Positions 1 to 64,000 of a DNA stretch of 64,000 bases are shown in pieces. This DNA is from Leifsonia sp. AG29. Lineage in GTDB: Bacteria > Actinomycetota > Actinomycetes > Actinomycetales > Microbacteriaceae. The stretch covers positions 1,922,001-1,986,000 of the forward strand of contig NZ_VMSF01000001.1 in assembly GCF_009765225.1 (NCBI RefSeq). Direction: 5' to 3'. The translations under genes were made by a program, and so were the position numbers. The notes under the pieces were generated by a model, which saw only the letters and a program-made list of their open reading frames with translations, was not told where the DNA came from and did no database searches. Positions within the stretch are counted from its first letter, which is position 1. The number at the start of each line of letters is the position of its first letter.

Positions 1-791
1 CCGCCCATGCCGTTGACGAAGAGGAGCACGCTGTCGCCTGACGAGAACGGTAGGTCGGTGAGCACGGCCTCCATCATCCGGTCGACGAGACGGTCGGCGG
101 GCTCGATCTTGATGCGCTCGCGTCCCGGCTCGCCGTGGATGCCGACGCCGAACTCGATCTCGTCCTCCGGCAGCACGAAGCCGGGCTGCCCGGCGTGCGG
201 CACCGTGCCGTCGGTCAGCGCCAGACCGATCGAGCGGACGTTCGCGTTCACCCGCTCGGCGATCGCCGTGACCGCGTCGAGGTCGTCGCCGCGATCGGCG
301 GCCGCGCCGGCGATCTTCTCGACGAGCACCGTTCCCGCCACGCCGCGCCTCCCGGCGGTGTACAGCGAGTCCTGGACGGCGACGTCGTCGTTCGTGACCA
401 CCGAGCGCACCGTGATGCCCTCGGCGCCTACCAGGTCGGCGGCCGTCTCGAAGTTCAAGACGTCGCCGGTGTAGTTCTTCACGATGTGCAGCACCCCGGC
501 ACCGCCGTCGGCCGCCTTGGTGGCCTCCACGATCGGCATCGGGGTCGGCGAGGTGAACACCTCGCCCGGGACCGCCGCGTCGAGCATCCCCTTGCCGACG
601 AAACCGGCGTGCAGCGGCTCATGGCCGCTCCCCCCGCCGCTGACGAGGCCGACCTTGCCGCGGACCGGGCCATCGGCCCGGGAGACGAAGCGCGGATCCT
701 GGGACACCGTGACGATGTCGGCGTGAGCTCGGCCGAAGCCCGCGAGGGACTCCGCCACGACGTCGGGAACGTCGTTGATGAGCTTCTTCAT
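1..791 (-). CDS. dhaK: Dihydroxyacetone kinase subunit DhaK (N-terminal part)
   Basis: Encodes the first 263 residues of DhaK, the dihydroxyacetone-binding subunit of a DHA kinase; the C-terminus lies beyond the left edge. Seen: the glycine-rich SGGGSGHEPLHAGFVGKGM block (residues 51-69) and GVGIHGEPG, whose His219 matches the family histidine that holds dihydroxyacetone covalently as a hemiaminal. The start is the ATG at 791-789, preceded by a purine-rich GGAAGG. Known for the family: DhaK works with the ADP- or ATP-carrying DhaL, expected beyond the edge, and the product DHA-phosphate enters glycolysis. It lies 23 bases after trpD on the same strand, but the functional link is unclear. PTS-dependent and ATP-dependent types cannot be told apart without the missing part. 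Confidence 0.93.
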   Translation of the reverse strand, partial: MKKLINDVPDVVAESLAGFGRAHADIVTVSQDPRFVSRADGPVRGKVGLVSGGGSGHEPLHAGFVGKGMLDAAVPGEVFTSPTPMPIVEATKAADGGAGVLHIVKNYTGDVLNFETAADLVGAEGITVRSVVTNDDVAVQDSLYTAGRRGVAGTVLVEKIAGAAADRGDDLDAVTAIAERVNANVRSIGLALTDGTVPHAGQPGFVLPEDEIEFGVGIHGEPGRERIKIEPADRLVDRMMEAVLTDLPFSSGDSVLLFVNGMG

Positions 792-814
792 CGAAACCCT
801 TCCTTCCACTTCTG

Positions 815-1864
815 TCAGTGCGTGGCCGCCACCCACTCGTCGAGCTTCGCGGCCGCAGCCCCGGAGTCGATCGCATCGGCGGCGACCGCCATGTGCGAGC
901 GGAACCGATCCAGGATGGACACCTGGACCCTCGACGGGTCGGACGCGAGCTCGTACGAAACGAGCCCGGCCGCCGCGTTGAGCAACACGATGTCGCGCAC
1001 GGGGCCCTCTTGGCCCGCGAGCACGGCACGCACGACTGCCGCGTTGTACGCGGCGTCCTTCCCGAGGAGATCGTCGATGCGTGCGCGGGGGATCCCCAGG
1101 TCGCGCGGGTCGATGTCGTGCTCGGTGACGAGGCCCCGTGAGACCTCCCAGACATGGCTGTGGCCGGTGGTCGACAGCTCGTCGAGCCCGTCGTCGCCCC
1201 GGAAGACGAGGGCGGTCGCCCCGCGCGTCTGGAACACGCCGACGATGAGCGGGATGCGGTCGAGGGTCGCTACCCCGACGGCCGACGCCTCCGGCCGCGC
1301 CGGGTTGCAGAGCGGCCCGAGATAGTTGAAGACGGTGGGCACCCCGAGCTGCGCGCGCACCGGGCCGGCGTTGCCGAACCCCGGATGGAACGCGCTTGCG
1401 AAGGCGAACGTGATCCCGGTCGACCGGAGCACCTCAGCCACACGCTCCGCGGGCAGAGTCAGGTCGATGCCGAGCGCCGCGAGCACGTCGGAGGAGCCCG
1501 ACGACGAGCTCGCCGCGCGGTTGCCGTGCTTGATCACCGGCACCCCGGCCGACGCGGCCACGATGGAGGCGGTGGTCGACACGTTCACGGTGCCGAACCG
1601 GTCGCCGCCCGTGCCCACGATGTCGAGGGCCATCGGGTCCACGTCGAGCGGGACGGCGTGCTCCAGGATGGCGTCCCGGAAGCCGACGATCTCGTCGACG
1701 GTCTCGCCTTTCGCGCGCAGAGCGATGAGGAAGGCCGCCAGCTGGGCGTCGGTCGCCTCCCCCGTCATGACCTGGTCCATCGCCCAGGCGGCGTCCGCCA
1801 CGCTCAGGTCGTCGCCGGCCAGCAGCGAGGTGAGCACGGCGGACCACGTGGGGGAATCGGTCAT
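815..1864 (-). CDS. trpD: Anthranilate phosphoribosyltransferase
   Basis: Transfers phosphoribose from PRPP to anthranilate, the second step of tryptophan synthesis; cytosolic. The 349-residue length is normal. Seen: GTGGD at 84-88 and KHGNR at 112-116, the PRPP- and anthranilate-binding signatures, after an N-terminal helical domain. The ATG at 1864 is kept. It is divergent from ctaE, and in M. tuberculosis trpD (Rv2192c) is likewise divergent from ctaE (Rv2193), so the pairing is old. No other trp genes are nearby, so the pathway is split. No attenuator-like leader was seen in the 140-base gap shared with ctaE. Confidence 0.96.
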   Translation of the reverse strand: MTDSPTWSAVLTSLLAGDDLSVADAAWAMDQVMTGEATDAQLAAFLIALRAKGETVDEIVGFRDAILEHAVPLDVDPMALDIVGTGGDRFGTVNVSTTASIVAASAGVPVIKHGNRAASSSSGSSDVLAALGIDLTLPAERVAEVLRSTGITFAFASAFHPGFGNAGPVRAQLGVPTVFNYLGPLCNPARPEASAVGVATLDRIPLIVGVFQTRGATALVFRGDDGLDELSTTGHSHVWEVSRGLVTEHDIDPRDLGIPRARIDDLLGKDAAYNAAVVRAVLAGQEGPVRDIVLLNAAAGLVSYELASDPSRVQVSILDRFRSHMAVAADAIDSGAAAAKLDEWVAATH

Positions 1865-1915
1865 GACTCGATCCTACGGTGACCCGACACGCCACGGCGA
1901 GGGGCCTCCCGCGAC

Positions 1916-1934
1916 GAAAATAAGGCTGACCTAA
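1916..1934 (-). promoter_or_regulatory. Possible DtxR/IdeR-like iron box
   Basis: Read on the minus strand this is TTAGGTCAGCCTTATTTTC. It matches 13 of 19 positions of the DtxR/IdeR consensus as I remember it (TTAGGTTAGCCTAACCTAA); the left half is nearly perfect and the right half poor. It lies between the divergent trpD and ctaE, about 60-90 bases upstream of the cytochrome oxidase subunit gene, where iron control would make sense. Single imperfect sites arise by chance, so this is tentative. Confidence 0.3.
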
Positions 1935-1991
1935 CCGGAATCCGACGAGATTCGAGCCTCCTTGGTGAGAAAACCACGGGTTCTTTTCAGC

Positions 1992-1997
1992 CATAAT
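1992..1997 (+). promoter_or_regulatory. Putative -10 box of the ctaE-qcrCAB operon
   Basis: CATAAT is one base from TATAAT. It ends 7 bases before the GTG at 2005, so a transcript starting at the usual distance would begin at or next to that GTG and be leaderless. No clear -35 is present at 16-18 bases. Confidence 0.4.
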
Positions 1998-2004
1998 GGG
2001 TTAC

Positions 2005-2658
2005 GTGACGAGCACCTCCTTGAACCCTTCTGGTGGACTGGCCTCCGCGCCGAGCGCCCCGGCGATCAACCGGCCCAATGTGGTGGCCGTCGGCACGATC
2101 GTCTGGCTCGGCTCCGAGGTGATGTTCTTCGCGGGCCTCTTCGCGATCTACTTCACCCTCAAGTCCACCTCCCCCGCCCTCTGGGCCGCCGAGACCGCGC
2201 ACCTCAACGTGCCCTATGCGGCGGTCAACACGACCGTCCTGGTGCTCAGCTCGGTCACCTGCCAGTTCGGTGTGTTCGCCGCCGAGCGGCTGCAGGCTCG
2301 TCGCGCCGGGGGCCTCTTCCAGTTCTGGAAGTGGGGCATGGTCGAGTGGTTCGCCCTGTCCTACATCATGGGCGCGATCTTCGTCTCCGGGCAGGTCCTC
2401 GAGTACGCCACCCTGGTCTCGGAGGGCATCTCGCTCAACGCCAACGCCTACGGGTCGGCGTTCTACCTCACCACCGGCTTCCACGCCCTCCACGTCACGG
2501 GCGGGCTCATCGCATTCCTCCTCGTCATCGGCCGCGCCTTCGCGGTCAAGTACTTCGGCCACAAGGAGGCGACGAGCGCCATCGTCGTCTCGTACTACTG
2601 GCACTTCGTCGACGTCGTGTGGATCGGACTGTTCGCGGTCATCTACATCATTCGCTAG
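2005..2658 (+). CDS. ctaE: Cytochrome c oxidase subunit III
   Basis: Subunit III of the aa3-type cytochrome c oxidase, an integral membrane protein supporting the proton-pumping core. About 217 residues with several hydrophobic segments, plus conserved stretches such as [15 protein letters not shown] early and the [12 protein letters not shown] helix. An in-frame ATG lies at 1996, but it overlaps a good -10 box and has no ribosome binding site; GTG 2005 fits a leaderless transcript and gives the usual MTSTSLNP-like N-terminus, so I prefer it. It heads the rightward ctaE-qcrC-qcrA-qcrB operon, whose products join CtaC, CtaD and CtaF in the actinobacterial bcc-aa3 supercomplex. Confidence 0.95.
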
Positions 2659-2680
2659 AAACAGGAGCTGACCTCACCCC

Positions 2681-3547
2681 ATGCGTCCCCGTTCCGGAAC
2701 ACACACCCGCAGCGCCGCGAAGAACCGCGCCAGGTCGTCGGCTGCCCGCACCAAGACGCCCCGCAAGACCGGCCGCCGCCACCCGCTGGCCACGATCGCC
2801 CTGCTGGCGGTCGGACTGGGCCTGACCGGAGGCGCGTACGCGACCTTCACGACGACCACGGCGTCCGCCGACCAGCCCCAGGCGCAGGTCGCCAGCCAGA
2901 GCTCGATCACCGAGGGCAACAAGCTCTTCCAGGCCAACTGCGCGACCTGCCACGGCCTGCAGGCGCAGGGGTCCTCCGTAGCGCCGAGCCTGATCGGCGT
3001 CGGCGCCGCGGCCGTCGACTTCCAGGTCGGCACCGGCCGCATGCCGATGCAGATGCAGGGCCCGCAGGCTCAGGAGAAGCCGGTCCAGTTCACCGACGCG
3101 GAGGTCAAGGCGCTCGCCGACTACGTCGCGTCGCTCGGCCCGGGCCCGTCGGTCCCCGAGCAGAAATACCTCGCCGGCGACGGCAACGCCGCCCGCGGCG
3201 CCGAGCTGTTCCGCGTCAACTGCGCCATGTGCCACAACGTGGCCGGCGCGGGCGGCGCGCTGACCGAGGGCAAGTACGCGCCGTCGCTCAAGGGCGTCAG
3301 CGCCAAGCACATCTACGAGGCCATGGTCACCGGCCCGCAGAACATGCCGGTGTTCAACGATCTGAACATCACGCCGCAGGGCAAGGCCGACATCATCACC
3401 TACCTCAAGTACATCCAGACCAACGCCTCCCCCGGCGGCTACGGCCTGGAGGACCTCGGCCCCGTCGCCGAGGGCCTGTTCCTCTGGATCTTCGGGCTGG
3501 GCGCCATCGTCGCCCTGACCGTCTGGATCACGGCCAAGTCCAACTGA
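2681..3547 (+). CDS. qcrC: Cytochrome bc1 complex dihaem cytochrome c subunit
   Basis: The dihaem cytochrome c of the actinobacterial bc1 (bcc) complex, passing electrons straight to the CuA site of the oxidase without soluble cytochrome c. 288 residues: a basic N-terminus, an N-terminal membrane anchor or signal (about 36-55), haem c motifs CATCH at 87-91 and CAMCH at 181-185, and a C-terminal membrane helix (about 262-284). Two CxxCH motifs are the diagnostic actinobacterial feature. An AGGAG lies about 13 bases before the ATG, a long spacing. It is second in the ctaE-qcrCAB operon. Confidence 0.96.
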   Translation: MRPRSGTHTRSAAKNRARSSAARTKTPRKTGRRHPLATIALLAVGLGLTGGAYATFTTTTASADQPQAQVASQSSITEGNKLFQANCATCHGLQAQGSSVAPSLIGVGAAAVDFQVGTGRMPMQMQGPQAQEKPVQFTDAEVKALADYVASLGPGPSVPEQKYLAGDGNAARGAELFRVNCAMCHNVAGAGGALTEGKYAPSLKGVSAKHIYEAMVTGPQNMPVFNDLNITPQGKADIITYLKYIQTNASPGGYGLEDLGPVAEGLFLWIFGLGAIVALTVWITAKSN

Positions 3548-3584
3548 GCCGGTACCGGGTAGAGACACAGCAAGAAGGAGAGCA

Positions 3585-4658
3585 ATGGCACAGGACGACA
3601 ACGGCGGGCACGAGCTGACGCCGGCCGGTTCGTCAGCCGTCGACGTGCACCGCACGGGCGACCCCGGCACCGCGGTGATCATCCGCGACGCCGTGGAGAA
3701 CCCCGGCTTCCCGCCGCACCGCCCCCGGGTCACCGACCTCGACCCGCGCAAGGAGCGGCGCGCCGAGCGCACCGTCTACACGCTGTTCTACCTGTCCATC
3801 GCCGGGAGCGTCTGGGCGGTCGCCGCCTACATGGCGTTCCCGATCAACGACAGCGACCCGGGCTCCGTCCGGCTGAACAACCTGTTCATCGGCATCGGCA
3901 TCGCCCTCGCGCTGCTCGCCATCGGCATCGGTGCGGTGCACTGGGGCAAGGCCCTCATGCACGAGAAGGAGGGCGTCGACCTCCGTCACCCGGTCCGGGG
4001 CAAGGAGGCGACGACCGAGCGCGCCGCCGAGATCTTCCGCCAGGCCGACGAGGAGTCCGGCTTCAGCCGCCGCACCCTCGTGCGCAACAGCCTCATCGGG
4101 GCGCTCATCGCGTTCCCGCTCCCCGCGGTCGTGCTCTTCCGCGGGCTGGCCCCGCAGGGCGAGGACCCGGCGGAGCTCCTCTCGAACACCTTCTGGAAGA
4201 AGGGCCTGCGGCTCACGCGCGATCCCTCCGGCACGCCGATCAAGGCGTCGGACGTCACGCTGGGCAGCGTCTTCCACGTCATCCCCGAAGGGCTCAACGA
4301 GTCCGAGAACAAACTGGAGGAGAAGGCCAAGGCCGCCGTGCTCCTCATGCGCCTCAAGCCCGAGGACCTGCACGTCTCCAAGGGTCGCGAGAACTGGAAC
4401 TACGACGGGATCGTCGCCTACTCCAAGATCTGCACGCACGTCGGGTGCCCCGTGGCGCTCTACGAGCAGCAGACGCACCACCTGCTCTGCCCGTGCCACC
4501 AGTCGCAGTTCGACATCACGCATGAAGCGCAGGTCATCTTCGGACCGGCGAAGCGGCCTCTGCCGCAGCTGCCGATCACCGTCGACGCCGATGGCTACCT
4601 GGTCGCCCGCAGCGACTTCCACGAGCCCGTCGGCCCGAGCTTCTGGGAGCGTCATTGA
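3585..4658 (+). CDS. qcrA: Ubiquinol-cytochrome c reductase Rieske iron-sulfur subunit
   Basis: Rieske [2Fe-2S] subunit taking an electron from menaquinol at the Qo site. 357 residues, long because actinobacterial QcrA has three membrane helices (about 66-85, 100-120 and 165-185) instead of one. The cluster ligands are seen in CTHVGC (C283, H285, with C288 of the disulphide) and CPCH (C302, C304, H305). An AAGGAG lies a few bases before the ATG. The end overlaps the TTG start of qcrB by four bases (TTGA), so the two are probably translationally coupled. Confidence 0.96.
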   Translation: MAQDDNGGHELTPAGSSAVDVHRTGDPGTAVIIRDAVENPGFPPHRPRVTDLDPRKERRAERTVYTLFYLSIAGSVWAVAAYMAFPINDSDPGSVRLNNLFIGIGIALALLAIGIGAVHWGKALMHEKEGVDLRHPVRGKEATTERAAEIFRQADEESGFSRRTLVRNSLIGALIAFPLPAVVLFRGLAPQGEDPAELLSNTFWKKGLRLTRDPSGTPIKASDVTLGSVFHVIPEGLNESENKLEEKAKAAVLLMRLKPEDLHVSKGRENWNYDGIVAYSKICTHVGCPVALYEQQTHHLLCPCHQSQFDITHEAQVIFGPAKRPLPQLPITVDADGYLVARSDFHEPVGPSFWERH

Positions 4659-6271
4659 GCACCACGACCGCCGCACCCGCGGCAACGACACCGGTCAAGA
4701 AGGGGGGGTTCACGGCAGCCGCCGCGAACTACCTCGAGGACCGCACCAGCATCTCGGGCGCCGTCAAGGAGTTCGGGCGCAAGATCTTCCCGGACCACTG
4801 GTCCTTCCTCCTCGGTGAGGTGGCGCTCTACAGCTTCGTCGTCATCCTGATCACTGGGACCTTCCTGACGTTCTTCTTCCAAGCGTCCATGGCCGAGGTC
4901 GTCTACAACGGCTCGTACGTCCCGCTCAAGGGCATCGAGATGTCCTCGGCGATGCAGTCCACGCTCAACATCTCCTTCGAGGTGCGCGGCGGCCTGCTCG
5001 TCCGTCAGATCCACCACTGGGCGGCGCTCCTCTTCGTGGCGGCCATCGGTCTCCACATGCTGCGCATCTTCTTCACGGGTGCGTTCCGGAAGCCGCGCGA
5101 GCTGAACTGGGTGATCGGCTTCGTGCTGTTCATCCTCGCGATGGGTGAGGGCTTCACCGGCTACTCCCTCCCCGACGACCTGCTGTCGGGCAACGGCCTC
5201 CGCATCATCGACGGTCTGATCAAGGGTCTTCCCGTCGTCGGCACCTGGATCTCGTTCCTCCTGTTCGGCGGCGAGTTCCCGGGCACCGCCATCGTGGGCC
5301 GCCTCTACACGCTGCACATCCTGCTGCTCCCGGCTCTCGTCGTCGCGTTCATCGCCCTGCACCTGATGTTCGTCGTGATCCACAAGCACACCCAGTACGC
5401 GGCCCCCGGTCGCACGCAGGGCAACGTGGTCGGCTACCCGGTCCTGCCGGTGTACGCCGCGAAGGCCGGCGGGTTCTTCTTCATCGTGTTCGGTGTCGTC
5501 GCGCTCATCGCGTCGCTCTTCACCATCAACCCGATCTGGAACTACGGGCCGTACGACCCCTCCCCGGTATCCGCCGGTACTCAGCCCGACTGGTACATCG
5601 GCTTCGCCGACGGCGCGCTCCGCCTGGTTCCGCCGGGCTGGGAGTTCGTCTGGCTGAACCGGACCTGGTCGTTCAACATCATCATCCCGGTCGCGATCCT
5701 CGGGCTGTTCATCCTCGTCGTCATGATCTACCCCTTCCTCGAGGCGTGGATCACCGGCGACAAGCGCGAGCACCACATCCTCGACCGTCCCCGCAACGCG
5801 GCCAACCGCACGGCCATCGGCGCCGCCGGCGTCACGTTCTACGCGGTCTTCTGGGCGGCGGCCAGCTCCGACCTGATGGCCACGCACTTCAAGCTGACCA
5901 TGGAGGGTGTGATCCACACCCTTCAGGCGCTGCTCTTCGTCGGCCCGCTCGTGGCCTTCGTTGTCACCAAGCGCGTCTGCCTGGCGCTGCAGAAGAAGGA
6001 CCGCTCGATCGCCCTCCACGGCTTCGAGACCGGCCGCATCGTCAAGCTCCCGGGCGGCGAGTTCATCGAGGTCCACGAGCAGCTCAGCGACTACGAGCGC
6101 TGGCGTCTGGTCTCGTACGAGGCATACGAGCCCCTGATGATCCGCCCGAATAAGCGCGGACGCATCACCGTCGGTAACCGTGTGCGTGCGGGTCTGTCGC
6201 GATGGTTCTTCGAGGACCGCATCGTCCCGCCCACCCGGGGCGAGCTCGAGTCGGGCCACGGCTCTCACTGA
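4655..6271 (+). CDS. qcrB: Cytochrome bc1 complex cytochrome b subunit
   Basis: Membrane cytochrome b with two b-type haems and the Qo and Qi quinone sites. 538 residues, the long actinobacterial form with a C-terminal extension rather than the roughly 400-residue mitochondrial type. Seen: paired histidines on two helices (RQIHHWAALL with GLHMLR, and TLHILLLP with ALHLMF), which carry the haems, and aromatic-rich membrane segments. The start is a TTG sharing four bases with the qcrA stop. It is the last gene of the operon and is followed at once by a perfect 18-bp terminator hairpin. In mycobacteria this subunit is the target of imidazopyridine drugs such as telacebec (Q203). Confidence 0.96.
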   Translation: MSTTTAAPAATTPVKKGGFTAAAANYLEDRTSISGAVKEFGRKIFPDHWSFLLGEVALYSFVVILITGTFLTFFFQASMAEVVYNGSYVPLKGIEMSSAMQSTLNISFEVRGGLLVRQIHHWAALLFVAAIGLHMLRIFFTGAFRKPRELNWVIGFVLFILAMGEGFTGYSLPDDLLSGNGLRIIDGLIKGLPVVGTWISFLLFGGEFPGTAIVGRLYTLHILLLPALVVAFIALHLMFVVIHKHTQYAAPGRTQGNVVGYPVLPVYAAKAGGFFFIVFGVVALIASLFTINPIWNYGPYDPSPVSAGTQPDWYIGFADGALRLVPPGWEFVWLNRTWSFNIIIPVAILGLFILVVMIYPFLEAWITGDKREHHILDRPRNAANRTAIGAAGVTFYAVFWAAASSDLMATHFKLTMEGVIHTLQALLFVGPLVAFVVTKRVCLALQKKDRSIALHGFETGRIVKLPGGEFIEVHEQLSDYERWRLVSYEAYEPLMIRPNKRGRITVGNRVRAGLSRWFFEDRIVPPTRGELESGHGSH

Positions 6272-6281
6272 GTGTGACTCT

Positions 6282-6323
6282 CACAGAAGCGCCGGCGCGG
6301 ATCATCGCGCCGGCGCTTCTGTG
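6282..6323 (+). terminator. Terminator hairpin after qcrB
   Basis: A perfect 18-bp stem (CACAGAAGCGCCGGCGCG and its complement) with a GATCAT loop starts 10 bases after the qcrB stop. There is no long U tract (TTCCCCC follows), as is common for actinobacterial terminators. Confidence 0.85.
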
Positions 6324-6358
6324 TTCCCCCCGCCCGCATCCCTCGGAGGACCCTGACC

Positions 6359-7174
6359 GTGGCCGCTGACCTCGACCGGCTCGCTGCATGGTTGCGCTGT
6401 CCGGTCTGCACGGCCGACCTCCGGCCCGTCGACCGGCTCACACTCGGCTGTGGCAACGGACACCGCCACGACGTCAACAAGCGCGGCTACGTCGCGCTCC
6501 TCGGCAGCGGAACGAGCCACGTCGGCGACACGGCGGACATGCTCGATGCACGCGAGCGCGTACTCGAGGGGGGCGCCTACTCCCCCATCGCCGCCGCAGT
6601 TTCTGCTGCCTGCTCGGGTGAGCACATCGTCGACGCAGGCGCCGGGACCGGCTACTACCTTCGTGCGGCCCTGCCAGGCCGACCGGGTGCTCACGGATTG
6701 GCGATGGACCTGTCCGCTCAGGCTGTGGCTCGTGCCGTGCGCTCCTCAGACCGCATCGACGGGCTCGTCGCCGACACGTGGCGCCCATTGCCGATACGCT
6801 CCGGCGTTGCCGATGTCGTGCTCGACGTGTTCGCCCCACGGAATCTTCCGGAGTTCCAGCGAGTTCTCCGGCCGGACGGTCGCCTCGTCGTCGTGGTGCC
6901 GCGCGCCGACCATCTCGGATCGCTGCGAGAGACGGGCACGATGCTCGACATCCCCTCCGACAAGGCAGATGACGTCATCCACGCCTCAGAGACGCTGTAC
7001 GCCCTCCTCCGTCGCGAACACGTCGCCTACGACCTGCCGCTGACGGATGACCTCCGAACCGCTCTGATCGCCATGGGGCCGTCGGCTCGGCATGCTTCCC
7101 GACACACCGCGGAGCCCGTCACCGTGGGGAGCACGCGGGTCTCCGTCGACGTCCTGCTGTTCTCGCGGCGCTGA
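6359..7174 (+). CDS. 23S rRNA (guanine-N1)-methyltransferase, RlmA(II)/TlrB-like
   Basis: Class I SAM-dependent methyltransferase of the RlmA family, which methylates N1 of G745 or G748 in 23S rRNA; the Gram-positive RlmA(II)/TlrB branch modifies G748 and can give tylosin-type macrolide resistance. 271 residues. Seen: an N-terminal zinc knuckle (C14, C17, C31, H35), the family strings GYVALL and DTADML, the SAM loop VDAGAGTG (about 91-98), and FAPRN followed by RVLRPDGRL. GTG start with GGAGGA eight bases upstream. It is flanked by terminators on both sides, so it is a single-gene unit between two respiratory clusters. Codon use differs from its neighbours: many CCA, GGA, CTT, GTT, GCT and ATA codons and visibly lower GC3, suggesting recent transfer. 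The family is firm; G748 specificity is inferred. Confidence 0.88.
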   Translation: MAADLDRLAAWLRCPVCTADLRPVDRLTLGCGNGHRHDVNKRGYVALLGSGTSHVGDTADMLDARERVLEGGAYSPIAAAVSAACSGEHIVDAGAGTGYYLRAALPGRPGAHGLAMDLSAQAVARAVRSSDRIDGLVADTWRPLPIRSGVADVVLDVFAPRNLPEFQRVLRPDGRLVVVVPRADHLGSLRETGTMLDIPSDKADDVIHASETLYALLRREHVAYDLPLTDDLRTALIAMGPSARHASRHTAEPVTVGSTRVSVDVLLFSRR

Positions 7175-7229
7175 CACGCATCGCTCCCGCCGCAGAAGAG
7201 TCCGCAGCGTTCCTTGTGCACAACGGCAA

Positions 7230-7257
7230 AGGGCCGCCTCCCGAGGGAGACGGCCCT
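7230..7257. terminator. Bidirectional terminator between the methyltransferase gene and ctaF
   Basis: AGGGCCG pairs with CGGCCCT, extended after one mismatch by CTCC with GGAG, around a small CGAG loop. It sits between two converging genes and can serve both. Confidence 0.7.
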
Positions 7258-7274
7258 GCAGTCGCTGGTGCGAC

Positions 7275-7697
7275 TCAGCGAGCGAAGTAGCCGCGGTAGT
7301 ACTCGTAGACCCAGCCCACGATGCAGACGACGCTGAACGCGACACCGATGAAGCAGATCCAGATCCCGACGGCGAGACCGAGCATCACGAGACCCGCGCC
7401 GAAGGCCAGAGAGACCGGCCACCAGCTCCACGGGCTGAAGTGACCCAGCTCCGGGTCGCCGTCGTCGATGTTGGCGTCGAGACGGTCCTCGGGCAGTTCG
7501 CCGCCCTGGGAGGCGTGCGAGCGGCCCACGTAGAACGCGATGAACGCGGCGAGAATCGCACTGAGGACGAGCGCCACCGTACCCACCCACTCCACGTTGC
7601 GGTGGAACGGGTCAATGAGGTTCCAGAGGGTGTAGACGATCGCAGACAGAACGAAGAACGCGGAGAGGATCCAGAAGAGGATCGCGTTGGTTCTCAT
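7275..7697 (-). CDS. ctaF: Cytochrome c oxidase subunit IV (actinobacterial)
   Basis: Small accessory subunit of the actinobacterial aa3 oxidase. 140 residues: two N-terminal membrane helices (about 7-27 and 38-58), a charged stretch (ELPEDRLDANIDDGDPELGH), two more hydrophobic segments, and an aromatic C-terminus with YEYYRGYF. This layout is diagnostic for CtaF (Rv2199c type). It starts three bases after the ctaD stop and ends the leftward ctaC-ctaD-ctaF operon, with a terminator just beyond. Confidence 0.93.
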   Translation of the reverse strand: MRTNAILFWILSAFFVLSAIVYTLWNLIDPFHRNVEWVGTVALVLSAILAAFIAFYVGRSHASQGGELPEDRLDANIDDGDPELGHFSPWSWWPVSLAFGAGLVMLGLAVGIWICFIGVAFSVVCIVGWVYEYYRGYFAR

Positions 7698-7700
7698 CGG

Positions 7701-9449
7701 TTACCGCACCTCGTCATTCGCGATGTCGTGCACAGGAGCCTCCGGGGCGTCCTTCGCGGGACCGACGCCGATCGGGATGCCCGCCTCGGGGTGGTTGAGA
7801 TCGAACGCCGGCGACTCCGAACGGATCCGGGGGATCGACGTGAAGTTGTGGCGGGGCGGCGGGCAGCTGGTGGCCCACTCGAGCGAGCGGCCGTAGCCCC
7901 ACGGGTCGTTCACGGTGACCTTCGGCGCGTTGCGCGCTGTGAGGTACACGTTGACGAAGAACGGGATCATCGAGATCGCGAGGATGCCCGCGCCGATCGA
8001 GGAGACCTGGTTCATCCACGTGAAGCCGTCGCTCGGAAGGTAGGTGGCATAGCGTCGGGGCATGCCCACCACACCGAGCCAGTGCTGGATCAGGAAGGTG
8101 GTGTGGAACCCGATGAACAGCAGCCAGAAGTGCCACTTGCCGAGACGGTCGTTGAGCATCTTGCCCGTCCACTTCGGCCACCAGAAGTAGAAGCCGGCGA
8201 ACATGGCGAACACCACGGTGCCGAAGACCACGTAGTGGAAGTGAGCGACCACGAAGTACGTGTCGGAGACGTGGAAGTCGAGCGGCGGGGAGGCGAGGAT
8301 GACGCCGGTGAGACCGCCGAAGGTGAAGGTGATCAGGAAGCCGATCGACCAGAGCATCGGCGACTCGAAGGTCAGCGAGCCGCGCCACATCGTGCCGATC
8401 CAGTTGAAGATCTTCACACCGGTCGGAACCGCGATGAGCATCGTCATCAGGGAGAACCAGGGCAGCAGCACAGAGCCGGTCACATACATGTGGTGGGCCC
8501 AGACCGTGACGGACAGGGCCGCGATGGCGATCGTCGCGTAGATCAGCGTCTTGTACCCGAAGACCGGCTTGCGGCTGAAGACGGGGAAGATCTCCGAGAC
8601 GATGCCGAAGAACGGCAGCGCGATGATGTACACCTCGGGGTGCCCGAAGAACCAGAAGAGGTGCTGCCAGAGCAGCGCGCCTCCGTTGGCCGCGTCGTAG
8701 ACGTGCGCGTCGAAGACCCGGTCCGCCGCCAGCGCGAACAGTGCGGCCGCGAGGACGGGGAACGCCATGAGCACGAGGATCGAGGTGACCAGCGTGTTCC
8801 ACGTGAAGATGGGCATGCGGAACATCGTCATGCCGGGGGCGCGCATCGTGATGATCGTCGTGATGAAGTTCACCGCGCCGAGGATCGTTCCGAAGCCGGA
8901 GAGACCGAGCCCGAGCACCCAGAGGTTGCCGCCGATGCCTGGAGAGAACGTCGTGCTCGAGAGCGGGGCGTAGGCGAACCAGCCGAACGATGCGGCTCCC
9001 TGCGGGGTGAGGAACCCGGCGACGGCGATCAGCGAGCCGAACGAGTAGAACCAGTAGGCGAGCGCGTTGAGCCGCGGAAACGCGACGTCGGGGGCCCCGA
9101 TCTGCAGCGGCATGAGCACGTTGGCGAAACCGGCGAACAGCGGGGTCGCGAACATCAGCAGCATGATCGTGCCGTGCATGGTGAACAGCTGGTTGTACTG
9201 CTCCTTGGTCTGCACGACCTGCAGGCCCGGCTCGAACAGCTGCGCGCGGATGATCAGCGCCATCACGCCGCCGATCAGGAAGTACACGAACGACGAGATC
9301 AGGTACATGTACCCGATCGTCTTGTGGTCGGTCGAGGTGATGTAGTTGACGAAGATGTTGCCCTTGCGCTCGACACCGGAGGCGGTGAGGAACGAGGGCG
9401 CGGGCCGGGGGGCCGTCGTCGCGCCGGGTGCCGGTGCTGTTGTCGTCAT
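7701..9449 (-). CDS. ctaD: Cytochrome c oxidase subunit I
   Basis: Catalytic subunit of the aa3 oxidase, holding haem a, haem a3 and CuB, reducing O2 and pumping protons. 582 residues with twelve expected membrane helices. Seen: [10 protein letters not shown], whose His and Tyr form the cross-linked CuB ligand pair, the further CuB histidines in VWAHHMYV, and HFHYVVFG carrying the haem ligands. ATG start at 9449, 25 bases after the ctaC stop. It is the middle gene of ctaC-ctaD-ctaF and works with CtaE, encoded on the opposite arm. Confidence 0.97.
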
Positions 9450-9474
9450 CGCTGCGTCCTACTCGTTGCGCTGG

Positions 9475-10362
9475 TCACTTGCCGCCCTGCGGGGCGACCG
9501 TGCCGGGGAGGTTCTGGTTGCGGTCGTACTGCGAGCCGAGCTGCCCGTTGTAGCCCTGGTCGCGGAGGCTCTGGATGTGGGCGTCGTACTCCTGCTGCGA
9601 CACGATCTTCACATTGAAGAGCATGGCCGAGTGGTACTCGCCGCAGAGCTCGGCGCACTTGCCGACGAAGGTCCCGGTGCGCCCGGTCGTCGAGAAGTAC
9701 ATGTAGTTGGTCTTGCCCGGGATGACGTCCTTCTTGTAGAGGAAGGCCGGAACCCAGAACGAGTGGATCACGTCGCGCGAGTCGAGCTGGATGGTGATCT
9801 TCTTGTTCTCGGGGAGGTAGAGGGTCGGGACCTTGCCCTCCTGGACCGCGCCGGGGGTCGCGCTGTTGTCGTCCGGCTGGACCTGGACACCCGGGTCGTA
9901 CACGTTGTCGGAGACGTAGTTGAAGTCCCACGCCCACTGCTTGGCGTAGACCTGGATCTTGAGGTCGGGGTGGGCGTACGGCTGCTCGATCGCGTTCTGG
10001 TCGCGGGCGGTGAAGGCGAAGAAGCCCAGCACGAGGATCAGCGGGACGACCGTGTAGAAGATCTCGATCGGCATGTTGTACCGGAGCTGCACGGGGAGGC
10101 CGGTCTGGCCCTTGCGACGGCGGTAGACGATGACGGCCCAGAGCACGAGACCCCAGACGATGACGCCGACGATGAGCAGGACGATCCAGCTGGTCACCCA
10201 CAGGCCGCTGATGCGCTCGGTGTGGTTCGTGACGGGCTGCTCGCCCTCGACGAAGCCCGGGAGGAATCCGTGCAGCTGGGCCTGCGTGCAGCCCGCGAGC
10301 GCCACGACGAGCGTCGCGGCGATCGGGATGGCAGCCCATCGGAGACGGCGATTGTGACGCAC
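9475..10362 (-). CDS. ctaC: Cytochrome c oxidase subunit II
   Basis: CuA-bearing subunit II, receiving electrons from QcrC on the outer membrane face. 295 residues: a lipoprotein signal ending in LAGC (lipid-modified Cys25), two membrane hairpin helices, then a periplasm-facing cupredoxin domain with CAELCGEYHSAM, the CuA ligand motif. GTG start at 10362, the first start of the open frame. It begins the leftward ctaCDF operon; the upstream gap holds a palindrome and a motif shared with the qcrA leader. Confidence 0.96.
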   Translation of the reverse strand: MRHNRRLRWAAIPIAATLVVALAGCTQAQLHGFLPGFVEGEQPVTNHTERISGLWVTSWIVLLIVGVIVWGLVLWAVIVYRRRKGQTGLPVQLRYNMPIEIFYTVVPLILVLGFFAFTARDQNAIEQPYAHPDLKIQVYAKQWAWDFNYVSDNVYDPGVQVQPDDNSATPGAVQEGKVPTLYLPENKKITIQLDSRDVIHSFWVPAFLYKKDVIPGKTNYMYFSTTGRTGTFVGKCAELCGEYHSAMLFNVKIVSQQEYDAHIQSLRDQGYNGQLGSQYDRNQNLPGTVAPQGGK

Positions 10363-10388
10363 CGGTGACCTTTCGAGTGACTACTGGG

Positions 10389-10407
10389 ACAGTTCACATC
10401 CAACTGT
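10389..10407. promoter_or_regulatory. Inverted repeat upstream of ctaC
   Basis: ACAGTT and AACTGT arms of six bases are separated by seven bases and lie 27-45 bases upstream of the ctaC start. This could be an operator for a dimeric regulator; no family was recognised. Confidence 0.35.
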
Positions 10408-10457
10408 ATGTGGCTGTCTCTACCCTACTCCGACTGACACCCGGTTCCGAACACAAA

Positions 10458-10481
10458 GGGCCGCCCCGAGAGGGGCGGCCC
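10458..10481 (-). terminator. Terminator after erpA
   Basis: A perfect 10-bp stem (GGGCCGCCCC with its complement) has a four-base loop. On the minus strand it is followed by TTTGTGTT and lies just after the erpA stop. Confidence 0.85.
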
Positions 10482-10509
10482 AGTGCGTCGGACTGTGTTA
10501 TGGACGGGC

Positions 10510-10866
10510 TCAGTGGAAGCTGTCGCCGCAGGCGCAGGAACCGGTCGCGTTGGGGTTGTCGATCGTGAAGCCCTGCTTCTGGATGGTGTCCTCGAAGTCG
10601 ATGGTGGCGCCGTCGAGATAGGGCACGCTCATCTTGTCGACGATGACCTCCACCCCGTCGAAGTCGACGGTCGCGTCCCCGTCGAGCATGCGCTCGTCGA
10701 AGTACAGCTGGTAGATCAGACCGGAGCATCCGCCGGGCTGGACGGCGACGCGGAGACGGAGGTCGTCGCGCCCCTCCTGCTCGAGCAGGCTCTTGACCTT
10801 GGCCGCCGCTTGGTCGGTCAGGCCGACGCCGTGAGCCTTGGTCGCGGTCAGCGTTGTGTCGGTCAT
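10510..10866 (-). CDS. erpA: Iron-sulfur cluster insertion protein ErpA (A-type carrier)
   Basis: A-type Fe-S carrier that delivers clusters to apo-enzymes. 118 residues with the three invariant cysteines: C47 in GGCSG and C111/C113 in the C-terminal CACGDSF. An AGGAG sits six bases before the ATG at 10866. M. tuberculosis has the same gene (Rv2204c) close to ctaC, so the position is conserved. It may help supply the Rieske protein and other Fe-S enzymes; this is family knowledge, not shown here. Confidence 0.94.
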   Translation of the reverse strand: MTDTTLTATKAHGVGLTDQAAAKVKSLLEQEGRDDLRLRVAVQPGGCSGLIYQLYFDERMLDGDATVDFDGVEVIVDKMSVPYLDGATIDFEDTIQKQGFTIDNPNATGSCACGDSFH

Positions 10867-10943
10867 GGGACTCCTCACAAGGAAATTCGTCGAGTCGGAT
10901 CGGGATCCACTGACGATTGTACGTCGCGATCCCGCGAAATCGC

Positions 10944-12383
10944 TCAGGACAGCGTCCGCCCGTCCAGCCGCGCCAGGAGCAGTGCCTCGGCGAGCACCGC
11001 CCGCTTGAACACGCCGAGGTGGAGCGACTCGTTCGGGCTGTGCGCGCGCGTGTCCGGGTCCTCGACGCCCGTGACCAGGATCTGCGCTCCCGGGAACTCG
11101 CGGACGAGGTCGGCGATGAACGGGATCGAGCCGCCGATGCCGGTCTCGACCGCGTCCGCGCCCCACGCGTCGGCCATGGCCCGCTTCGCCTCGGTCGCCG
11201 CCCAACCCGCCGTGTCCACGAGGAAGGGGTCGCCGAGATCCACATCGTCGATGGCCACGTGGGCGCCGAAGGGCGCGTGGGCCCGGAGGTGCGCCTCCAG
11301 GGCCGCGTAGGCCTCGGCGGCCGGCTGGCCGGGGGCGATGCGGGCACTGACGCGCACGGCCACGCTGGGCAGGAGGGTGTTGGAGGCGTTGGCCACGCTC
11401 GGCGCGTCGATGCCGGTGACGGTCACCGTCGGCTTCGACCACAGCCGGGAGAGGATCGGGCCCGTGCCGATGCTCGAGACCCCGGGGAGCAGCGCGGCGT
11501 CCTCCCGCAGCTGCTCCTCGCCGAACTCGGGCGGCTCCGGAGCGTCGTCGTACGAGCTGAGGCCCTCGACGGCGACGGACCCCTCGTCGTCGTGGAGCGT
11601 CGCGAGGAGCTTCACCATCGCCAGCATGGCGTCCGGCGCCGCACCCCCGTACATGCCGGAGTGCGAGGCGTGCTCGAGGGTCGACACGGTCAGCTTGAAG
11701 GTCACGTTCCCGCGCAGGGACACGGTCAGGCCCGGGGTGTCGACATCCACGTTGTCGGAGTCGGCGACGATGATCACGTCGGCGGCGAGCGCCTCCTTGT
11801 TCTGCTCGAGGAACGCCGCGAAGGAGCGCGAGCCGAACTCCTCCTCGCCCTCGATGAAGACGGCGAGCCCCAGATCGAAGTCGGCGCCCAGCGCCTCGAC
11901 GATCGCCCGCACGGAGGCGACGTGCGCCATCACTCCGGCCTTGTCGTCGGCCGCGCCCCGGCCGTACAGGCGGTCGCCGCGGACCGTGGGCTCGAACGGC
12001 GGCGTGTCCCAGCCCTCGTCCGCGCCCTGCGGCTGGACGTCGTGGTGGGCGTACAGCAGGACGGTCGGACGACCGCCTCGCGCCGGGCGGGAGGCGAGGA
12101 CCGCGGGCTGGCCGAGCTCCTCCCCCGCGCCGATCGGCGCCCGCTTGATCTCGACCGAGTCGAACACCCCCGTCTCCTCGAGCAGCGCGGCGACCGCCTC
12201 GGCGCTCCTCACGACGTTCTGAGGGTCGAAGGCCGACCAGGACACCGAGGGGATCCGGACGAGACGGGACAGGTCGGCGATCGCCGACGGGAGTCCGGTC
12301 TCGACGGCCTCGCGGACGCGCGCGTCGACGGCCGCGGCCTCGGTGCCTTCGTGCTCGGAAAGGGTCTGCTGGGAGTCAGTCAT
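10944..12383 (-). CDS. M20 family dipeptidase/metallopeptidase
   Basis: Zinc-dependent exopeptidase of the M20 (ArgE/DapE/CPG2) family, probably a dipeptidase. 479 residues. Seen: AHHDVQP, with the first metal ligand His and nearby Asp, GRGAADDKAG with the bridging Asp, and EGEEEFGS with the catalytic Glu followed by a ligand Glu; the lid or dimerisation domain is inserted in the middle. The ATG at 12383 is preferred. It is divergent from the DUF3043 gene with only 42 bases between. The substrate cannot be read from sequence; proteins of this subgroup are often annotated as carnosinase-like dipeptidases. Confidence 0.9.
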   Translation of the reverse strand: MTDSQQTLSEHEGTEAAAVDARVREAVETGLPSAIADLSRLVRIPSVSWSAFDPQNVVRSAEAVAALLEETGVFDSVEIKRAPIGAGEELGQPAVLASRPARGGRPTVLLYAHHDVQPQGADEGWDTPPFEPTVRGDRLYGRGAADDKAGVMAHVASVRAIVEALGADFDLGLAVFIEGEEEFGSRSFAAFLEQNKEALAADVIIVADSDNVDVDTPGLTVSLRGNVTFKLTVSTLEHASHSGMYGGAAPDAMLAMVKLLATLHDDEGSVAVEGLSSYDDAPEPPEFGEEQLREDAALLPGVSSIGTGPILSRLWSKPTVTVTGIDAPSVANASNTLLPSVAVRVSARIAPGQPAAEAYAALEAHLRAHAPFGAHVAIDDVDLGDPFLVDTAGWAATEAKRAMADAWGADAVETGIGGSIPFIADLVREFPGAQILVTGVEDPDTRAHSPNESLHLGVFKRAVLAEALLLARLDGRTLS

Positions 12384-12425
12384 GCGGGTAATCTTAAGCG
12401 GACCCCACGAACCGAAGGCTTGACG

Positions 12426-13022
12426 TTGGCGAAACGACAGAACCCGGCCGACGCGGCGCAGCCGCCCGTCGCCGAGACCCCGGAACAGACCGCTGCGCGG
12501 CTGTCGCAGGGCAAGGGCGCCCCCACGCCCTCGCGCCGCGAGCAGGAGGCCGCCCGCAAGCGGCCCCTGGTGCCGACCGACCGCAAGGAGGCGGCCCGCG
12601 CAGCGCGCCAGAAGCAGGCCGAGGCCCGTGAGAAGGCGCGCCTCGGCATGGCAGCCGGCGACGACCGCTACCTCACCGCTCGTGACCGCGGGCCGCAGCG
12701 CCGCTTCGTGCGCGACTACGTCGACGCGCGCTTCAGCATCGGCGAGTTCCTCATCCCGGTGATGCTCCTCGTCATCGTCCTGACGTTCCTCCCCTGGCAG
12801 GCCGTTCAGGTGTACGGCCTGTTCGCGCTCTGGGCGTTCTTCCTGATCGCGGTCATCGACTGCGTCCTGCTCGGCTTCCTCGTCACGCGCCGCGTCGGCG
12901 AGAAGTTCGGCAAGACGAAGGTCGAGCGCGGTCTCCGCTGGTATGCCGCGATGCGGGCGCTGCAGCTCCGGGTCATGCGCCTGCCCAAGCCGCAGGTCAA
13001 GCGCGGCCAGTACCCGAACTGA
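12426..13022 (+). CDS. DUF3043 domain membrane protein
   Basis: Conserved actinobacterial protein of unknown function (Rv2206 type). 198 residues: a disordered, charged N-terminal third rich in Arg, Lys and Ala with a PSRREQEAARKRP stretch, then two hydrophobic segments (about 115-135 and 140-162) and a basic C-terminal tail containing KTKVERGLRWYAAMRA. Two TTG codons compete; the one at 12426 has GAAGG seven bases upstream and gives the usual MAKR start. The RNase H gene follows after one base, so they are probably co-transcribed. Confidence 0.85.
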   Translation: MAKRQNPADAAQPPVAETPEQTAARLSQGKGAPTPSRREQEAARKRPLVPTDRKEAARAARQKQAEAREKARLGMAAGDDRYLTARDRGPQRRFVRDYVDARFSIGEFLIPVMLLVIVLTFLPWQAVQVYGLFALWAFFLIAVIDCVLLGFLVTRRVGEKFGKTKVERGLRWYAAMRALQLRVMRLPKPQVKRGQYPN

Positions 13023-13023
13023 C

Positions 13024-13953
13024 GTGGCGATCGTCGCCGCGGCCGACGGCTCCGCCCTCGGCAATCCCGGACCGGCCGGGTGGGCCTGGTTCGTCGACGA
13101 CGCCCACTGGGCGGCCGGAGGCTGGCCCCACGGCACCAACAACCAGGGCGAGCTCATGGCGGTCATCGACCTCCTGGAGGCGACGGCCCATCTCGACGAC
13201 GAGCTCCACATCTTCTGCGACAGCCAGTACGTCATCAACTCGGTGACGAAGTGGATGGCCGGCTGGAAGCGCAAGGGCTGGAGGAAGGCCGACGGCTCCC
13301 CCGTCCTCAACCGTGAGCTGCTCGAGCGGCTCGACCGCGAGCTGACCGGCCGCCGGTACCGGTTCGAGTGGGTCAAGGGCCACGCCGGGCACGAGCTCAA
13401 CGAGGCAGCGGACCAGCGCGCCCGCGCGGTCGCGCTCGCCTACCAGAAGGGCGACCCGATCCCGATCGGACCGGGATGGCCCGGTGCCGCCCGCGCGGCG
13501 GTCGAGGACGCGGATGCGGCGGTCGGAGCCGGCGCACCAGCTGCCGCCACCACAGCTACCGCTGCCGACGCGACGCTGACCTTCGATCTGTTCGACGGCA
13601 TCTCCGCGGACGAGAGCGACGAGGAGGTGGTCGCCCGGCTGGAGCGCGAGCTCCTCGACCCGGCCGTGCGGTCCGACGCGTCACGTCTCGCCGAGCTGCT
13701 CCACCCGGAGTTCGCGGAGATCGGCCGCTCCGGCCGTCTCTGGGGTCGCGACGCGATCATCGGCGAGCTGGCGGACGAGCCGCCCTCGGCCGTCGACCTC
13801 CAGGTCCTCGGCGTCGACCGGGTGTCGACCGACGCGCTCCTCCTGACCGCCCGCACCGTCGACCCGCGAGGCGGCGCGCTGCGCAGCTCGCTCTGGGTGC
13901 GGAACGGCAACCGGTGGCGGTTACGCTTCCACCAGGGCACGCCGGAGGCGTAG
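13024..13953 (+). CDS. RNase HI fused to a C-terminal DUF4440/NTF2-like domain
   Basis: The N-terminal half (1-150) is ribonuclease HI, cutting RNA in RNA:DNA hybrids. Active-site residues are D8 (AADGSALGNPG), E43 (QGELMAV), D66 (FCDSQYV), H120 (KGHAGHELN) and D130. After an Ala-rich linker (about 155-190), residues 198-309 look like a DUF4440/SnoaL-type NTF2-like fold (LLHPEFAEIGRSGRLWGRD, then a W..R..FH end). The two parts total 309 residues against about 150 for E. coli RnhA. The GTG starts one base after the DUF3043 stop. The 3' end overlaps the convergent pyrD end by 33 bases. The role of the second domain is unknown. Mycobacteria fuse RNase HI to a phosphatase domain instead. Confidence 0.88.
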   Translation: MAIVAAADGSALGNPGPAGWAWFVDDAHWAAGGWPHGTNNQGELMAVIDLLEATAHLDDELHIFCDSQYVINSVTKWMAGWKRKGWRKADGSPVLNRELLERLDRELTGRRYRFEWVKGHAGHELNEAADQRARAVALAYQKGDPIPIGPGWPGAARAAVEDADAAVGAGAPAAATTATAADATLTFDLFDGISADESDEEVVARLERELLDPAVRSDASRLAELLHPEFAEIGRSGRLWGRDAIIGELADEPPSAVDLQVLGVDRVSTDALLLTARTVDPRGGALRSSLWVRNGNRWRLRFHQGTPEA

Positions 13954-14964
13954 CAGCCCGCGGTTGATCTCCCTGGCCCAGAGCGGCCCGCGGTAGAGGA
14001 AGGCCGTGTAGCCCTGCACGAGCGTCGCACCCGCGTCGAGCCGTCGCTGGACGTCTTCCGCGGTCTCGACGCCCCCGACGGAGATGACGCAGAGCTCGGA
14101 AGGGACGTTCCGGCGGATCAGCGTCAGCACCTCGAGCGACCGCGCGGCGAGGGGCGCGCCCGAGAGGCCGCCCGCTCCAGCGGCCTCGACCACCGCGGGA
14201 TCGGTGCGGAGACCGTCCCGCGAGATCGTCGTGTTGGTGGCGATGATGCCGGCGAGCCCGAGGCTCACGACGAGACGCGCGATCGCGACGACCTGCTCGT
14301 CGCTCAGGTCGGGCGCGATCTTGACCAGCAGCGGCGTGTCGCCCGCGGCGTCCTTGACGGCGGTCAGAAGGGGCGCGAGCAGCTCCTCCTCCTGGAGCCC
14401 GCGGAGGCCGGGAGTGTTCGGCGAGCTGACGTTCACGACCAGGTAGTCGGCGACGGGAGCCAGAGCGCGGGCGCTGGTCAGGTAGTCGGCCGTCGCGTCC
14501 TCCACGGCGACGACCCGACTCTTGCCGATGTTGACGCCGAGGACGGGGCGCAGCCTCGACCGGCGGACGGCGAGGAGGCGGTCGGCGGCTCGGCCCGCAC
14601 CGCGGTTGTTGAAGCCCATGCGATTGATCACGGCGCGGTCGGGGATCAACCGGAACAGCCGGGGCTTGTCGTTGCCCGGCTGAGGGAGCGCCGTGATCGT
14701 GCCGACCTCCACGTGACCGAAGCCCAGCTCGCCCAGGCCGAGCACCGCCTCCCCGTCTTTGTCGAAGCCCGCCGCGACGCCGAACGGGGACGCGAACCGG
14801 AGACCGAGCGCCTCGACCGCCAGCGAGGGGTCGGGCGCGGTGAAGCGGCGAACGATGGCGCCGAGCCCGATCGCGGGGAGTGCGCGGATCACGAGGAACG
14901 CCAGATGGTGCGCCCGCTCGGGATCGAGCTTGGACAGGACGAGGGAGAAGAGTGCGCGATACAT
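13921..14964 (-). CDS. pyrD: Dihydroorotate dehydrogenase (quinone), class 2
   Basis: Oxidises dihydroorotate to orotate in pyrimidine synthesis, passing electrons to menaquinone at the membrane. 347 residues, with the N-terminal helical membrane-associating extension of class 2 enzymes (MYRALFSLVLSKLDPERAHH). Seen: FGVAAGFDKD, NRMGFNN, VNVSSPNTPGLR (active-site loop with the class 2 serine base) and GGVETAEDV near the FMN phosphate. The ATG at 14964 is preferred. Its last 33 bases overlap the end of the convergent RNase H gene. Confidence 0.96.
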   Translation of the reverse strand: MYRALFSLVLSKLDPERAHHLAFLVIRALPAIGLGAIVRRFTAPDPSLAVEALGLRFASPFGVAAGFDKDGEAVLGLGELGFGHVEVGTITALPQPGNDKPRLFRLIPDRAVINRMGFNNRGAGRAADRLLAVRRSRLRPVLGVNIGKSRVVAVEDATADYLTSARALAPVADYLVVNVSSPNTPGLRGLQEEELLAPLLTAVKDAAGDTPLLVKIAPDLSDEQVVAIARLVVSLGLAGIIATNTTISRDGLRTDPAVVEAAGAGGLSGAPLAARSLEVLTLIRRNVPSELCVISVGGVETAEDVQRRLDAGATLVQGYTAFLYRGPLWAREINRGLLRLRRALVEA

Positions 14965-15011
14965 GCCGTGTCGAGAATACCGGGCGGGCGCCTCCCCATC
15001 CCATCATCGGG

Positions 15012-15485
15012 TCAGGACGGGGCGTCGACGGGCTCAGCCCGGTGCGCCACCCGCAGCGACTGGATCGCCTCCTCGAAGTCCTCGAGGGAATCGAACGCCT
15101 GGTAGACGCTGGCGAAACGCAGGTAGGCGACCTCGTCGAGCTCGCGGAGCTCGGGCAGGATCGCCAGGCCGATGTCGTTCGCCTCGATCTGGGAGGCGCC
15201 GGTCGACCGGATCGTCTCCTCCACCTTCTGCGCCAGCACGGCCAGGTCGGAGTCGGTCACCGGACGGCCCTGGCAGGCCTTCCGCACACCGAGGACGATC
15301 TTCTCGCGACTGAACGGCTCCACCACGCCGCTGCGCTTGATGACGCTGAGGCTCGCCGTCTCGGTCGTCGAAAAGCGCCTCCCGCACTCGGGGCACTGCC
15401 GGCGCCGCCGGATCGAGAGTCCGTCGTCGCTCGTCCGGGAGTCGATGACGCGGGAGTCGGGGTGGCGGCAGAACGGGCAGAACAT
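15012..15485 (-). CDS. nrdR: Transcriptional repressor NrdR
   Basis: Zinc-finger and ATP-cone repressor of ribonucleotide reductase genes. 157 residues: an N-terminal zinc ribbon with C3, C6, C31 and C34, then the ATP-cone (about 46-136), which senses ATP or dATP. ATG start. No nrd genes are in the window, so it acts in trans. It lies 28 bases downstream of the hisD end on the same strand and could be read through from hisD. Confidence 0.96.
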
Positions 15486-15513
15486 GAGGGGATTCTACCG
15501 GCCGAGCCCGGAT

Positions 15514-16821
15514 CTAGGCCGGGAAGCGGGCCGTGATCGCCTCGCCGTGCGCGGGGAGGTCCTCGGCGCTGGAGAGGGCGACGATCCGGTCGGCGACCTC
15601 ACCCAGTGCCTCGCGGTCGTACCGGACCACCTGCTGCGGGCGGAGGAACGAGTAGGCGCCGAGACCGGGCGAGAATCTCGCCTGACCGCCGGTGGGGAGG
15701 ACGTGGTTGGAGCCCGCGAGGTAATCGCCGAGGCTGACCGGCGAGGTCGGGCCGAGGAAGATGGCCCCCGCGTTGTGGATCAGGCCGAGCGTCGCATCCG
15801 GGTCCTCCGTCTGGATCTCGAGGTGCTCGGGACCGTAGGCGTCGCTGAACGCGGCGGCGGCCTCGAGGTCGTCGACCAGCACGAGCGCCGACTGGCGACC
15901 ACCGAGAGCGGTCCGGACGCGTTCGGCATGCTTGGTGGCGGCGGCCACCGTCTCGAGCGCGGCCTCGACGCGGGACGCGAGCTCCGGGCTGTCGGTGACG
16001 AGCACGGAGGCGGCCGCCTCGTCGTGCTCGGCCTGGCTCACGAGATCGGCGGCCACGTAACCCGGGTCGGCCGAGGCATCGGCGATCACGAGGATCTCGG
16101 TCGTCCCGGCCTCCGAGTCGATCCCCGTCTGTCCGCGGACCACGCGCTTCGCCGCGGCGACATAGATGTTGCCCGGCCCGGTGATCACCTGGACCGGCTC
16201 GAGGCCCAGGTCTTCGACGCCGTACGCGAGCGCCCCGATCGCGCCCGCGCCGCCCATGGCGTAGACCTCGTCGATGCCGAGCAGACCGGCGGCGCCGAGG
16301 ATCACGGGGTGCACCGCTCCCCCGAACTGGCGCTGCGGCGGGCTCGCCAGCGCGACCGAGGTCACGCCCGCGACCTGGGCCGGAACGGCGTTCATGACGA
16401 CGCTCGACGGGTACACGGCCTTGCCGCCGGGCACGTACAACCCCGCCCGCTCGACCGGCTGCCAGCGCTGCACGATGGTCGCGCCCGGGCGGATGACCGT
16501 CTCCGCCGGAGGCGGCACCTGGACCGCGGTCGCGCGGCGGACCCGGTCGATCGCCTCCTCGAGGGCGGCGCGCACCGGGGCGGCCAGCGCCTCGACCGCG
16601 GCATCGATCTGCGACTGCGGAACGCGCACCGACTCGGGCACGACGCCGTCGAAGCGCCCTGCCTGCGCGGCCAGGGCGGACGCACCGCGTGCCCGGACGT
16701 CGTCGATCAGCTCGGCCGCGACGGCCATCGCCGCCCGCACGTCGACGACGGGACGGGGGACGAGGCGCTCGAAGGCCGCGCGAGTAGGCTGGACACCGCG
16801 GAGGTCGATGGTCTGGATCAT
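15514..16821 (-). CDS. hisD: Histidinol dehydrogenase
   Basis: Zinc-dependent NAD enzyme doing the last two steps of histidine synthesis, L-histidinol to L-histidine. 435 residues, the usual size. Seen: GPGNIYVAAAKR, DSEAGTTEILV, LVSQAEHDE (Gln and His zinc ligands) and YGPEHLEIQ. The open frame extends further upstream, but the ATG at 16821 gives the canonical MIQTIDLRG start. It is divergent from the flavin reductase gene across 55 bases. The rest of the his operon is not in the window. Confidence 0.96.
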   Translation of the reverse strand: MIQTIDLRGVQPTRAAFERLVPRPVVDVRAAMAVAAELIDDVRARGASALAAQAGRFDGVVPESVRVPQSQIDAAVEALAAPVRAALEEAIDRVRRATAVQVPPPAETVIRPGATIVQRWQPVERAGLYVPGGKAVYPSSVVMNAVPAQVAGVTSVALASPPQRQFGGAVHPVILGAAGLLGIDEVYAMGGAGAIGALAYGVEDLGLEPVQVITGPGNIYVAAAKRVVRGQTGIDSEAGTTEILVIADASADPGYVAADLVSQAEHDEAAASVLVTDSPELASRVEAALETVAAATKHAERVRTALGGRQSALVLVDDLEAAAAFSDAYGPEHLEIQTEDPDATLGLIHNAGAIFLGPTSPVSLGDYLAGSNHVLPTGGQARFSPGLGAYSFLRPQQVVRYDREALGEVADRIVALSSAEDLPAHGEAITARFPA

Positions 16822-16876
16822 CCCGACCAGCCTAACCGCTCCCGGAAACCCTCCCCCGAATGGTGTCACGGAACAG

Positions 16877-17395
16877 ATGAACAGCGCAGCGCCGGACCGA
16901 CCGACCGATCCCACGCCCGACCTCGCGGCCTTCCGGCAGGCGTTCCGCCGTCACGCCGCCGGCGTGGCGGTCATCACCGCTCAGGACGCCGCCGGCGCAC
17001 CGGTCGGCTTCACGGCGACCTCACTCGCGTCGCTCGCCGCCGTGCCGCCGCTCGCGACGTTCAACATGGCGTTGTCCGCCTCCAGCTGGCCGGCGATCGC
17101 CGAGACCGAGCGCGTCGTCGTCCACATGCTCGGCGCCCGCAACAAGGCGGTCGCGGAGATCCTCTCGGCGGACAACACGCAGCGCTTCCTCGGAGACCAC
17201 TGGTTCCGGGGTCCGCACGGGCTCCCCGTGCTGCGGGACGTCACCGCGTGGATGGTCGGCCGGATCGTCGAGCGCTTCCCGGTGCACAACAGCGCCGTCG
17301 TCGTCGTCCAGATCGAGCAGGGCGAGCTGGGACCCGAGGACGCGCCGCTCCTCTACCACGAGCGCCGCTACCACCGTCCCACCGAACTGGGCTGA
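16877..17395 (+). CDS. Flavin reductase family protein
   Basis: Flavin reductase-like (FMN-binding split-barrel) protein of 172 residues, of the kind supplying reduced FMN or FAD to a monooxygenase. Seen: FRRHAAGVAVITA near the N-terminus, VGFTATSLASLAAVPPL, the FMN-contact region, and a C-terminal HxRRYH (YHERRYH). The ATG at 16877 is preferred because the upstream part runs into hisD antisense. No partner oxygenase lies nearby, so the substrate is unknown. It is convergent with dnaE over 34 bases and divergent from hisD. Confidence 0.85.
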   Translation: MNSAAPDRPTDPTPDLAAFRQAFRRHAAGVAVITAQDAAGAPVGFTATSLASLAAVPPLATFNMALSASSWPAIAETERVVVHMLGARNKAVAEILSADNTQRFLGDHWFRGPHGLPVLRDVTAWMVGRIVERFPVHNSAVVVVQIEQGELGPEDAPLLYHERRYHRPTELG

Positions 17396-17429
17396 CGGGG
17401 ACTGGGCTGACTCCGGACTGCGCTGCCGG

Positions 17430-20954
<3,525 letters not shown>

Positions 20955-21012
20955 TGCAACTCCGTGTTGTGGGTGTGGCTACCAGCCTACGTCGGACGGC
21001 CGACGCCGGTCG

Positions 21013-21933
21013 TCACGACGCCCGGAGGACGTCCAGTGCGTGCTGCAGATCGGCCGGGTAGCCGGTCGTGAACGTGACCCACTCCCCGGTCGCGGGGTGC
21101 TCGAACGCCAGCTGCACGGCGTGGAGCCACTGGCGGCTCAGTCCGAGGCGCGCCGAGAGCGTCGGATCGGCGCCGTACATGGCGTCGCCGACGCACGGGT
21201 GCCGCTGCGCCGCCATGTGCACCCGGATCTGGTGCGTGCGGCCGGTCTCCAGGTGGATCTCGAGGAGGCTCGCGGCGGGGAACGCCTCGATCGTCTCGTA
21301 ATGCGTGACCGACGGCTTGCCCCCCGCGACGACCGCGAACTTCCAGTCGGAGCGGGGGTGCCTCCCGATCGGCGCGTCGATGGTGCCGCTCAGCGGGTCC
21401 GGGTGGCCCTGGACGACGGCATGATAGATCTTCTCCACCGTCCGGTCGTGGAACGCGCGTTTGAGCGCCGTGTACGCCCGCTCGGACTTCGCCACGACCA
21501 TCAGCCCGCTGGTTCCGGCGTCGAGCCGGTGGACGATGCCCGCTCGTTCCGCGGCGCCGGATGTGGAGATGCGGAACCCGGCGGCCGCGAGAGCGCCGAG
21601 GACCGTCGGCCCTTCCCACCCGACGGACGGATGCGCGGCCACCCCGACCGGCTTGTCCACGACCACGATGTCATCGTCGTCGTGCACGATCGTGAGCTCG
21701 GGGACCGCGATCGGCACGATCTCGACATCGGCCTTCGGCTGCCACGACACCTCGAGCCACGACCCGGCGGTCAGGCGGTCGGACTTCCCGGCCTCGCGAC
21801 CATCGACGAGGACGCCGCCGGCCTCCGCGACCTCGGCCGCGAAGGTCCGGGAGAACCCGAGGAGCTTGGCGAGGCCCGCGTCGACGCGCGCGCCGTCCAG
21901 CCCGTCAGGAATCGGGAGGGTGCGCGTCTGCAT
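21013..21933 (-). CDS. RluA family pseudouridine synthase (RluD-like)
   Basis: Isomerises uridines in rRNA, probably 23S. 306 residues: an N-terminal S4 RNA-binding domain (about 12-80) then the catalytic domain with [11 protein letters not shown], where the Asp is the nucleophile, and [11 protein letters not shown] start directly after the lspA stop. The lspA-rluD pair is common in Gram-positive and actinobacterial genomes. The exact target position cannot be fixed from sequence; RluD (U1911/1915/1917) is the usual assignment for this neighbourhood. Confidence 0.93.
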
Positions 21934-22539
21934 CTACGGCTTCGGGCTCTCGGGCCGCTCGGCGGCCTCGTCGGAGCGGGCGTCGTCGCCGTCATCGCCC
22001 GCACCGTCGTCGCCGTGGTCGTCGCCGTGCGTGCGGCTGCCGTCCAGCCCGACGCCGCGGATGGTGAGGATCAGGAACAGCGCCATGCTCGACACGATGG
22101 CGACGTCGGCGAGGTTGAAGATCGCCGGGAGGAGCGGGATCTGGAGGAAGTCGACGACATGCCCCACACCGAAACCGGGGGCCCGGAACAGCCGGTCCGT
22201 CAGGTTGCCGAGCAGGCCGCCGAGCAGGAGCCCGAACAGGATCGCCCACGCCGTGGAGCGGATGCGCGGCGCGTACCAGATGACGAACCCGAGCACACCC
22301 ACGCCCACGATCGAGAAGATCCAGGTCGAGCCGCTGCCGATCGAGAAGGCGGCGCCGGCGTTCTTGACGAAGTGGAACTGGAGCAGCTGGCCGAGGACCT
22401 GGATCTGCTGGCCCTCGAACAGGTTCGACACGACCAGGACCTTGGCGATCTGGTCGACGAGGTACACGCAGAGCGCCACCACCGCCAGGATCACCAAGGC
22501 CCGGACGCTGACCTTGGACCGGGAGGGACTAGCCTCCAA
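21934..22539 (-). CDS. lspA: Lipoprotein signal peptidase II
   Basis: Aspartyl protease of the membrane that removes signal peptides from prolipoproteins. 201 residues with four membrane helices and the two catalytic aspartates in NLTDR (D115) and FNLADV (D145). The open frame runs upstream into divIVA; the TTG at 22539, overlapping the divIVA end by 11 bases, gives a normal N-terminus, and no ATG is available. Oddity: residues 166-201 form a hydrophilic tail very rich in Asp, Gly and His (HGDDHGDDGAGDDGDD), not part of the family core. It would serve lipoproteins such as CtaC. Confidence 0.93.
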   Translation of the reverse strand: MEASPSRSKVSVRALVILAVVALCVYLVDQIAKVLVVSNLFEGQQIQVLGQLLQFHFVKNAGAAFSIGSGSTWIFSIVGVGVLGFVIWYAPRIRSTAWAILFGLLLGGLLGNLTDRLFRAPGFGVGHVVDFLQIPLLPAIFNLADVAIVSSMALFLILTIRGVGLDGSRTHGDDHGDDGAGDDGDDARSDEAAERPESPKP

Positions 22540-23344
22540 AGCCGGGGAAGACCGGGGGCTGGCCCTGGCCCTGGGCGTTGCCGTCGTCGGAACCGCCGGC
22601 CGCGACCGGGGCCGGGACACCCGCGGCGGGACGCGCCTGCTGGCCCTGGCCGCCGAAGCCGGCCGGCTGCGACACCGGGGTGTCGAGCTCGCGCAGCTGG
22701 CCCTCGATGTAGCTCTTGAGACCCTTGCGGTAGTCGCGCTCGAAGGTGCGCAGCTCGTCGATGCGGCGCTCGAGCCCGGTGCGCTCCTGGTCGAGGGCGC
22801 TGATCTGGGCGCGCTGCTTCGACTCGGCCTCGGCGACGATGCGGGCGGCGGTGGCGTGGCCCTCGGCGATCAGCGCGTCGCGCTTCTCGACGCCCTCGCG
22901 CACGTGCTCCTCGTGGAGGCGGCGGGCGAGCTGGAGGAGGTTGTTGGTGGCGTTCGGGTCGTTCGGGTTGTCAGCGGGAGCCGCGTACGACGGAGCCGCC
23001 GCCTGCTGCGGCTGCTGCTTCGCCTCGGCGAGCTGCTGCTGCGTCTGCGAGAGTCGCTGCTTGAGCTCGTCGTTCTCGCGCTGAAGACGCTCGGTCTCGC
23101 CGTTGTCGGCCGGCGCGGTCGCGACGGCCGCGGGACCGGACTGACCGCCGCTGCGCTGCAACTCCGCGATGCGCGAGTCGGCCGCCACGAGCCGCTGCTT
23201 GAGCTCGTCGTTCTCCTGGCCCAGACGACGCAGTTCGACGACGACCTCGTCGAGGAAGTCGTCGACCTCGTCCTGGTCGTAGCCCTCGCGGAACTTCGTC
23301 GGCTGGAACCGCTTGTTGACTACATCTTCCGGAGTCAGCGCCAT
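22529..23344 (-). CDS. divIVA: DivIVA/Wag31 polar growth and cell-division protein
   Basis: Coiled-coil scaffold binding curved membrane at poles and septa and directing wall synthesis. 271 residues: the DivIVA N-terminal membrane-binding domain (MALTPEDVVNKRFQPTKF, EGYDQDEVDDFLDEV), a coiled coil, a Gln/Ala/Pro-rich linker (about 65-125), a second long coiled coil, and a disordered Gly/Gln-rich tail. The linker and two-coil layout match actinobacterial Wag31. ATG start with GGTGG upstream and a small palindrome (TTAGATCTTCTAA, 23356-23368) just before it. In mycobacteria it is a Ser/Thr kinase substrate. Confidence 0.96.
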   Translation of the reverse strand: MALTPEDVVNKRFQPTKFREGYDQDEVDDFLDEVVVELRRLGQENDELKQRLVAADSRIAELQRSGGQSGPAAVATAPADNGETERLQRENDELKQRLSQTQQQLAEAKQQPQQAAAPSYAAPADNPNDPNATNNLLQLARRLHEEHVREGVEKRDALIAEGHATAARIVAEAESKQRAQISALDQERTGLERRIDELRTFERDYRKGLKSYIEGQLRELDTPVSQPAGFGGQGQQARPAAGVPAPVAAGGSDDGNAQGQGQPPVFPGFGG

Positions 23345-23491
23345 GGCAAGCCACCTTAGATCTTCTAAAACGAACAGAAAGTGCGTTCAGCCAACGCTAG
23401 CAAAGTGCGCACACTCCGCGCACTCCGCCGCACCTCGCGCGCCGGCTCTGCAACCCTATAACGGAGCGCCCAGCCGACACGCTCACGACTC

Positions 23492-23788
23492 TCAGCGGAA
23501 TGCCAGTGTGATGTACAGGCCGATGATGACGGCGAGCATGGTGAGACTCCACCCGAAGTCGATCGCGACCGGGCCCATGGACAGCCGCGGGATGATCCGG
23601 CGGAAGAACCGGATCGGCGGGTCGGTCACGACATACGTCGACTCAGCGAGCACGAGACCGAACCCGCGGGGTCGCCACTGGCGCGCGAACACGCGGACGA
23701 GATCGAGCACGAACCGGGCCCAGAGCACGAAGAAGTAGATCAGGAGGAGGTAGTACGCGACGGTCGCGACGATCGAGACGACAAACAC
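23492..23788 (-). CDS. YggT family membrane protein
   Basis: Small integral membrane protein of the YggT/Ycf19 family, 98 residues with two hydrophobic segments (about 2-27 and 70-96) around a conserved amphipathic region (TYVVTDPPIRFFRRIIPRL). Its place between sepF and divIVA is strongly conserved in actinobacteria (Rv2146c), which suggests a role in division or wall assembly. The biochemical function is not established. GTG start at 23788. Confidence 0.92.
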   Translation of the reverse strand: MFVVSIVATVAYYLLLIYFFVLWARFVLDLVRVFARQWRPRGFGLVLAESTYVVTDPPIRFFRRIIPRLSMGPVAIDFGWSLTMLAVIIGLYITLAFR

Positions 23789-23806
23789 GATTCAAGTATG
23801 GACGAA

Positions 23807-23838
23807 AGCGCACTGCCCCCCGACGGGGACGGTGCGCT
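23807..23838 (-). terminator. Probable terminator hairpin between sepF and yggT
   Basis: AGCGCAC pairs with GTGCGCT over seven bases; after mismatches, CCCC pairs with GGGG around a small loop. On the minus strand CTTTCG follows. It would separate sepF from yggT-divIVA, at least in part. Confidence 0.55.
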
Positions 23839-23861
23839 CACGGGGTTCCGGGGGCGGGCGC

Positions 23862-24377
23862 TCAGGCCTGAGCGAAGAAGGAGGCGTCGACCTCGGCGTC
23901 CTGGCCGCCGTGCTCGCCGGAGACGACGACGTGCGACGGGGAGAGGAGGAAGACCTTCGGGGTGACCCGCTCGATCTTGCCGTAGAGACCCTGCGAGAGG
24001 CCGCTGGCGAAGTCGATGAGGCGGCGGGCGTCGCCCTCGCTCATCTGAGAGAGGTTGATGATGACCGGGACACCCTCGCGGAACGACTCGGCGATCGCCT
24101 GGGCGTCGCGGTACTGGCGGGGGTGGACCGTGAGGATCTCGTTCATTTCCTGTACCGATGCATTCCGTGCGGTGGACGCCTTGCGCAGCGGCGTGACCGG
24201 AGCGCGGCCGGCCGCGGGAGCGACCGGGGCGGGGTGGGGGACGGCCTGGACCGGCGGCTGGGCGGGGGCCTCGCGGCGCGGCGCGTGCTGCACCGGCTCC
24301 TGAGGCTCCTCGTCGAACTCCAGCTCCTCGTCGGCGAGGCCGAGGTAGACCATCGTCTTCTTCAGCGGGTTGGCCAT
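23862..24377 (-). CDS. sepF: Cell division protein SepF
   Basis: Membrane-tethering partner of FtsZ; in actinobacteria, which lack FtsA, it is the main anchor of the Z ring. 171 residues: an N-terminal amphipathic membrane-binding region ([14 protein letters not shown]), a disordered Pro/Ala linker (about 25-70) and the SepF core, with [19 protein letters not shown] and VINLSQM. The frame is open further upstream, but ATG 24377 gives the canonical start, with GGAAG just before it. It follows yggS and ftsZ on the same strand. Confidence 0.95.
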
Positions 24378-24446
24378 GCGCTTCCTCCGTCTTGACCAGT
24401 GCGCCGACGGGACGCCTCGCACTTCGGAACCTTGTTGGTTTCGAGA

Positions 24447-25148
24447 TTAACGAGGTTGCGGCCGATTCCCGGTAATGGCGGTCCCGATCCGAAGGTGTGT
24501 CGCGCCCGCGGCGATCGCCTCGCGGTAGTCCTGGGACATTCCGGCGGAGATGGCCGTCGCCTCCGGGGCGATAGCGCGGACGCGCTCGCTTGCCGCGCGG
24601 ACGCGCTCGAACGCGCGGGCGGGCTCCTCGTCGATGGGGGCGACGGCCATGAGACCGAGCAGGCGCAGCCCGGGCGTCGCGAGCACATGCTCGACGAGCG
24701 GTTCGAGGTCCCGGTCGGCCACGCCTCCCCTCGCGGGGTCGTCCGTGAGGTTGAGCTGGACGAACGCGTCGACCGTGCCCTCCTCGGAGCGGAGCGCGTC
24801 CACGAGGGACAGTCGGTCGACCGAGTGGATGACGCTCGCGTAGCGGCGCACCTGACGGGCCTTCTTGCTCTGCAGCTGCCCGACGAAGTGCCACGTCAGC
24901 GCGAGGTCGGCGAGCTCGGCAGCCTTCTCCTGCGCCTCCTGGTGCCGGTTCTCCCCCACGTCGCGCACCCCGAGCGCCGCGAGTTCGCGGACGAGCGATG
25001 CGGGGTGGAACTTCGTGACCACCACGCAGGTCACCTCCTCGGGCGAGCGGGCCGCCGCCCGTGCCGCGTCGGCGATGCCGGCACGGACGGCGGCGAGCCG
25101 CTCCGCGAGAGGGCTACTTGAGGAAGTCGGGGATGTCGAGGTCGTCAT
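24447..25148 (-). CDS. YggS family pyridoxal phosphate homeostasis protein
   Basis: PLP-binding alanine-racemase-fold protein (YggS/PLPHP) that buffers free PLP. 233 residues. Seen: [18 protein letters not shown] with the PLP lysine in [36 protein letters not shown] and [10 protein letters not shown] near the phosphate site. The ATG at 25148 overlaps the ftsZ end by 35 bases, so a shorter downstream start is possible. Its place between ftsZ and sepF is conserved (Rv2148c). Confidence 0.94.
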
Positions 25149-26292
25149 TCTCGTCGTCGAAAGCCGGGTCCTTCTGGGGTGCCGCTTCGGCGGCCGGGTG
25201 CTCCCCCGCGTGCCATGACTCGGTCTGGGGAGCCGCGACCTCGCCGGCCTCGACCGCGGCCGACGACTGCAGGGCCGCCTCCTCCGAGCCGGCCTCGACG
25301 AAGCTCGACCGGCGGCTGTCGTTCACCGCGGGACGGCTGTTCGGCTCGCCGCCGTCGAAGCCCGCCGCGATGACGGTCACGCGGACCTCGTCGCCCAGGG
25401 TGTCGTCGATGACCGCGCCGAAGATGATGTTCGCCTCCGGGTGCACCGCCTCCTGCACGAGCCGGGCGGCGTCGTTGATCTCGAAGATGCCGAGGTTCGA
25501 TCCGCCCTGGATCGAGAGCAGGACGCCGTGCGCCCCGTCGATCGAGGCTTCGAGGAGGGGCGACGCCACCGCGAGCTCGGCCGCTTTGATGGCGCGGTCC
25601 GCGCCCCGGGACGAGCCGATGCCCATGAGAGCGCTGCCCGCGCCCTGCATGACCGACTTGACGTCGGCGAAGTCGAGGTTGATGAGACCGGGGGTCGTGA
25701 TGAGGTCGGTGATGCCCTGGACACCGGCGAGGAGGACCTGGTCGGCGGTCGAGAACGCCTCCAGCATGCTGATGCCGCGATCGCTGATCTCGAGGAGACG
25801 GTCGTTCGGCACCACGATGAGGGTGTCGACCTCTTCCTTCAGCCGCTGCACGCCCGACTCGGCCTGCTGCTGGCGGCGCTTGCCCTCGAACGAGAACGGC
25901 TTGGTGACGACACCGATGGTCAGCGCGCCGATGGACTTCGCGATGCGGGCCACGACGGGTGCGCCGCCGGTTCCCGTGCCGCCGCCCTCTCCCGCGGTCA
26001 CGAAGACCATGTCGGCGCCGGCGAGGGCCTCCTCGATCTCCTCGGCATGGTCCTCGGCGGCGCGGCGGCCGACCTCGGGATCGGCGCCGGCACCGAGGCC
26101 GCGGGTGATCTCGCGGCCGACGTCGAGCTTCACGTCGGCGTCGCTCATCAGCAGCGCCTGGGCGTCCGTGTTGATGGCGATGAACTCGACGCCGCGCAGG
26201 CCGAGCTCGATCATGCGGTTGACGGCGTTGACGCCGCCACCGCCGATGCCGACGACCTTGATCACGGCGAGGTAGTTCTGGTTTGCTGTCAC
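25114..26292 (-). CDS. ftsZ: Cell division protein FtsZ
   Basis: Tubulin-like GTPase forming the division ring. 392 residues: the GTP-binding tubulin signature [12 protein letters not shown], the T7 loop region with [11 protein letters not shown], a flexible acidic linker (about 315-380) and the C-terminal peptide [10 protein letters not shown] that contacts SepF and other partners. GTG start with GGAGG six bases upstream. About 140 bases separate it from ftsQ and hold a palindrome and possible promoter, so ftsZ probably has its own promoter besides read-through. Confidence 0.98.
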
Positions 26293-26317
26293 GTCCGGCC
26301 TCCACGGGAACCTTCAA

Positions 26318-26330
26318 CCTCAAGTCGAGG
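26318..26330. promoter_or_regulatory. Palindrome in the ftsZ leader
   Basis: CCTC-AAGTC-GAGG, four-base arms with a five-base centre, lies about 26 bases upstream of the ftsZ GTG, within AACCTCAAGTCGAGGCTT. Short palindromes of this shape suit dimeric regulators such as MerR proteins. An FtsR-type MerR gene is in this window, but no binding can be claimed. Confidence 0.25.
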
Positions 26331-26434
26331 CTTAAAGTTATGCTGAGTATGCAATTCTCGATCTGACGGTATGCGCGCGGGCGCCCCCGCCGCGGCAGGC
26401 GCGGGGCGTGTCGGGAAACTGCACCGCATCGGGG

Positions 26435-27445
26435 TCATCCGGTCGTGACGCTGTGGGGCGAGGAGACGTCGTACCGGCTCGCCTTCGGGGCGCTCTTCAG
26501 CAGCGCTCCGAGGTCTGCCGCCTTGAGCTCGGAGTCCTCGGCACTCCCCCACACCACGGTCGCCGAGCGCCCTCGCAGCGTGAAGCTCACATCGTCCTTG
26601 GTCTTGGCGGTGATCGTGTCGACCTGCGAGAGCACGTCGGCGGGCAGCGCGCTCAGCACGCCGGCGGCCGCCGCGAACCCCGAGCCGGCGTTCGTCTCGG
26701 CCGACGCGCCCGAAGCCGCGATGAGGGGGTATCCCGCCGGCCGGCCGGCGCTGGAGGCGATCGGCACCTTCGCCGCGTCGACCAGGACGTACGCGCTCCC
26801 CTGCTGCACGACCCCGATCGCCTGACGCTCCACGACGCGGACCACGATCGAGTCCGGCGGCCGGCTCTCGATCGTGTAGCTGCGGATGAGCGGGAAGGCC
26901 GCGAGGTCCGCCGAGATCGCGGCCTGATCGAGCAGCGGCAGTGGAGTCCCGACCTGGTCGGAGAGCTTCTGCTCGATGGCGCCCGCGTCGAGCCGGGAGG
27001 TCCCCTCCACCCGGATGTGCCGGAGCGCGAGGAGCGGCGAGTACGCGATCAGGACGACACCGACCACGAGCGCGACCACGACACCGGCGGTGGCGAGCCA
27101 CGCGATCCGGCGACGCCGCGACCGTCTCGTGAAGCGGCGCACCTCGCCGCGCTCGAGACGCCGGCGCTCCTTCCTGGCCGCCCGCAGGGCCCGCGCGATC
27201 TCCCGGTTGGTCGGCAGCTGCGGGATCTCGGCCGTGCCGTGACCGCGCGGCGGCGGGGCCGCGCCGGCATCGCGCGCCTCCTGCGGGATCGGGAGCGGGC
27301 CGGTCACCGTCTGCACCGCGCGGGGCGATGCGGCCGGCGGAGCGGGCGACGGCTCCTCCGCGCCCCCACGCCCGCCCGGCGCGGGCGAGGCCGCGGGCGA
27401 CGGCGGAGGCGCCGGAGGCCGATCGAAACCCTGGGGACGCTTCAC
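26435..27445 (-). CDS. ftsQ: Cell division protein FtsQ/DivIB
   Basis: Bitopic divisome protein linking FtsL and partners to FtsI/FtsW. 336 residues: a long Pro/Ala-rich cytoplasmic N-terminus (1-105), one membrane helix (about 113-137), then the extracytoplasmic POTRA domain starting LLALRHIRVEGTSRLDAG and the FtsQ beta domain. The cytoplasmic tail is long compared with E. coli FtsQ, as usual in actinobacteria. GTG start at 27445, 11 bases after the murC stop. Confidence 0.93.
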   Translation of the reverse strand: MKRPQGFDRPPAPPPSPAASPAPGGRGGAEEPSPAPPAASPRAVQTVTGPLPIPQEARDAGAAPPPRGHGTAEIPQLPTNREIARALRAARKERRRLERGEVRRFTRRSRRRRIAWLATAGVVVALVVGVVLIAYSPLLALRHIRVEGTSRLDAGAIEQKLSDQVGTPLPLLDQAAISADLAAFPLIRSYTIESRPPDSIVVRVVERQAIGVVQQGSAYVLVDAAKVPIASSAGRPAGYPLIAASGASAETNAGSGFAAAAGVLSALPADVLSQVDTITAKTKDDVSFTLRGRSATVVWGSAEDSELKAADLGALLKSAPKASRYDVSSPHSVTTG

Positions 27446-27456
27446 CGGCGCTGGTC

Positions 27457-28905
27457 CTACTCCGTGCGGGCCGCCGCACCGGCGTCGGCGGACGCGGCCG
27501 GCCCGGTGCGACGCAGCGAGTCGAGGAGCTGGGGGACGATCCGGTACACGTCGCCGCAGCCGAGAGTGATGACGAAGTCGCCCTCCCGGGCGATCCTCGC
27601 GGTGTGGTCGGCCGCCTCCTGCCAGTCGGCGATGAACGCGACGCGCTCGGGATGCTCGAACCGCTCGGCGACGAGGGCGCCGGTCACCCCGGGCTCCGGG
27701 TCCTCCCGGGCGCCGTAGACGTCGAGGACGACCGTCTCGTCGGCGTACCGCTCCAGCGTCTCCGCGAACTCCTTGGCGAACAGACGGGTCCGGCTGTAGA
27801 GGTGCGGCTGGTGGACGGCGATGATGCGGCCGTCGCCGACGACGGTCCGCGCGGCCGACAGGGCGGCGGCGACCTCGGTGGGGTGATGGGCGTAGTCGTC
27901 GTAGACGCTGACGCCGCCGATCGTGCCGTGCAGTTCGAAGCGGCGCTCGGTCCCTCCGAACTCGGCGATCGCGGCGAGCGAGCGCTCGGGATCGAAGCCG
28001 AGGCCCGTGAGCACAGCGAACGCGCCTCCCGCGTTGATCGCGTTGTGGCGGCCGGGGACCCGGAGTCGCGCGGCGTAGTCCTGGCCGTCGTAGCGGACGG
28101 CGAAGGAGACGGGGCCCTCGGTCACGATCGAGTGGACGCGCACGTCGGCGTTCTCGGCCTCGCCGAAGGTGATGATGCGCTTGTCCGGCGCCGCCTCGCG
28201 CAGGCGCCCGGTGACGTGGATCGCCCCCGGATCGTCCGACGAGACGGCGACGAAGTCGTCCGCCTCCCGGGCGAAAGTGACGAAGGCGTCCTCGAAGGCC
28301 TCCAGGGACCCGTAGTGATCGAGGTGGTCCGGGTCGACGTTCGTGATCAGCGCGACGGCCGTGTCGTAGAGGAGGAACGAGCCGTCCGACTCGTCGGCCT
28401 CGACGACGAACAGCTCTCCGCTGCCCGCCTGGGAGCTCTTCCCGAGGGAGGCGATGACGCCGCCGTTGACGAAGCTCGGGTCCTCGCCGAGGCCCAGGAG
28501 GCCGGTGATGATCATTCCCGTGGACGTGGTCTTGCCGTGCGCGCCGGCGACGGCCACGAGGCGCTTGCGGCTGATCAGCCAGGCGAGGGCCTGCGACCGG
28601 TGCAGCACCGGCAGCCCCTTGGCCAGAGCGAGCTGGTACTCGGGGTTGTCCTGCCAGAGGGCGCCGGTGACGACGAGGGTGTCGGCGTCGCCCACGTTGG
28701 CGGCGTCGTGCCCGATCGCGATCGTCGCGCCGAGCGCGCGGAGCGCGTCGATGTTGGAGGAGTGCCGGACGTCCGAGCCGGTGACCGGGTGGCCGGCCTC
28801 GAGGAAGAGCCGCGCGATCCCGCTCATGCCCGAACCGCCGATGCCCACGAAGTGCAGCCTCCCGAGCTCGTCGGGGAGGGGCATGCTGAGGTCGGGTTTG
28901 ATCAC
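27457..28905 (-). CDS. murC: UDP-N-acetylmuramate--L-alanine ligase
   Basis: Adds L-alanine to UDP-MurNAc, the first stem-peptide step; cytosolic, ATP-dependent. 482 residues with the three Mur ligase domains: [14 protein letters not shown] (UDP-binding), GAHGKTTST (P-loop) and the [11 protein letters not shown] signature in the C-terminal half. GTG start at 28905. It sits between murG and ftsQ in conserved order; murB, often next to murC elsewhere, is absent here. Confidence 0.97.
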
Positions 28906-28962
28906 GAGTACTGCTTTCGGTCGGGTGCGGGCTGCTCCATCAAGTATGACGCTACGCCCCGG

Positions 28963-30042
28963 TCAGGACGATCCGGCGAGGGCGCTCCGGATGAGGGCGA
29001 CCATGCGGTCGGAGCCGTCGCGGACGCCCGCGGAAGCGGCGCGGCGCCCCATCTCGGCGACCCGGTCGCGGTCGGACAGCAAGGGCAGCAGGCCGGAGTC
29101 CACCCACCCGGGGAGGAACTCCGCGTCGTCGATCAGGAGGCCACCGCCCGCAGCCACGACGCCGGCGGCGTTGAAGCGCTGCTCGCCGTTGCCGATGGGG
29201 AACGGCACGTACACGGCCGGGATGCCGAGGGCGGCGAACTCGCTCACGGTCGCTGCTCCCGCTCGGGCGACCGCCAGATCGGTGAGCGCGAACGCCAGGT
29301 CCATGCGATCGCAATAGTCGATCAGGCGGTAGTGCTCCACGCCGGGGTCCGCCAGCTCGCCCCGGCCTCCTTGGATGTGCAGCACCTGCCAGCCCGCGGC
29401 CGTGAGCTCGGGGGCGCGGGCGGCGATCGTCTCGTTGATGCGCCGGGCACCCAGGGAGCCGCCGGTGACGAGCAGGGTCGGACGATCGCCGGCCAGCCCG
29501 AACTCGGCGAGGGCCGCGGGGCGCGCCGCGGACCGGTCGAGCTCCTCGATCTCCACGCGGAGGGGCATCCCGACGAAAGTGGCGTGCGGCAGGGGCGTTC
29601 CCTCGAACGCGACCCCGACCCAGCGGGTGTAGCGCGCACCGAGCCGGTTCGCGAGGCCCGGGCGCGCGTTCGCCTCGTGCTCGATCAGGGGCACGCCCTC
29701 CTTGCGCGCGGCCGAGTACGCCGGCGCGGAGGCGTAGCCGCCGAAGCCCACGACCGCGTCGATGCCCCTCTCGCGGATGAGCTGCCGGACCGTCGCCGTC
29801 GAGCGGCGGTACTCCCCCGGGAAGCGCAGCGCGGCGGCGTCGGGCCGGCGCGGGAACGGCAGCTTCGGGATCGTGGCGAGCTCGTAGCCGCGGGCGGGGA
29901 CGAGCCGCGCCTCCAGCCCCTCCTTGGTGCCGAGGACGAGCACCTCCGAGGTCGGGTCGTCGCGGCGGAGCCGGTCGGCGACCGCGAGCAGGGGGTTCAC
30001 GTGGCCGGCGGTGCCTCCGCCGGCGAGCAGATAGCGCGTCAC
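28963..30042 (-). CDS. murG: UDP-GlcNAc:lipid I N-acetylglucosaminyltransferase
   Basis: GT-B glycosyltransferase turning lipid I into lipid II on the inner membrane face. 359 residues. Seen: LLAGGGTAGHVNPLLAVA at the N-terminus, HEANARPGLANR, VTGGSLGARRINE, and the UDP-GlcNAc site RAGAATVSEFAALGIPAVYVPFP followed by EQRFNA. The frame is open far upstream through ftsW; the GTG at 30042 shares four bases (GTGA) with the ftsW stop and is the coupled start. Confidence 0.97.
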   Translation of the reverse strand: MTRYLLAGGGTAGHVNPLLAVADRLRRDDPTSEVLVLGTKEGLEARLVPARGYELATIPKLPFPRRPDAAALRFPGEYRRSTATVRQLIRERGIDAVVGFGGYASAPAYSAARKEGVPLIEHEANARPGLANRLGARYTRWVGVAFEGTPLPHATFVGMPLRVEIEELDRSAARPAALAEFGLAGDRPTLLVTGGSLGARRINETIAARAPELTAAGWQVLHIQGGRGELADPGVEHYRLIDYCDRMDLAFALTDLAVARAGAATVSEFAALGIPAVYVPFPIGNGEQRFNAAGVVAAGGGLLIDDAEFLPGWVDSGLLPLLSDRDRVAEMGRRAASAGVRDGSDRMVALIRSALAGSS

Positions 30043-31295
30043 CGCGCGACGCCCTTCGCGCGGCGCGCCTCCTTGGAACTGTGGCGGGCGAACGAGAGCA
30101 CGATGCCGATGGCGACCATGGAGAAGATGATCGCAGTGCCTCCCCGGGAGATCAGTGGGAGCGGGACGCCGAGGACCGGGATCACGCCGAGGACCACCCC
30201 GATGTTCACGAACGCCTGGCCGATGATCCAGACCATGACCGCCGCCGTCGTCACGCGCGGGAACGGGTCGTCCGCGGCGTGGATGATGCGCAGGAACACG
30301 ATCGCCAGGGTGACGAACAGGAGGAGCACCACGATCGCGCCGATGAGGCCGAGCTCCTCGCCGATGATCGCGAAGATGAAGTCGGTGTCGGCCGCGGGCA
30401 GCCACGACCACTTGGAGTGCGAGTTCCCGAGCCCGACGCCGAAGACTCCACCCGAGGCGAGGGCGTAGTAGCCGTTGTTGATCTGCCAATCGACGTCGGG
30501 GTTGGCGGCGCTGGTCCCGCCGAACATGGCGGCGATCCGGCCGAGGCGGCTTGCGCTCGAGATGGCCACGAAGAAGGCCAGGACCGCGACGCCCGAGAGC
30601 CCGACGACGAGGTAGCGGAGGCGCACGCCGGCGAAGTAGAGGCCGCCCAGCACGAACGCCGACATGATCATCGTCGTTCCGAGGTCGCCACCCAGGACCA
30701 CCAGCCCGATCGCGGCGCCGGCGACCGGAACGACCGGCACCACGACGTGGCGCCAGTCGTGGAGCATGTCCCGCTTGCGGGAGAGCACGACACCGAGCCA
30801 GACGACGAGGGCGAGCTTGATCGCCTCCGACGGCTGGAGGGTCAGCGGTCCGACGCGGAGCCAGTTCCGGTTGCCGCCGATCTCCACGCCGAGGGGCGTG
30901 AGCAGGACGAGCACCTGGAGGAAGCAGGCCGCGCCGAGCAGGAACCACACCGTCCGCTGCCAGAACGCGAGGGAGAGCCGCGACACGAAGAGCATGAGCG
31001 GCAGGCCGATCAGCGCGAACGCCCCCTGCGACCAGAACGCGGCGAAGAAGTTGTTGCTGTCGTTGTGCGACTCCACCGCGGACGAGGAGAGGACCATCAC
31101 GAGGCCGAACACGACGAGGAAGAGGGTCGTGCCGAGGAGCAGGAAGTAGTTGGCCGATTCGCTCGCCAGGGAGCGTCCCAGCGAGATCCGGGCGGTCAAG
31201 CCGGCCAGCCGGGAGGAGCGCGCCTCCGCGGATTCCGGCTCAGGCTCCGGAGCCGCCCTCCGGGTCCGTTCGGTCCGAGGCGGTGTCGCCGTCAT
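30039..31295 (-). CDS. ftsW: SEDS peptidoglycan glycosyltransferase FtsW
   Basis: Polytopic SEDS-family glycan polymerase of the septum, acting with FtsI. 418 residues: a disordered charged N-terminus (1-40) and about ten membrane helices. Seen: PSEAIKLALVVWLG, GLGNSHSKWSWLPAADTDFIFAIIGEELG and GVPLPLISRGGTAI, all SEDS hallmarks. Two starts are possible: GTG at 31304 and ATG at 31295; the ATG has GGGAGG eight bases upstream and is preferred. It overlaps murD by 56 bases and murG by 4, so translation is coupled. Confidence 0.96.
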   Translation of the reverse strand: MTATPPRTERTRRAAPEPEPESAEARSSRLAGLTARISLGRSLASESANYFLLLGTTLFLVVFGLVMVLSSSAVESHNDSNNFFAAFWSQGAFALIGLPLMLFVSRLSLAFWQRTVWFLLGAACFLQVLVLLTPLGVEIGGNRNWLRVGPLTLQPSEAIKLALVVWLGVVLSRKRDMLHDWRHVVVPVVPVAGAAIGLVVLGGDLGTTMIMSAFVLGGLYFAGVRLRYLVVGLSGVAVLAFFVAISSASRLGRIAAMFGGTSAANPDVDWQINNGYYALASGGVFGVGLGNSHSKWSWLPAADTDFIFAIIGEELGLIGAIVVLLLFVTLAIVFLRIIHAADDPFPRVTTAAVMVWIIGQAFVNIGVVLGVIPVLGVPLPLISRGGTAIIFSMVAIGIVLSFARHSSKEARRAKGVAR

Positions 31296-32790
31296 CCGCC
31301 CCACCTCCCAAGAACTCGTTCACGGCCGCCTGGAACCTGCGCCCGCGTTCCGCATAGTCGGCGAACTGGTCCATCGATGCCGCGGCCGGGGCGAGCAGCA
31401 CGGTGTCGCCCTCGCGGGCGAGGGCTCCGGCCAGCCGCACCGCCGTCGGCATGACCTCATCAGTCTCGTCGGCCTCGACCTCGCGAACGGGGAGCCCGGG
31501 GGCGTGTCGCTCGAATGCGGCCCGGAGGGCGGACCGGTCGGCGCCGATGATCACGGCGCCGCGGAGGCGCCCCACATGCTTGCTGACGAGCTCGTCGACG
31601 TCGACGCCCTTGAGGAGGCCACCGGCGACCCACACCACGGACGGATAGGCCCGGAGCGATGCGTCGGCCGCGTGGGGGTTCGTCGCCTTGGAGTCGTCGA
31701 CCCAGCTGACGCCCGCCTCGACGCGGATCAGCTCGATCCGGTGCGCGTCGAGGCGGAACGCGGTGAGGACGTCCCGGATCACCTGCGGCGACACCCCGTA
31801 GGAACGGGCCAGTGCGCTCGCAGCGAGGATGTTGGCGACCACGTGGGGCGCCGCGAGCCCCGCCTCCTGGAGCTCGTCGAGCGTGGTCAGCTCGATGGCT
31901 GCGTGGGCGCGGTCCTCGAGGAACGCGCGGTCGCAGAGGATGCCGTCGACGATGCCGAAGTCGCTCGGACCCGGGACGTCGAGACCGAAGCCGATCGCGC
32001 GGGCGCCCTCGATGACCTCGGCCTCCTCGACCATGCGGAGGGTGTTGCGGTCGGCACGGTTGTAGACGCAGGCCACCTGGGTGTTCTCGTACACCTTCGC
32101 CTTCGCCGCGATATACGCCTCGAGCGAGCCGTGCCAGTCGAGGTGGTCGTCGGCGATGTTGAGGCACGCGGCGGAGTAGGGCGACAGCCGGCCGCCGGCG
32201 TTCCGTCCGACCCAGTGCAGCTGGTAGCTCGACAACTCGACCACGAGCACGTCGAACCCCTCGGGGTCGCGGATGGCGTCGAGGACGGGGACGCCGATGT
32301 TGCCGCAGGGCGCCACCCGGTATCCCGCCGCCAAGAGCATGGTCGCCGTGAGCTGGACGGTCGTCGTCTTGCCGTTGGTGCCTGTCACGCAGATCCAGTC
32401 GGCCGGATCGCCCACCTTGTCGCGCAGTCGCCAGGCGAGCTCGATGTCGCCCCACACGGCGACCTCCCGCTCGGCCGTCCAGAGGAGGAGGGGGTGATCC
32501 CAGTGGAATCCCGGTGAGACGACGACGAGCTCCGGCGAGAACTCGACCAGGCGCTCCGGCGGCGTGGACAGGTCCGGCGCGACGACGAGTTCGGCGCCGA
32601 TCACCGACAGGAGCATCGTCCGCTCCTCGTCGGCACGCTCCGTCACCACGAGGACCTCGGCACCGAGCTCGGCCAGCGTGTCCGCGACCGCGAAACCCGT
32701 CACACCGAGCCCGTAGACCGCGACCCGGAGGCCTCGCCAGTCCGCGTGCCAGCTGGTCAGGGACCGGAGGCGCTCATCCGTCGCGGTCAT
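31240..32790 (-). CDS. murD: UDP-N-acetylmuramoylalanine--D-glutamate ligase
   Basis: Adds D-glutamate to UDP-MurNAc-L-Ala. 516 residues, longer than E. coli MurD (438), as in other actinobacteria. Seen: [12 protein letters not shown] (UDP site), [14 protein letters not shown] (P-loop), [24 protein letters not shown], and [11 protein letters not shown] in the C-terminal domain. The ATG at 32790 overlaps the mraY stop by four bases (ATGA). A disordered acidic tail ([19 protein letters not shown]) lies in the part overlapping ftsW. Confidence 0.97.
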
Positions 32791-33899
32791 GTCGCGAGCC
32801 ATTCGAGGTAGAACGAGCCCACGCCCGCGGCGACCATGAGGCCGCCGATGATCCAGAACCGGACGACGACCGTCACCTCGGCCCACCCCTTCAGCTCGAA
32901 GTGGTGATGGATCGGGCTCATCAGGAAGATGCGCTTGCCGTGCGTGAGCTTGAAGTACGCGCGCTGCACGATGACCGAGCCGGCCTCGACGACGAAAAGG
33001 CCGCCGATGAGGACGAGGAGCAGCTCGGTCCGGCTGAGGATCGCCAGAGCCGCGACCGCGCCGCCGAGGGCGAGCGAGCCGGTGTCGCCGAGGAAGATCT
33101 GCGCCGGCGACGTGTTCCACCAGAGGAATCCGACGACCGCTCCGACGATCGCCGTGGCGACGATCGCGAGGTCGAACGGGTCGCGGACCTCGTAGCACTT
33201 CGCCACATTGGCCGGGTTGAGGCCGACGTTCGCACACGACTGGATCGACTGCCAGAAGCCGATGATGATGTAGGCGCCGATCGCGAGGATCGAGGCCCCG
33301 GACGCGAGGCCGTCGAGTCCGTCGGTCACGTTCACGCCGTTCGAGGTGGCGGCCACGATGAAGTTGATCCAGATGAGGTAGAGGCCGTAGCCCACGACCA
33401 CCCCGATCAGCCCGAAGCGCGTGATGTCGCCGAAGTCGATCGGCAGGTCGCGGATGAACGAGACGCTCATCGTCGCCGGCGTGTAGCCGTTGCCGTTGGG
33501 GAACCGGATCGCGAGGAGCGCCCACACGGTCGCCACGACCACCTGACCGGCCACCTTGGCCCAGCCGGTGAGACCCAGACTGCGCTCGCGCCGCGTCTTC
33601 AGGAAGTCGTCGATGAAGCCGACGACACCGAGTCCGACCATGAGGAAGAGCACCAGCAGCGCGGAGACGCTCGTCTCGTCGCCGGTCAGGAGGAGCGCGG
33701 TGAAGTACCCGAACAGCGTCCCGAGGATGACGACGATGCCGCCCATCGTCGCGGTGCCGCGCTTCGCGTGGTGGCTCTGCGGACCGTCGTCGCGGATGAA
33801 CTGGCCCCACTGGAGACGGCGGAACAACCGGATGAACAGCGGGGTCAGGAACAGCGTGAACGCCATGGACAGGGCACCGGAGGTCAGCAGCGCCCTCAC
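32787..33899 (-). CDS. mraY: Phospho-N-acetylmuramoyl-pentapeptide transferase
   Basis: Membrane enzyme making lipid I from UDP-MurNAc-pentapeptide and the lipid carrier phosphate. 370 residues with about ten helices. Seen: [28 protein letters not shown] (catalytic Asp pair), [24 protein letters not shown] and [16 protein letters not shown] start at 33899 shares four bases with the murF stop. It is the target of tunicamycin- and muraymycin-type antibiotics. Confidence 0.97.
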
Positions 33900-35305
33900 G
33901 AGAAGGCCTCCCCCAACCGGTCGCCCAGGTGGCGCAGACCTGCGGAGTTCGAGGACTTCACCAGCACGATGTCGCCCGGGCGGAGCGCCCCGGAGAGGTG
34001 CTCGAACGCGGCGTCCTGGGTGTCGAAGTAGAGCGACTCGCCGTCCCACGAGCCTTCGTTGATGGCGGTGATGTGCATGCGGCGCGCCGACGGGCCGACC
34101 ACCACGAGCTGGTCGATGCCCAGCCGGACGGCCAGCAGGCCGATGCGGTCGTGCTCCTCGCCCGAGAACTCGCCCAGCTCGCTCATCTCGCCGAGGACGG
34201 CGACGGTACGGCTCCCCGTGTCGGCGATCTGAGCCAGCGTCTTGAGCGCTGCGGCCATGGAATCGGGGCTCGCGTTGTACGCGTCGTTGATGACCGTGAC
34301 CTCGTCGCCGCCCATGACCTCCATGCGCCACCGCTCGGCGGTGCGGACCGTCTGCAGAGCGGAGACGATGCGGTCGATGTCCACGCCGAGCGTGTGCGCG
34401 GCCGCCGCGGCGGCGAGGGCGTTCATGACGTGGTGCTCGCCGAGCACCTGGAAACGGACCGGGCGCGCCTCCCCGTCGGGCAGATGGAGCGTGAACGCCG
34501 TGCCGCGAGCGCCCGATACGACGTCCGTCGCCCGGACGTCTGCGCGCGGGTCGAGCCCGAACCACAGAACCCGGGCGACCGTCTTGTCGGCCATGGAGGC
34601 GACCCGCGGGTCGTCCCTGTTCAGCACGGCGACGTCGGACTCGAGCAGGTCGGCGACCATCTCGGTCTTGGCGCGCAGGGTCATCTCGATGCCGCCGAAC
34701 TCACCGGCGTGCGCGAGGCCGACCTTGAGGACGATTCCGATGTCGGGCCGTGCCATCCGCACCAGGCGCGCGATCTCGCCGATGCCGCTCGCGCCCATCT
34801 CGGCGACGAGGAAGTCGGTCTCCTCGGTCACCTGGAGCATCGTCACGGGCGCACCGACCTCGTTGTTGAAGGAGGCGCGCGGCGCGATCGTCGAGCCGAC
34901 CTGCTCGAGGATCGCACGGAGGAGGTTCTTGGTGGTCGTCTTGCCGTTCGACCCGGTCACGCCCACGACCTTGAGGCGGCCGAGCGCGCGGACGCGGGCG
35001 ATGACCTCGGTGGCCAGGTCGCCGAGCGCGGTCACCGTGTCCTCGACGAGGAGCTGCGGAACCGGGAGGTCGAGAGCGTGGTCGACCACGATCAACGCGG
35101 CTCCCGCCTCCGCCGCCTGCGGCGCGAAGAGGTGCCCGTCGGTGAACTCGCCCGGCTTGGCGAAGAAGATGGTGCCCGGCTCCACCTCGCGCGAGTCGGT
35201 CGTGGAGAGGCCGCTCACGATCGTCTCCGGGGTCGCAGCGGTTCCGTCGAGCAGGAGCCGGCCGCGGGTCGCCGCGGCGATCTCGGCCAGGGTCAGCGCG
35301 ATCAC
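33896..35305 (-). CDS. murF: UDP-MurNAc-tripeptide--D-alanyl-D-alanine ligase
   Basis: Adds D-Ala-D-Ala to finish the UDP-MurNAc-pentapeptide. 469 residues. Seen: [16 protein letters not shown] in the N-terminal domain, [12 protein letters not shown] (P-loop), [21 protein letters not shown], and [11 protein letters not shown], where most MurF have NANPDSM. The GTG at 35305 shares four bases with the murE stop. Position and overlaps support coupled expression with murE and mraY. Confidence 0.97.
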
Positions 35306-36846
35306 AGCCAGCCCGCCTCTCGGAGGGCGAGCTTGACGTCGTCGCGCGCCGAGTACGGGAGGCGCTCGCCGGCGACCTCCTGGTAGTTCTCGTGACCCGG
35401 CCCGGCGTAGAGGACGACGTCGCCCTCGCCGGCGAGCGACAGGGCCTTGCGGAACGCCGCACGCGGATCGGGGATCTCGTACAGCTCGAGCCCGGGGACC
35501 GCCGAACGGGCGCCCTCGAGGAGAGCCGCTCGGATCGCGGCAGGGTCTTCCCAGCGCGGGTGGAAGTCGGTGATGACGACGGCGTCCGAGCCGCGCGCGG
35601 CGATGGCGCCCATGTCGGTCCGCTTCGTGGTGTCGCGGTCGCCGTCCGCTCCGAACACCATGACGATGCGGCCGTCGGTCACCTTGCGGAGGGCGCTGAG
35701 CATCGACAGGAAGGCGTCGGGGCTGTGGCCGTAGTCGATGAACACGACCGGTCCGCGGTCGCCGGAGAGGCGCTCGGCACGGCCGGGGATGTACGCGTCG
35801 ATCCCTCCGTCGCGCTCCAGGGCGGCGCCGATGGCGTCGAGGTCGTACCCCGACTCGACGAGCATCACGATCGCGAGGGCGGCGTTGGCGGCGTTGTAGG
35901 CGCCGAGCAGCGGGACGCTGGACTCGATCCGCCGTCCGTCCGGGCCCTCCAGCGAGAACGACGTGCGCGTGAGGGTCTCCTCCTGCACCGTCAGCCGCCA
36001 CTCGGCGTCGGAAGCGGGCGAGCTCGACAGCGTCGCCACCGGGATGCGGGAGCGCTCGACGAGCGCGCGCCCCCAGTCGGAGTCGACGGTCACGACGCCG
36101 CGCCGGGCGCGGTCCGGCTGGAAGAGCTCGAGCTTCGCCGCGAAGTAGTCCTCCATGGCCGCGTAGTCGTCGAGATGGTCGTGGCTGAGGTTCGTGAAGC
36201 CGACGACGTCGAACACGATGCCGTCGACGCGGTGGCGGGTGAGGGCCTGCGCCGAGACCTCGATCGCGACGGCCCGGACGCCTCCCTCGCGCATGCGGGC
36301 GAGGAGCGCGTGGAGCTCGCTCGCCTCGGGCGTGGTGAGCTTGCTGGTGATCGCCGTGTCGCCGATGCGGCGCTCGGCGGTGGAGCTCAGGCCCGACACC
36401 ACGCCGAGCTGGCCCAGGATCGCGTTCAGCAGGTAGACGACGCTCGTCTTGCCGTTGGTGCCGGTCACGCCGAACAGCGTCGCGGTGTTCTCGTCGGTGC
36501 GGTAGATCCAGCCGGAGACGGCCCCGAGAGCGGCGCGCGGGTCGGGCGTCACGATGACGGGGAGACTGGAGTCGGCAGCGAGGGCGGCTCCCTCCTCGTC
36601 GGTGAGCACGGCCACGGCGCCGTTCTCGGCGGCGGCGGACGCGTAACCGGCTCCGTGCGCGTTGCGCCCCGGCACGCCGACGTACAGGTCGCCGGGCTCG
36701 ACCGCCGAGCTCGCAAGAGCCGCACCGGTCACCTCGACGCCGTCGAGGTCACCGCGCGCGTCGAGCCCGAACTCGGCGACCAGCTGGGCGAGCGGACGGG
36801 CGACGGGATGCTCGGGGCGCAGAGAGGAGGGCGCCGGTCCTGTCAC
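35302..36846 (-). CDS. murE: UDP-MurNAc-L-alanyl-D-glutamate ligase MurE
   Basis: Adds the third stem amino acid, usually a diamino acid, to UDP-MurNAc-L-Ala-D-Glu. 514 residues. Seen: [14 protein letters not shown] (P-loop), TTPEASELH, NLSHDHLDDY, DYGHSPDAF and GADGDRDTTKR. Oddity: the specificity loop that reads DNPR in meso-DAP ligases and DNPA in L-Lys ligases is here DFHPRWED (427-434), one residue longer and without DNP. Two GTG starts, 36855 and 36846; the second has GGAAAG at eight bases and is preferred. Microbacteriaceae often carry B-type peptidoglycan with unusual residues at position 3, which could explain the motif. Confidence 0.94.
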   Translation of the reverse strand: MTGPAPSSLRPEHPVARPLAQLVAEFGLDARGDLDGVEVTGAALASSAVEPGDLYVGVPGRNAHGAGYASAAAENGAVAVLTDEEGAALAADSSLPVIVTPDPRAALGAVSGWIYRTDENTATLFGVTGTNGKTSVVYLLNAILGQLGVVSGLSSTAERRIGDTAITSKLTTPEASELHALLARMREGGVRAVAIEVSAQALTRHRVDGIVFDVVGFTNLSHDHLDDYAAMEDYFAAKLELFQPDRARRGVVTVDSDWGRALVERSRIPVATLSSSPASDAEWRLTVQEETLTRTSFSLEGPDGRRIESSVPLLGAYNAANAALAIVMLVESGYDLDAIGAALERDGGIDAYIPGRAERLSGDRGPVVFIDYGHSPDAFLSMLSALRKVTDGRIVMVFGADGDRDTTKRTDMGAIAARGSDAVVITDFHPRWEDPAAIRAALLEGARSAVPGLELYEIPDPRAAFRKALSLAGEGDVVLYAGPGHENYQEVAGERLPYSARDDVKLALREAGWL

Positions 36847-36872
36847 GAGGCTCACTTTCCGTAGACGATGTC

Positions 36873-38615
36873 TCAGTAGTAGGGCGGATAGTCCGCCGGG
36901 CTCGACGTCGAAGGCTTCACCCGGTACGTCTTCAGCACCTGGCTCATGATCGTGTGGAACAGCGGAGCGGCGGCTGCCGACGAAGTAATGGTAGTCGGGT
37001 ATCCGAGGTTGACCGAAACGACGTACTGGGGGTCGTCGACCGGGGCGACGCCCATCACGGACACGTAGTAGGAGGGCAGATACCCGCCTTTGCCGTCCGG
37101 CTGCTGGGCCGTTCCGGTCTTCGCCGCGACGCGGTAACCGGGGATCTGGAGCTGTTTCGCGAGCTCCCCCTTCGTCACCACGGACTCCATCATCCCGAGT
37201 GTCGTGGCGGCGGCCTGCGACGAGATCACCGGCACCGGAGTCGGCTTGGGGACCCCGGTCACGGTGCCGTCCGGCTGCTGGCACCCCTCGACGAGGCTGA
37301 GCGGGATACGGGTGCCCCCGTTGGCCAGCGCCTGGTACGCGTCGACCATCTGGAGCTGGGTGGCCGAGACGCCCTGCCCGAACATCGTGGCGTACTTGGT
37401 CTGGTCGTCCCACTCGGAGACGGGGTTGAGGATGCCCGAGGACTGACCCGGATACGGCAGGCCGGTCGCCTCGCCGATGCCGAACTTCTTCAGGAAGTCG
37501 TACCTCGTCTGGTCGCTCAGCGCGCGGCCCAGCTGCGACATGCCGGTGTTGGACGACATCATGAGCACCCCGGTCAGGGTGAGCGGCAGCGGTGCGTGGT
37601 AGCCCGAGTCGTGCAGGTCGGCGCCCTTGCCGGACTTCCACTCGTACGGCGCGAGGACCGGCGAGGCCGGTGTCGCCTTGCCCTGGTCGATGAGCATGGA
37701 GGCGGTGAGCGCCTTGAACGTGGAGCCCGGCTCGTAGGGCGTCGTGAACGGCAGGAGGCCCCAGTAGCCCGGATCGGTCGACGAGATGTCGTTCGGGTCG
37801 AGGGCGGGCCACTGCGCGATCGCCTTGATCTTCCCCGTCTTGGCCTCCGCCACCGTCACGAAGCCGAACTTCGAGCCCGTCGCGCCCACCTGCTGGGCGA
37901 GGGTCTGCTCGGCGAACCACTGGAGGTCGCCGTCGATCGTCAGCTTCAGCGTGCCGCCGTCCTTCGCCTCCTTCTGGACGACGGTGCTGCCGGGGATGGC
38001 GACGCCGTCGGCTCCGCGCTGGTACGTCTCGACGCCGTTCCGGCCCGCCAGGCAGCCGTTCTCGCTCTCCTCGAGGCCGGCATCGCCGCCCGAGGAGAGG
38101 AAGCCCAGCAGGTTCCCCGCGACGGCTCCGTTGGGATAGCTCCGCGCCTGCACCTTGCTGAAGGTCAGCCACGGGTACGGCAGCTTGTCGAGCCTGTCGA
38201 ACGTGCCGACGTCCATGCCCGACTTGATGAGGACGTACTTCGACTTCGGGTCGGCCTTGAGCGCCCCGTCGATCAGCGCCGCGACGGCATCGCCGCCCTG
38301 GCCGGTGATCGCGCCGATCTTCGCGGCGGCCTCCAGCATCTTCGCGCGACCACCGGCGATCGCGTCGGACGGGGACGCCGCCGCCGTGTACTTGTAGATC
38401 GTCGTGGCGAGCACCGTGCCGTTCGCGTCGACGATGTCGCCGCGGTTACCGAGCAGCGGCGTCGAGACCTCCTTGGCGCGCACGGAGTCGTGCTGGAGCT
38501 CATCGGCGCGGACCACCTGGATGTCGACGAGTTTCGCACCGAGGATGCCGACGCTCGCGGCGACCGCCAGCACGGTCATGGCCGTCCGCCGCCGCAGCGT
38601 CTTCTTGGCGATCAT
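36873..38615 (-). CDS. ftsI: Septal penicillin-binding protein FtsI (PBP class B)
   Basis: Transpeptidase cross-linking septal wall, working with FtsW. 580 residues: short cytoplasmic N-terminus, one membrane helix (about 12-31), the PBP dimerisation domain (about 50-210) and the transpeptidase domain with catalytic STFK (298-301), SSN (354-356) and KTG (499-501). No PASTA domains follow, so it is shorter than PASTA-bearing PBPs. ATG start at 38615. It lies between ftsL and murE, 26 bases from the murE start. Confidence 0.96.
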   Translation of the reverse strand: MIAKKTLRRRTAMTVLAVAASVGILGAKLVDIQVVRADELQHDSVRAKEVSTPLLGNRGDIVDANGTVLATTIYKYTAAASPSDAIAGGRAKMLEAAAKIGAITGQGGDAVAALIDGALKADPKSKYVLIKSGMDVGTFDRLDKLPYPWLTFSKVQARSYPNGAVAGNLLGFLSSGGDAGLEESENGCLAGRNGVETYQRGADGVAIPGSTVVQKEAKDGGTLKLTIDGDLQWFAEQTLAQQVGATGSKFGFVTVAEAKTGKIKAIAQWPALDPNDISSTDPGYWGLLPFTTPYEPGSTFKALTASMLIDQGKATPASPVLAPYEWKSGKGADLHDSGYHAPLPLTLTGVLMMSSNTGMSQLGRALSDQTRYDFLKKFGIGEATGLPYPGQSSGILNPVSEWDDQTKYATMFGQGVSATQLQMVDAYQALANGGTRIPLSLVEGCQQPDGTVTGVPKPTPVPVISSQAAATTLGMMESVVTKGELAKQLQIPGYRVAAKTGTAQQPDGKGGYLPSYYVSVMGVAPVDDPQYVVSVNLGYPTTITSSAAAAPLFHTIMSQVLKTYRVKPSTSSPADYPPYY

Positions 38616-38634
38616 GCCCGCATCCCGTCCGTCG

Positions 38635-39297
38635 TCAGTGCGTCACCGGGGTCGGCAGCGCTCCCTGCAACGGTACGGGCGCGGCGGTGGCGGGCGCGGT
38701 CGGCGCACCCGCGGTTGCGGAATTCTCAGCTTGGGATCCGGGTGTGGAGGAACCGTTCGCGGTGACGAGGGGGACTCCGGACAGCAACGCGTTGGGCACG
38801 AGATTGCCGGAACCGCCCGTGACGGGTCCGGCTGCACCGTTGGCGGCGATCGGGGCGCCGAGGACGGCGCCGTCGGACAGCCGCAGGTATGCCGGATTGC
38901 TGTTGCCCACCATTCCCAGCGCGTTGGCGTTCGCCGCGAGGTTCTGCGGCGACGAGACGCGGTTGAGGTCCTCCGACACGGCCTGGTACGAGCGCTGCAG
39001 CTGGGTCTGCTTCGCCTGCAGCGCGTCGAGCTGATACGCCCCCTGCGAGATGCCGATGCTCAGCAGGAGCTGCGCCACGACGACCGCGAGGATCGCCCCC
39101 ACCGCGACGACTGCATAGAGCGCGCGAGGGCGGGCGCGGCGCTGTGCGCGCGACGGCACGACCTCGAGGTGCCCGCGCCGCGACTCCTCCCGCTCGATGG
39201 CGGGCGCGCCGGCGGCGGCCACGGCTGTCGCCGATCGTCCGCTCCACGCCGCGAGGGGCCTCCGTGGTGCCGTCGACTCCGCAAGACTCGTGCTCAC
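38635..39297 (-). CDS. ftsL: FtsL-like cell division protein
   Basis: Called mainly by position (rsmH-ftsL-ftsI) and layout. 220 residues: basic N-terminus with [10 protein letters not shown], one membrane helix (about 60-82), then a coiled coil ([22 protein letters not shown], heptad-like) and a long Ala/Pro/Gly-rich tail (about 130-220). FtsL is poorly conserved but always bitopic with a leucine-zipper-like coil. The GTG shares four bases with the rsmH stop. Known role: bridging FtsQ/DivIC and FtsW-FtsI. The long low-complexity tail is typical of actinobacteria. Confidence 0.85.
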
Positions 39298-40244
39298 GAG
39301 GCCCTCCTCACTCGTTCGGCGGCACGCAGGCGTACCGGGGTCGCGCGCGGGTTGCGCGCCTTCTCTTCGTCATCGGCCAGCTCGGCGCCCCTGATCAGCA
39401 GGGTCAGTTCCGGCTTGTGCTCGGGGAGTTCCACCGGGAGTCCGGCGGGTGCCGTGGAACTCGATCGCCGCGCCAGTTCCCGCTTCACGATGCGGTCTTC
39501 GAGCGACTGGTAGGACTCCACGACGATGCGGCCCCCGACGGCGAGGGCATCGATCGCTGCGGGGATGGCCCGCTCCAGAACCGCGAGCTCCTGGTTCACC
39601 TCGATGCGCAGTGCCTGGAACACGCGCTTCGCCGGGTGACCCTGCCGCTGAGCCGCCGCGGGCGTCGCCTTAGCGATGAGGTCGACGAGCTGTGCGGAGC
39701 GGGTCAGCGGTTCGTGCTGGCGCGCCTCCACGATGCGCCGGGCGTAGCGCGAGGCGAGCTTCTCCTCGCCGTAGTCGCGGAAGATCCGGCGCAGCTCGGC
39801 TTCGGAGTACTCGGCGAGGACCACCTCGGCGGTGAGCTCGCTCGTGCTGTCCATGCGCATGTCGAGCGGGGCGTCCTTCGAGTAGGAGAACCCCCGCTCC
39901 ACCCGGTCGAGCTGGAGGGAGGAGACGCCGAGGTCGAACAGCACACCGTCCGCCTCGGCGAAGCCGAGGTCGTCGAGCGCCTCCCGGATGCCGTCGTACA
40001 CGGTGTGGACGAGGTGCACCCGCTCGCCGAAGCGCGCCAGCCGCTCCCCCGCGATCGCCAGGGCCTCGGGGTCGCGGTCGAGGCCCACGAGCACCGCCTC
40101 CGGGAAGCGCTCGAGGACGCCGGCCGAGTGACCGCCCATGCCGAGAGTGGCGTCGACGAAGACGGCGCCGGGACGCCGGAGGGCGGGGGCGAGCAACTCG
40201 ATGCAGCGCTCGAGGAGCACCGGGGTGTGGATGTCGTCGGTCAT
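39294..40244 (-). CDS. rsmH: 16S rRNA (cytosine(1402)-N4)-methyltransferase
   Basis: RsmH (MraW) methylates N4 of C1402 in the 16S rRNA decoding site. 316 residues: [30 protein letters not shown] (SAM-binding), [31 protein letters not shown] and the inserted helical domain with RRIVEAR. The frame is open upstream; the ATG at 40244 gives the family start [11 protein letters not shown]. It is second after mraZ in the dcw operon. Confidence 0.97.
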
Positions 40245-40362
40245 AGCCGTTCGGGATCCCGTCTCGCCTCCCTGATCCTGGATCCCCATCCATCCCGACC
40301 TGACACCGGGGAAGTGGTGTCAGGGCGTATGGCTGGGAGTCCGGGACCAGGGCTCGGCGCGA

Positions 40363-40794
40363 CTAGAACAATCCCGGGATCACCTCCTCCTCCGTCGTGG
40401 CGAACGTGGCCTCCTGCTCCGCCAGGTAGGTCTCCCAGGCCTGTGCGTCCCAGATCTCCGCGCGGCTGCCCGCGCCGATCACGACGAGGTCGCGATCCAG
40501 TCCCGCGTACGAGCGCAGCGTCGGCGGGATGGTCACCCGGTTCTGCTTGTCCGGGACCTCCGCGCTCGCCCCCGAGAGGAACACGCGCAGGTAGTCGCGG
40601 GCCTGCTTGCTCGTCACCGGCGCCTGCCGGATCTTCTCGTGCAGTGCTTCGAACTCGCGCTGGGAGAAGACGTAGACGCAGTGCTCCTGGCCGCGGGTGA
40701 GGACGAGGCCGGAGGCGAGCTCATCCCGGAATTTGGCCGGCAGGATGATGCGCCCCTTGTCGTCGAGCTTGGGCGAATGGGTACCGAGGAACAT
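40363..40794 (-). CDS. mraZ: Transcriptional regulator MraZ
   Basis: AbrB-fold regulator of the dcw operon that heads it and controls its own promoter. 143 residues with two MraZ half-domains: [23 protein letters not shown] near the N-terminus and [26 protein letters not shown] in the second half, each with the DxxGR/DKQNR signature. ATG at 40794 with GGGGGTGG six bases upstream. Its presumed operator, three direct repeats, lies 42-67 bases before the start. Confidence 0.96.
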
Positions 40795-40835
40795 CGGCTG
40801 CCACCCCCACTCTCCCGGCCCAGGTTGCGGTGTGC

Positions 40836-40861
40836 CTCCACTTTACTCCACTTTCATCCAC
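40836..40861 (-). promoter_or_regulatory. MraZ box: three direct repeats upstream of mraZ
   Basis: On the minus strand three copies of GTGGA(T/G) are spaced exactly 10 bases apart, with GAAA or TAAA between them, so each reads AAAGTGGA-like. MraZ operators in other bacteria are three or four short direct repeats with about one helical turn of spacing just upstream of mraZ, so this is very probably the autoregulatory site. Confidence 0.8.
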
Positions 40862-40988
40862 AAAATCAGCCAGAGCGAGGCATTTGCCCCGAAAAGGGGT
40901 CAAAGAACCGCGAAAAGTCAGGGCGCAGCGCGGTGGAGGGAAATGGAGGAGGGAGTGCAGCGAGTGGAGTGCCCGAGGCAGCAAAAAA

Positions 40989-41010
40989 GGGCCGATCCGA
41001 AGATCGGCCC
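40989..41010 (-). terminator. Intrinsic terminator after the DUF3040 gene
   Basis: A perfect 9-bp stem, GGGCCGATC with GATCGGCCC, has a four-base loop. On the minus strand it is followed by six T residues. It sits 65 bases after the DUF3040 stop, separating that gene from mraZ. Confidence 0.92.
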
Positions 41011-41074
41011 ATCACGGGTGCCGGAGTGGAGAGAAGGGGAGGGCCCTCACGCGCCGCCGTCGGCGGCTCCGGCG

Positions 41075-41452
41075 TCAGCTCTGCTGGTCGTCGTTGCGCT
41101 TGTCCCACCGGTCGTTCATGCGGTCCATGAACCCGGACGGTCCGCGACCCGCCTTGGTGCGCCCCTGGGGCGCATCCGGGTCGACCGCGACCCGCTTGCC
41201 GGGAGCGATCGCGACGAGCACCCCGACGAACATGACCACGAATCCGAGGATGCCTACGAGCGGCTGCTGGACGAGCACGCCGGTCACGAGCACGCCGACG
41301 CCCACGACGGCGAGCAGGATGCCCAGCACGATCGAGCGATACGCGGGCCGCGCCCGCTTGCCTCCGACCTTCGCGACGAAGTCTGCGTCGTTCTGATAGA
41401 GGCTGCGCTCCATCTCTTCGAGGAGGCGCTGCTCATGTTCCGAAAGCGGCAT
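41075..41452 (-). CDS. DUF3040 domain membrane protein
   Basis: Small actinobacterial membrane protein (Rv2169c type) of unknown function. 125 residues: MPLSEHEQRLLEEMERSLYQND at the N-terminus is the DUF3040 hallmark, followed by two membrane helices (about 41-61 and 65-86) and a basic hydrophilic tail. The frame is open further upstream; ATG 41452 gives the conserved start. It is single, with its own terminator, between mraZ and the polyprenyl synthase; the neighbourhood is conserved with mycobacteria. Confidence 0.88.
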   Translation of the reverse strand: MPLSEHEQRLLEEMERSLYQNDADFVAKVGGKRARPAYRSIVLGILLAVVGVGVLVTGVLVQQPLVGILGFVVMFVGVLVAIAPGKRVAVDPDAPQGRTKAGRGPSGFMDRMNDRWDKRNDDQQS

Positions 41453-41518
41453 CCGATTCCCCCTCTTTCTTGCGGGTAGAGGCGTTGGTGAAGCTGATTG
41501 TAGCCAAGGCACTCTGGC

Positions 41519-41524
41519 TAGGCT
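41519..41524 (+). promoter_or_regulatory. Putative -10 box of the polyprenyl synthase gene
   Basis: TAGGCT lies six bases before the GTG start at 41531, with TTGTAG 15 bases upstream as a poor -35. No ribosome binding site is visible, so a leaderless transcript is likely. Confidence 0.4.
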
Positions 41525-41530
41525 AGGCGT

Positions 41531-42646
41531 GTGTCTGAAAGCATCCGATTCGTCGACCTCATCCAGTCCAGAATCGATGGATTCTTCGATGCGCGTGCCT
41601 CCATTCTCGTCTCGATAGCAGACGAACTCTCGCCTGTGGCGGCTTTCTCAAGGGAATTTCTCAGCGGCGGCAAGCGATTCCGCGCCCTCTTCTGCTTCTG
41701 GGGCTGGCAGGCCGTGCGGAGCGACGACGACGCCGAGGACCAGCCCGTGGTGGCGGGCGGACCGCTCGACGCCGTGGTCTCGGCGGCGAGCGCGCTCGAG
41801 CTCTTCCACGCTGCGGCACTCGTGCACGACGACCTCATCGACAACTCGGACACCCGCCGCGGCGCCCCGTCGGCGCATCGCCGCTTCGAGCGGTTGCACG
41901 GAGACGAGGCCTGGCGGGGCTCCGGCGAGCAGTTCGGCCTCGGAGCCGCGACCCTCCTCGGCGACCTGCTCCTCATCCTCAGCGACGAGCTGTTCGACGA
42001 GGGGCTCGCCCAGGTCGTCAGCCCGGCCGCCCGGCGCGCGGCGCGGGCCGAGTTCAACCGCATGCGCCTGGAGGTGACGGCCGGCCAGTACCTCGACATC
42101 TTCGAGGAGATCGGGTGGGCCGCGCGCCCGGACGCGGAGCAGCTCCAGCAAGCGGAGCGCGTGATCGTCTACAAGTCGGCCAAGTACTCCATCGAGTCGC
42201 CCCTCCTGATCGGTGCGAGCCTCGCCGGGGCGAGCCCGGCGCAGCTCGAGGCCCTGCGCGGGTTCGGGCTCCCGCTCGGCGTCGCCTATCAGCTGCGGGA
42301 CGACCTGCTCGGCGTCTTCGGGGACGCGGCGGTCACCGGCAAGCCCAGCGGAGACGATCTGCGCGAGGGGAAGCGCACCGTGCTGATCGCGCTCACGCGG
42401 GAGGCGCTCCCCTCCGGCGCGCGCGCCGCGCTCGACGAGCTGCTGGGCGATCCGGACCTCACCCCCGAGCAGATCCGCACGATGCAGGCGACGATCCGGG
42501 ACTCCGGCGCCGTCGACCGCGTCGAGCGGATGATCGAGGAGAACGTGGAGCGCGCGCTCGCGGCACTGGACCGGGCGCCGATCGGCGCATCGGCCAAGGC
42601 GCAGCTGCGCTCGCTCGCGGTGACGGTCACCCGGCGCGCTGCCTGA
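41531..42646 (+). CDS. Polyprenyl (geranylgeranyl/farnesyl-type) diphosphate synthase
   Basis: Trans-isoprenyl diphosphate synthase joining IPP to an allylic diphosphate. 371 residues. Seen: GGKRFRALF, the first Asp-rich motif DDLIDNSDTRRG (FARM), GDLLLILSDEL, and the second motif YQLRDDLLGVFGD (SARM). Chain length cannot be fixed; the M. tuberculosis gene in this position is idsA2 (Rv2173). GTG start without a ribosome binding site, seven bases after a -10-like TAGGCT. Products could feed menaquinone, carotenoid or lipid carrier synthesis. It is convergent with the Rv2175c-like gene. Confidence 0.93.
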   Translation: MSESIRFVDLIQSRIDGFFDARASILVSIADELSPVAAFSREFLSGGKRFRALFCFWGWQAVRSDDDAEDQPVVAGGPLDAVVSAASALELFHAAALVHDDLIDNSDTRRGAPSAHRRFERLHGDEAWRGSGEQFGLGAATLLGDLLLILSDELFDEGLAQVVSPAARRAARAEFNRMRLEVTAGQYLDIFEEIGWAARPDAEQLQQAERVIVYKSAKYSIESPLLIGASLAGASPAQLEALRGFGLPLGVAYQLRDDLLGVFGDAAVTGKPSGDDLREGKRTVLIALTREALPSGARAALDELLGDPDLTPEQIRTMQATIRDSGAVDRVERMIEENVERALAALDRAPIGASAKAQLRSLAVTVTRRAA

Positions 42647-42658
42647 ACCGCACCGAGC

Positions 42659-43003
42659 TCAGGCGAGCGCCTGCGCCACCCTCCGGACCTCGGCCTTGCG
42701 GCCGGCGCGCAGCGCCTCGATGGGCGCGGTGCCGAGGCTCTCCTCCTCGGCCAGGAGCCAGTCGACGGCCTCCTCGTCGTCGAACCCGGAATCGGCGAGG
42801 ACGACGAGGGTCCCGCGCAGCTCGCTCAGCGGCTGCCCGTCCTTGAGGAAGACGGCGGGGACCTTCAGCACGCCGTCGACGCGTTTGGCTCCGAGGTGCT
42901 TGTCCTCGATGAGACGGCGGACGCGGCTGACGCTGAGGCCGAGGAGGTCGACGAGGTCGGGGACGGTCAGCCACTTGGTGGTGGTCTGGAGGTGGTCGCT
43001 CAC
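42659..43003 (-). CDS. Rv2175c-like DNA-binding protein
   Basis: Winged helix-turn-helix protein of 114 residues. Seen: WLTVPDLVDLLGLSVSRVRRLIEDKHLGAKR, a MerR/excisionase-like helix-turn-helix, then VDGVLKVPAVFL and a helical C-terminal half (DDEEAVDWLLAEE). In M. tuberculosis Rv2175c is phosphorylated by PknL, encoded next to it; here too a Ser/Thr kinase gene is close by (44446). An early TTT-type Thr cluster (QTTTKWLTV) resembles the known phosphorylated N-terminus. DNA target unknown. Confidence 0.88.
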   Translation of the reverse strand: MSDHLQTTTKWLTVPDLVDLLGLSVSRVRRLIEDKHLGAKRVDGVLKVPAVFLKDGQPLSELRGTLVVLADSGFDDEEAVDWLLAEEESLGTAPIEALRAGRKAEVRRVAQALA

Positions 43004-43050
43004 CCTTCCAGCGTGCCACGTCCGGCGGTCCCCGAGCGGAGAGGGCGATT

Positions 43051-43067
43051 GTTACGATCATGTAAAC
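43051..43067. promoter_or_regulatory. Inverted repeat between the Rv2175c-like and LysM genes
   Basis: GTTAC and GTAAAC arms are separated by six bases (GTTAC-GATCAT-GTAAAC) in the divergent gap. The arm recalls the GTAAC-type half-sites of the actinobacterial wall regulator MtrA, but the match is loose. Confidence 0.25.
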
Positions 43068-43153
43068 TCACGTCACATCGGTCACTTCCGTTGACTCCTC
43101 TCCCTCGGCGTGCGAGCGTGGAGTCGGTCGTGAGACTCGATTGGGGGTCGGAG

Positions 43154-44326
43154 ATGGTCATCGTCGATGCAGGGTCGGCGCGGAGCCGGTCATCGGAGGG
43201 CCGCTCGCGCGCCCGGACGAGTCCCCTTCTCACGCTTCCCATCGCGGTGGTCGGAACCGTCGCCGTCGCGATGAACCTCGTGACACCGTCAGCCGCGGCT
43301 ACCCGGGCGCCGGAGACGGAACGGAGCGACCGGACCGGTGACGCGGCGACCGCCGCTCCCTCCGAGATCACCTCGTCGATCGCGCGCACCGCGCAGACGA
43401 GCGCCGCCGAGACCGCGGTCGCTGCAGCACCGGCCCAGTACACCGTGCGACAGGGCGACACCGTCTCCGGTATCGCGGCGCGCTTCGGCCTGTCGACCGC
43501 GGGGATCCTGGCCGTCAACGGACTCAGCTGGAAGAGCCTCATCTTCCCCGGGCAGGTGCTGGCCCTGGCCGGCGCGTCGGCGCCGGCCACCACCGCGCCC
43601 GCCGCGCGTCCAGCCGCGGCCCAGGCTCCCGCCCCCGCTCCCGCCCCTTCGGGCACCGCCTACACGATCGTGCGCGGTGACACGGTCAGCGGGATCGCGG
43701 CGCGCTTCGGCGTTCCGGCCCGCGCCCTGCTCGCCGCCAACGGGCTGAGCAGCGGCAGCCTGATCTTCCCGGGCCAGCGACTCGCCATCCCGGGGATCAC
43801 GACGGCGGCTGTGACCGTGGCTGCCCCGGTGTCCGCTCCGGCGCCTGCGCCCGCTCCCGCGCCCGCGGCGGCCGCTCCGGCGCCGCTGCCCGCGGCACCG
43901 CCCCCGGGCGCCGTGGTCACGCTGTCGGACGAGATGCGCGCCAACGCGCAGCTCATCGTCCGCGTCGCGCGACAGGAGGGGGTTCCCGACCAGGGCATCG
44001 TGGTCGCACTCGCCGCCGCAGCCCAGGAATCGGGCCTCCGGAACGTGCGCTACGGCGACCGCGACTCGCTCGGGTTGTTCCAGCAGCGGCCGAGCATGGG
44101 CTGGGGCACGCCGAAGCAGGTCCTCGACCCCATCCGCGCGACACAGGCCTTCTTCGGCGGTCCCGGCAACCCCAATCCGGGCCGCACGCGCGGACTCCTC
44201 GACATCGCCGGATGGCGCTCGATGAGCGTGACGCAGGCCGCTCAGGCCGTTCAGCGCTCGGCCTACCCCGACGCCTACGCCGCGTGGGAGGCCTCCGCGC
44301 GAGCCTGGCTCGGCCAGCTCGGCTGA
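43154..44326 (+). CDS. Secreted LysM wall-binding protein with lysozyme-like domain
   Basis: 390 residues. Signal region: basic N-terminus then LLTLPIAVVGTVAVAM (about 29-46). Two LysM peptidoglycan-binding domains, YTVRQGDTVSGIAARFGL and YTIVRGDTVSGIAARFGV, each ending near LIFPGQ, are separated by a Pro/Ala linker; a second Pro/Ala linker leads to a C-terminal domain with AAAQESGLRN, DRDSLGLFQQRPSMGWGT and AAQAVQRSAYPDAY. That domain looks lysozyme- or transglycosylase-like, with Glu in QESGL as presumed acid; activity is unproven. ATG 43154 preferred; in-frame GTGs at 43118 and 43130 are alternatives. It lies next to the PASTA kinase gene, suggesting a wall-growth role. Confidence 0.87.
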   Translation: MVIVDAGSARSRSSEGRSRARTSPLLTLPIAVVGTVAVAMNLVTPSAAATRAPETERSDRTGDAATAAPSEITSSIARTAQTSAAETAVAAAPAQYTVRQGDTVSGIAARFGLSTAGILAVNGLSWKSLIFPGQVLALAGASAPATTAPAARPAAAQAPAPAPAPSGTAYTIVRGDTVSGIAARFGVPARALLAANGLSSGSLIFPGQRLAIPGITTAAVTVAAPVSAPAPAPAPAPAAAAPAPLPAAPPPGAVVTLSDEMRANAQLIVRVARQEGVPDQGIVVALAAAAQESGLRNVRYGDRDSLGLFQQRPSMGWGTPKQVLDPIRATQAFFGGPGNPNPGRTRGLLDIAGWRSMSVTQAAQAVQRSAYPDAYAAWEASARAWLGQLG

Positions 44327-44432
44327 CCCCTGCCGACGCTCAGCGCGCCCCGCCCGGCGGCAGAAGATCACAGGCCGGTCACAGGCCGCGCGTCCACCGG
44401 TGTTTTGCAGGGATCGCGCACCCGCCCTTCCC

Positions 44433-44438
44433 TAGACT
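44433..44438 (+). promoter_or_regulatory. Putative -10 box of the PASTA kinase gene
   Basis: TAGACT ends seven bases before the GTG start at 44446, so the transcript probably begins at the start codon. No clear -35 at standard spacing. Confidence 0.45.
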
Positions 44439-44445
44439 CGACACC

Positions 44446-46347
<1,902 letters not shown>

Positions 46348-46367
46348 CGGCGGACGCCCCGGTCGCG

Positions 46368-47753
46368 TCAGGCGCGGCTGAGCTCCTCGGCGACGAGGAA
46401 GGCGAGCTCGAGCGACTGCATGTGGTTGAGCCGCGGGTCGCACAGCGACTCGTAGCGGGTCGCCAGCGTCTCCTCGTCGATGTGCTCGGAGCCGCCGAGG
46501 CACTCGGTCACGTCGTCGCCGGTGAGCTCGACGTGGATGCCGCCGGGGTTGGTGCCCGCGGCGCGGTGCGCCTCGAAGAACCCCTTAACCTCGTCGACGA
46601 CGTCGTCGAAGCGACGCGTCTTGTACCCGGTCGGCGTGGTGAGACCGTTGCCGTGCATGGGGTCGGTCACCCACAGCGGCCGGGCGTCCGACGCCTTGAT
46701 CGCCTCGAGCAGCGGCGGGAGCGCCTCCCGGATGGTGCCGGCGCCCATCCGCGTGATGAACGTGAGTCGGCCCGGTTCGCGCTCCGGGTCGAGCTTGTCG
46801 ATGAGCCGGAGCATGTCGTCGCGCGACGTCGTCGGGCCGAGCTTCACGCCGATGGGGTTGCGCACGCGGGACAGGAAGTCGACGTGCGCGCCGTCGAGGT
46901 CGCGGGTCCGCTCGCCGATCCAGACGAAGTGGGCCGACGTGTTGTAGGGCGTGCCGGTCCGCGAGTCGATGCGCGTCATCGGCCGCTCGTAGTCCATGAG
47001 GAGCGCCTCATGGCTCGAGTAGAACTCGACGCGCTTCAGCTCGTCGAAGTCGGCGCCCGCCGCCTCCATGAATTTGATGGCGCGGTCGATCTCGCGCGCG
47101 AGGCCCTCGTACCGCTGGTTTGCCGGGTTGGCCGCGAAGCCGCGGTTCCAGCTGTGCACCTCGCGCAGGTCGGCGAAACCGCCCTGCGTGAACGCGCGGA
47201 TGAGGTTCAGCGTGGAGGCGGCCGTGTGGTACCCCTTCACGAGGCGCCGCGGGTCGGCCTGGCGCGACTCGGGGGTGAAGTCGTAGCCGTTCACGATGTC
47301 GCCGCGGTACGCGGGCAGCGTCACCGAGCCGCGCGTCTCCGTCTCGCTGGAGCGCGGCTTGGCGAACTGACCGGCCATGCGGCCCATCTTGATGACGGGG
47401 ACCGAGGCCCCGTACGTCAGAACGACGGCCATCTGGAGCACGGTCTTGACGCGATTGCGGATCTGGTCGGCCGTCGCCCCCGCGAAGGTCTCGGCGCAGT
47501 CACCGCCCTGGAGGAGGAACGCCTTGCCCTCGGCGGCCCGGGCGAGCCGGGTGCGGAGCTGGTCGACCTCGCCGGCGAACACCAGCGGGGGCAGCGTCGC
47601 GATCTCGGCCGAGGCCGCCGCGGCCGCCTCGGGGTCCGGCCACTGCGGCTGCTGCTTGATGGGGAGCGTGCGCCAATAGTCGAGACCCTCGATCACGGAC
47701 TCGTCGGCGCGCACGACGCGCTCGCTGGTCTGTGGGAGCTGGGTCTCTAGCAC
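46368..47753 (-). CDS. aroG: Class II 3-deoxy-D-arabino-heptulosonate-7-phosphate synthase
   Basis: First enzyme of the shikimate pathway, joining PEP and erythrose-4-phosphate. About 461 residues, type II (plant/mycobacterial) family. Seen: FLLQGGDCAETF, GRMAGQFAKPRS, YRGDIVNGYDF, SSHEALLMDYERPMTR, GVKLGPTTS, WVTDPMHGNG and VELTGDDVTECLGG. The frame is also open to a GTG at 47786, but GTG 47753 has GAAG close upstream and gives the normal length. Type II enzymes of actinobacteria are feedback-inhibited and bind chorismate mutase; that is family knowledge. The last genes, PASTA kinase and aroG, converge. Confidence 0.96.
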   Translation of the reverse strand: MLETQLPQTSERVVRADESVIEGLDYWRTLPIKQQPQWPDPEAAAAASAEIATLPPLVFAGEVDQLRTRLARAAEGKAFLLQGGDCAETFAGATADQIRNRVKTVLQMAVVLTYGASVPVIKMGRMAGQFAKPRSSETETRGSVTLPAYRGDIVNGYDFTPESRQADPRRLVKGYHTAASTLNLIRAFTQGGFADLREVHSWNRGFAANPANQRYEGLAREIDRAIKFMEAAGADFDELKRVEFYSSHEALLMDYERPMTRIDSRTGTPYNTSAHFVWIGERTRDLDGAHVDFLSRVRNPIGVKLGPTTSRDDMLRLIDKLDPEREPGRLTFITRMGAGTIREALPPLLEAIKASDARPLWVTDPMHGNGLTTPTGYKTRRFDDVVDEVKGFFEAHRAAGTNPGGIHVELTGDDVTECLGGSEHIDEETLATRYESLCDPRLNHMQSLELAFLVAEELSRA

Positions 47754-47868
47754 TGGTCTTCCGCTCGTCTCGAGGCGCGCCGACACGTCGTCCGCGCGCC
47801 GGTGGATGGGATTCCGAGCCTACCGTGCCGGGACCCGAGGGGGTGACGGCGTTACGACGCGCGACCGG

Positions 47869-48558
47869 TCAGCTGCTGACGGCGGCGCGCTTCTCCTTGA
47901 CGCTGCTCGCGTACACGTCCACGTACTCCTGCCGGCCGAGGCGGTGGAGCTCGTACATGATCTCGTCGGTGACGGAGCGGAGGATGAAGCGGTCGCCCTC
48001 CATGCCCGCGAAGCGGGAGAAGTCGAGCGGCTCGCCGATGATGATGCCGATGCGGCCGAGCTTCGGGAGGCGCCTCCCGATGGGCATGATCTCGGCCGTG
48101 TCGACCATGGCGACGGGGACGACCGGGACTCCGGCCTCGAGGATCATGCGCGCGACGCCCGTCCGGCCCCGGTAGAGCCTGCCGTCGGGGCTGCGGGTGC
48201 CCTCCGGATAGATGCCGAGGATCTCCCCGCGCGCGAGGACGGCGAGACCCGTGTTGAGCGACGCCTCCGAGGCCTTTCCGCCGGATCGGTCGATCGGCAG
48301 CTGCCCGGTCGCGTTCATGAAGGCCTTCGTGGCCCAGCCCTTCAGGCCCCGGCGGGTGAAGTAGTCGCTCTTGGCCAGGAACGACACGTGCCGGTCCACC
48401 TCGAGCGGGAGGAAGATCGAGTCGATGAAGGAGAGGTGGTTGCTGGCGAGGATCACGGCGCCGTCCCGCGGGACGTTCTCGAGCCCGACGACCCACGGCC
48501 GGAAGATGCCGCGGAGCAGCGGCCCCACGATCACGTACTTCATCAGCCAGTAGAACAT
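47869..48558 (-). CDS. plsC: 1-acyl-sn-glycerol-3-phosphate acyltransferase (PlsC family)
   Basis: Acylates lysophosphatidate to phosphatidate or a related lysophospholipid. 229 residues. Seen: the catalytic NHLSFIDS (H-x4-D), GLKGWATKAFMNATGQLPIDR, and the acceptor motif YPEGTRSPDGRLYRG; a short N-terminal hydrophobic stretch suggests membrane association. ATG start at 48558, 28 bases after the glucokinase stop. The M. tuberculosis counterpart in this neighbourhood is Rv2182c. Exact acceptor is uncertain. Confidence 0.9.
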   Translation of the reverse strand: MFYWLMKYVIVGPLLRGIFRPWVVGLENVPRDGAVILASNHLSFIDSIFLPLEVDRHVSFLAKSDYFTRRGLKGWATKAFMNATGQLPIDRSGGKASEASLNTGLAVLARGEILGIYPEGTRSPDGRLYRGRTGVARMILEAGVPVVPVAMVDTAEIMPIGRRLPKLGRIGIIIGEPLDFSRFAGMEGDRFILRSVTDEIMYELHRLGRQEYVDVYASSVKEKRAAVSS

Positions 48559-48586
48559 CGTCTCGAAGCCTAACGCGCCGACAGCG

Positions 48587-49537
48587 TCAGAGGGAGGAGG
48601 AGTGCAGCCGGGCCAGGTCGGCGGCGCCGACCACCCCGGCGTCGTTCACGAGCTCGGCGATCGCGAACTCGGGCTCCGGGTGGAACCCTCGCGCCGGGAG
48701 GTTCTCGAGGAAGGCCTTCCGGATCGGGTCGAGGAGGAGCTCCCCCGCCTGGGCGACACCACCGCCGAAGACGAACAGCTGCGGGTCGAGGATGGCCCCG
48801 AGGCTGGCGCAGGCCTGGCCGAGCCAGTCGCCCAGCTGACGGAGCGCGGCAAGCGCGCCCGGATCGCCCTGGACGATCAGGGCGCTGATGTCGGCCCCGC
48901 TCAGTGTCCCTGTGGAGGCGCGGACGTCGGCGAGGTTCTGGCCGATGCCGCCGGCATCGGCCAGCTCGTTCGCCATGCGCTGCAGCGCACGGCCGGAGCC
49001 GTACTGCTCGATGCAGCCGTGCGCTCCGCAGCCGCAGGGCAGCCCGCCGGGGACGACGCGCATGTGACCGATCTCGGCGCCGGCGCCGAAGCCGCCCCGG
49101 AAGAGCCGGTCGCCGGTGACGATGGCACCCCCGACGCCGGTCCCGATCGTCAGGATCACCATGTCGGAGACGAGCCGACCCGCGCCGTAACGGAATTCGG
49201 CCCAGCCCGCGGCATTGGCGTCGTTCTCGATGAGGACGGGAAGGTCGAGACGCTTCTCGAGCTTCTCGCGGAACGGCTCGTGCCTCCAATTGATGTTCGG
49301 CGCGTAGTAGACGGTCGACTGGGCGGCGTCGATGAACCCCGCGGCCGCCACGCCCACACCGGCGATCTCCTCGGTGCCGGCGGCGAGCCGCTGCACCATC
49401 CCGACGACGGCGTTCTCGATCTCGGCCGGGCTGCTCGCGTCGGTCGGGACACGATCCTCGCGGACGATGCCGCCGAGCTCGTCGACCACCGCCCCCGCGA
49501 TCTTGGTGCCGCCGATGTCGATCCCGATCGCGTGCAC
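48587..49537 (-). CDS. glk: ROK family glucokinase
   Basis: Phosphorylates glucose with ATP (or polyphosphate); cytosolic. 316 residues. Seen: the phosphate loop IGIDIGGTKIAGAVVDE at the N-terminus, IENDANAAGWAE, GTGVGGAIV, and the ROK zinc motif CGCGAHGCIEQYGSG. The frame is open upstream, but GTG 49537 gives the standard start and has AAAGG seven bases upstream. Nothing in the sequence separates glucose from other hexoses for certain. Divergent from the acyl-CoA ligase gene. Confidence 0.92.
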   Translation of the reverse strand: MHAIGIDIGGTKIAGAVVDELGGIVREDRVPTDASSPAEIENAVVGMVQRLAAGTEEIAGVGVAAAGFIDAAQSTVYYAPNINWRHEPFREKLEKRLDLPVLIENDANAAGWAEFRYGAGRLVSDMVILTIGTGVGGAIVTGDRLFRGGFGAGAEIGHMRVVPGGLPCGCGAHGCIEQYGSGRALQRMANELADAGGIGQNLADVRASTGTLSGADISALIVQGDPGALAALRQLGDWLGQACASLGAILDPQLFVFGGGVAQAGELLLDPIRKAFLENLPARGFHPEPEFAIAELVNDAGVVGAADLARLHSSSL

Positions 49538-49686
49538 AGGCAGGCCTTTCCGGTGGGGAGGGGGTGGGTTGTCCGCGCCACGGCTGTCACGGGAGACCCC
49601 CGGCGAGACCATCTAGAGTGTAATCAACCGATCAGGCCGAAGCCATTCGGCCGCACCAGACCGCCGCCGGTACCGAGGGAGCTACC

Positions 49687-51516
49687 GTGAACCAGTTCGA
49701 GACACCAGCCGTCGTCCCCGCCGACCCCGACGCGAACGCGACCGATCTGCTCGTCGAGCGTGTCGCCGCCACTCCTGACCTGCCGCTGTTCAGCCTCCCC
49801 GAGGGAGACGGCTGGCGGGACGTCACGGCGGCCGAGTTCCACCGTCAGGTCGTGGCGCTCGCGAAGGGGCTCGTCGCCGCCGGCATCCAGCCCGGCGACA
49901 AGATCGGCCTCATGTCGAAGACGCGCTACGAGTGGACTCTGATCGACTTCGCGACCTGGTTCGCCGGCGCCGTGCTCGTGCCTGTGTACGAGACCTCATC
50001 GCCCGCGCAGATCCAGTGGAACCTGTCGGACTCGGGGGCCATCGCGGTGATCCTCGAAACCGCCGAGATGCACGCCCGGTTCGACGAGGTGCACCCCGAT
50101 CTGCCGGAGATCCGGACGGTGTGGCAGCTGCACCTCGGCGACCTGGACAAGCTGGTCGCGGCCGGCGCCGGAGTACCGGACGAGGAGATCGAGCGCCGGC
50201 GGCGCATCGCCCGCGGCTCGGACATCGGCACGCTCATCTACACGTCGGGCTCGACCGGCCGCCCCAAGGGCTGCGTGCTCACGCACTCGAACTTCGTCGA
50301 TCTCTCGCGCAACTCGGCTGTCGCCCTCGACGAGGTCGTGATGCAGCCGGGAGGCGCCTCCACCCTCCTCTTCATCACGACGGCGCACGTGTTCGCGCGG
50401 TTCATCGCGGTGCTCTGCGTGCACGGCGGCGTGAAGGTGGGGCATCAGGCCGACACCAAGCAGCTCCTCCCGGCGCTGGCGAGCTTCAAGCCCACGTTCC
50501 TCCTCGCCGTCCCGCGCGTGTTCGAGAAGGTGTACAACTCGGCCGAGCAGAAGGCCGAGTCGGGAGGCCGTGGGCGGATCTTCCGAGCGGCCGCCGAGGT
50601 CGCCGTCGAGCACTCGAAAGCCGTCGAGGCCGGGTCGGTGCCGTTCGGGCTCCGGCTCAAGTTCGCGCTCTACGACCGGCTCGTGTTCTCTAAGCTGCGC
50701 GCCGCGATGGGCGGCCGCGTCCGCTTCGCCGTCTCGGGGTCGGCGCCGCTCGGATCCCACCTCGGCCACTTCTTCCACAGCCTCGGCATCAAGGTGCTCG
50801 AGGGCTACGGACTGACGGAGACGACCGCGCCCGCCACGGTGAACCTGCCGGGCAAATTCAAGATCGGCACCGTCGGGCCGGCCCTGCCCGGCGTTGCGGT
50901 CCGGCTCGCCGACGACGGCGAGATCCAGATCAAGGGCATCGACGTCTTCAAGGAGTACTGGAACAACCCGGAGGCGACCGCTGCCGCTTTCGACGACGGC
51001 TGGTTCCGCACCGGCGACCTCGGCGCCTTCGACGCGGACGGCTTCCTCAGCATCACCGGCCGCAAGAAGGAGATCATCGTCACCGCCGGCGGCAAGAACG
51101 TCTCCCCCGCCGCTCTCGAGGACCCGATCCGCGCCAACCCGCTCGTCGGACAGGTGATCGTCGTCGGCGACCAGAAGCCGTTCATCTCGGCGCTCGTGAC
51201 GCTCGACACCGAGATGCTGCCGACCTGGCTCGCCAACAACGGCGAGGACAAGGACATGACCCTCGCCGAGGCCTCCGTGAACCCCGCCGTGAACGCCGAG
51301 ATCCAGAAGGCGATCGATGCCGCGAACGAGCGCGTCTCGCGGGCCGAGAGCATCCGCAAGTTCGTGATCCTCGCCACGGACCTCACCGAGGCGAGCGGGC
51401 ACCTCACGCCGAAGCTCAGCATCAAGCGGAACGTCATCCTGTCGGACTTCGCCGACGTGATCGACGGTCTCTACAGCGGGAACGAGAAGACGCAGGGCAT
51501 CTCGCTGGCTCACTGA
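49687..51516 (+). CDS. fadD: Long-chain fatty acid--CoA ligase (FadD15-like)
   Basis: AMP-forming acyl-CoA synthetase of the ANL superfamily. 609 residues, the longer bacterial long-chain form. Seen: the ATP loop YTSGSTGRPKGC, the adenylate motif GYGLTETTAP, the hinge DWFRTGDLG-like WFRTGDLGAFD, and the C-terminal motif GRKKEIIVTAGGKNVSP with the catalytic-lysine region after it. GTG start with GGGAG upstream. From memory it corresponds to Rv2187 (fadD15), again keeping order with the previous genes. Acyl length is unknown. The accessory repeat island begins 30 bases after its stop. Confidence 0.95.
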   Translation: MNQFETPAVVPADPDANATDLLVERVAATPDLPLFSLPEGDGWRDVTAAEFHRQVVALAKGLVAAGIQPGDKIGLMSKTRYEWTLIDFATWFAGAVLVPVYETSSPAQIQWNLSDSGAIAVILETAEMHARFDEVHPDLPEIRTVWQLHLGDLDKLVAAGAGVPDEEIERRRRIARGSDIGTLIYTSGSTGRPKGCVLTHSNFVDLSRNSAVALDEVVMQPGGASTLLFITTAHVFARFIAVLCVHGGVKVGHQADTKQLLPALASFKPTFLLAVPRVFEKVYNSAEQKAESGGRGRIFRAAAEVAVEHSKAVEAGSVPFGLRLKFALYDRLVFSKLRAAMGGRVRFAVSGSAPLGSHLGHFFHSLGIKVLEGYGLTETTAPATVNLPGKFKIGTVGPALPGVAVRLADDGEIQIKGIDVFKEYWNNPEATAAAFDDGWFRTGDLGAFDADGFLSITGRKKEIIVTAGGKNVSPAALEDPIRANPLVGQVIVVGDQKPFISALVTLDTEMLPTWLANNGEDKDMTLAEASVNPAVNAEIQKAIDAANERVSRAESIRKFVILATDLTEASGHLTPKLSIKRNVILSDFADVIDGLYSGNEKTQGISLAH

Positions 51517-51546
51517 GCGGCGCGTTCCCCGGCGGGTCGCTCGCTG

Positions 51547-51723
51547 ATTCGTGCCGAATATCGGCGTGGCCGCCGCGACAGGCATGATTCGTGCCGAATG
51601 TCGGCGTGGCCGCCGCGACAGGCATGATTCGTGCCGAATGTCGGCCGCGCCACCCGTTGCGGCGGCCGCGATTCGTGCCGAATGTCGGCGTGGCCGTCGC
51701 TTCAGGCGACATTCGGCACGAAT
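51547..51723. repeat. Left array of palindromic 13-mers (ATTCGTGCCGAAT)
   Basis: Five copies start at 51547, 51587, 51627, 51671 (read as ATTCGTGCCGAAT) and 51711 (inverted, ATTCGGCACGAAT). Steps are 40, 40, 44 and 40 bases. The first two copies belong to a 40-base tandem unit differing at one position; copies 3 and 4 share 19 and 26 bases of it before diverging. Each copy has ATTCG and CGAAT arms around TGC. The last copy holds the end of the nuclease gene. The array may also act as terminator for fadD. Confidence 0.9.
51671..51723. repeat. 17-bp inverted repeat at the end of the nuclease gene
   Basis: Positions 51671-51687 and 51707-51723 are perfect inverted copies (ATTCGTGCCGAATGTCG) with 19 bases between. 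The hairpin lies where fadD and the nuclease gene converge and could stop both transcripts. Confidence 0.75.
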
Positions 51724-52601
51724 CTGCCCAGGCGCCTGAGGAAGGGAGCCCGATCGCCGAACAGGTCGGAAGCGGTGACGCGCACGACCCGCCAGCCCCG
51801 CTCCTCCAGGAGTTCGCGGCGTTCTATGTCGAGCCGCCACTGGCGGGCATCTGCGCGATGCCCGTCGCCCTCGTACTCGAACGCGAGCCGTCGGTCGGGA
51901 AGGGTCAGGTCCGGGTGGAGGGTCACCGTGCCGTCGCCGACGACGACAGGAGGATTGACCTCCAGCCCCTCCAACCCCAGGTCGCCGAGCAGGAGGCGCA
52001 GCAATGACTCAGGTCGGGAATCAGCGCCCCAGCGAATGCGCGACAGCGCCCACTCCCGGGAGCGCGCTCCCTTGGAATGACTGCACCGTTCCGACGCTGT
52101 CGCCAACTCGGCGACCGTTGCCAGTGCGGGCCGTCGCCGCGCACCGACGAGGTGGTCCCCCGCCGCGACGAGATCCTCGGGGCCGACGACCCCCGACAGC
52201 TGGACCCAGACCTCGGACGGTGCGCAGATCGGGAATCCACCCGCAGTAGCCCGCGACACCGCTTTGAGGCTGTGGCCCACGACCCCTCGTCCGCGCGGCG
52301 GACAGCGCGGGAACGGGACAGAAACGTGCAGGTCCTGCGCCTCCGTGGAGTGCGGGAGGGGCACACCGAGGAGCGCAGCAGCGGTCTGATGACTGAACAA
52401 CGCCCCGCTCGGGAGCCGGTGCAGATACGCGCAGCACAGCTCGCTGACGCTCCGGGGCGCGACGGTGGAGTAGATGGCGTGGAATGGGCGGTGAAGGTCC
52501 GGAGCGCTGAGCCGCCAGGGGTCCACACCGGATTCCCGCGCCTGGGCGGAGGTGAATGGTGTGCCGATTAGGTGCGCCGGAAGGATCGATCGAGTCTGCA
52601 T
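51702..52601 (-). CDS. DUF559 (Vsr-like, PD-(D/E)xK) nuclease domain protein
   Basis: 299 residues. N-terminal part (about 1-95) resembles the AbiEi-type winged helix fused to such proteins in actinobacteria (FTSAQARESGVDPWRL, PFHAIYSTV, GALFSHQTAAALLGVPLP). C-terminal part is a DUF559/Vsr-like endonuclease fold: E198 in SRPESLLR, D231 in LHPDLTLPD, E242 and E244 in LAFEYEGDGHR, then RLDIERRELLEERGWRVVRVTASDL. These are the expected metal-binding residues, so it looks active. The ATG at 52601 is chosen because the longer frame only reads through repeats. The last six residues, FVPNVA, are encoded by one of the palindromic repeats. Arrays flank it on both sides. No partner toxin or methylase gene is near. 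Function unknown. Confidence 0.8.
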   Translation of the reverse strand: MQTRSILPAHLIGTPFTSAQARESGVDPWRLSAPDLHRPFHAIYSTVAPRSVSELCCAYLHRLPSGALFSHQTAAALLGVPLPHSTEAQDLHVSVPFPRCPPRGRGVVGHSLKAVSRATAGGFPICAPSEVWVQLSGVVGPEDLVAAGDHLVGARRRPALATVAELATASERCSHSKGARSREWALSRIRWGADSRPESLLRLLLGDLGLEGLEVNPPVVVGDGTVTLHPDLTLPDRRLAFEYEGDGHRADARQWRLDIERRELLEERGWRVVRVTASDLFGDRAPFLRRLGRFVPNVA

Positions 52602-52721
52602 GGCATCATGGTCGGGGCATGCGCGTATTCGAGCCCCGAGCATCCCGCGAATTGTGGACAACCCGAGATTCCACAAGCAGCCGCTTCTCGACGCGTCGCA
52701 CTTGCTTCGGGGCCCGCCCGC

Positions 52722-52977
52722 CGACATTCGGCACGAATGTCGCAAACCGATGCGACTACACCGACATTCGGCACGATTTTGGGTGAGGGCTGAGCGACCT
52801 CGGGGCGCGTCCGCGCCGACATTCGGCACGAATGTGGGCGAAGCGGAGTGCTAGCGCTACATTCGGCACGAATGCGCGGACTCGACTTCCGACCAGGGGG
52901 CCTGAGGCAAGGCGACATTCGGCACGAATGTCGGGCAAACGCCGCTCGCGGCCTGCATTCGGCACGAATGCAGGCCG
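52722..52977. repeat. Right array of palindromic 13-mers (ATTCGGCACGAAT)
   Basis: Six copies, all in the orientation opposite to the first four of the left array, start at 52726, 52766, 52821, 52861, 52917 and 52957. Steps are 40, 55, 40, 56 and 40 bases, so they form three pairs. The copy at 52766 differs in one base. Arms beyond the core differ but stay complementary: nine-base arms (CGACATTCG) at 52722 and 52913, thirteen-base arms (CGGCCTGCATTCG) at 52949. The array fills the 418-base gap between the nuclease gene and the epimerase gene; no coding sequence was seen there. Confidence 0.9.
52949..52977. repeat. Perfect 13-bp hairpin, last unit of the right array
   Basis: Arms 52949-52961 and 52965-52977 pair perfectly around a GCA loop. 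It is 42 bases after the stop of the leftward epimerase gene and could also terminate it. Confidence 0.8.
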
Positions 52978-53019
52978 AGGGGCGGCGCAGAGGGCGGCGC
53001 GGAGGGCGGCGCCGCCGCG

Positions 53020-53868
53020 TCAGCCCGCGTGGTCGCGCCAGGAGTGGTGCGGGTCGTACCCGAGCACGCGGCGCGCCTTGTCGATCGACAGGAGGGTGTC
53101 GTTGACCCCGAGGTCGCCCTTGAGCGGTACGCCGGGGAACACCTCCGCGACGAGTTCGGCGTTCGGGCGGGACATCACGGTGTCGGCGGCAGCGATGATG
53201 AAGCGATCGAAGCCGGTGGCGTCCCACTCGAGCGCGCGCTGGACGGCCTGAGCGCCGTCGCGTGCGTCGATGTATCCCCAGAGGTTCCACTTGCGCGCCC
53301 GCGGGTCGGCGTCGAAGCCGGGGAACTCGGCGTAGTCCTCCGGGTCCATGACGTTCGAGAACCGGAGCGCCACGATCTTGAGCGCCGGGTCCCAGCGGAC
53401 GAGCTCGATCGCCATCGTCTCCTCGAGGTGCTTCACGAGCGAGTACGTCGACTCGGGACGCGCCGGGTAGTCCTCGTCCACGGGGATGTAGGGCGGTGGG
53501 ACGTCGAACGGGAGGCCGAGGACCGTCTCGCTCGACGCGTAGACGATGTTGCGGATCCCCGCCCGCCGTGCAGCCTGGAACACGTTGTAGGTGACCCGGA
53601 TGTTGTTGTGGAACGTCGCCACATCGCTCAGGATGCCGGGCGCCGGGATCGCCGCGAGATGGACGATCGCGTCGAAGCCCTCGTGCCGATCGTCGACGCC
53701 GAGGATCGCGTCGATCGTCTGCCCGAAGTCGGTGAGGTCGACGCGGATGAATCCCGGGCCCCGCTCCCCGGCCGCGTCGAGGGCGAGGACGTCGTGGCCC
53801 GCGGAGCGGAGCTCCCTGACGACCGTCCTGCCGAGTTTGCCTGATCCTCCGGTGACCGCGATGCGCAT
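53020..53868 (-). CDS. NAD(P)-dependent epimerase/dehydratase family protein
   Basis: Extended short-chain dehydrogenase of 282 residues. Seen: the nucleotide loop VTGGSGKLG (5-13), D43-L45 region typical of adenine contact, HLAAIPAP, the ASSETVLG serine region, and the catalytic pair Y142/K146 in TYSLVKH. The proposed ATG at 53868 follows upstream frame that runs into another gene. It resembles uronate dehydrogenase or UDP-sugar epimerase-like proteins, but no substrate can be named. The gene is convergent with nothing but the repeat array; def lies upstream on the same strand, separated by a hairpin. Confidence 0.87.
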   Translation of the reverse strand: MRIAVTGGSGKLGRTVVRELRSAGHDVLALDAAGERGPGFIRVDLTDFGQTIDAILGVDDRHEGFDAIVHLAAIPAPGILSDVATFHNNIRVTYNVFQAARRAGIRNIVYASSETVLGLPFDVPPPYIPVDEDYPARPESTYSLVKHLEETMAIELVRWDPALKIVALRFSNVMDPEDYAEFPGFDADPRARKWNLWGYIDARDGAQAVQRALEWDATGFDRFIIAAADTVMSRPNAELVAEVFPGVPLKGDLGVNDTLLSIDKARRVLGYDPHHSWRDHAG

Positions 53869-53908
53869 GCGGACCAGTGTACGGACGGCCGGCGATCCGT
53901 CCAGGGGG

Positions 53909-53927
53909 CGCCCCGGGAATCGGGGCG
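53909..53927 (-). terminator. Possible terminator after def
   Basis: CGCCCC pairs with GGGGCG around a seven-base loop, seven bases after the def stop and before the epimerase gene. No T tract follows. Confidence 0.45.
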
Positions 53928-53933
53928 ACCGCG

Positions 53934-54425
53934 TCAGAACCAGTCGGACTCGCGGACCTGCTTCATCGCCTCGCGGCGGGACTCCTTGTCGAGCCGGTCG
54001 AGGTACAGCCGCCCGTCCAGGTGGTCGGTCTCGTGCTGCAGCGCCTGGGCGAGCACGCCCGTACCGGACACCTCGACCTCGTTGCCGTCGAGGTCGATGC
54101 CGCGGACCTTCGCGAACGGGTACCGGGCCGTCTTGAACCACAGGCCCGGGACCGACAGGCAGCCCTCGTCCACCAGCTCCGGCTCGCCGGAGACCTCGAC
54201 GAGCTCCGGGTTGATGACGTAGCCGACCTGACCGTCGACGTTGTAGCTGAACGCGCGCAGGTTCACCCCGATCTGCGGCGCCGCGACCCCGGCCCGCCCG
54301 GGAGGGAGCACACTGTCCACGAGGTCCTCGACGAGCCCGCGGACGCCCTCGTCGATCTCGCCGACGGGCTCGGACGGGGTCTTCAGCACGGGGTCGCCGA
54401 ACAGGCGGATCTGGCGCTCGGTCAC
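53934..54425 (-). CDS. def: Peptide deformylase
   Basis: Metalloenzyme removing the formyl group from new proteins. 163 residues. All three motifs are present: GVAAPQIG (46-53), EGCLSVP (87-93, metal ligand C89) and QHETDHLDG, with H131, catalytic E132 and H135. GTG start at 54425 with GAGGAG upstream; the frame extends further but without a better start. The second motif is EGCLS as in most bacterial types. Confidence 0.95.
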
Positions 54426-54481
54426 GGGGGAACTCCTCGGTGGTACGGGTGGTCGGGCGGGTCGGTATCGGGAGGCGCGGC

Positions 54482-55822
54482 TCAGTCGCGCTCGGCGGGC
54501 AGCCCCTCCACCACCAGCGCGGCGAGGGTCCGGGCCGAGAGCTTCGTCAACGGCTTGAGGTCCTTCCACGAGACGACGGAGCCCGCCGCGAGCTGCGGGT
54601 CGTACGGGACCCGCACGATCTCACGGACCCGGGAGCGGAAGTGCGCCTCGATCTCCTCGAGCTTCACGAGGTCGGTCGCGTGCGTCGCGGTGTTGAGGGC
54701 GACCACGGCGTTCCGGACGAGGTCGCCGTAGCCGTTCGCCTCGAGCCAGGTCAGCGTCTCGGAGGCGAGCCGCGCCTCGTCGACGCTGCCGCCCGAGACG
54801 ATCACGATCTCGTCGGCGCGCTGGAGGGTCGCACGCATCACCGAGTGGACGATGCCGGTGCCGCAGTCCGTCAGGACGATCGAGTAGAACCTCGCGGCGA
54901 GGTCCGCCACGACGTTGTAATCGTTCTCGTCGAAAGCCTCGGAGAGCATCGGGTCGGTGTCGGAGGCCAGGATGTCGAGGCGGGTCTCGTCGCGCGACAC
55001 GAGCGCGGAGAAGTCGGTGAACCCTCCGATGCTCGCAGCCTTGTGGACGACGTCGCGGACGGTCGAACGGGTCTGCCGGGGGACGCGCTCGCTGAGCGTT
55101 CCGCGGTCCGGGTTCGCGTCCATCGCGATGATGCGGTCCTCGCGGGCATCCGCGAGAGCCATGCCGAGCAACGTCGTGACCGTGGTCTTGCCGACGCCGC
55201 CTTTGCGGGTGAGCACCGGAACGAACCGGGCGCCTCCGTCGAGCGACCTCTGGATGCGGTGGTCGAGCTCCTTGCGCGCACGGACCTTCGCGGAGTCGCC
55301 GAGGTTGACCATCCGGAAGGTGGACCGGTAGACGAATCGCTGCCACGGCCCCTCGGGCGCCGGCCGCGTCTTGCGGTTGACCTCGAGGAGGCGGTCGGCC
55401 GTCAGCATCGCCGCCGGCTCGGGCTGCGTCGACGGTTCGCCGCGCAACCGGTCGCGGCGGGACCCGCCGAACGGCTCCGACACGGCCGAGCTCGCACCGG
55501 ACGCACCCGACGCGCCCGACGCGCCCGACGCACCGCCCGTGCCGATCGGCCCGGTCGCCAGCCGCGAGGCGACGATCGCCACGGACGTGGTCGTCGGCTC
55601 CGTCGGCGACGCGACGAACCCGGGGTCGACCGGGACGTCGTCGATCGCGACGGCCGCCTCGTCGGCCGGGATCTCGGGCACCGGTGCGGGCGGGAGGTCG
55701 ACGGCGATCGTCAGCGGGGTGTCCGGGTCGATCGTCGGGCGCGCCGGGCGGGGCGCCCCCGGGTCGTTCCGGGCGATACCGCCGCGGGCGTCGTCGCGCT
55801 CGTCCTCCGGCTGGTCTGACAC
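54482..55822 (-). CDS. MinD/ParA-like ATPase with long disordered N-terminus
   Basis: 446 residues. N-terminal 150 residues are disordered (Asp/Glu, Pro, Ala) with a GASGASGAS run (97-111) coded by a 9-base tandem repeat. The C-terminal half is a deviant Walker ATPase: RKGGVGKTT (206-214), [13 protein letters not shown], and [11 protein letters not shown]. The DANPDRGTL string is typical of the EspI/FtsK-associated MinD-like proteins of actinobacterial type VII secretion loci, but no ESX genes are here, so its role is open. GTG 55822 has AAGGAG nine bases upstream and is preferred to an earlier in-frame ATG. Confidence 0.85.
55497..55533. repeat. 9-base tandem repeat inside the MinD-like gene
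   Basis: About four copies of a CCCGACGCG-like 9-mer encode the Gly-Ala-Ser run in the disordered N-terminus. Copy number may vary between strains. Confidence 0.7.
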
Positions 55823-55870
55823 GGTTCGGTTCTCCTTCGGGGACCGCCGCACGAGGGCGGCGGAGGCAGG

Positions 55871-58800
55871 CTAGGCGGGCGTGATCACGACGAGCAGGTC
55901 GCCGGCGTCGACCTGCTGGGTCTTCGGGATGGCGAGCCGTTCGATGGTACCGGCGATCGGAGCGGTGATCGCCGCCTCCATCTTCATGGCCTCGATCGAC
56001 GCGACCGCCTGTCCGGCCGTGACGGTGTCGCCGGGTACGACGTGCAGCGTCACCACGCCGGAGAACGGCGCCGCGACCTGCCCCGGCTTCGCCGTGTCGG
56101 CCTTCTCGGCCGCCTTCGTCTCGACCACGATCCCGCGGTCGCGGACGAACACCGGGCGCAGCTGCCCGTTCAGCGTCGTCATGACGGTCCGCATGCCCTT
56201 GTCGTCGGCCTCGCCGATGGCCTCGAGACCGACATAGAGCCGGACGCCCTTGCTGAATTCGACCACGTGCTCGGCACCGGGCTTGAGCCCGTACAGGTAG
56301 TCGAGCGTGTCGACGACGGAGAGGTCGCCGAACAGCTCCCGGATCTGCTCCTGGATGCGCGTCGGCGCCGGGAACAGGAGGCGGTTGAGGGTCGCACGCC
56401 GCTCGGCGCTCGACCCCTCCAGGGCGGCGGCATCCGCAGCGGAGAGGTCCTCGACGCCGATCTTCACCGTCTTGCCGGCGAGCACCTTCGTGCGGAACGG
56501 CTCGGGCCACCCGCCCGGCAGCTCCCCGAGCTCGCCCGCCATGAAGCCGACGACCGAGTCCGGGATGTCGTAGTTCTGCGGGTTCTCGGCGAAGTCGTCC
56601 GGATCGGCGTGCACGGCGGCGAGGTGCAGGGCCAGGTCGCCGACGACCTTCGACGACGGCGTCACCTTCGGGATGCGCCCGAGGATGCGGTTGGCGGCCG
56701 CGTACATGTCCTCGACGAGCTCGAAGTCCTCGGCGAGGCCGAGCGCCTTCGCCTGCTGACGGAGGTTCGACAGCTGACCGCCCGGGATCTCGTGCTTGTA
56801 CACGCGGCCGGTGGGCCCGGGGAGGCCGGACTCGAACGGGCGGTAGACCTGCCGCACAGCCTCCCAGTAGGGCTCGAGGTCCTCGACGGCGGCGAGCGAG
56901 ATGCCCGTGTCGCGCTCGGTGTGCGCGAGCGCGGCGACGAGGGCCGAGGCGCTCGGCTGGCTGGTGGTGCCGGACATCGGCGCGCTGGCCACGTCGACGG
57001 CGTCGGCGCCGGCCCGGGAGGCCGCCAGCAGGGTGGCGAGCTGGCCGCCCGGGGTGTCGTGCGTGTGCACGTGCACCGGGAGGTCGAACCGCTCGCGGAA
57101 CGCTCCGACCAGCTTCTCCGCGGCGCTGGGACGGAGCAGCCCGGCCATGTCCTTGATGGCGAGGATGTGCGCGCCCGAGTCCACGATCTGCTCAGCGAGG
57201 CGGAGGTAGTAGTCGAGGGTGTAGAGGTCCTCGGCGGGGTCGAGCAGGTCGCCCGTGTAGCAGACGGCGACCTCGGCGATCGCGGAGCCCGTGGCGAGCA
57301 CCGACTCGATCGCCGGGCGCATCTGCGACACGTCGTTGAGCGCGTCGAAGATGCGGAAGATGTCGACGCCCGTCGCGGCGGCCTCACGCACGAACGCGTC
57401 GGTCACCTGGGTCGGGTACGGCGTGTACCCGACGGTGTTGCGCCCGCGCAGCAGCATCTGGATGTTGATGTTCGGCAGGGCCTCGCGCAGGGCGGCCAGC
57501 CGCTCCCACGGGTCCTCACCGAGGAAGCGGAGCGCGACGTCGTAGGTCGCGCCTCCCCACGCCTCCACCGAGAGCAGCTCCGGAGTCATCCGGGCGACGT
57601 ACGGCGCGACCGCGAGCAGGTCGCGCGTGCGCACGCGCGTGGCCAGGAGGGACTGGTGGGCGTCGCGGAACGTCGTCTCGGTGACGGCCAGGGCCCTCTG
57701 CGCGCGCAGCGCCTCGGCGAAGCCCTTCGGACCGAGCTCGAGCAGACGCTGGCGCGAGCCGGCCGGAGCCGGGACCGACAGGTCGATCCGCGGCAGCTTC
57801 TCGGCCGGGTCGGCGGTCTCCGGGCGCGGGCCGTTCGGCTGGTTCACCGTCACGTCGGCGAGCCAGTTGAGCACCTTGGTGCCGCGGTCCTTGGAGGCGC
57901 GGCCCTTGAACAGCTCGGGGCGCTCCTCGATGAACGACGTCGAGACGTTGCCCGCGATGAAATCCGGGTCCTCCAGGACGGCCTGGAGGAACGGGATGTT
58001 CGTCGCGACACCGCGGACGCGGAACTCGGCCAGCGCACGCCGCGCACGCTGCACCGCCGACGGGAAGTCACGCCCGCGGCAGATGAGCTTCGCGAGCATG
58101 GAGTCGAAGTGCGGGCTGATCTGGGCGCCGGGGTTGATGGTCCCGCCGTCGAGGCGGATGCCGGCGCCGCCCGGCGACCGGTAGGTGGTGAGCTTGCCGG
58201 TGTCGGGGCGGAAGCCGGCGGTCGGGTCCTCGGTGGTGATGCGGCACTGGAGGGCCGCGCCGCGGATGTGGACGCTGTCCTGGCTGAGGCCGAGGTCGGC
58301 GAGGGTCTCGCCCGCGGCGATGCGCATCTGCGACTGCACGAGGTCGACGTCGGTGATCTCCTCGGTGACCGTGTGCTCGACCTGGATGCGCGGGTTCATC
58401 TCGATGAAGACGTGCTGGCCGGCGCGCTCGCCCGCCGTGTCGAGCAGGAACTCGACGGTGCCGGCGTTCTCGTAGCCGATCGACTTCGCGAAGGCGACCG
58501 CGTCGCGGTAGAGCGACTGCCGGATCTCCTCGGAGAGGTTGGGCGCCGGGGCGATCTCGACGACCTTCTGGTGACGGCGCTGGACGGAGCAGTCGCGCTC
58601 GAACAGGTGCATGGTCTCACCGGTCGAGTCGGCGAGGATCTGCACCTCGATGTGACGCGGACGGAGCACGGCCTGCTCCAGGAACATGGTGGGATCGCCG
58701 AAGGCGCTCCCCGCCTCGCGCATGGCCTCCTCGAGGGCGGGGCGCAGCTCCTCCTTGGTGGCGACCCGGCGCATGCCGCGTCCGCCGCCTCCCGCCACCG

Positions 58801-59275
58801 CCTTCGCGAAGATCGGGAAGCCGATCTCGTCGGCCTGCGCGAGCAGCTCGTCGATGTCCTGGGAGGGAGGGGTCGACTTCAGCACCGGGACGCCCGCGGC
58901 GATCGCGTGCTCCTTGGCCGTGACCTTGTTGCCGGCCATCTCGAGCACGCGAGCGGGCGGGCCGATGAAGGCGATCCCGGCCTGGCGCGCGGCCTCGGCG
59001 AGCTCGGGGTTCTCGGACAGGAAGCCGTAGCCGGGGTAGATGGCGTCGGCGCCCGACTCCTTGGCGACGCGGATGATCTCCTGCACGTCGAGGTAGGCCC
59101 GCACCGGGTGCCCGGGCTCGCCGATCTGGTAGGCCTCGTCCGCCTTCAGGCGGTGCATCGAGTTGCGATCCTCGTAAGGGAAGACGGCGACCGTCTTCGC
59201 TCCGAGCTCATACGCGGCGCGGAAGGCCCGGATGGCGATTTCTCCGCGGTTGGCAACGAGGATCTTACGAAACAT
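55871..59275 (-). CDS. pyc: Pyruvate carboxylase
   Basis: Biotin enzyme making oxaloacetate from pyruvate and bicarbonate, an anaplerotic entry to the TCA cycle. 1134 residues, the normal single-chain form: biotin carboxylase (FRKILVANRGEIAIRAFRAA at the N-terminus, GGGGRGMRR), carboxyltransferase (about 520-830; FRIFDALNDV, DMAGLLRP with metal ligands), the allosteric linker, and the biotinyl domain with EAMKME, whose Lys carries biotin. The frame is open upstream; ATG 59275 is the standard start. It is divergent from parA across 70 bases. Confidence 0.97.
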   Translation of the reverse strand: MFRKILVANRGEIAIRAFRAAYELGAKTVAVFPYEDRNSMHRLKADEAYQIGEPGHPVRAYLDVQEIIRVAKESGADAIYPGYGFLSENPELAEAARQAGIAFIGPPARVLEMAGNKVTAKEHAIAAGVPVLKSTPPSQDIDELLAQADEIGFPIFAKAVAGGGGRGMRRVATKEELRPALEEAMREAGSAFGDPTMFLEQAVLRPRHIEVQILADSTGETMHLFERDCSVQRRHQKVVEIAPAPNLSEEIRQSLYRDAVAFAKSIGYENAGTVEFLLDTAGERAGQHVFIEMNPRIQVEHTVTEEITDVDLVQSQMRIAAGETLADLGLSQDSVHIRGAALQCRITTEDPTAGFRPDTGKLTTYRSPGGAGIRLDGGTINPGAQISPHFDSMLAKLICRGRDFPSAVQRARRALAEFRVRGVATNIPFLQAVLEDPDFIAGNVSTSFIEERPELFKGRASKDRGTKVLNWLADVTVNQPNGPRPETADPAEKLPRIDLSVPAPAGSRQRLLELGPKGFAEALRAQRALAVTETTFRDAHQSLLATRVRTRDLLAVAPYVARMTPELLSVEAWGGATYDVALRFLGEDPWERLAALREALPNINIQMLLRGRNTVGYTPYPTQVTDAFVREAAATGVDIFRIFDALNDVSQMRPAIESVLATGSAIAEVAVCYTGDLLDPAEDLYTLDYYLRLAEQIVDSGAHILAIKDMAGLLRPSAAEKLVGAFRERFDLPVHVHTHDTPGGQLATLLAASRAGADAVDVASAPMSGTTSQPSASALVAALAHTERDTGISLAAVEDLEPYWEAVRQVYRPFESGLPGPTGRVYKHEIPGGQLSNLRQQAKALGLAEDFELVEDMYAAANRILGRIPKVTPSSKVVGDLALHLAAVHADPDDFAENPQNYDIPDSVVGFMAGELGELPGGWPEPFRTKVLAGKTVKIGVEDLSAADAAALEGSSAERRATLNRLLFPAPTRIQEQIRELFGDLSVVDTLDYLYGLKPGAEHVVEFSKGVRLYVGLEAIGEADDKGMRTVMTTLNGQLRPVFVRDRGIVVETKAAEKADTAKPGQVAAPFSGVVTLHVVPGDTVTAGQAVASIEAMKMEAAITAPIAGTIERLAIPKTQQVDAGDLLVVITPA

Positions 59276-59345
59276 GGGGACCTTTCGAGCGGGGGTCGGG
59301 ACCACACAGCAAACGGTTAGGTTCTCTAAGACTAGTGAAGGTAAC

Positions 59346-60167
59346 GTGAGTGTCGTGCACGTACTCAGCGTTAGCTCCCTCAAGGGCGGGGTCGGAAAGA
59401 CCACCGTGACGCTCGGTCTCGCCTCCGCGGCCTTCGCCAAGGGGCTGCGCACCCTGGTCGTCGATCTCGATCCGCAGTCCGACGTCTCCACCGGGATGGA
59501 CATCCAGATCGCCGGCCATCTCAACGTCGCCGACGTGCTCGCCTCCCCCAAGGAGAAGATCGTCCGCGCGGCCATCGCGCCCTCGGGCTGGACGAAGCGC
59601 AGCACCGACAAGGTCGATGTCATGATCGGCAGCCCGTCGGCGATCAACTTCGACGGCCCGCACCCCAGCATCCGCGACATCTGGAAGCTCGAGGAGGCAC
59701 TCGCCAACGTCGAGCAGGACTACGACCTCGTCCTCATCGACTGCGCCCCCTCCCTCAACGCCCTGACGCGCACAGCGTGGGCGGCGAGCGACCGGGTCGC
59801 CGTCGTGACGGAGCCCGGCCTGTTCTCGGTGGCCGCGGCCGACCGGGCCCTCCGCGCGATCGAGGAGATCCGCCGAGGGTTGTCGCCGCGCCTCCAGCCG
59901 CTCGGCATCATCGTGAACCGCGCCCGCGTCCAGTCGCTCGAGCACCAGTTCCGCATCAAGGAGCTGCGCGACATGTTCGGGCCGCTCGTGCTGTCCCCCC
60001 AGCTGCCGGAGCGCACCTCCCTGCAGCAGGCGCAGGGTGCGGCCAAGCCGCTGCACGTGTGGCCGGGCGAGAGCGCCCAGGAGATGGCCCACAACTTCGA
60101 CCTGCTCCTCGAGCGCGTCCTGCGGACCGCGCGTATCGGCGAGTACGCCACCCAGCCGACGGCTTAG
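59346..60167 (+). CDS. ParA family ATPase (orphan)
   Basis: Chromosome- or cargo-partition ATPase of 273 residues. Seen: the deviant Walker A KGGVGKT (13-19) in [40 protein letters not shown] and VTEPGLFSVAA. No parB is adjacent, and the usual parAB near oriC is elsewhere, so it probably positions some other cargo. Starts: GTG 59346 or GTG 59355; the first has GAAGG four bases upstream, close for a ribosome binding site. It is divergent from pyc and next to MerR and GarA genes, where a ParA-like gene also lies in other actinobacteria. Confidence 0.88.
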   Translation: MSVVHVLSVSSLKGGVGKTTVTLGLASAAFAKGLRTLVVDLDPQSDVSTGMDIQIAGHLNVADVLASPKEKIVRAAIAPSGWTKRSTDKVDVMIGSPSAINFDGPHPSIRDIWKLEEALANVEQDYDLVLIDCAPSLNALTRTAWAASDRVAVVTEPGLFSVAAADRALRAIEEIRRGLSPRLQPLGIIVNRARVQSLEHQFRIKELRDMFGPLVLSPQLPERTSLQQAQGAAKPLHVWPGESAQEMAHNFDLLLERVLRTARIGEYATQPTA

Positions 60168-60261
60168 GTCGTCGCGCTCCGGCCGTAGAGCGGTTGCTGC
60201 TGTCTCCGCTGAGCCGGCGGCGGGTTCCCTCCCCCTCGGCGGGATGGTTCGCGTCGGCCAG

Positions 60262-60457
60262 GGAGGATGATTCTCGTTCGGCCGGAGCGGTGCTCCTCCG
60301 AAGGCCGTGACACGCCGGAGGCCGGGAGCATTCTCCTCCCTCGCCGACCTCTGACCGCCGCCTGCGGCCTGTCGAGCACGGAGGAAGAATGCGCCCGAAC
60401 GGCGGCTGGCGCGGTGATCGGAGGAAGTCTGGTCGCGCAGCGCGCCGACCATCCTCC
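60262..60457. repeat. Second inverted-repeat family after parA (GGAGGA elements)
   Basis: The 345-base gap 60168-60512 has no convincing gene. It holds five elements beginning GGAGGA: plus strand at 60262, 60380 and 60420, minus strand ending at 60339 and 60457. Elements at 60380 and on the minus strand at 60339 share GGAGGA(A)GAATGC(G/T)CCCG. The last two form a hairpin, GGTCGCGC with GCGCCGACC around AGC, bounded by GGAGGA and TCCTCC. It could end the converging parA and MerR transcripts. Confidence 0.65.
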
Positions 60458-60512
60458 GTACCCGGCCGAGGTTCGGCGCCGATCGTGGGAGTGACCTCCC
60501 GGCGCGGCAGGT

Positions 60513-61064
60513 CTAGGAGGCGCGAGTGCGCGCCGCGCGCCGAGCCGCGAGCTCGTCCATCGCGTCGGTCTGCGTGTCGAGCTCGACCAGGCTGGACTCC
60601 ACCTCGCGGAGCACCTTGCCGACGGCGATGCCGAACACGCCTTGGCCCCGGCTCACGAGGTCGATGACCTCGTCGTCGGAGGTGCACAGGTAGACGCTCG
60701 CACCGTCGCTCATGAGCGTCGTCTGGGCGAGGTCGTTCACACCGGCCTCGCGCAGCTGGTTGACGGCCGTGCGGATCTGCTGGAGCGAGATGCCGGTGTC
60801 GAGGAGGCGCTTGACGAGCTTGAGGACGAGGATGTCGCGGAACCCGTAGAGACGCTGCGAGCCGGACCCGGCCGCACCGCGGACGGTCGGCTCGACGAGA
60901 CCGGTGCGAGCCCAGTAGTCGAGCTGGCGGTAGGAGATGCCGGCCGCGCGCGCGGCGACGGCGCCCCGGTAGCCGTTCGCGTCGTCCATCTCGGGAAGAC
61001 CGTCGGTGAAGAGCAGACCCAGGTCGTACCGGGCGGCGCCGTCGTCACGGCTCAATTCGCTCAT
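60513..61064 (-). CDS. MerR family regulator, Rv1830-like
   Basis: MerR-type activator or repressor of 183 residues. N-terminal winged helix with GYRGAVAARAAGISYRQLDYWARTGLVEPTVR and SGSQRLYGFRDILVLKLVKRLLDTGISLQQIR, then a dimerisation and regulatory part (SDGASVYLC, GQGVFGIAVGKVLRE). Closely resembles Rv1830, reported to affect mycobacterial growth and division. ATG start at 61064. The pair with FtsR and GarA (Rv1827-Rv1828-Rv1830 order in mycobacteria) is retained. No ligand cysteine pattern typical of metal sensors was seen. Confidence 0.93.
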   Translation of the reverse strand: MSELSRDDGAARYDLGLLFTDGLPEMDDANGYRGAVAARAAGISYRQLDYWARTGLVEPTVRGAAGSGSQRLYGFRDILVLKLVKRLLDTGISLQQIRTAVNQLREAGVNDLAQTTLMSDGASVYLCTSDDEVIDLVSRGQGVFGIAVGKVLREVESSLVELDTQTDAMDELAARRAARTRAS

Positions 61065-61215
61065 GCTGTTCGCCTCTCGCCCGGATTCTGTGGTCGCGCC
61101 GATGAGGGCGCTTCATCAACGGTACCCATGTGGGGCGACGCGGGCAACGACATCGGCCCAATCGGGGTCGGCGTGTCGGAGCTGCGCCGGGCCGACCGTG
61201 GCCGCAGCGGCGGGC

Positions 61216-61911
61216 TCAGGGACGGATGCGCGCGAGTGCCGCGCGGATGATGCTCGCCCGGACCACGTCGAGCTGGTCCGCGATCTCGCGGGCGAGCTCG
61301 GCCGTCTGCGCCTTGCTGCTGACCGCGCCGCGGCGAGCGATCGGCACGAGCGCGGTCTCGATGAGCCCGATCTCCCGTTCGGCGGCCGCACGGAAGCCGC
61401 GGAGGTGCCGCGGTTCGATGCCGTTCCGACCGAGCTCGCCGAGGGCGCGGAGAACGGTCAGCGCCTCCTCGCCGTACACGTCGGCGGGGGCGATCAGCGA
61501 GGCGCTCACCGCCTCCTGCAGCAGCTCGGCGTCGGCTTCGGCCTCGCGCAGCAGCTCATCGCGCTGGAACCGGCGGCCCGCCGGGAGCATGGAGGGACCC
61601 GCCTGGCCGGAACCGGGCATCGGCGGCTCGAGGCCGGCATCGAGGTCGGCCAGGTACTTCTTGATGACCTTGAGCGGGAGATAGTGGTCGCGCTGCATCG
61701 CGAGCACGGTCCGGAGCCGCTCGACGTCGGCCGGCGAGAACTTGCGGTAGCCCGACGCGGTGCGGGAGGGGGCCACGAGTCCGCGCTCCTCGAGGAAGCG
61801 CAGCTTCGACGAGGACAGGTCAGGGAACTCCGGCGTCAGCCGGGCCAGCACCTGGCCGATGCTGAGCAGGGCGGGCGAGGCGGCCGATACCCTCGCAGCG
61901 GGCCGCGCCAC
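61216..61911 (-). CDS. ftsR: MerR family regulator FtsR (Rv1828-like)
   Basis: MerR-type regulator of 231 residues. N-terminal part LSIGQVLARLTPEFPDLSSSKLRFLEERGLVAPSRT, then GYRKFSPADVERLRTVLAMQRDHYLPLKVIKKYL; the longer C-terminal part has predicted helices. The protein matches Rv1828/FtsR, shown in corynebacteria to activate ftsZ; function here is inferred from similarity. The GTG at 61911 overlaps the FHA stop by one base (TAGTG), so the two are co-transcribed. Confidence 0.93.
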   Translation of the reverse strand: MARPAARVSAASPALLSIGQVLARLTPEFPDLSSSKLRFLEERGLVAPSRTASGYRKFSPADVERLRTVLAMQRDHYLPLKVIKKYLADLDAGLEPPMPGSGQAGPSMLPAGRRFQRDELLREAEADAELLQEAVSASLIAPADVYGEEALTVLRALGELGRNGIEPRHLRGFRAAAEREIGLIETALVPIARRGAVSSKAQTAELAREIADQLDVVRASIIRAALARIRP

Positions 61912-62411
61912 TAGCCGTTCGCCGCGGCGGCGAGGTCTTGGCGGGAGGCGTAGAACGTGAGCCGGAACTTGCCGATCTGGACCTCGGCCGCGTCGGCGAG
62001 CAGGGCGCTCTCGATGCGGACGCCGTCGTAGTACGTGCCGTTCAGCGAGCCGAGGTCGCGCACCTCGAACGCCGTGCCGCGCCGGGTGAACTCGGCGTGC
62101 CGCCGGGAGACGGTGACGTCGTCGAGGAAGATGTCGGCGTTCGGATGGCGGCCGGCGGTCGTGACGTCGGCGTCGAGGAGGAAGCGGGCACCCGTGTTCG
62201 GGCCGCGCCGCACCACGAGCAGGGCGGAGCCCGACGGCAGCGCGGCGATCGCCTCCTGCTCCTCCGGGGAGATCTCGCCGGCGGGGTACATCTTCGACAC
62301 GAAGTCCTCGCCGAAGCGGGCGGTCGTGTCCTCGTTCCCTGTCGCGGATTCACGCAGGGGGTTGTTCGCAGCGTCGTCCGCCGGACCGGGGAACTGGTTC
62401 TCGTCAGGCAC
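61911..62411 (-). CDS. garA: FHA domain protein, GarA/OdhI-like
   Basis: Phospho-dependent regulator of 2-oxoglutarate and glutamate metabolism. 166 residues: N-terminal region with the double-threonine motif EDTTARF (T29, T30), matching the ETTSVF site phosphorylated by PknB/PknG in GarA, then an FHA domain (about 75-160) with GRHPNADIFLDD, SRRHAEF and GSLNGTYYD. The unphosphorylated form binds 2-oxoglutarate dehydrogenase and glutamate dehydrogenase in mycobacteria. GTG 62411 has GAGGAGG six bases upstream and overlaps the pgsA end by eight bases. Confidence 0.93.
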   Translation of the reverse strand: MPDENQFPGPADDAANNPLRESATGNEDTTARFGEDFVSKMYPAGEISPEEQEAIAALPSGSALLVVRRGPNTGARFLLDADVTTAGRHPNADIFLDDVTVSRRHAEFTRRGTAFEVRDLGSLNGTYYDGVRIESALLADAAEVQIGKFRLTFYASRQDLAAAANG

Positions 62412-63078
62412 CGTCAACCTCCTCTTGGTCCAGCGTATCGGATCGCCGGGCGCTGTCATCGGCCGGAAGCCGGATTACCCGTGCGGTTTCGACGATGTAC
62501 ACGACGCCGGCCCACCAGTAGAGGAAGGCGCCCCACAGGGCGAAGGCCCAGCCGACCGGCAGCGAGACGGGCGCGAGCGAGGCGAACGCCTCCCCCAGCA
62601 TGAGCAGCGGGATCGCCCAGAACAGGCAGAAGGTGGCGACCTTGCCCAGGTGGTGCACGGGCAGCGGCCCGAACCCGTGATTGGCGAGGATCACGCCCAG
62701 CACCGCCAGCATGACGTCGCGCGCGACGATGATCGCGACCAGCCACCACGGGATGACCTCGCGCCACGCGAGCCCCACGAGCGCGGCGAAGATGTAGAGG
62801 CGGTCGGCCGCCGGGTCGAGGAGCTGCCCGAGCCGCGACACCTGGTGCAGGCGCCGGGCGAGATAGCCGTCGAGGAAGTCGGTGATGCTGGAGACGACGA
62901 GCACGAGGAGGGCGAAGCCGTCCTCGCCGACGACGATGAGCCAGAGGAACACCGGCACCAGCGCGAGCCGGAAGAAGCTGAGGACGTTCGGGATCGTCCA
63001 GACGCGGGCGCTGACAGTCGCGACCGGCGTCTCGACCGGCCCCCTCGCCTCCGGTCCGGAGGCTGTCCCACCATCCAC
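62404..63078 (-). CDS. CDP-alcohol phosphatidyltransferase (PgsA-like)
   Basis: Membrane enzyme joining a CDP-diacylglycerol to an alcohol, probably glycerol-3-phosphate. 224 residues with about six membrane helices and the family motif DG-x2-AR-x8-G-x3-D-x3-D, read here as DGYLARR, RLGQLLDPAADR. It is the first gene of a leftward operon with the FHA and FtsR genes. GTG 63078 lies eight bases after a TAGACT box and has no ribosome binding site, suggesting a leaderless message. Alcohol specificity (glycerol-P, inositol-P or other) cannot be read from the motif. Confidence 0.9.
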   Translation of the reverse strand: MDGGTASGPEARGPVETPVATVSARVWTIPNVLSFFRLALVPVFLWLIVVGEDGFALLVLVVSSITDFLDGYLARRLHQVSRLGQLLDPAADRLYIFAALVGLAWREVIPWWLVAIIVARDVMLAVLGVILANHGFGPLPVHHLGKVATFCLFWAIPLLMLGEAFASLAPVSLPVGWAFALWGAFLYWWAGVVYIVETARVIRLPADDSARRSDTLDQEEVDGA

Positions 63079-63086
63079 GGGATACG

Positions 63087-63092
63087 AGTCTA
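63087..63092 (-). promoter_or_regulatory. Putative -10 box of pgsA-garA-ftsR
   Basis: TAGACT on the minus strand ends eight bases before the GTG at 63078. The same hexamer precedes the PASTA kinase GTG at seven bases. Confidence 0.45.
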
Positions 63093-63105
63093 GTGAGGTC
63101 CTAGG

Positions 63106-63948
63106 ATGACGGGCGTGGAGCCCATCGCGATCTGCCTCGTCGTCCTCGCCGCGGCCTGCCTGCTCACCTGGGTGCTGTCGCTGATCACCGGCGAGCACTC
63201 CTGGGTCGACCGCATCTGGTCGGTCGTTCCCGTCGTGTACGTCTGGGTGTTCGCCGGTGCGGCCGGCCTCGGGGACGCGCGCCTCGACCTCGTCGCCGCG
63301 CTCGTCACCCTGTGGGGCGCCCGGCTGACGTTCAACTTCGCCCGCAAGGGCGGATACCGCCCGGGCGGCGAGGACTACCGCTGGGAGGTGCTGCGCGGCC
63401 GGATGCGGCCCGCCGCCTTCCAGGTGTTCAACCTCCTGTTCATCGTGATCTACCAGAACGTGCTCCTCCTGCTGATCGCCCTGCCGGCCTGGACCGCGTA
63501 CCTCCATCGGTCTCCGTTCGGTCCGCTCGACGTCGTGCTCGCGATCGTGTTCCTCGCGTTGCTCCTCGGCGAGACCGTGGCCGATCAGCAGCAGTGGCGG
63601 TTCCAGCAGTGGAAGAAGCGGGAGGCCGCGGCCGGCCGCGTGCCGTCGCCGCGGTTCCTGCAGAGCGGGCTGTTCCGGTACTCGCGCCACCCCAACTTCT
63701 TCTTCGAGCAGGCGCAGTGGTGGGTGGTCTTCCTCTTCGGCTGCGTCGCGGCCGGCTCGCTCCTGCAGTGGACCGTCATCGGACCGCTTCTGCTCACCGG
63801 ACTGTTCGTCGGCTCCACGGTCTTCACCGAGAGCATCTCGCGGTCGCGGTACCCGGAGTACGCCGCCTATCAGGCGCGAACCTCGCCGGTGGTCCCCTGG
63901 TTCCCCGGACGGGGGAAGGACGCGCGCATGTGGTCGGAGTCGAGGTAG
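63106..63948 (+). CDS. DUF1295 family membrane protein (steroid 5-alpha reductase-like)
   Basis: Polytopic membrane protein of 280 residues with about six hydrophobic segments. Seen: DRIWSVVPVVYVW, LVTLWGARLTFNFARKGGYRPGGEDYRWEVLR, VADQQQWRFQQWK and the C-terminal LFRYSRHPNFFFEQAQWW motif shared with steroid reductases and isoprenylcysteine methyltransferases; SRSRYPEYAAYQ follows. ATG at 63106 with GAGG seven bases upstream. Divergent from pgsA across 27 bases. The substrate is unknown; the fold family reduces or methylates hydrophobic substrates. Confidence 0.88.
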   Translation: MTGVEPIAICLVVLAAACLLTWVLSLITGEHSWVDRIWSVVPVVYVWVFAGAAGLGDARLDLVAALVTLWGARLTFNFARKGGYRPGGEDYRWEVLRGRMRPAAFQVFNLLFIVIYQNVLLLLIALPAWTAYLHRSPFGPLDVVLAIVFLALLLGETVADQQQWRFQQWKKREAAAGRVPSPRFLQSGLFRYSRHPNFFFEQAQWWVVFLFGCVAAGSLLQWTVIGPLLLTGLFVGSTVFTESISRSRYPEYAAYQARTSPVVPWFPGRGKDARMWSESR

Positions 63949-64000
63949 TCGGCGACGCCGATCATGACCAGGCTGAAGACGATCTGCTCGGTCACCATCC
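63870..64000 (-). CDS. C-terminal fragment of an unidentified leftward gene
   Basis: An open reading frame enters from the right edge and stops with TGA at 63872-63870; the visible end contains EQIVFSLVMIGVADYLDSD and a basic tail. Its third codon positions are almost all G or C, in the part after 63948 as well, which supports real coding. It would overlap the 3' end of the convergent DUF1295 gene by 79 bases, which is large but possible. The family was not recognised. Confidence 0.5.
   Translation of the reverse strand, partial: MVTEQIVFSLVMIGVADYLDSDHMRASFPRPGNQGTTGEVRA

Follow-up and report, generated by a model that had tools for sequence, protein, structure and literature searches.

Within the 64-kb stretch of Leifsonia sp. 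AG29 DNA analysed here (the window), a gene for an MTES_1575-type nuclease lies between two arrays of a short palindrome. It is bordered on one side by a gene that presumably specifies an AMP-dependent acyl-CoA ligase-like protein, and on the other by one which we take to encode an NAD-dependent epimerase/dehydratase-like protein (Table 1). With up to two mismatches allowed, the palindrome, ATTCGTGCCGAAT, has 11 matches in the window, ten of them exact and one with a single mismatch (52766-52778), and all 11 copies fell within 51547-52969. Shuffled versions of the window gave a mean of 0.91 matches and a maximum of 4, and never reached 11. These counts confirm a preliminary description of this DNA, which had reported 11 copies, ten of them exact, in about 1.4 kb around the nuclease gene, and no others in the window, the latter now holding at up to two mismatches. 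It had also counted four copies in one orientation, on the left, and seven in the other. The orientations are correct (4 plus, 7 minus), but by place five copies lie left of the nuclease gene and six right of it, as the fifth left copy (51711-51723, minus) falls within the 3' end of that gene's open reading frame. The copies are paired, with a start-to-start step of 40 bp within pairs, a spacing of successive copies that is absent from the earlier description.

Table 1. Genes and palindrome features of the locus (positions in the window)
Feature	Position	Strand	Remarks
Acyl-CoA ligase-like gene (presumed family)	49687..51516	+	Stop 30 bp before left array
Left array, five 13-bp dyads	51547..51723		Dyads start at 51547, 51587, 51627 and 51671 (+) and at 51711 (-); steps 40, 40, 44 and 40 bp; between convergent ligase and nuclease genes
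53-bp unit, two dyads and 27-bp spacer	51587..51639	+	Next unit (51671) 84 bp on, eight turns
53-bp unit, dyads in inverted orientation	51671..51723	+	RNA fold z -4.3
MTES_1575-type nuclease gene	51702..52601	-	299 aa from ATG; last codons traverse dyad 51711-51723
Right array, three two-dyad units	52726..52969		Dyads start at 52726/52766, 52821/52861 and 52917/52957; successive units 95 and 96 bp apart, some nine helical turns
Epimerase/dehydratase-like gene (presumed family)	53020..53868	-	Stop 51 bp from right array

Each repeating unit spans 53 bp and holds two 13-bp dyads of the form ATTYG-NNN-CRAAT, set exactly 40 bp apart. Of the 1592 Leifsonia dyad pairs whose spacer measured 17-37 bp, 1363 had a spacer of exactly 27 bp, and in single genomes the share was as high as 54/54 (G398), 35/35 (G399), 35/35 (G411) and 19/20 (G412); at least part of the pairs with other spacers are linkers within arrays. 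Units occur singly or in arrays, and since spacer sequences repeat inside arrays yet differ widely between loci and between arrays, the arrays seem to have grown through tandem duplication. The unit tends toward symmetry over its whole length, with a dyad, the 27-bp spacer (in several clades with A/T triplets occupying positions 20-22 and 32-34) and a second dyad. Three layouts were recognised. Paired dyads with A/T triplets between them are seen in the TGC-loop group to which L. aquatica belongs, and in G125, G385 and G226. L. shinshuensis, TF02-11, CAMFLC and part of G178 have three dyads spaced some 20 bp from one another. The third layout, of uniform 40-bp arrays, is that of CL147 and parts of the window genome (G000).

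The copies of the 13-mer belong to a genome-wide, REP-like family found in Leifsonia. G000 carries 135 exact copies in more than 30 clusters, a count that rises to 237 when one mismatch is allowed, while the pattern read backwards gave none. Outside the window, 37 stretches taken from this genome held 232 dyads in total at up to two mismatches; 34 of them had at least two dyads, one had a single dyad and two had none. In a scan of 398 Microbacteriaceae genomes, with a backward-pattern control of zero, the ATTCG unit (ATTCG-NNN-CGAAT, 27 bp, and the dyad once more) was present in nine of the ten Leifsonia sampled and in none of the 388 other members of the family. The wider form, ATTYG/CRAAT, gave units in 23 of 28 Leifsonia genomes, at 3 to 331 copies (pairs) each, and none in the other five (G400, G304, G405, G407 and G415), and a sister dyad, ATTTG-NNN-CAAAT, shows the same 40-bp geometry in 13 of the 28. 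Four genomes that had seemed free or nearly free of the element, those of CL147, L. shinshuensis, TF02-11 and the CAMFLC MAG, carry other loops. Species genomes of GTDB yielded at least 120 matching stretches, and among the matches listed 118 were from Leifsonia, the non-Leifsonia ones being from Microbacterium sp. 18062 (L077), a convincing full palindrome, and from a Bacteroidia MAG (L131), probably by chance. Viral contigs of IMG/VR contained no stretch with the ATTCG unit. A CRISPR array, with a constant repeat and unrelated spacers, does not fit, as spacers repeat within arrays and the more than 30 clusters of G000 are dispersed. Among titles and abstract openings of non-subscription papers on Leifsonia, on Microbacteriaceae and on REP/RAYT/REPIN repeats, none described this family.

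Units are placed directly after stop codons, and mostly between convergent genes. Gene orientations were taken from a basic gene caller working on codon usage, which overlooks atypical genes, the nuclease gene of the window among them; with these, 118 of 215 sites were convergent, 81 tandem and 16 divergent. Tandem sites lay a median of 28 bp from the stop side and 106 bp from the start side (p 3e-9), and at 55 of the 118 convergent sites both stops were within 30 bp. The same tendency was seen in intergenic regions of 20-300 bp at the 118 Leifsonia loci among the GTDB matches listed, where, with five one-dyad regions left out, 42 of 67 regions with at least two dyads were convergent, versus 55 of 392 without dyads (p 4e-16).

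Conservation could be followed at the ligase-nuclease intergenic region, where a 53-bp unit of either arm type occupied the same place, 7-20 bp past the ligase stop, in 17 of 24 other Leifsonia loci. The remaining seven comprised three without a ligase end in the stretch (L198, L219, L221), three that were degenerate or partial (L206, L209, L217), and that of G304 (L218), which had a different hairpin. Dyad type at this site tracks the species group, with TGC loops in the aquatica group, TCA loops and a third dyad in the shinshuensis group, and ATTTG arms in G385, G226 and G360. In pairwise comparisons of sites, dyads were present in 769 of 786 cases and absent in 17, figures that are biased because most loci were picked for containing units and 693 of the 786 comparisons start from loci of the ligase-nuclease region. 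Empty orthologous sites do exist, their flanks being too diverged for a target-site duplication (the criterion for a MITE) to be read, and a convergent site of the window, 17396-17429, is without the unit found in two other species.

Within arrays, the distances from unit to unit cluster at 73-76, 83-87, 94-96 and 104-107 bp, with scatter between. Phasing was assessed on 172 distances of 60-130 bp, the 39 of exactly 80 bp being left out, as 80-bp steps (from the uniform 40-bp arrays of CL147 and parts of G000) are not whole turns; similar linkers were collapsed, which may leave some dependence because array units arose partly by tandem duplication. In G000, a period of 10.5 bp gave R=0.72 (n=39, p ~2e-9; jittered controls, 0/3000) with a mean phase only 0.16 bp from whole turns. 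The other Leifsonia gave R=0.39 at 10.5 bp and a best value of 0.41 at 10.25 bp (n=64, p ~5e-5; jittered controls, 1/3000), with a mean phase of 1.2 bp; this phasing is much weaker than in G000, which counts against reading the unit as a DNA site. A count based on linkers placed the period peaks at 10.75-11.0 bp in G000 and at 10.5 bp in the others. The sites of an array thus tend to lie on one helical face, strongly in G000 and less so in the other species, as looked for in an operator array. The uniform 40-bp arrays, which do not, likewise count against a DNA site.

Within the spacer, the frequency of A/T at positions 20-22 was 0.89-1.00 in the TGC-loop aquatica group, G385+G226, G125 and type B, and lower in G000 (0.30-0.57), CL147 (0.36-0.70), the ATTCG units of G360 (0.41-0.86) and at position 20 of G178 (0.44). 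The poor retention in G000 and CL147 counts against a DNA site. If A/T alone were conserved, a complementarity of 0.5 would be expected; the A/T pairs were complementary in 32/53 cases in G385+G226, 20/30 in G125, 85/119 in the aquatica group, 15/25 in G000 and 7/10 in G360, and mostly so in type B (187/207), CL147 (80/89) and G178 (17/19), the last three also counting against it. These counts indicate that A/T has been retained largely without pairing in several clades, and with pairing in others. Compared with randomly re-paired halves, the two halves of a unit were not significantly more complementary in 13 of 14 within-genome sets, the exception being L. aquatica DSM 20146 (12/2000; G125 was at 189/2000). 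Coupling in L. aquatica (50/54 units) was weak but real (0.61 vs 0.55, 7/5000), and positions 20-22 there showed A/T at 0.93-0.99 and complementarity at 0.54-0.62. Two type B sets showed more pairing than expected at certain positions close to the centre; this and the coupling in L. aquatica both count against the DNA-site reading. Spacer covariation obtained from pooled genomes was discarded as a pooling effect, since it was not significant genome by genome in the same 13 of 14 sets. An extension of the single dyad into a longer hairpin was likewise rejected, the five bases beside the core being without positive covariation across the dyad; at position 6 outside the dyad core, G000 showed covariation with z 3.1.

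Taken together, the phasing, the retention of unpaired A/T in several clades and the lack of significant coupling between halves in 13 of 14 sets point to double-stranded DNA more than to RNA. The reading preferred here, at a probability of a little under 0.6, is that the two-dyad DNA sites are operator-like arrays, bound cooperatively on one helical face by a putative protein at gene ends. Such a sequence-specific protein would sit on the dyads as an oligomer, always on the same side of the helix, and adjacent complexes would align cooperatively along the array, a step suggested by most array units being near whole helical turns apart. At the ends of genes, bound arrays might then hold up or shield against read-through and polymerases that converge, as roadblocks or insulators do, or may instead serve as nucleoid-organising anchors. 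The geometry, distribution, 3'-end position, phasing and A/T retention of the units come straight from the computation, as does the failure to find a Y1 transposase or a cis-linked partner gene; that a protein binds, that it would be specific to the genus and what the arrays do are proposals.

A different explanation, and one considered rather unlikely, is that the units are REP/REPIN-like miniature palindromes, mobile now or formerly, which act on RNA as terminators or stabilisers of 3' ends, the two dyads forming one long hairpin and the place after stops simply reflecting where transcripts end. The location of units no more than a few tens of bases from a stop codon agrees with this, and REPs elsewhere in bacteria share such positions, according to passages of PMC3733652. 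Inverted-repeat scores of convergent intergenic regions were also 21.0 with units, versus 8.8 without units and 5.6 when shuffled, although convergent regions without units thus exceed chance as well. Units with inverted pairs from three relatives folded into very strong hairpins (z -7.5 to -11.9). Of the three stretches folded from the window, the inverted pair, with the value listed in Table 1, was the only one to form a clear long hairpin, whereas the two in direct orientation folded poorly, at -1.9, little better than shuffles. There is cross-species covariation in addition to the weak coupling of halves in L. aquatica: of the 25 pairs possible in the unit at the orthologous site between ligase and nuclease genes, 15 had changed on both sides among 14 distinct sequences. 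A hairpin would predict such changes, but a species-specific consensus of the halves leads to them as well. Against an RNA function, the spacing of units near whole turns has no reason in RNA, the halves show no significant coupling in 13 of 14 sets, and A/T is kept unpaired in several clades. Nor was a hairpin with a T tract present in the window between 51300 and 53200 (shuffles, mean 0.8). As for known RNA families, Rfam 15 gave four sub-threshold matches for 51400-53100, none above its gathering score. The Y1 transposase domain (Y1_Tnp, PF01797; RAYT, IS200), looked for at E<=1e-3, was found in none of 28 Leifsonia genomes, in a search whose control was positive in 5 of 14 known genomes, which counts against this explanation as well. 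On the results for covariation, coupling and folding, a symmetric site in double-stranded DNA is favoured, with a hairpin function possible in some species.

By analogy with BIME-2 of E. coli, the units could instead be preferred sites of DNA gyrase, or of another wrapping protein, with phased A/T easing the wrapping and with positive supercoils gathering downstream of genes. This appears improbable, even though several observations would suit it: the 3'-end position, the near-whole-turn spacing, and the A/T content inside 136 single units of other species, which peaked at a period of 10.0 among eight periods tried. Passages of PMC6379681 (presumably Sutormin et al.) describe E. coli gyrase sites as a 130-bp motif with G/C variation phased at about 10.75 bp, and report cleavage sites enriched downstream of highly transcribed operons. 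Gyrase is universal, however, yet units occurred only in Leifsonia among the 398 genomes, and the dyad has a strictly defined sequence, with loop types that differ between species. Moreover, the A/T phasing was not clearly continued outside the unit (0.0192, versus a 95% shuffle bound of 0.0194).

The nuclease gene, which gave the locus its first interest, is a bystander, a neighbour rather than a partner of the arrays. It had been described as a DUF559-type nuclease with a winged helix. The 375-aa reading of the gene matched the Pfam family MTES_1575 REase (1.3e-7, 32 bits, under the family cut-off of 38.2 bits), but DUF559 reached an E of only 0.079, and Pfam showed no N-terminal winged helix at E up to 1. 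The window genome has four MTES_1575 matches, and the window gene alone adjoins dyads: the stretches around the loci at 746 kb and 332 kb are without any dyad, and for the locus at 2269 kb the closest array is some 7 kb away. Because copies of the dyad are genome-wide and one of four MTES_1575 loci adjoins them, the dyad is not a companion of this family, and the clustering of copies beside DUF559-type genes that had been envisaged was not borne out. Homologues of the nuclease occur in 27 of 28 Leifsonia genomes, including unit-free ones (G304 at 51% identity, G405 at 49%), and the G410 orthologue seems to be frameshifted although the adjoining unit is retained. Dispersed copies, or repeats at this site in relatives lacking the nuclease gene, had been named beforehand as grounds for abandoning the association; the first was found, and the G410 locus comes close to the second. 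Among the genes flanking the 215 sites no cis-linked partner was seen in the top 25 clusters, judged by eye, the recurring ones looking like large common families, and this speaks, with the homologues in unit-free genomes, against a REP-like element mobilised or maintained by the nuclease. The earlier comparison with REPs was therefore right about position and dispersal and wrong about the partner, while its other proposal, an operator or recognition array, gains from the helical phasing as far as the array is concerned, the nuclease as binder being unsupported. An element mobilised or bound by an adjacent winged-helix nuclease is thus very improbable and largely refuted. In its favour, the gene has arrays on either side in the window and single units on either side in both L. 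aquatica genomes, but a second gene (acetyltransferase-like by eye) is flanked by units in the same way.

Returning to operator-like arrays bound by a putative protein, a broader version is possible, although tentative. The units would then be part of a genus-specific chromosome system, in which a dedicated DNA-binding protein, itself putative, polymerises on phased two-dyad arrays that mark the ends of genes, above all of convergent pairs, and so insulates or organises transcription units across the genome. The sequence of the site (ATTCG or ATTTG arms, loop type) would co-evolve across the loci of a species, and the shifts of dyad type between species groups at a shared site offer a possible test bed for the concerted evolution of a site and its putative protein.

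Palindromes of the REP kind are ancient, widespread and still little understood, and most discussion treats them either as RNA hairpins or as DNA mobilised by RAYTs. The Leifsonia family is REP-like in position, but is not a RAYT-type REP. Like REP/BIME elements and REPINs, it consists of short extragenic palindromes in tens to hundreds of copies, paired or clustered, lying by 3' ends and mostly between convergent or tandem genes. It differs from GTAG REPs and REPINs with RAYTs in lacking both the GTAG tag and any detected Y1/RAYT gene, and in its base-exact spacing and near-whole-turn arrays; by inspection, neither a GTAG nor a CGTC tag was present, most flanks showing a C at position -1 and an A at position -2 without any invariant tetranucleotide. 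In passages of Di Nocera et al. 2013 (PMC3733652), whose main text does not contain the words Leifsonia or Actinobacteria, GTAG REPs with RAYTs are set beside CGTC REPs without a dedicated transposase, both of which adjoin 3' ends. As portrayed there, CGTC REPs resemble the Leifsonia units in being palindromic dimers near 3' ends reported without a transposase of their own, but the tag and the stem and loop lengths differ, and the fixed 27-bp spacer and the helical phasing belong to the Leifsonia family. With the BIME-2 and gyrase sites of E. coli, going by the passages of PMC6379681, it has in common a phased A/T content and a place downstream of genes. Unlike these, it is made of a strict dyad in a 53-bp unit, and within the Microbacteriaceae sample it was confined to Leifsonia. 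Sites of the matS/MatP, Noc and SlmA type are also dispersed short dyads, each type serving one chromosome-organising protein and usually occurring as single sites. The Leifsonia sites share the dispersed short dyad, for which a binder is only putative, and differ in having two dyads 40 bp apart and in forming phased arrays at gene ends. With its base-exact inner spacing, its arrays set near whole helical turns and no Y1 transposase found, this family points to a protein acting on double-stranded DNA.

The flanking of a gene by 53-bp units (two copies of the 13-bp dyad) was not peculiar to nucleases, since a gene of the Leifsonia genome G398, its product putatively acetyltransferase-like as judged by eye, had a single unit on both flanks, in the same arrangement as the nuclease. 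The unit adjoining the nuclease orthologue of G410 was intact, while the orthologue itself was split over two overlapping frames and, from its sequence, looks frameshifted. The nuclease match of G401 was likewise in two pieces.

The dyad in the window near the nuclease stop overlaps the final nuclease codons, as was also noted for two other loci, L092 and L208. The protein ends in ...FVPNV where the dyad has a TGC loop, and in ...FVTNV where the loop is TCA, because the last codons pass through the dyad. The C-terminus of the nuclease is shaped by the overlapping DNA site.

One convergent intergenic region of the window had no dyad, although a unit was present at the orthologous site of two other genomes, G125 (stretch L250) and that of Leifsonia sp. 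TF02-11 (stretch L140), the two units differing in loop type. The Leifsonia genome G304 (L218) has no units; at the intergenic place 3' of the stop codon of the acyl-CoA ligase-like gene, where units lie in other Leifsonia, it carries another inverted repeat, judged by eye to be AATCGTGCGGT ... ACCGCACGATT.

Leifsonia sp. CL147, with 331 ATTYG pairs in its genome, had an array in which twelve dyads followed one another at a constant step of 40 bp, their spacers being similar. Among the units listed for G398 and G399, the mixed dyads seemed, by eye, mostly to place their ATTTG arm towards the outside of the unit and their ATTCG arm towards its inside. Outside Leifsonia, one full-palindrome unit with TCA loops and a 27-bp spacer was among the matches listed, in Microbacterium sp. 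18062.

Coordinates of the features discussed
Feature	Genome	Stretch	Position
Convergent intergenic region	Leifsonia sp. AG29	window	17396-17429
Last nuclease codons, overlapping the dyad	Leifsonia sp. AG29	window	51705-51723
Dyad array	Leifsonia sp. CL147	L084	24-476
Unit	Microbacterium sp. 18062	L077	6636-6688
Split nuclease orthologue	G410	L220	1495-2512
Putative acetyltransferase-like gene	G398	L192	1513-2665

Convergent intergenic regions of other Leifsonia hold other strong inverted repeats (L180, L097, L156, L141, L126, L166, and L125), several of which span 60-70 bp and share no sequence similarity with the dyad, and these are candidate additional families of extragenic palindromes.
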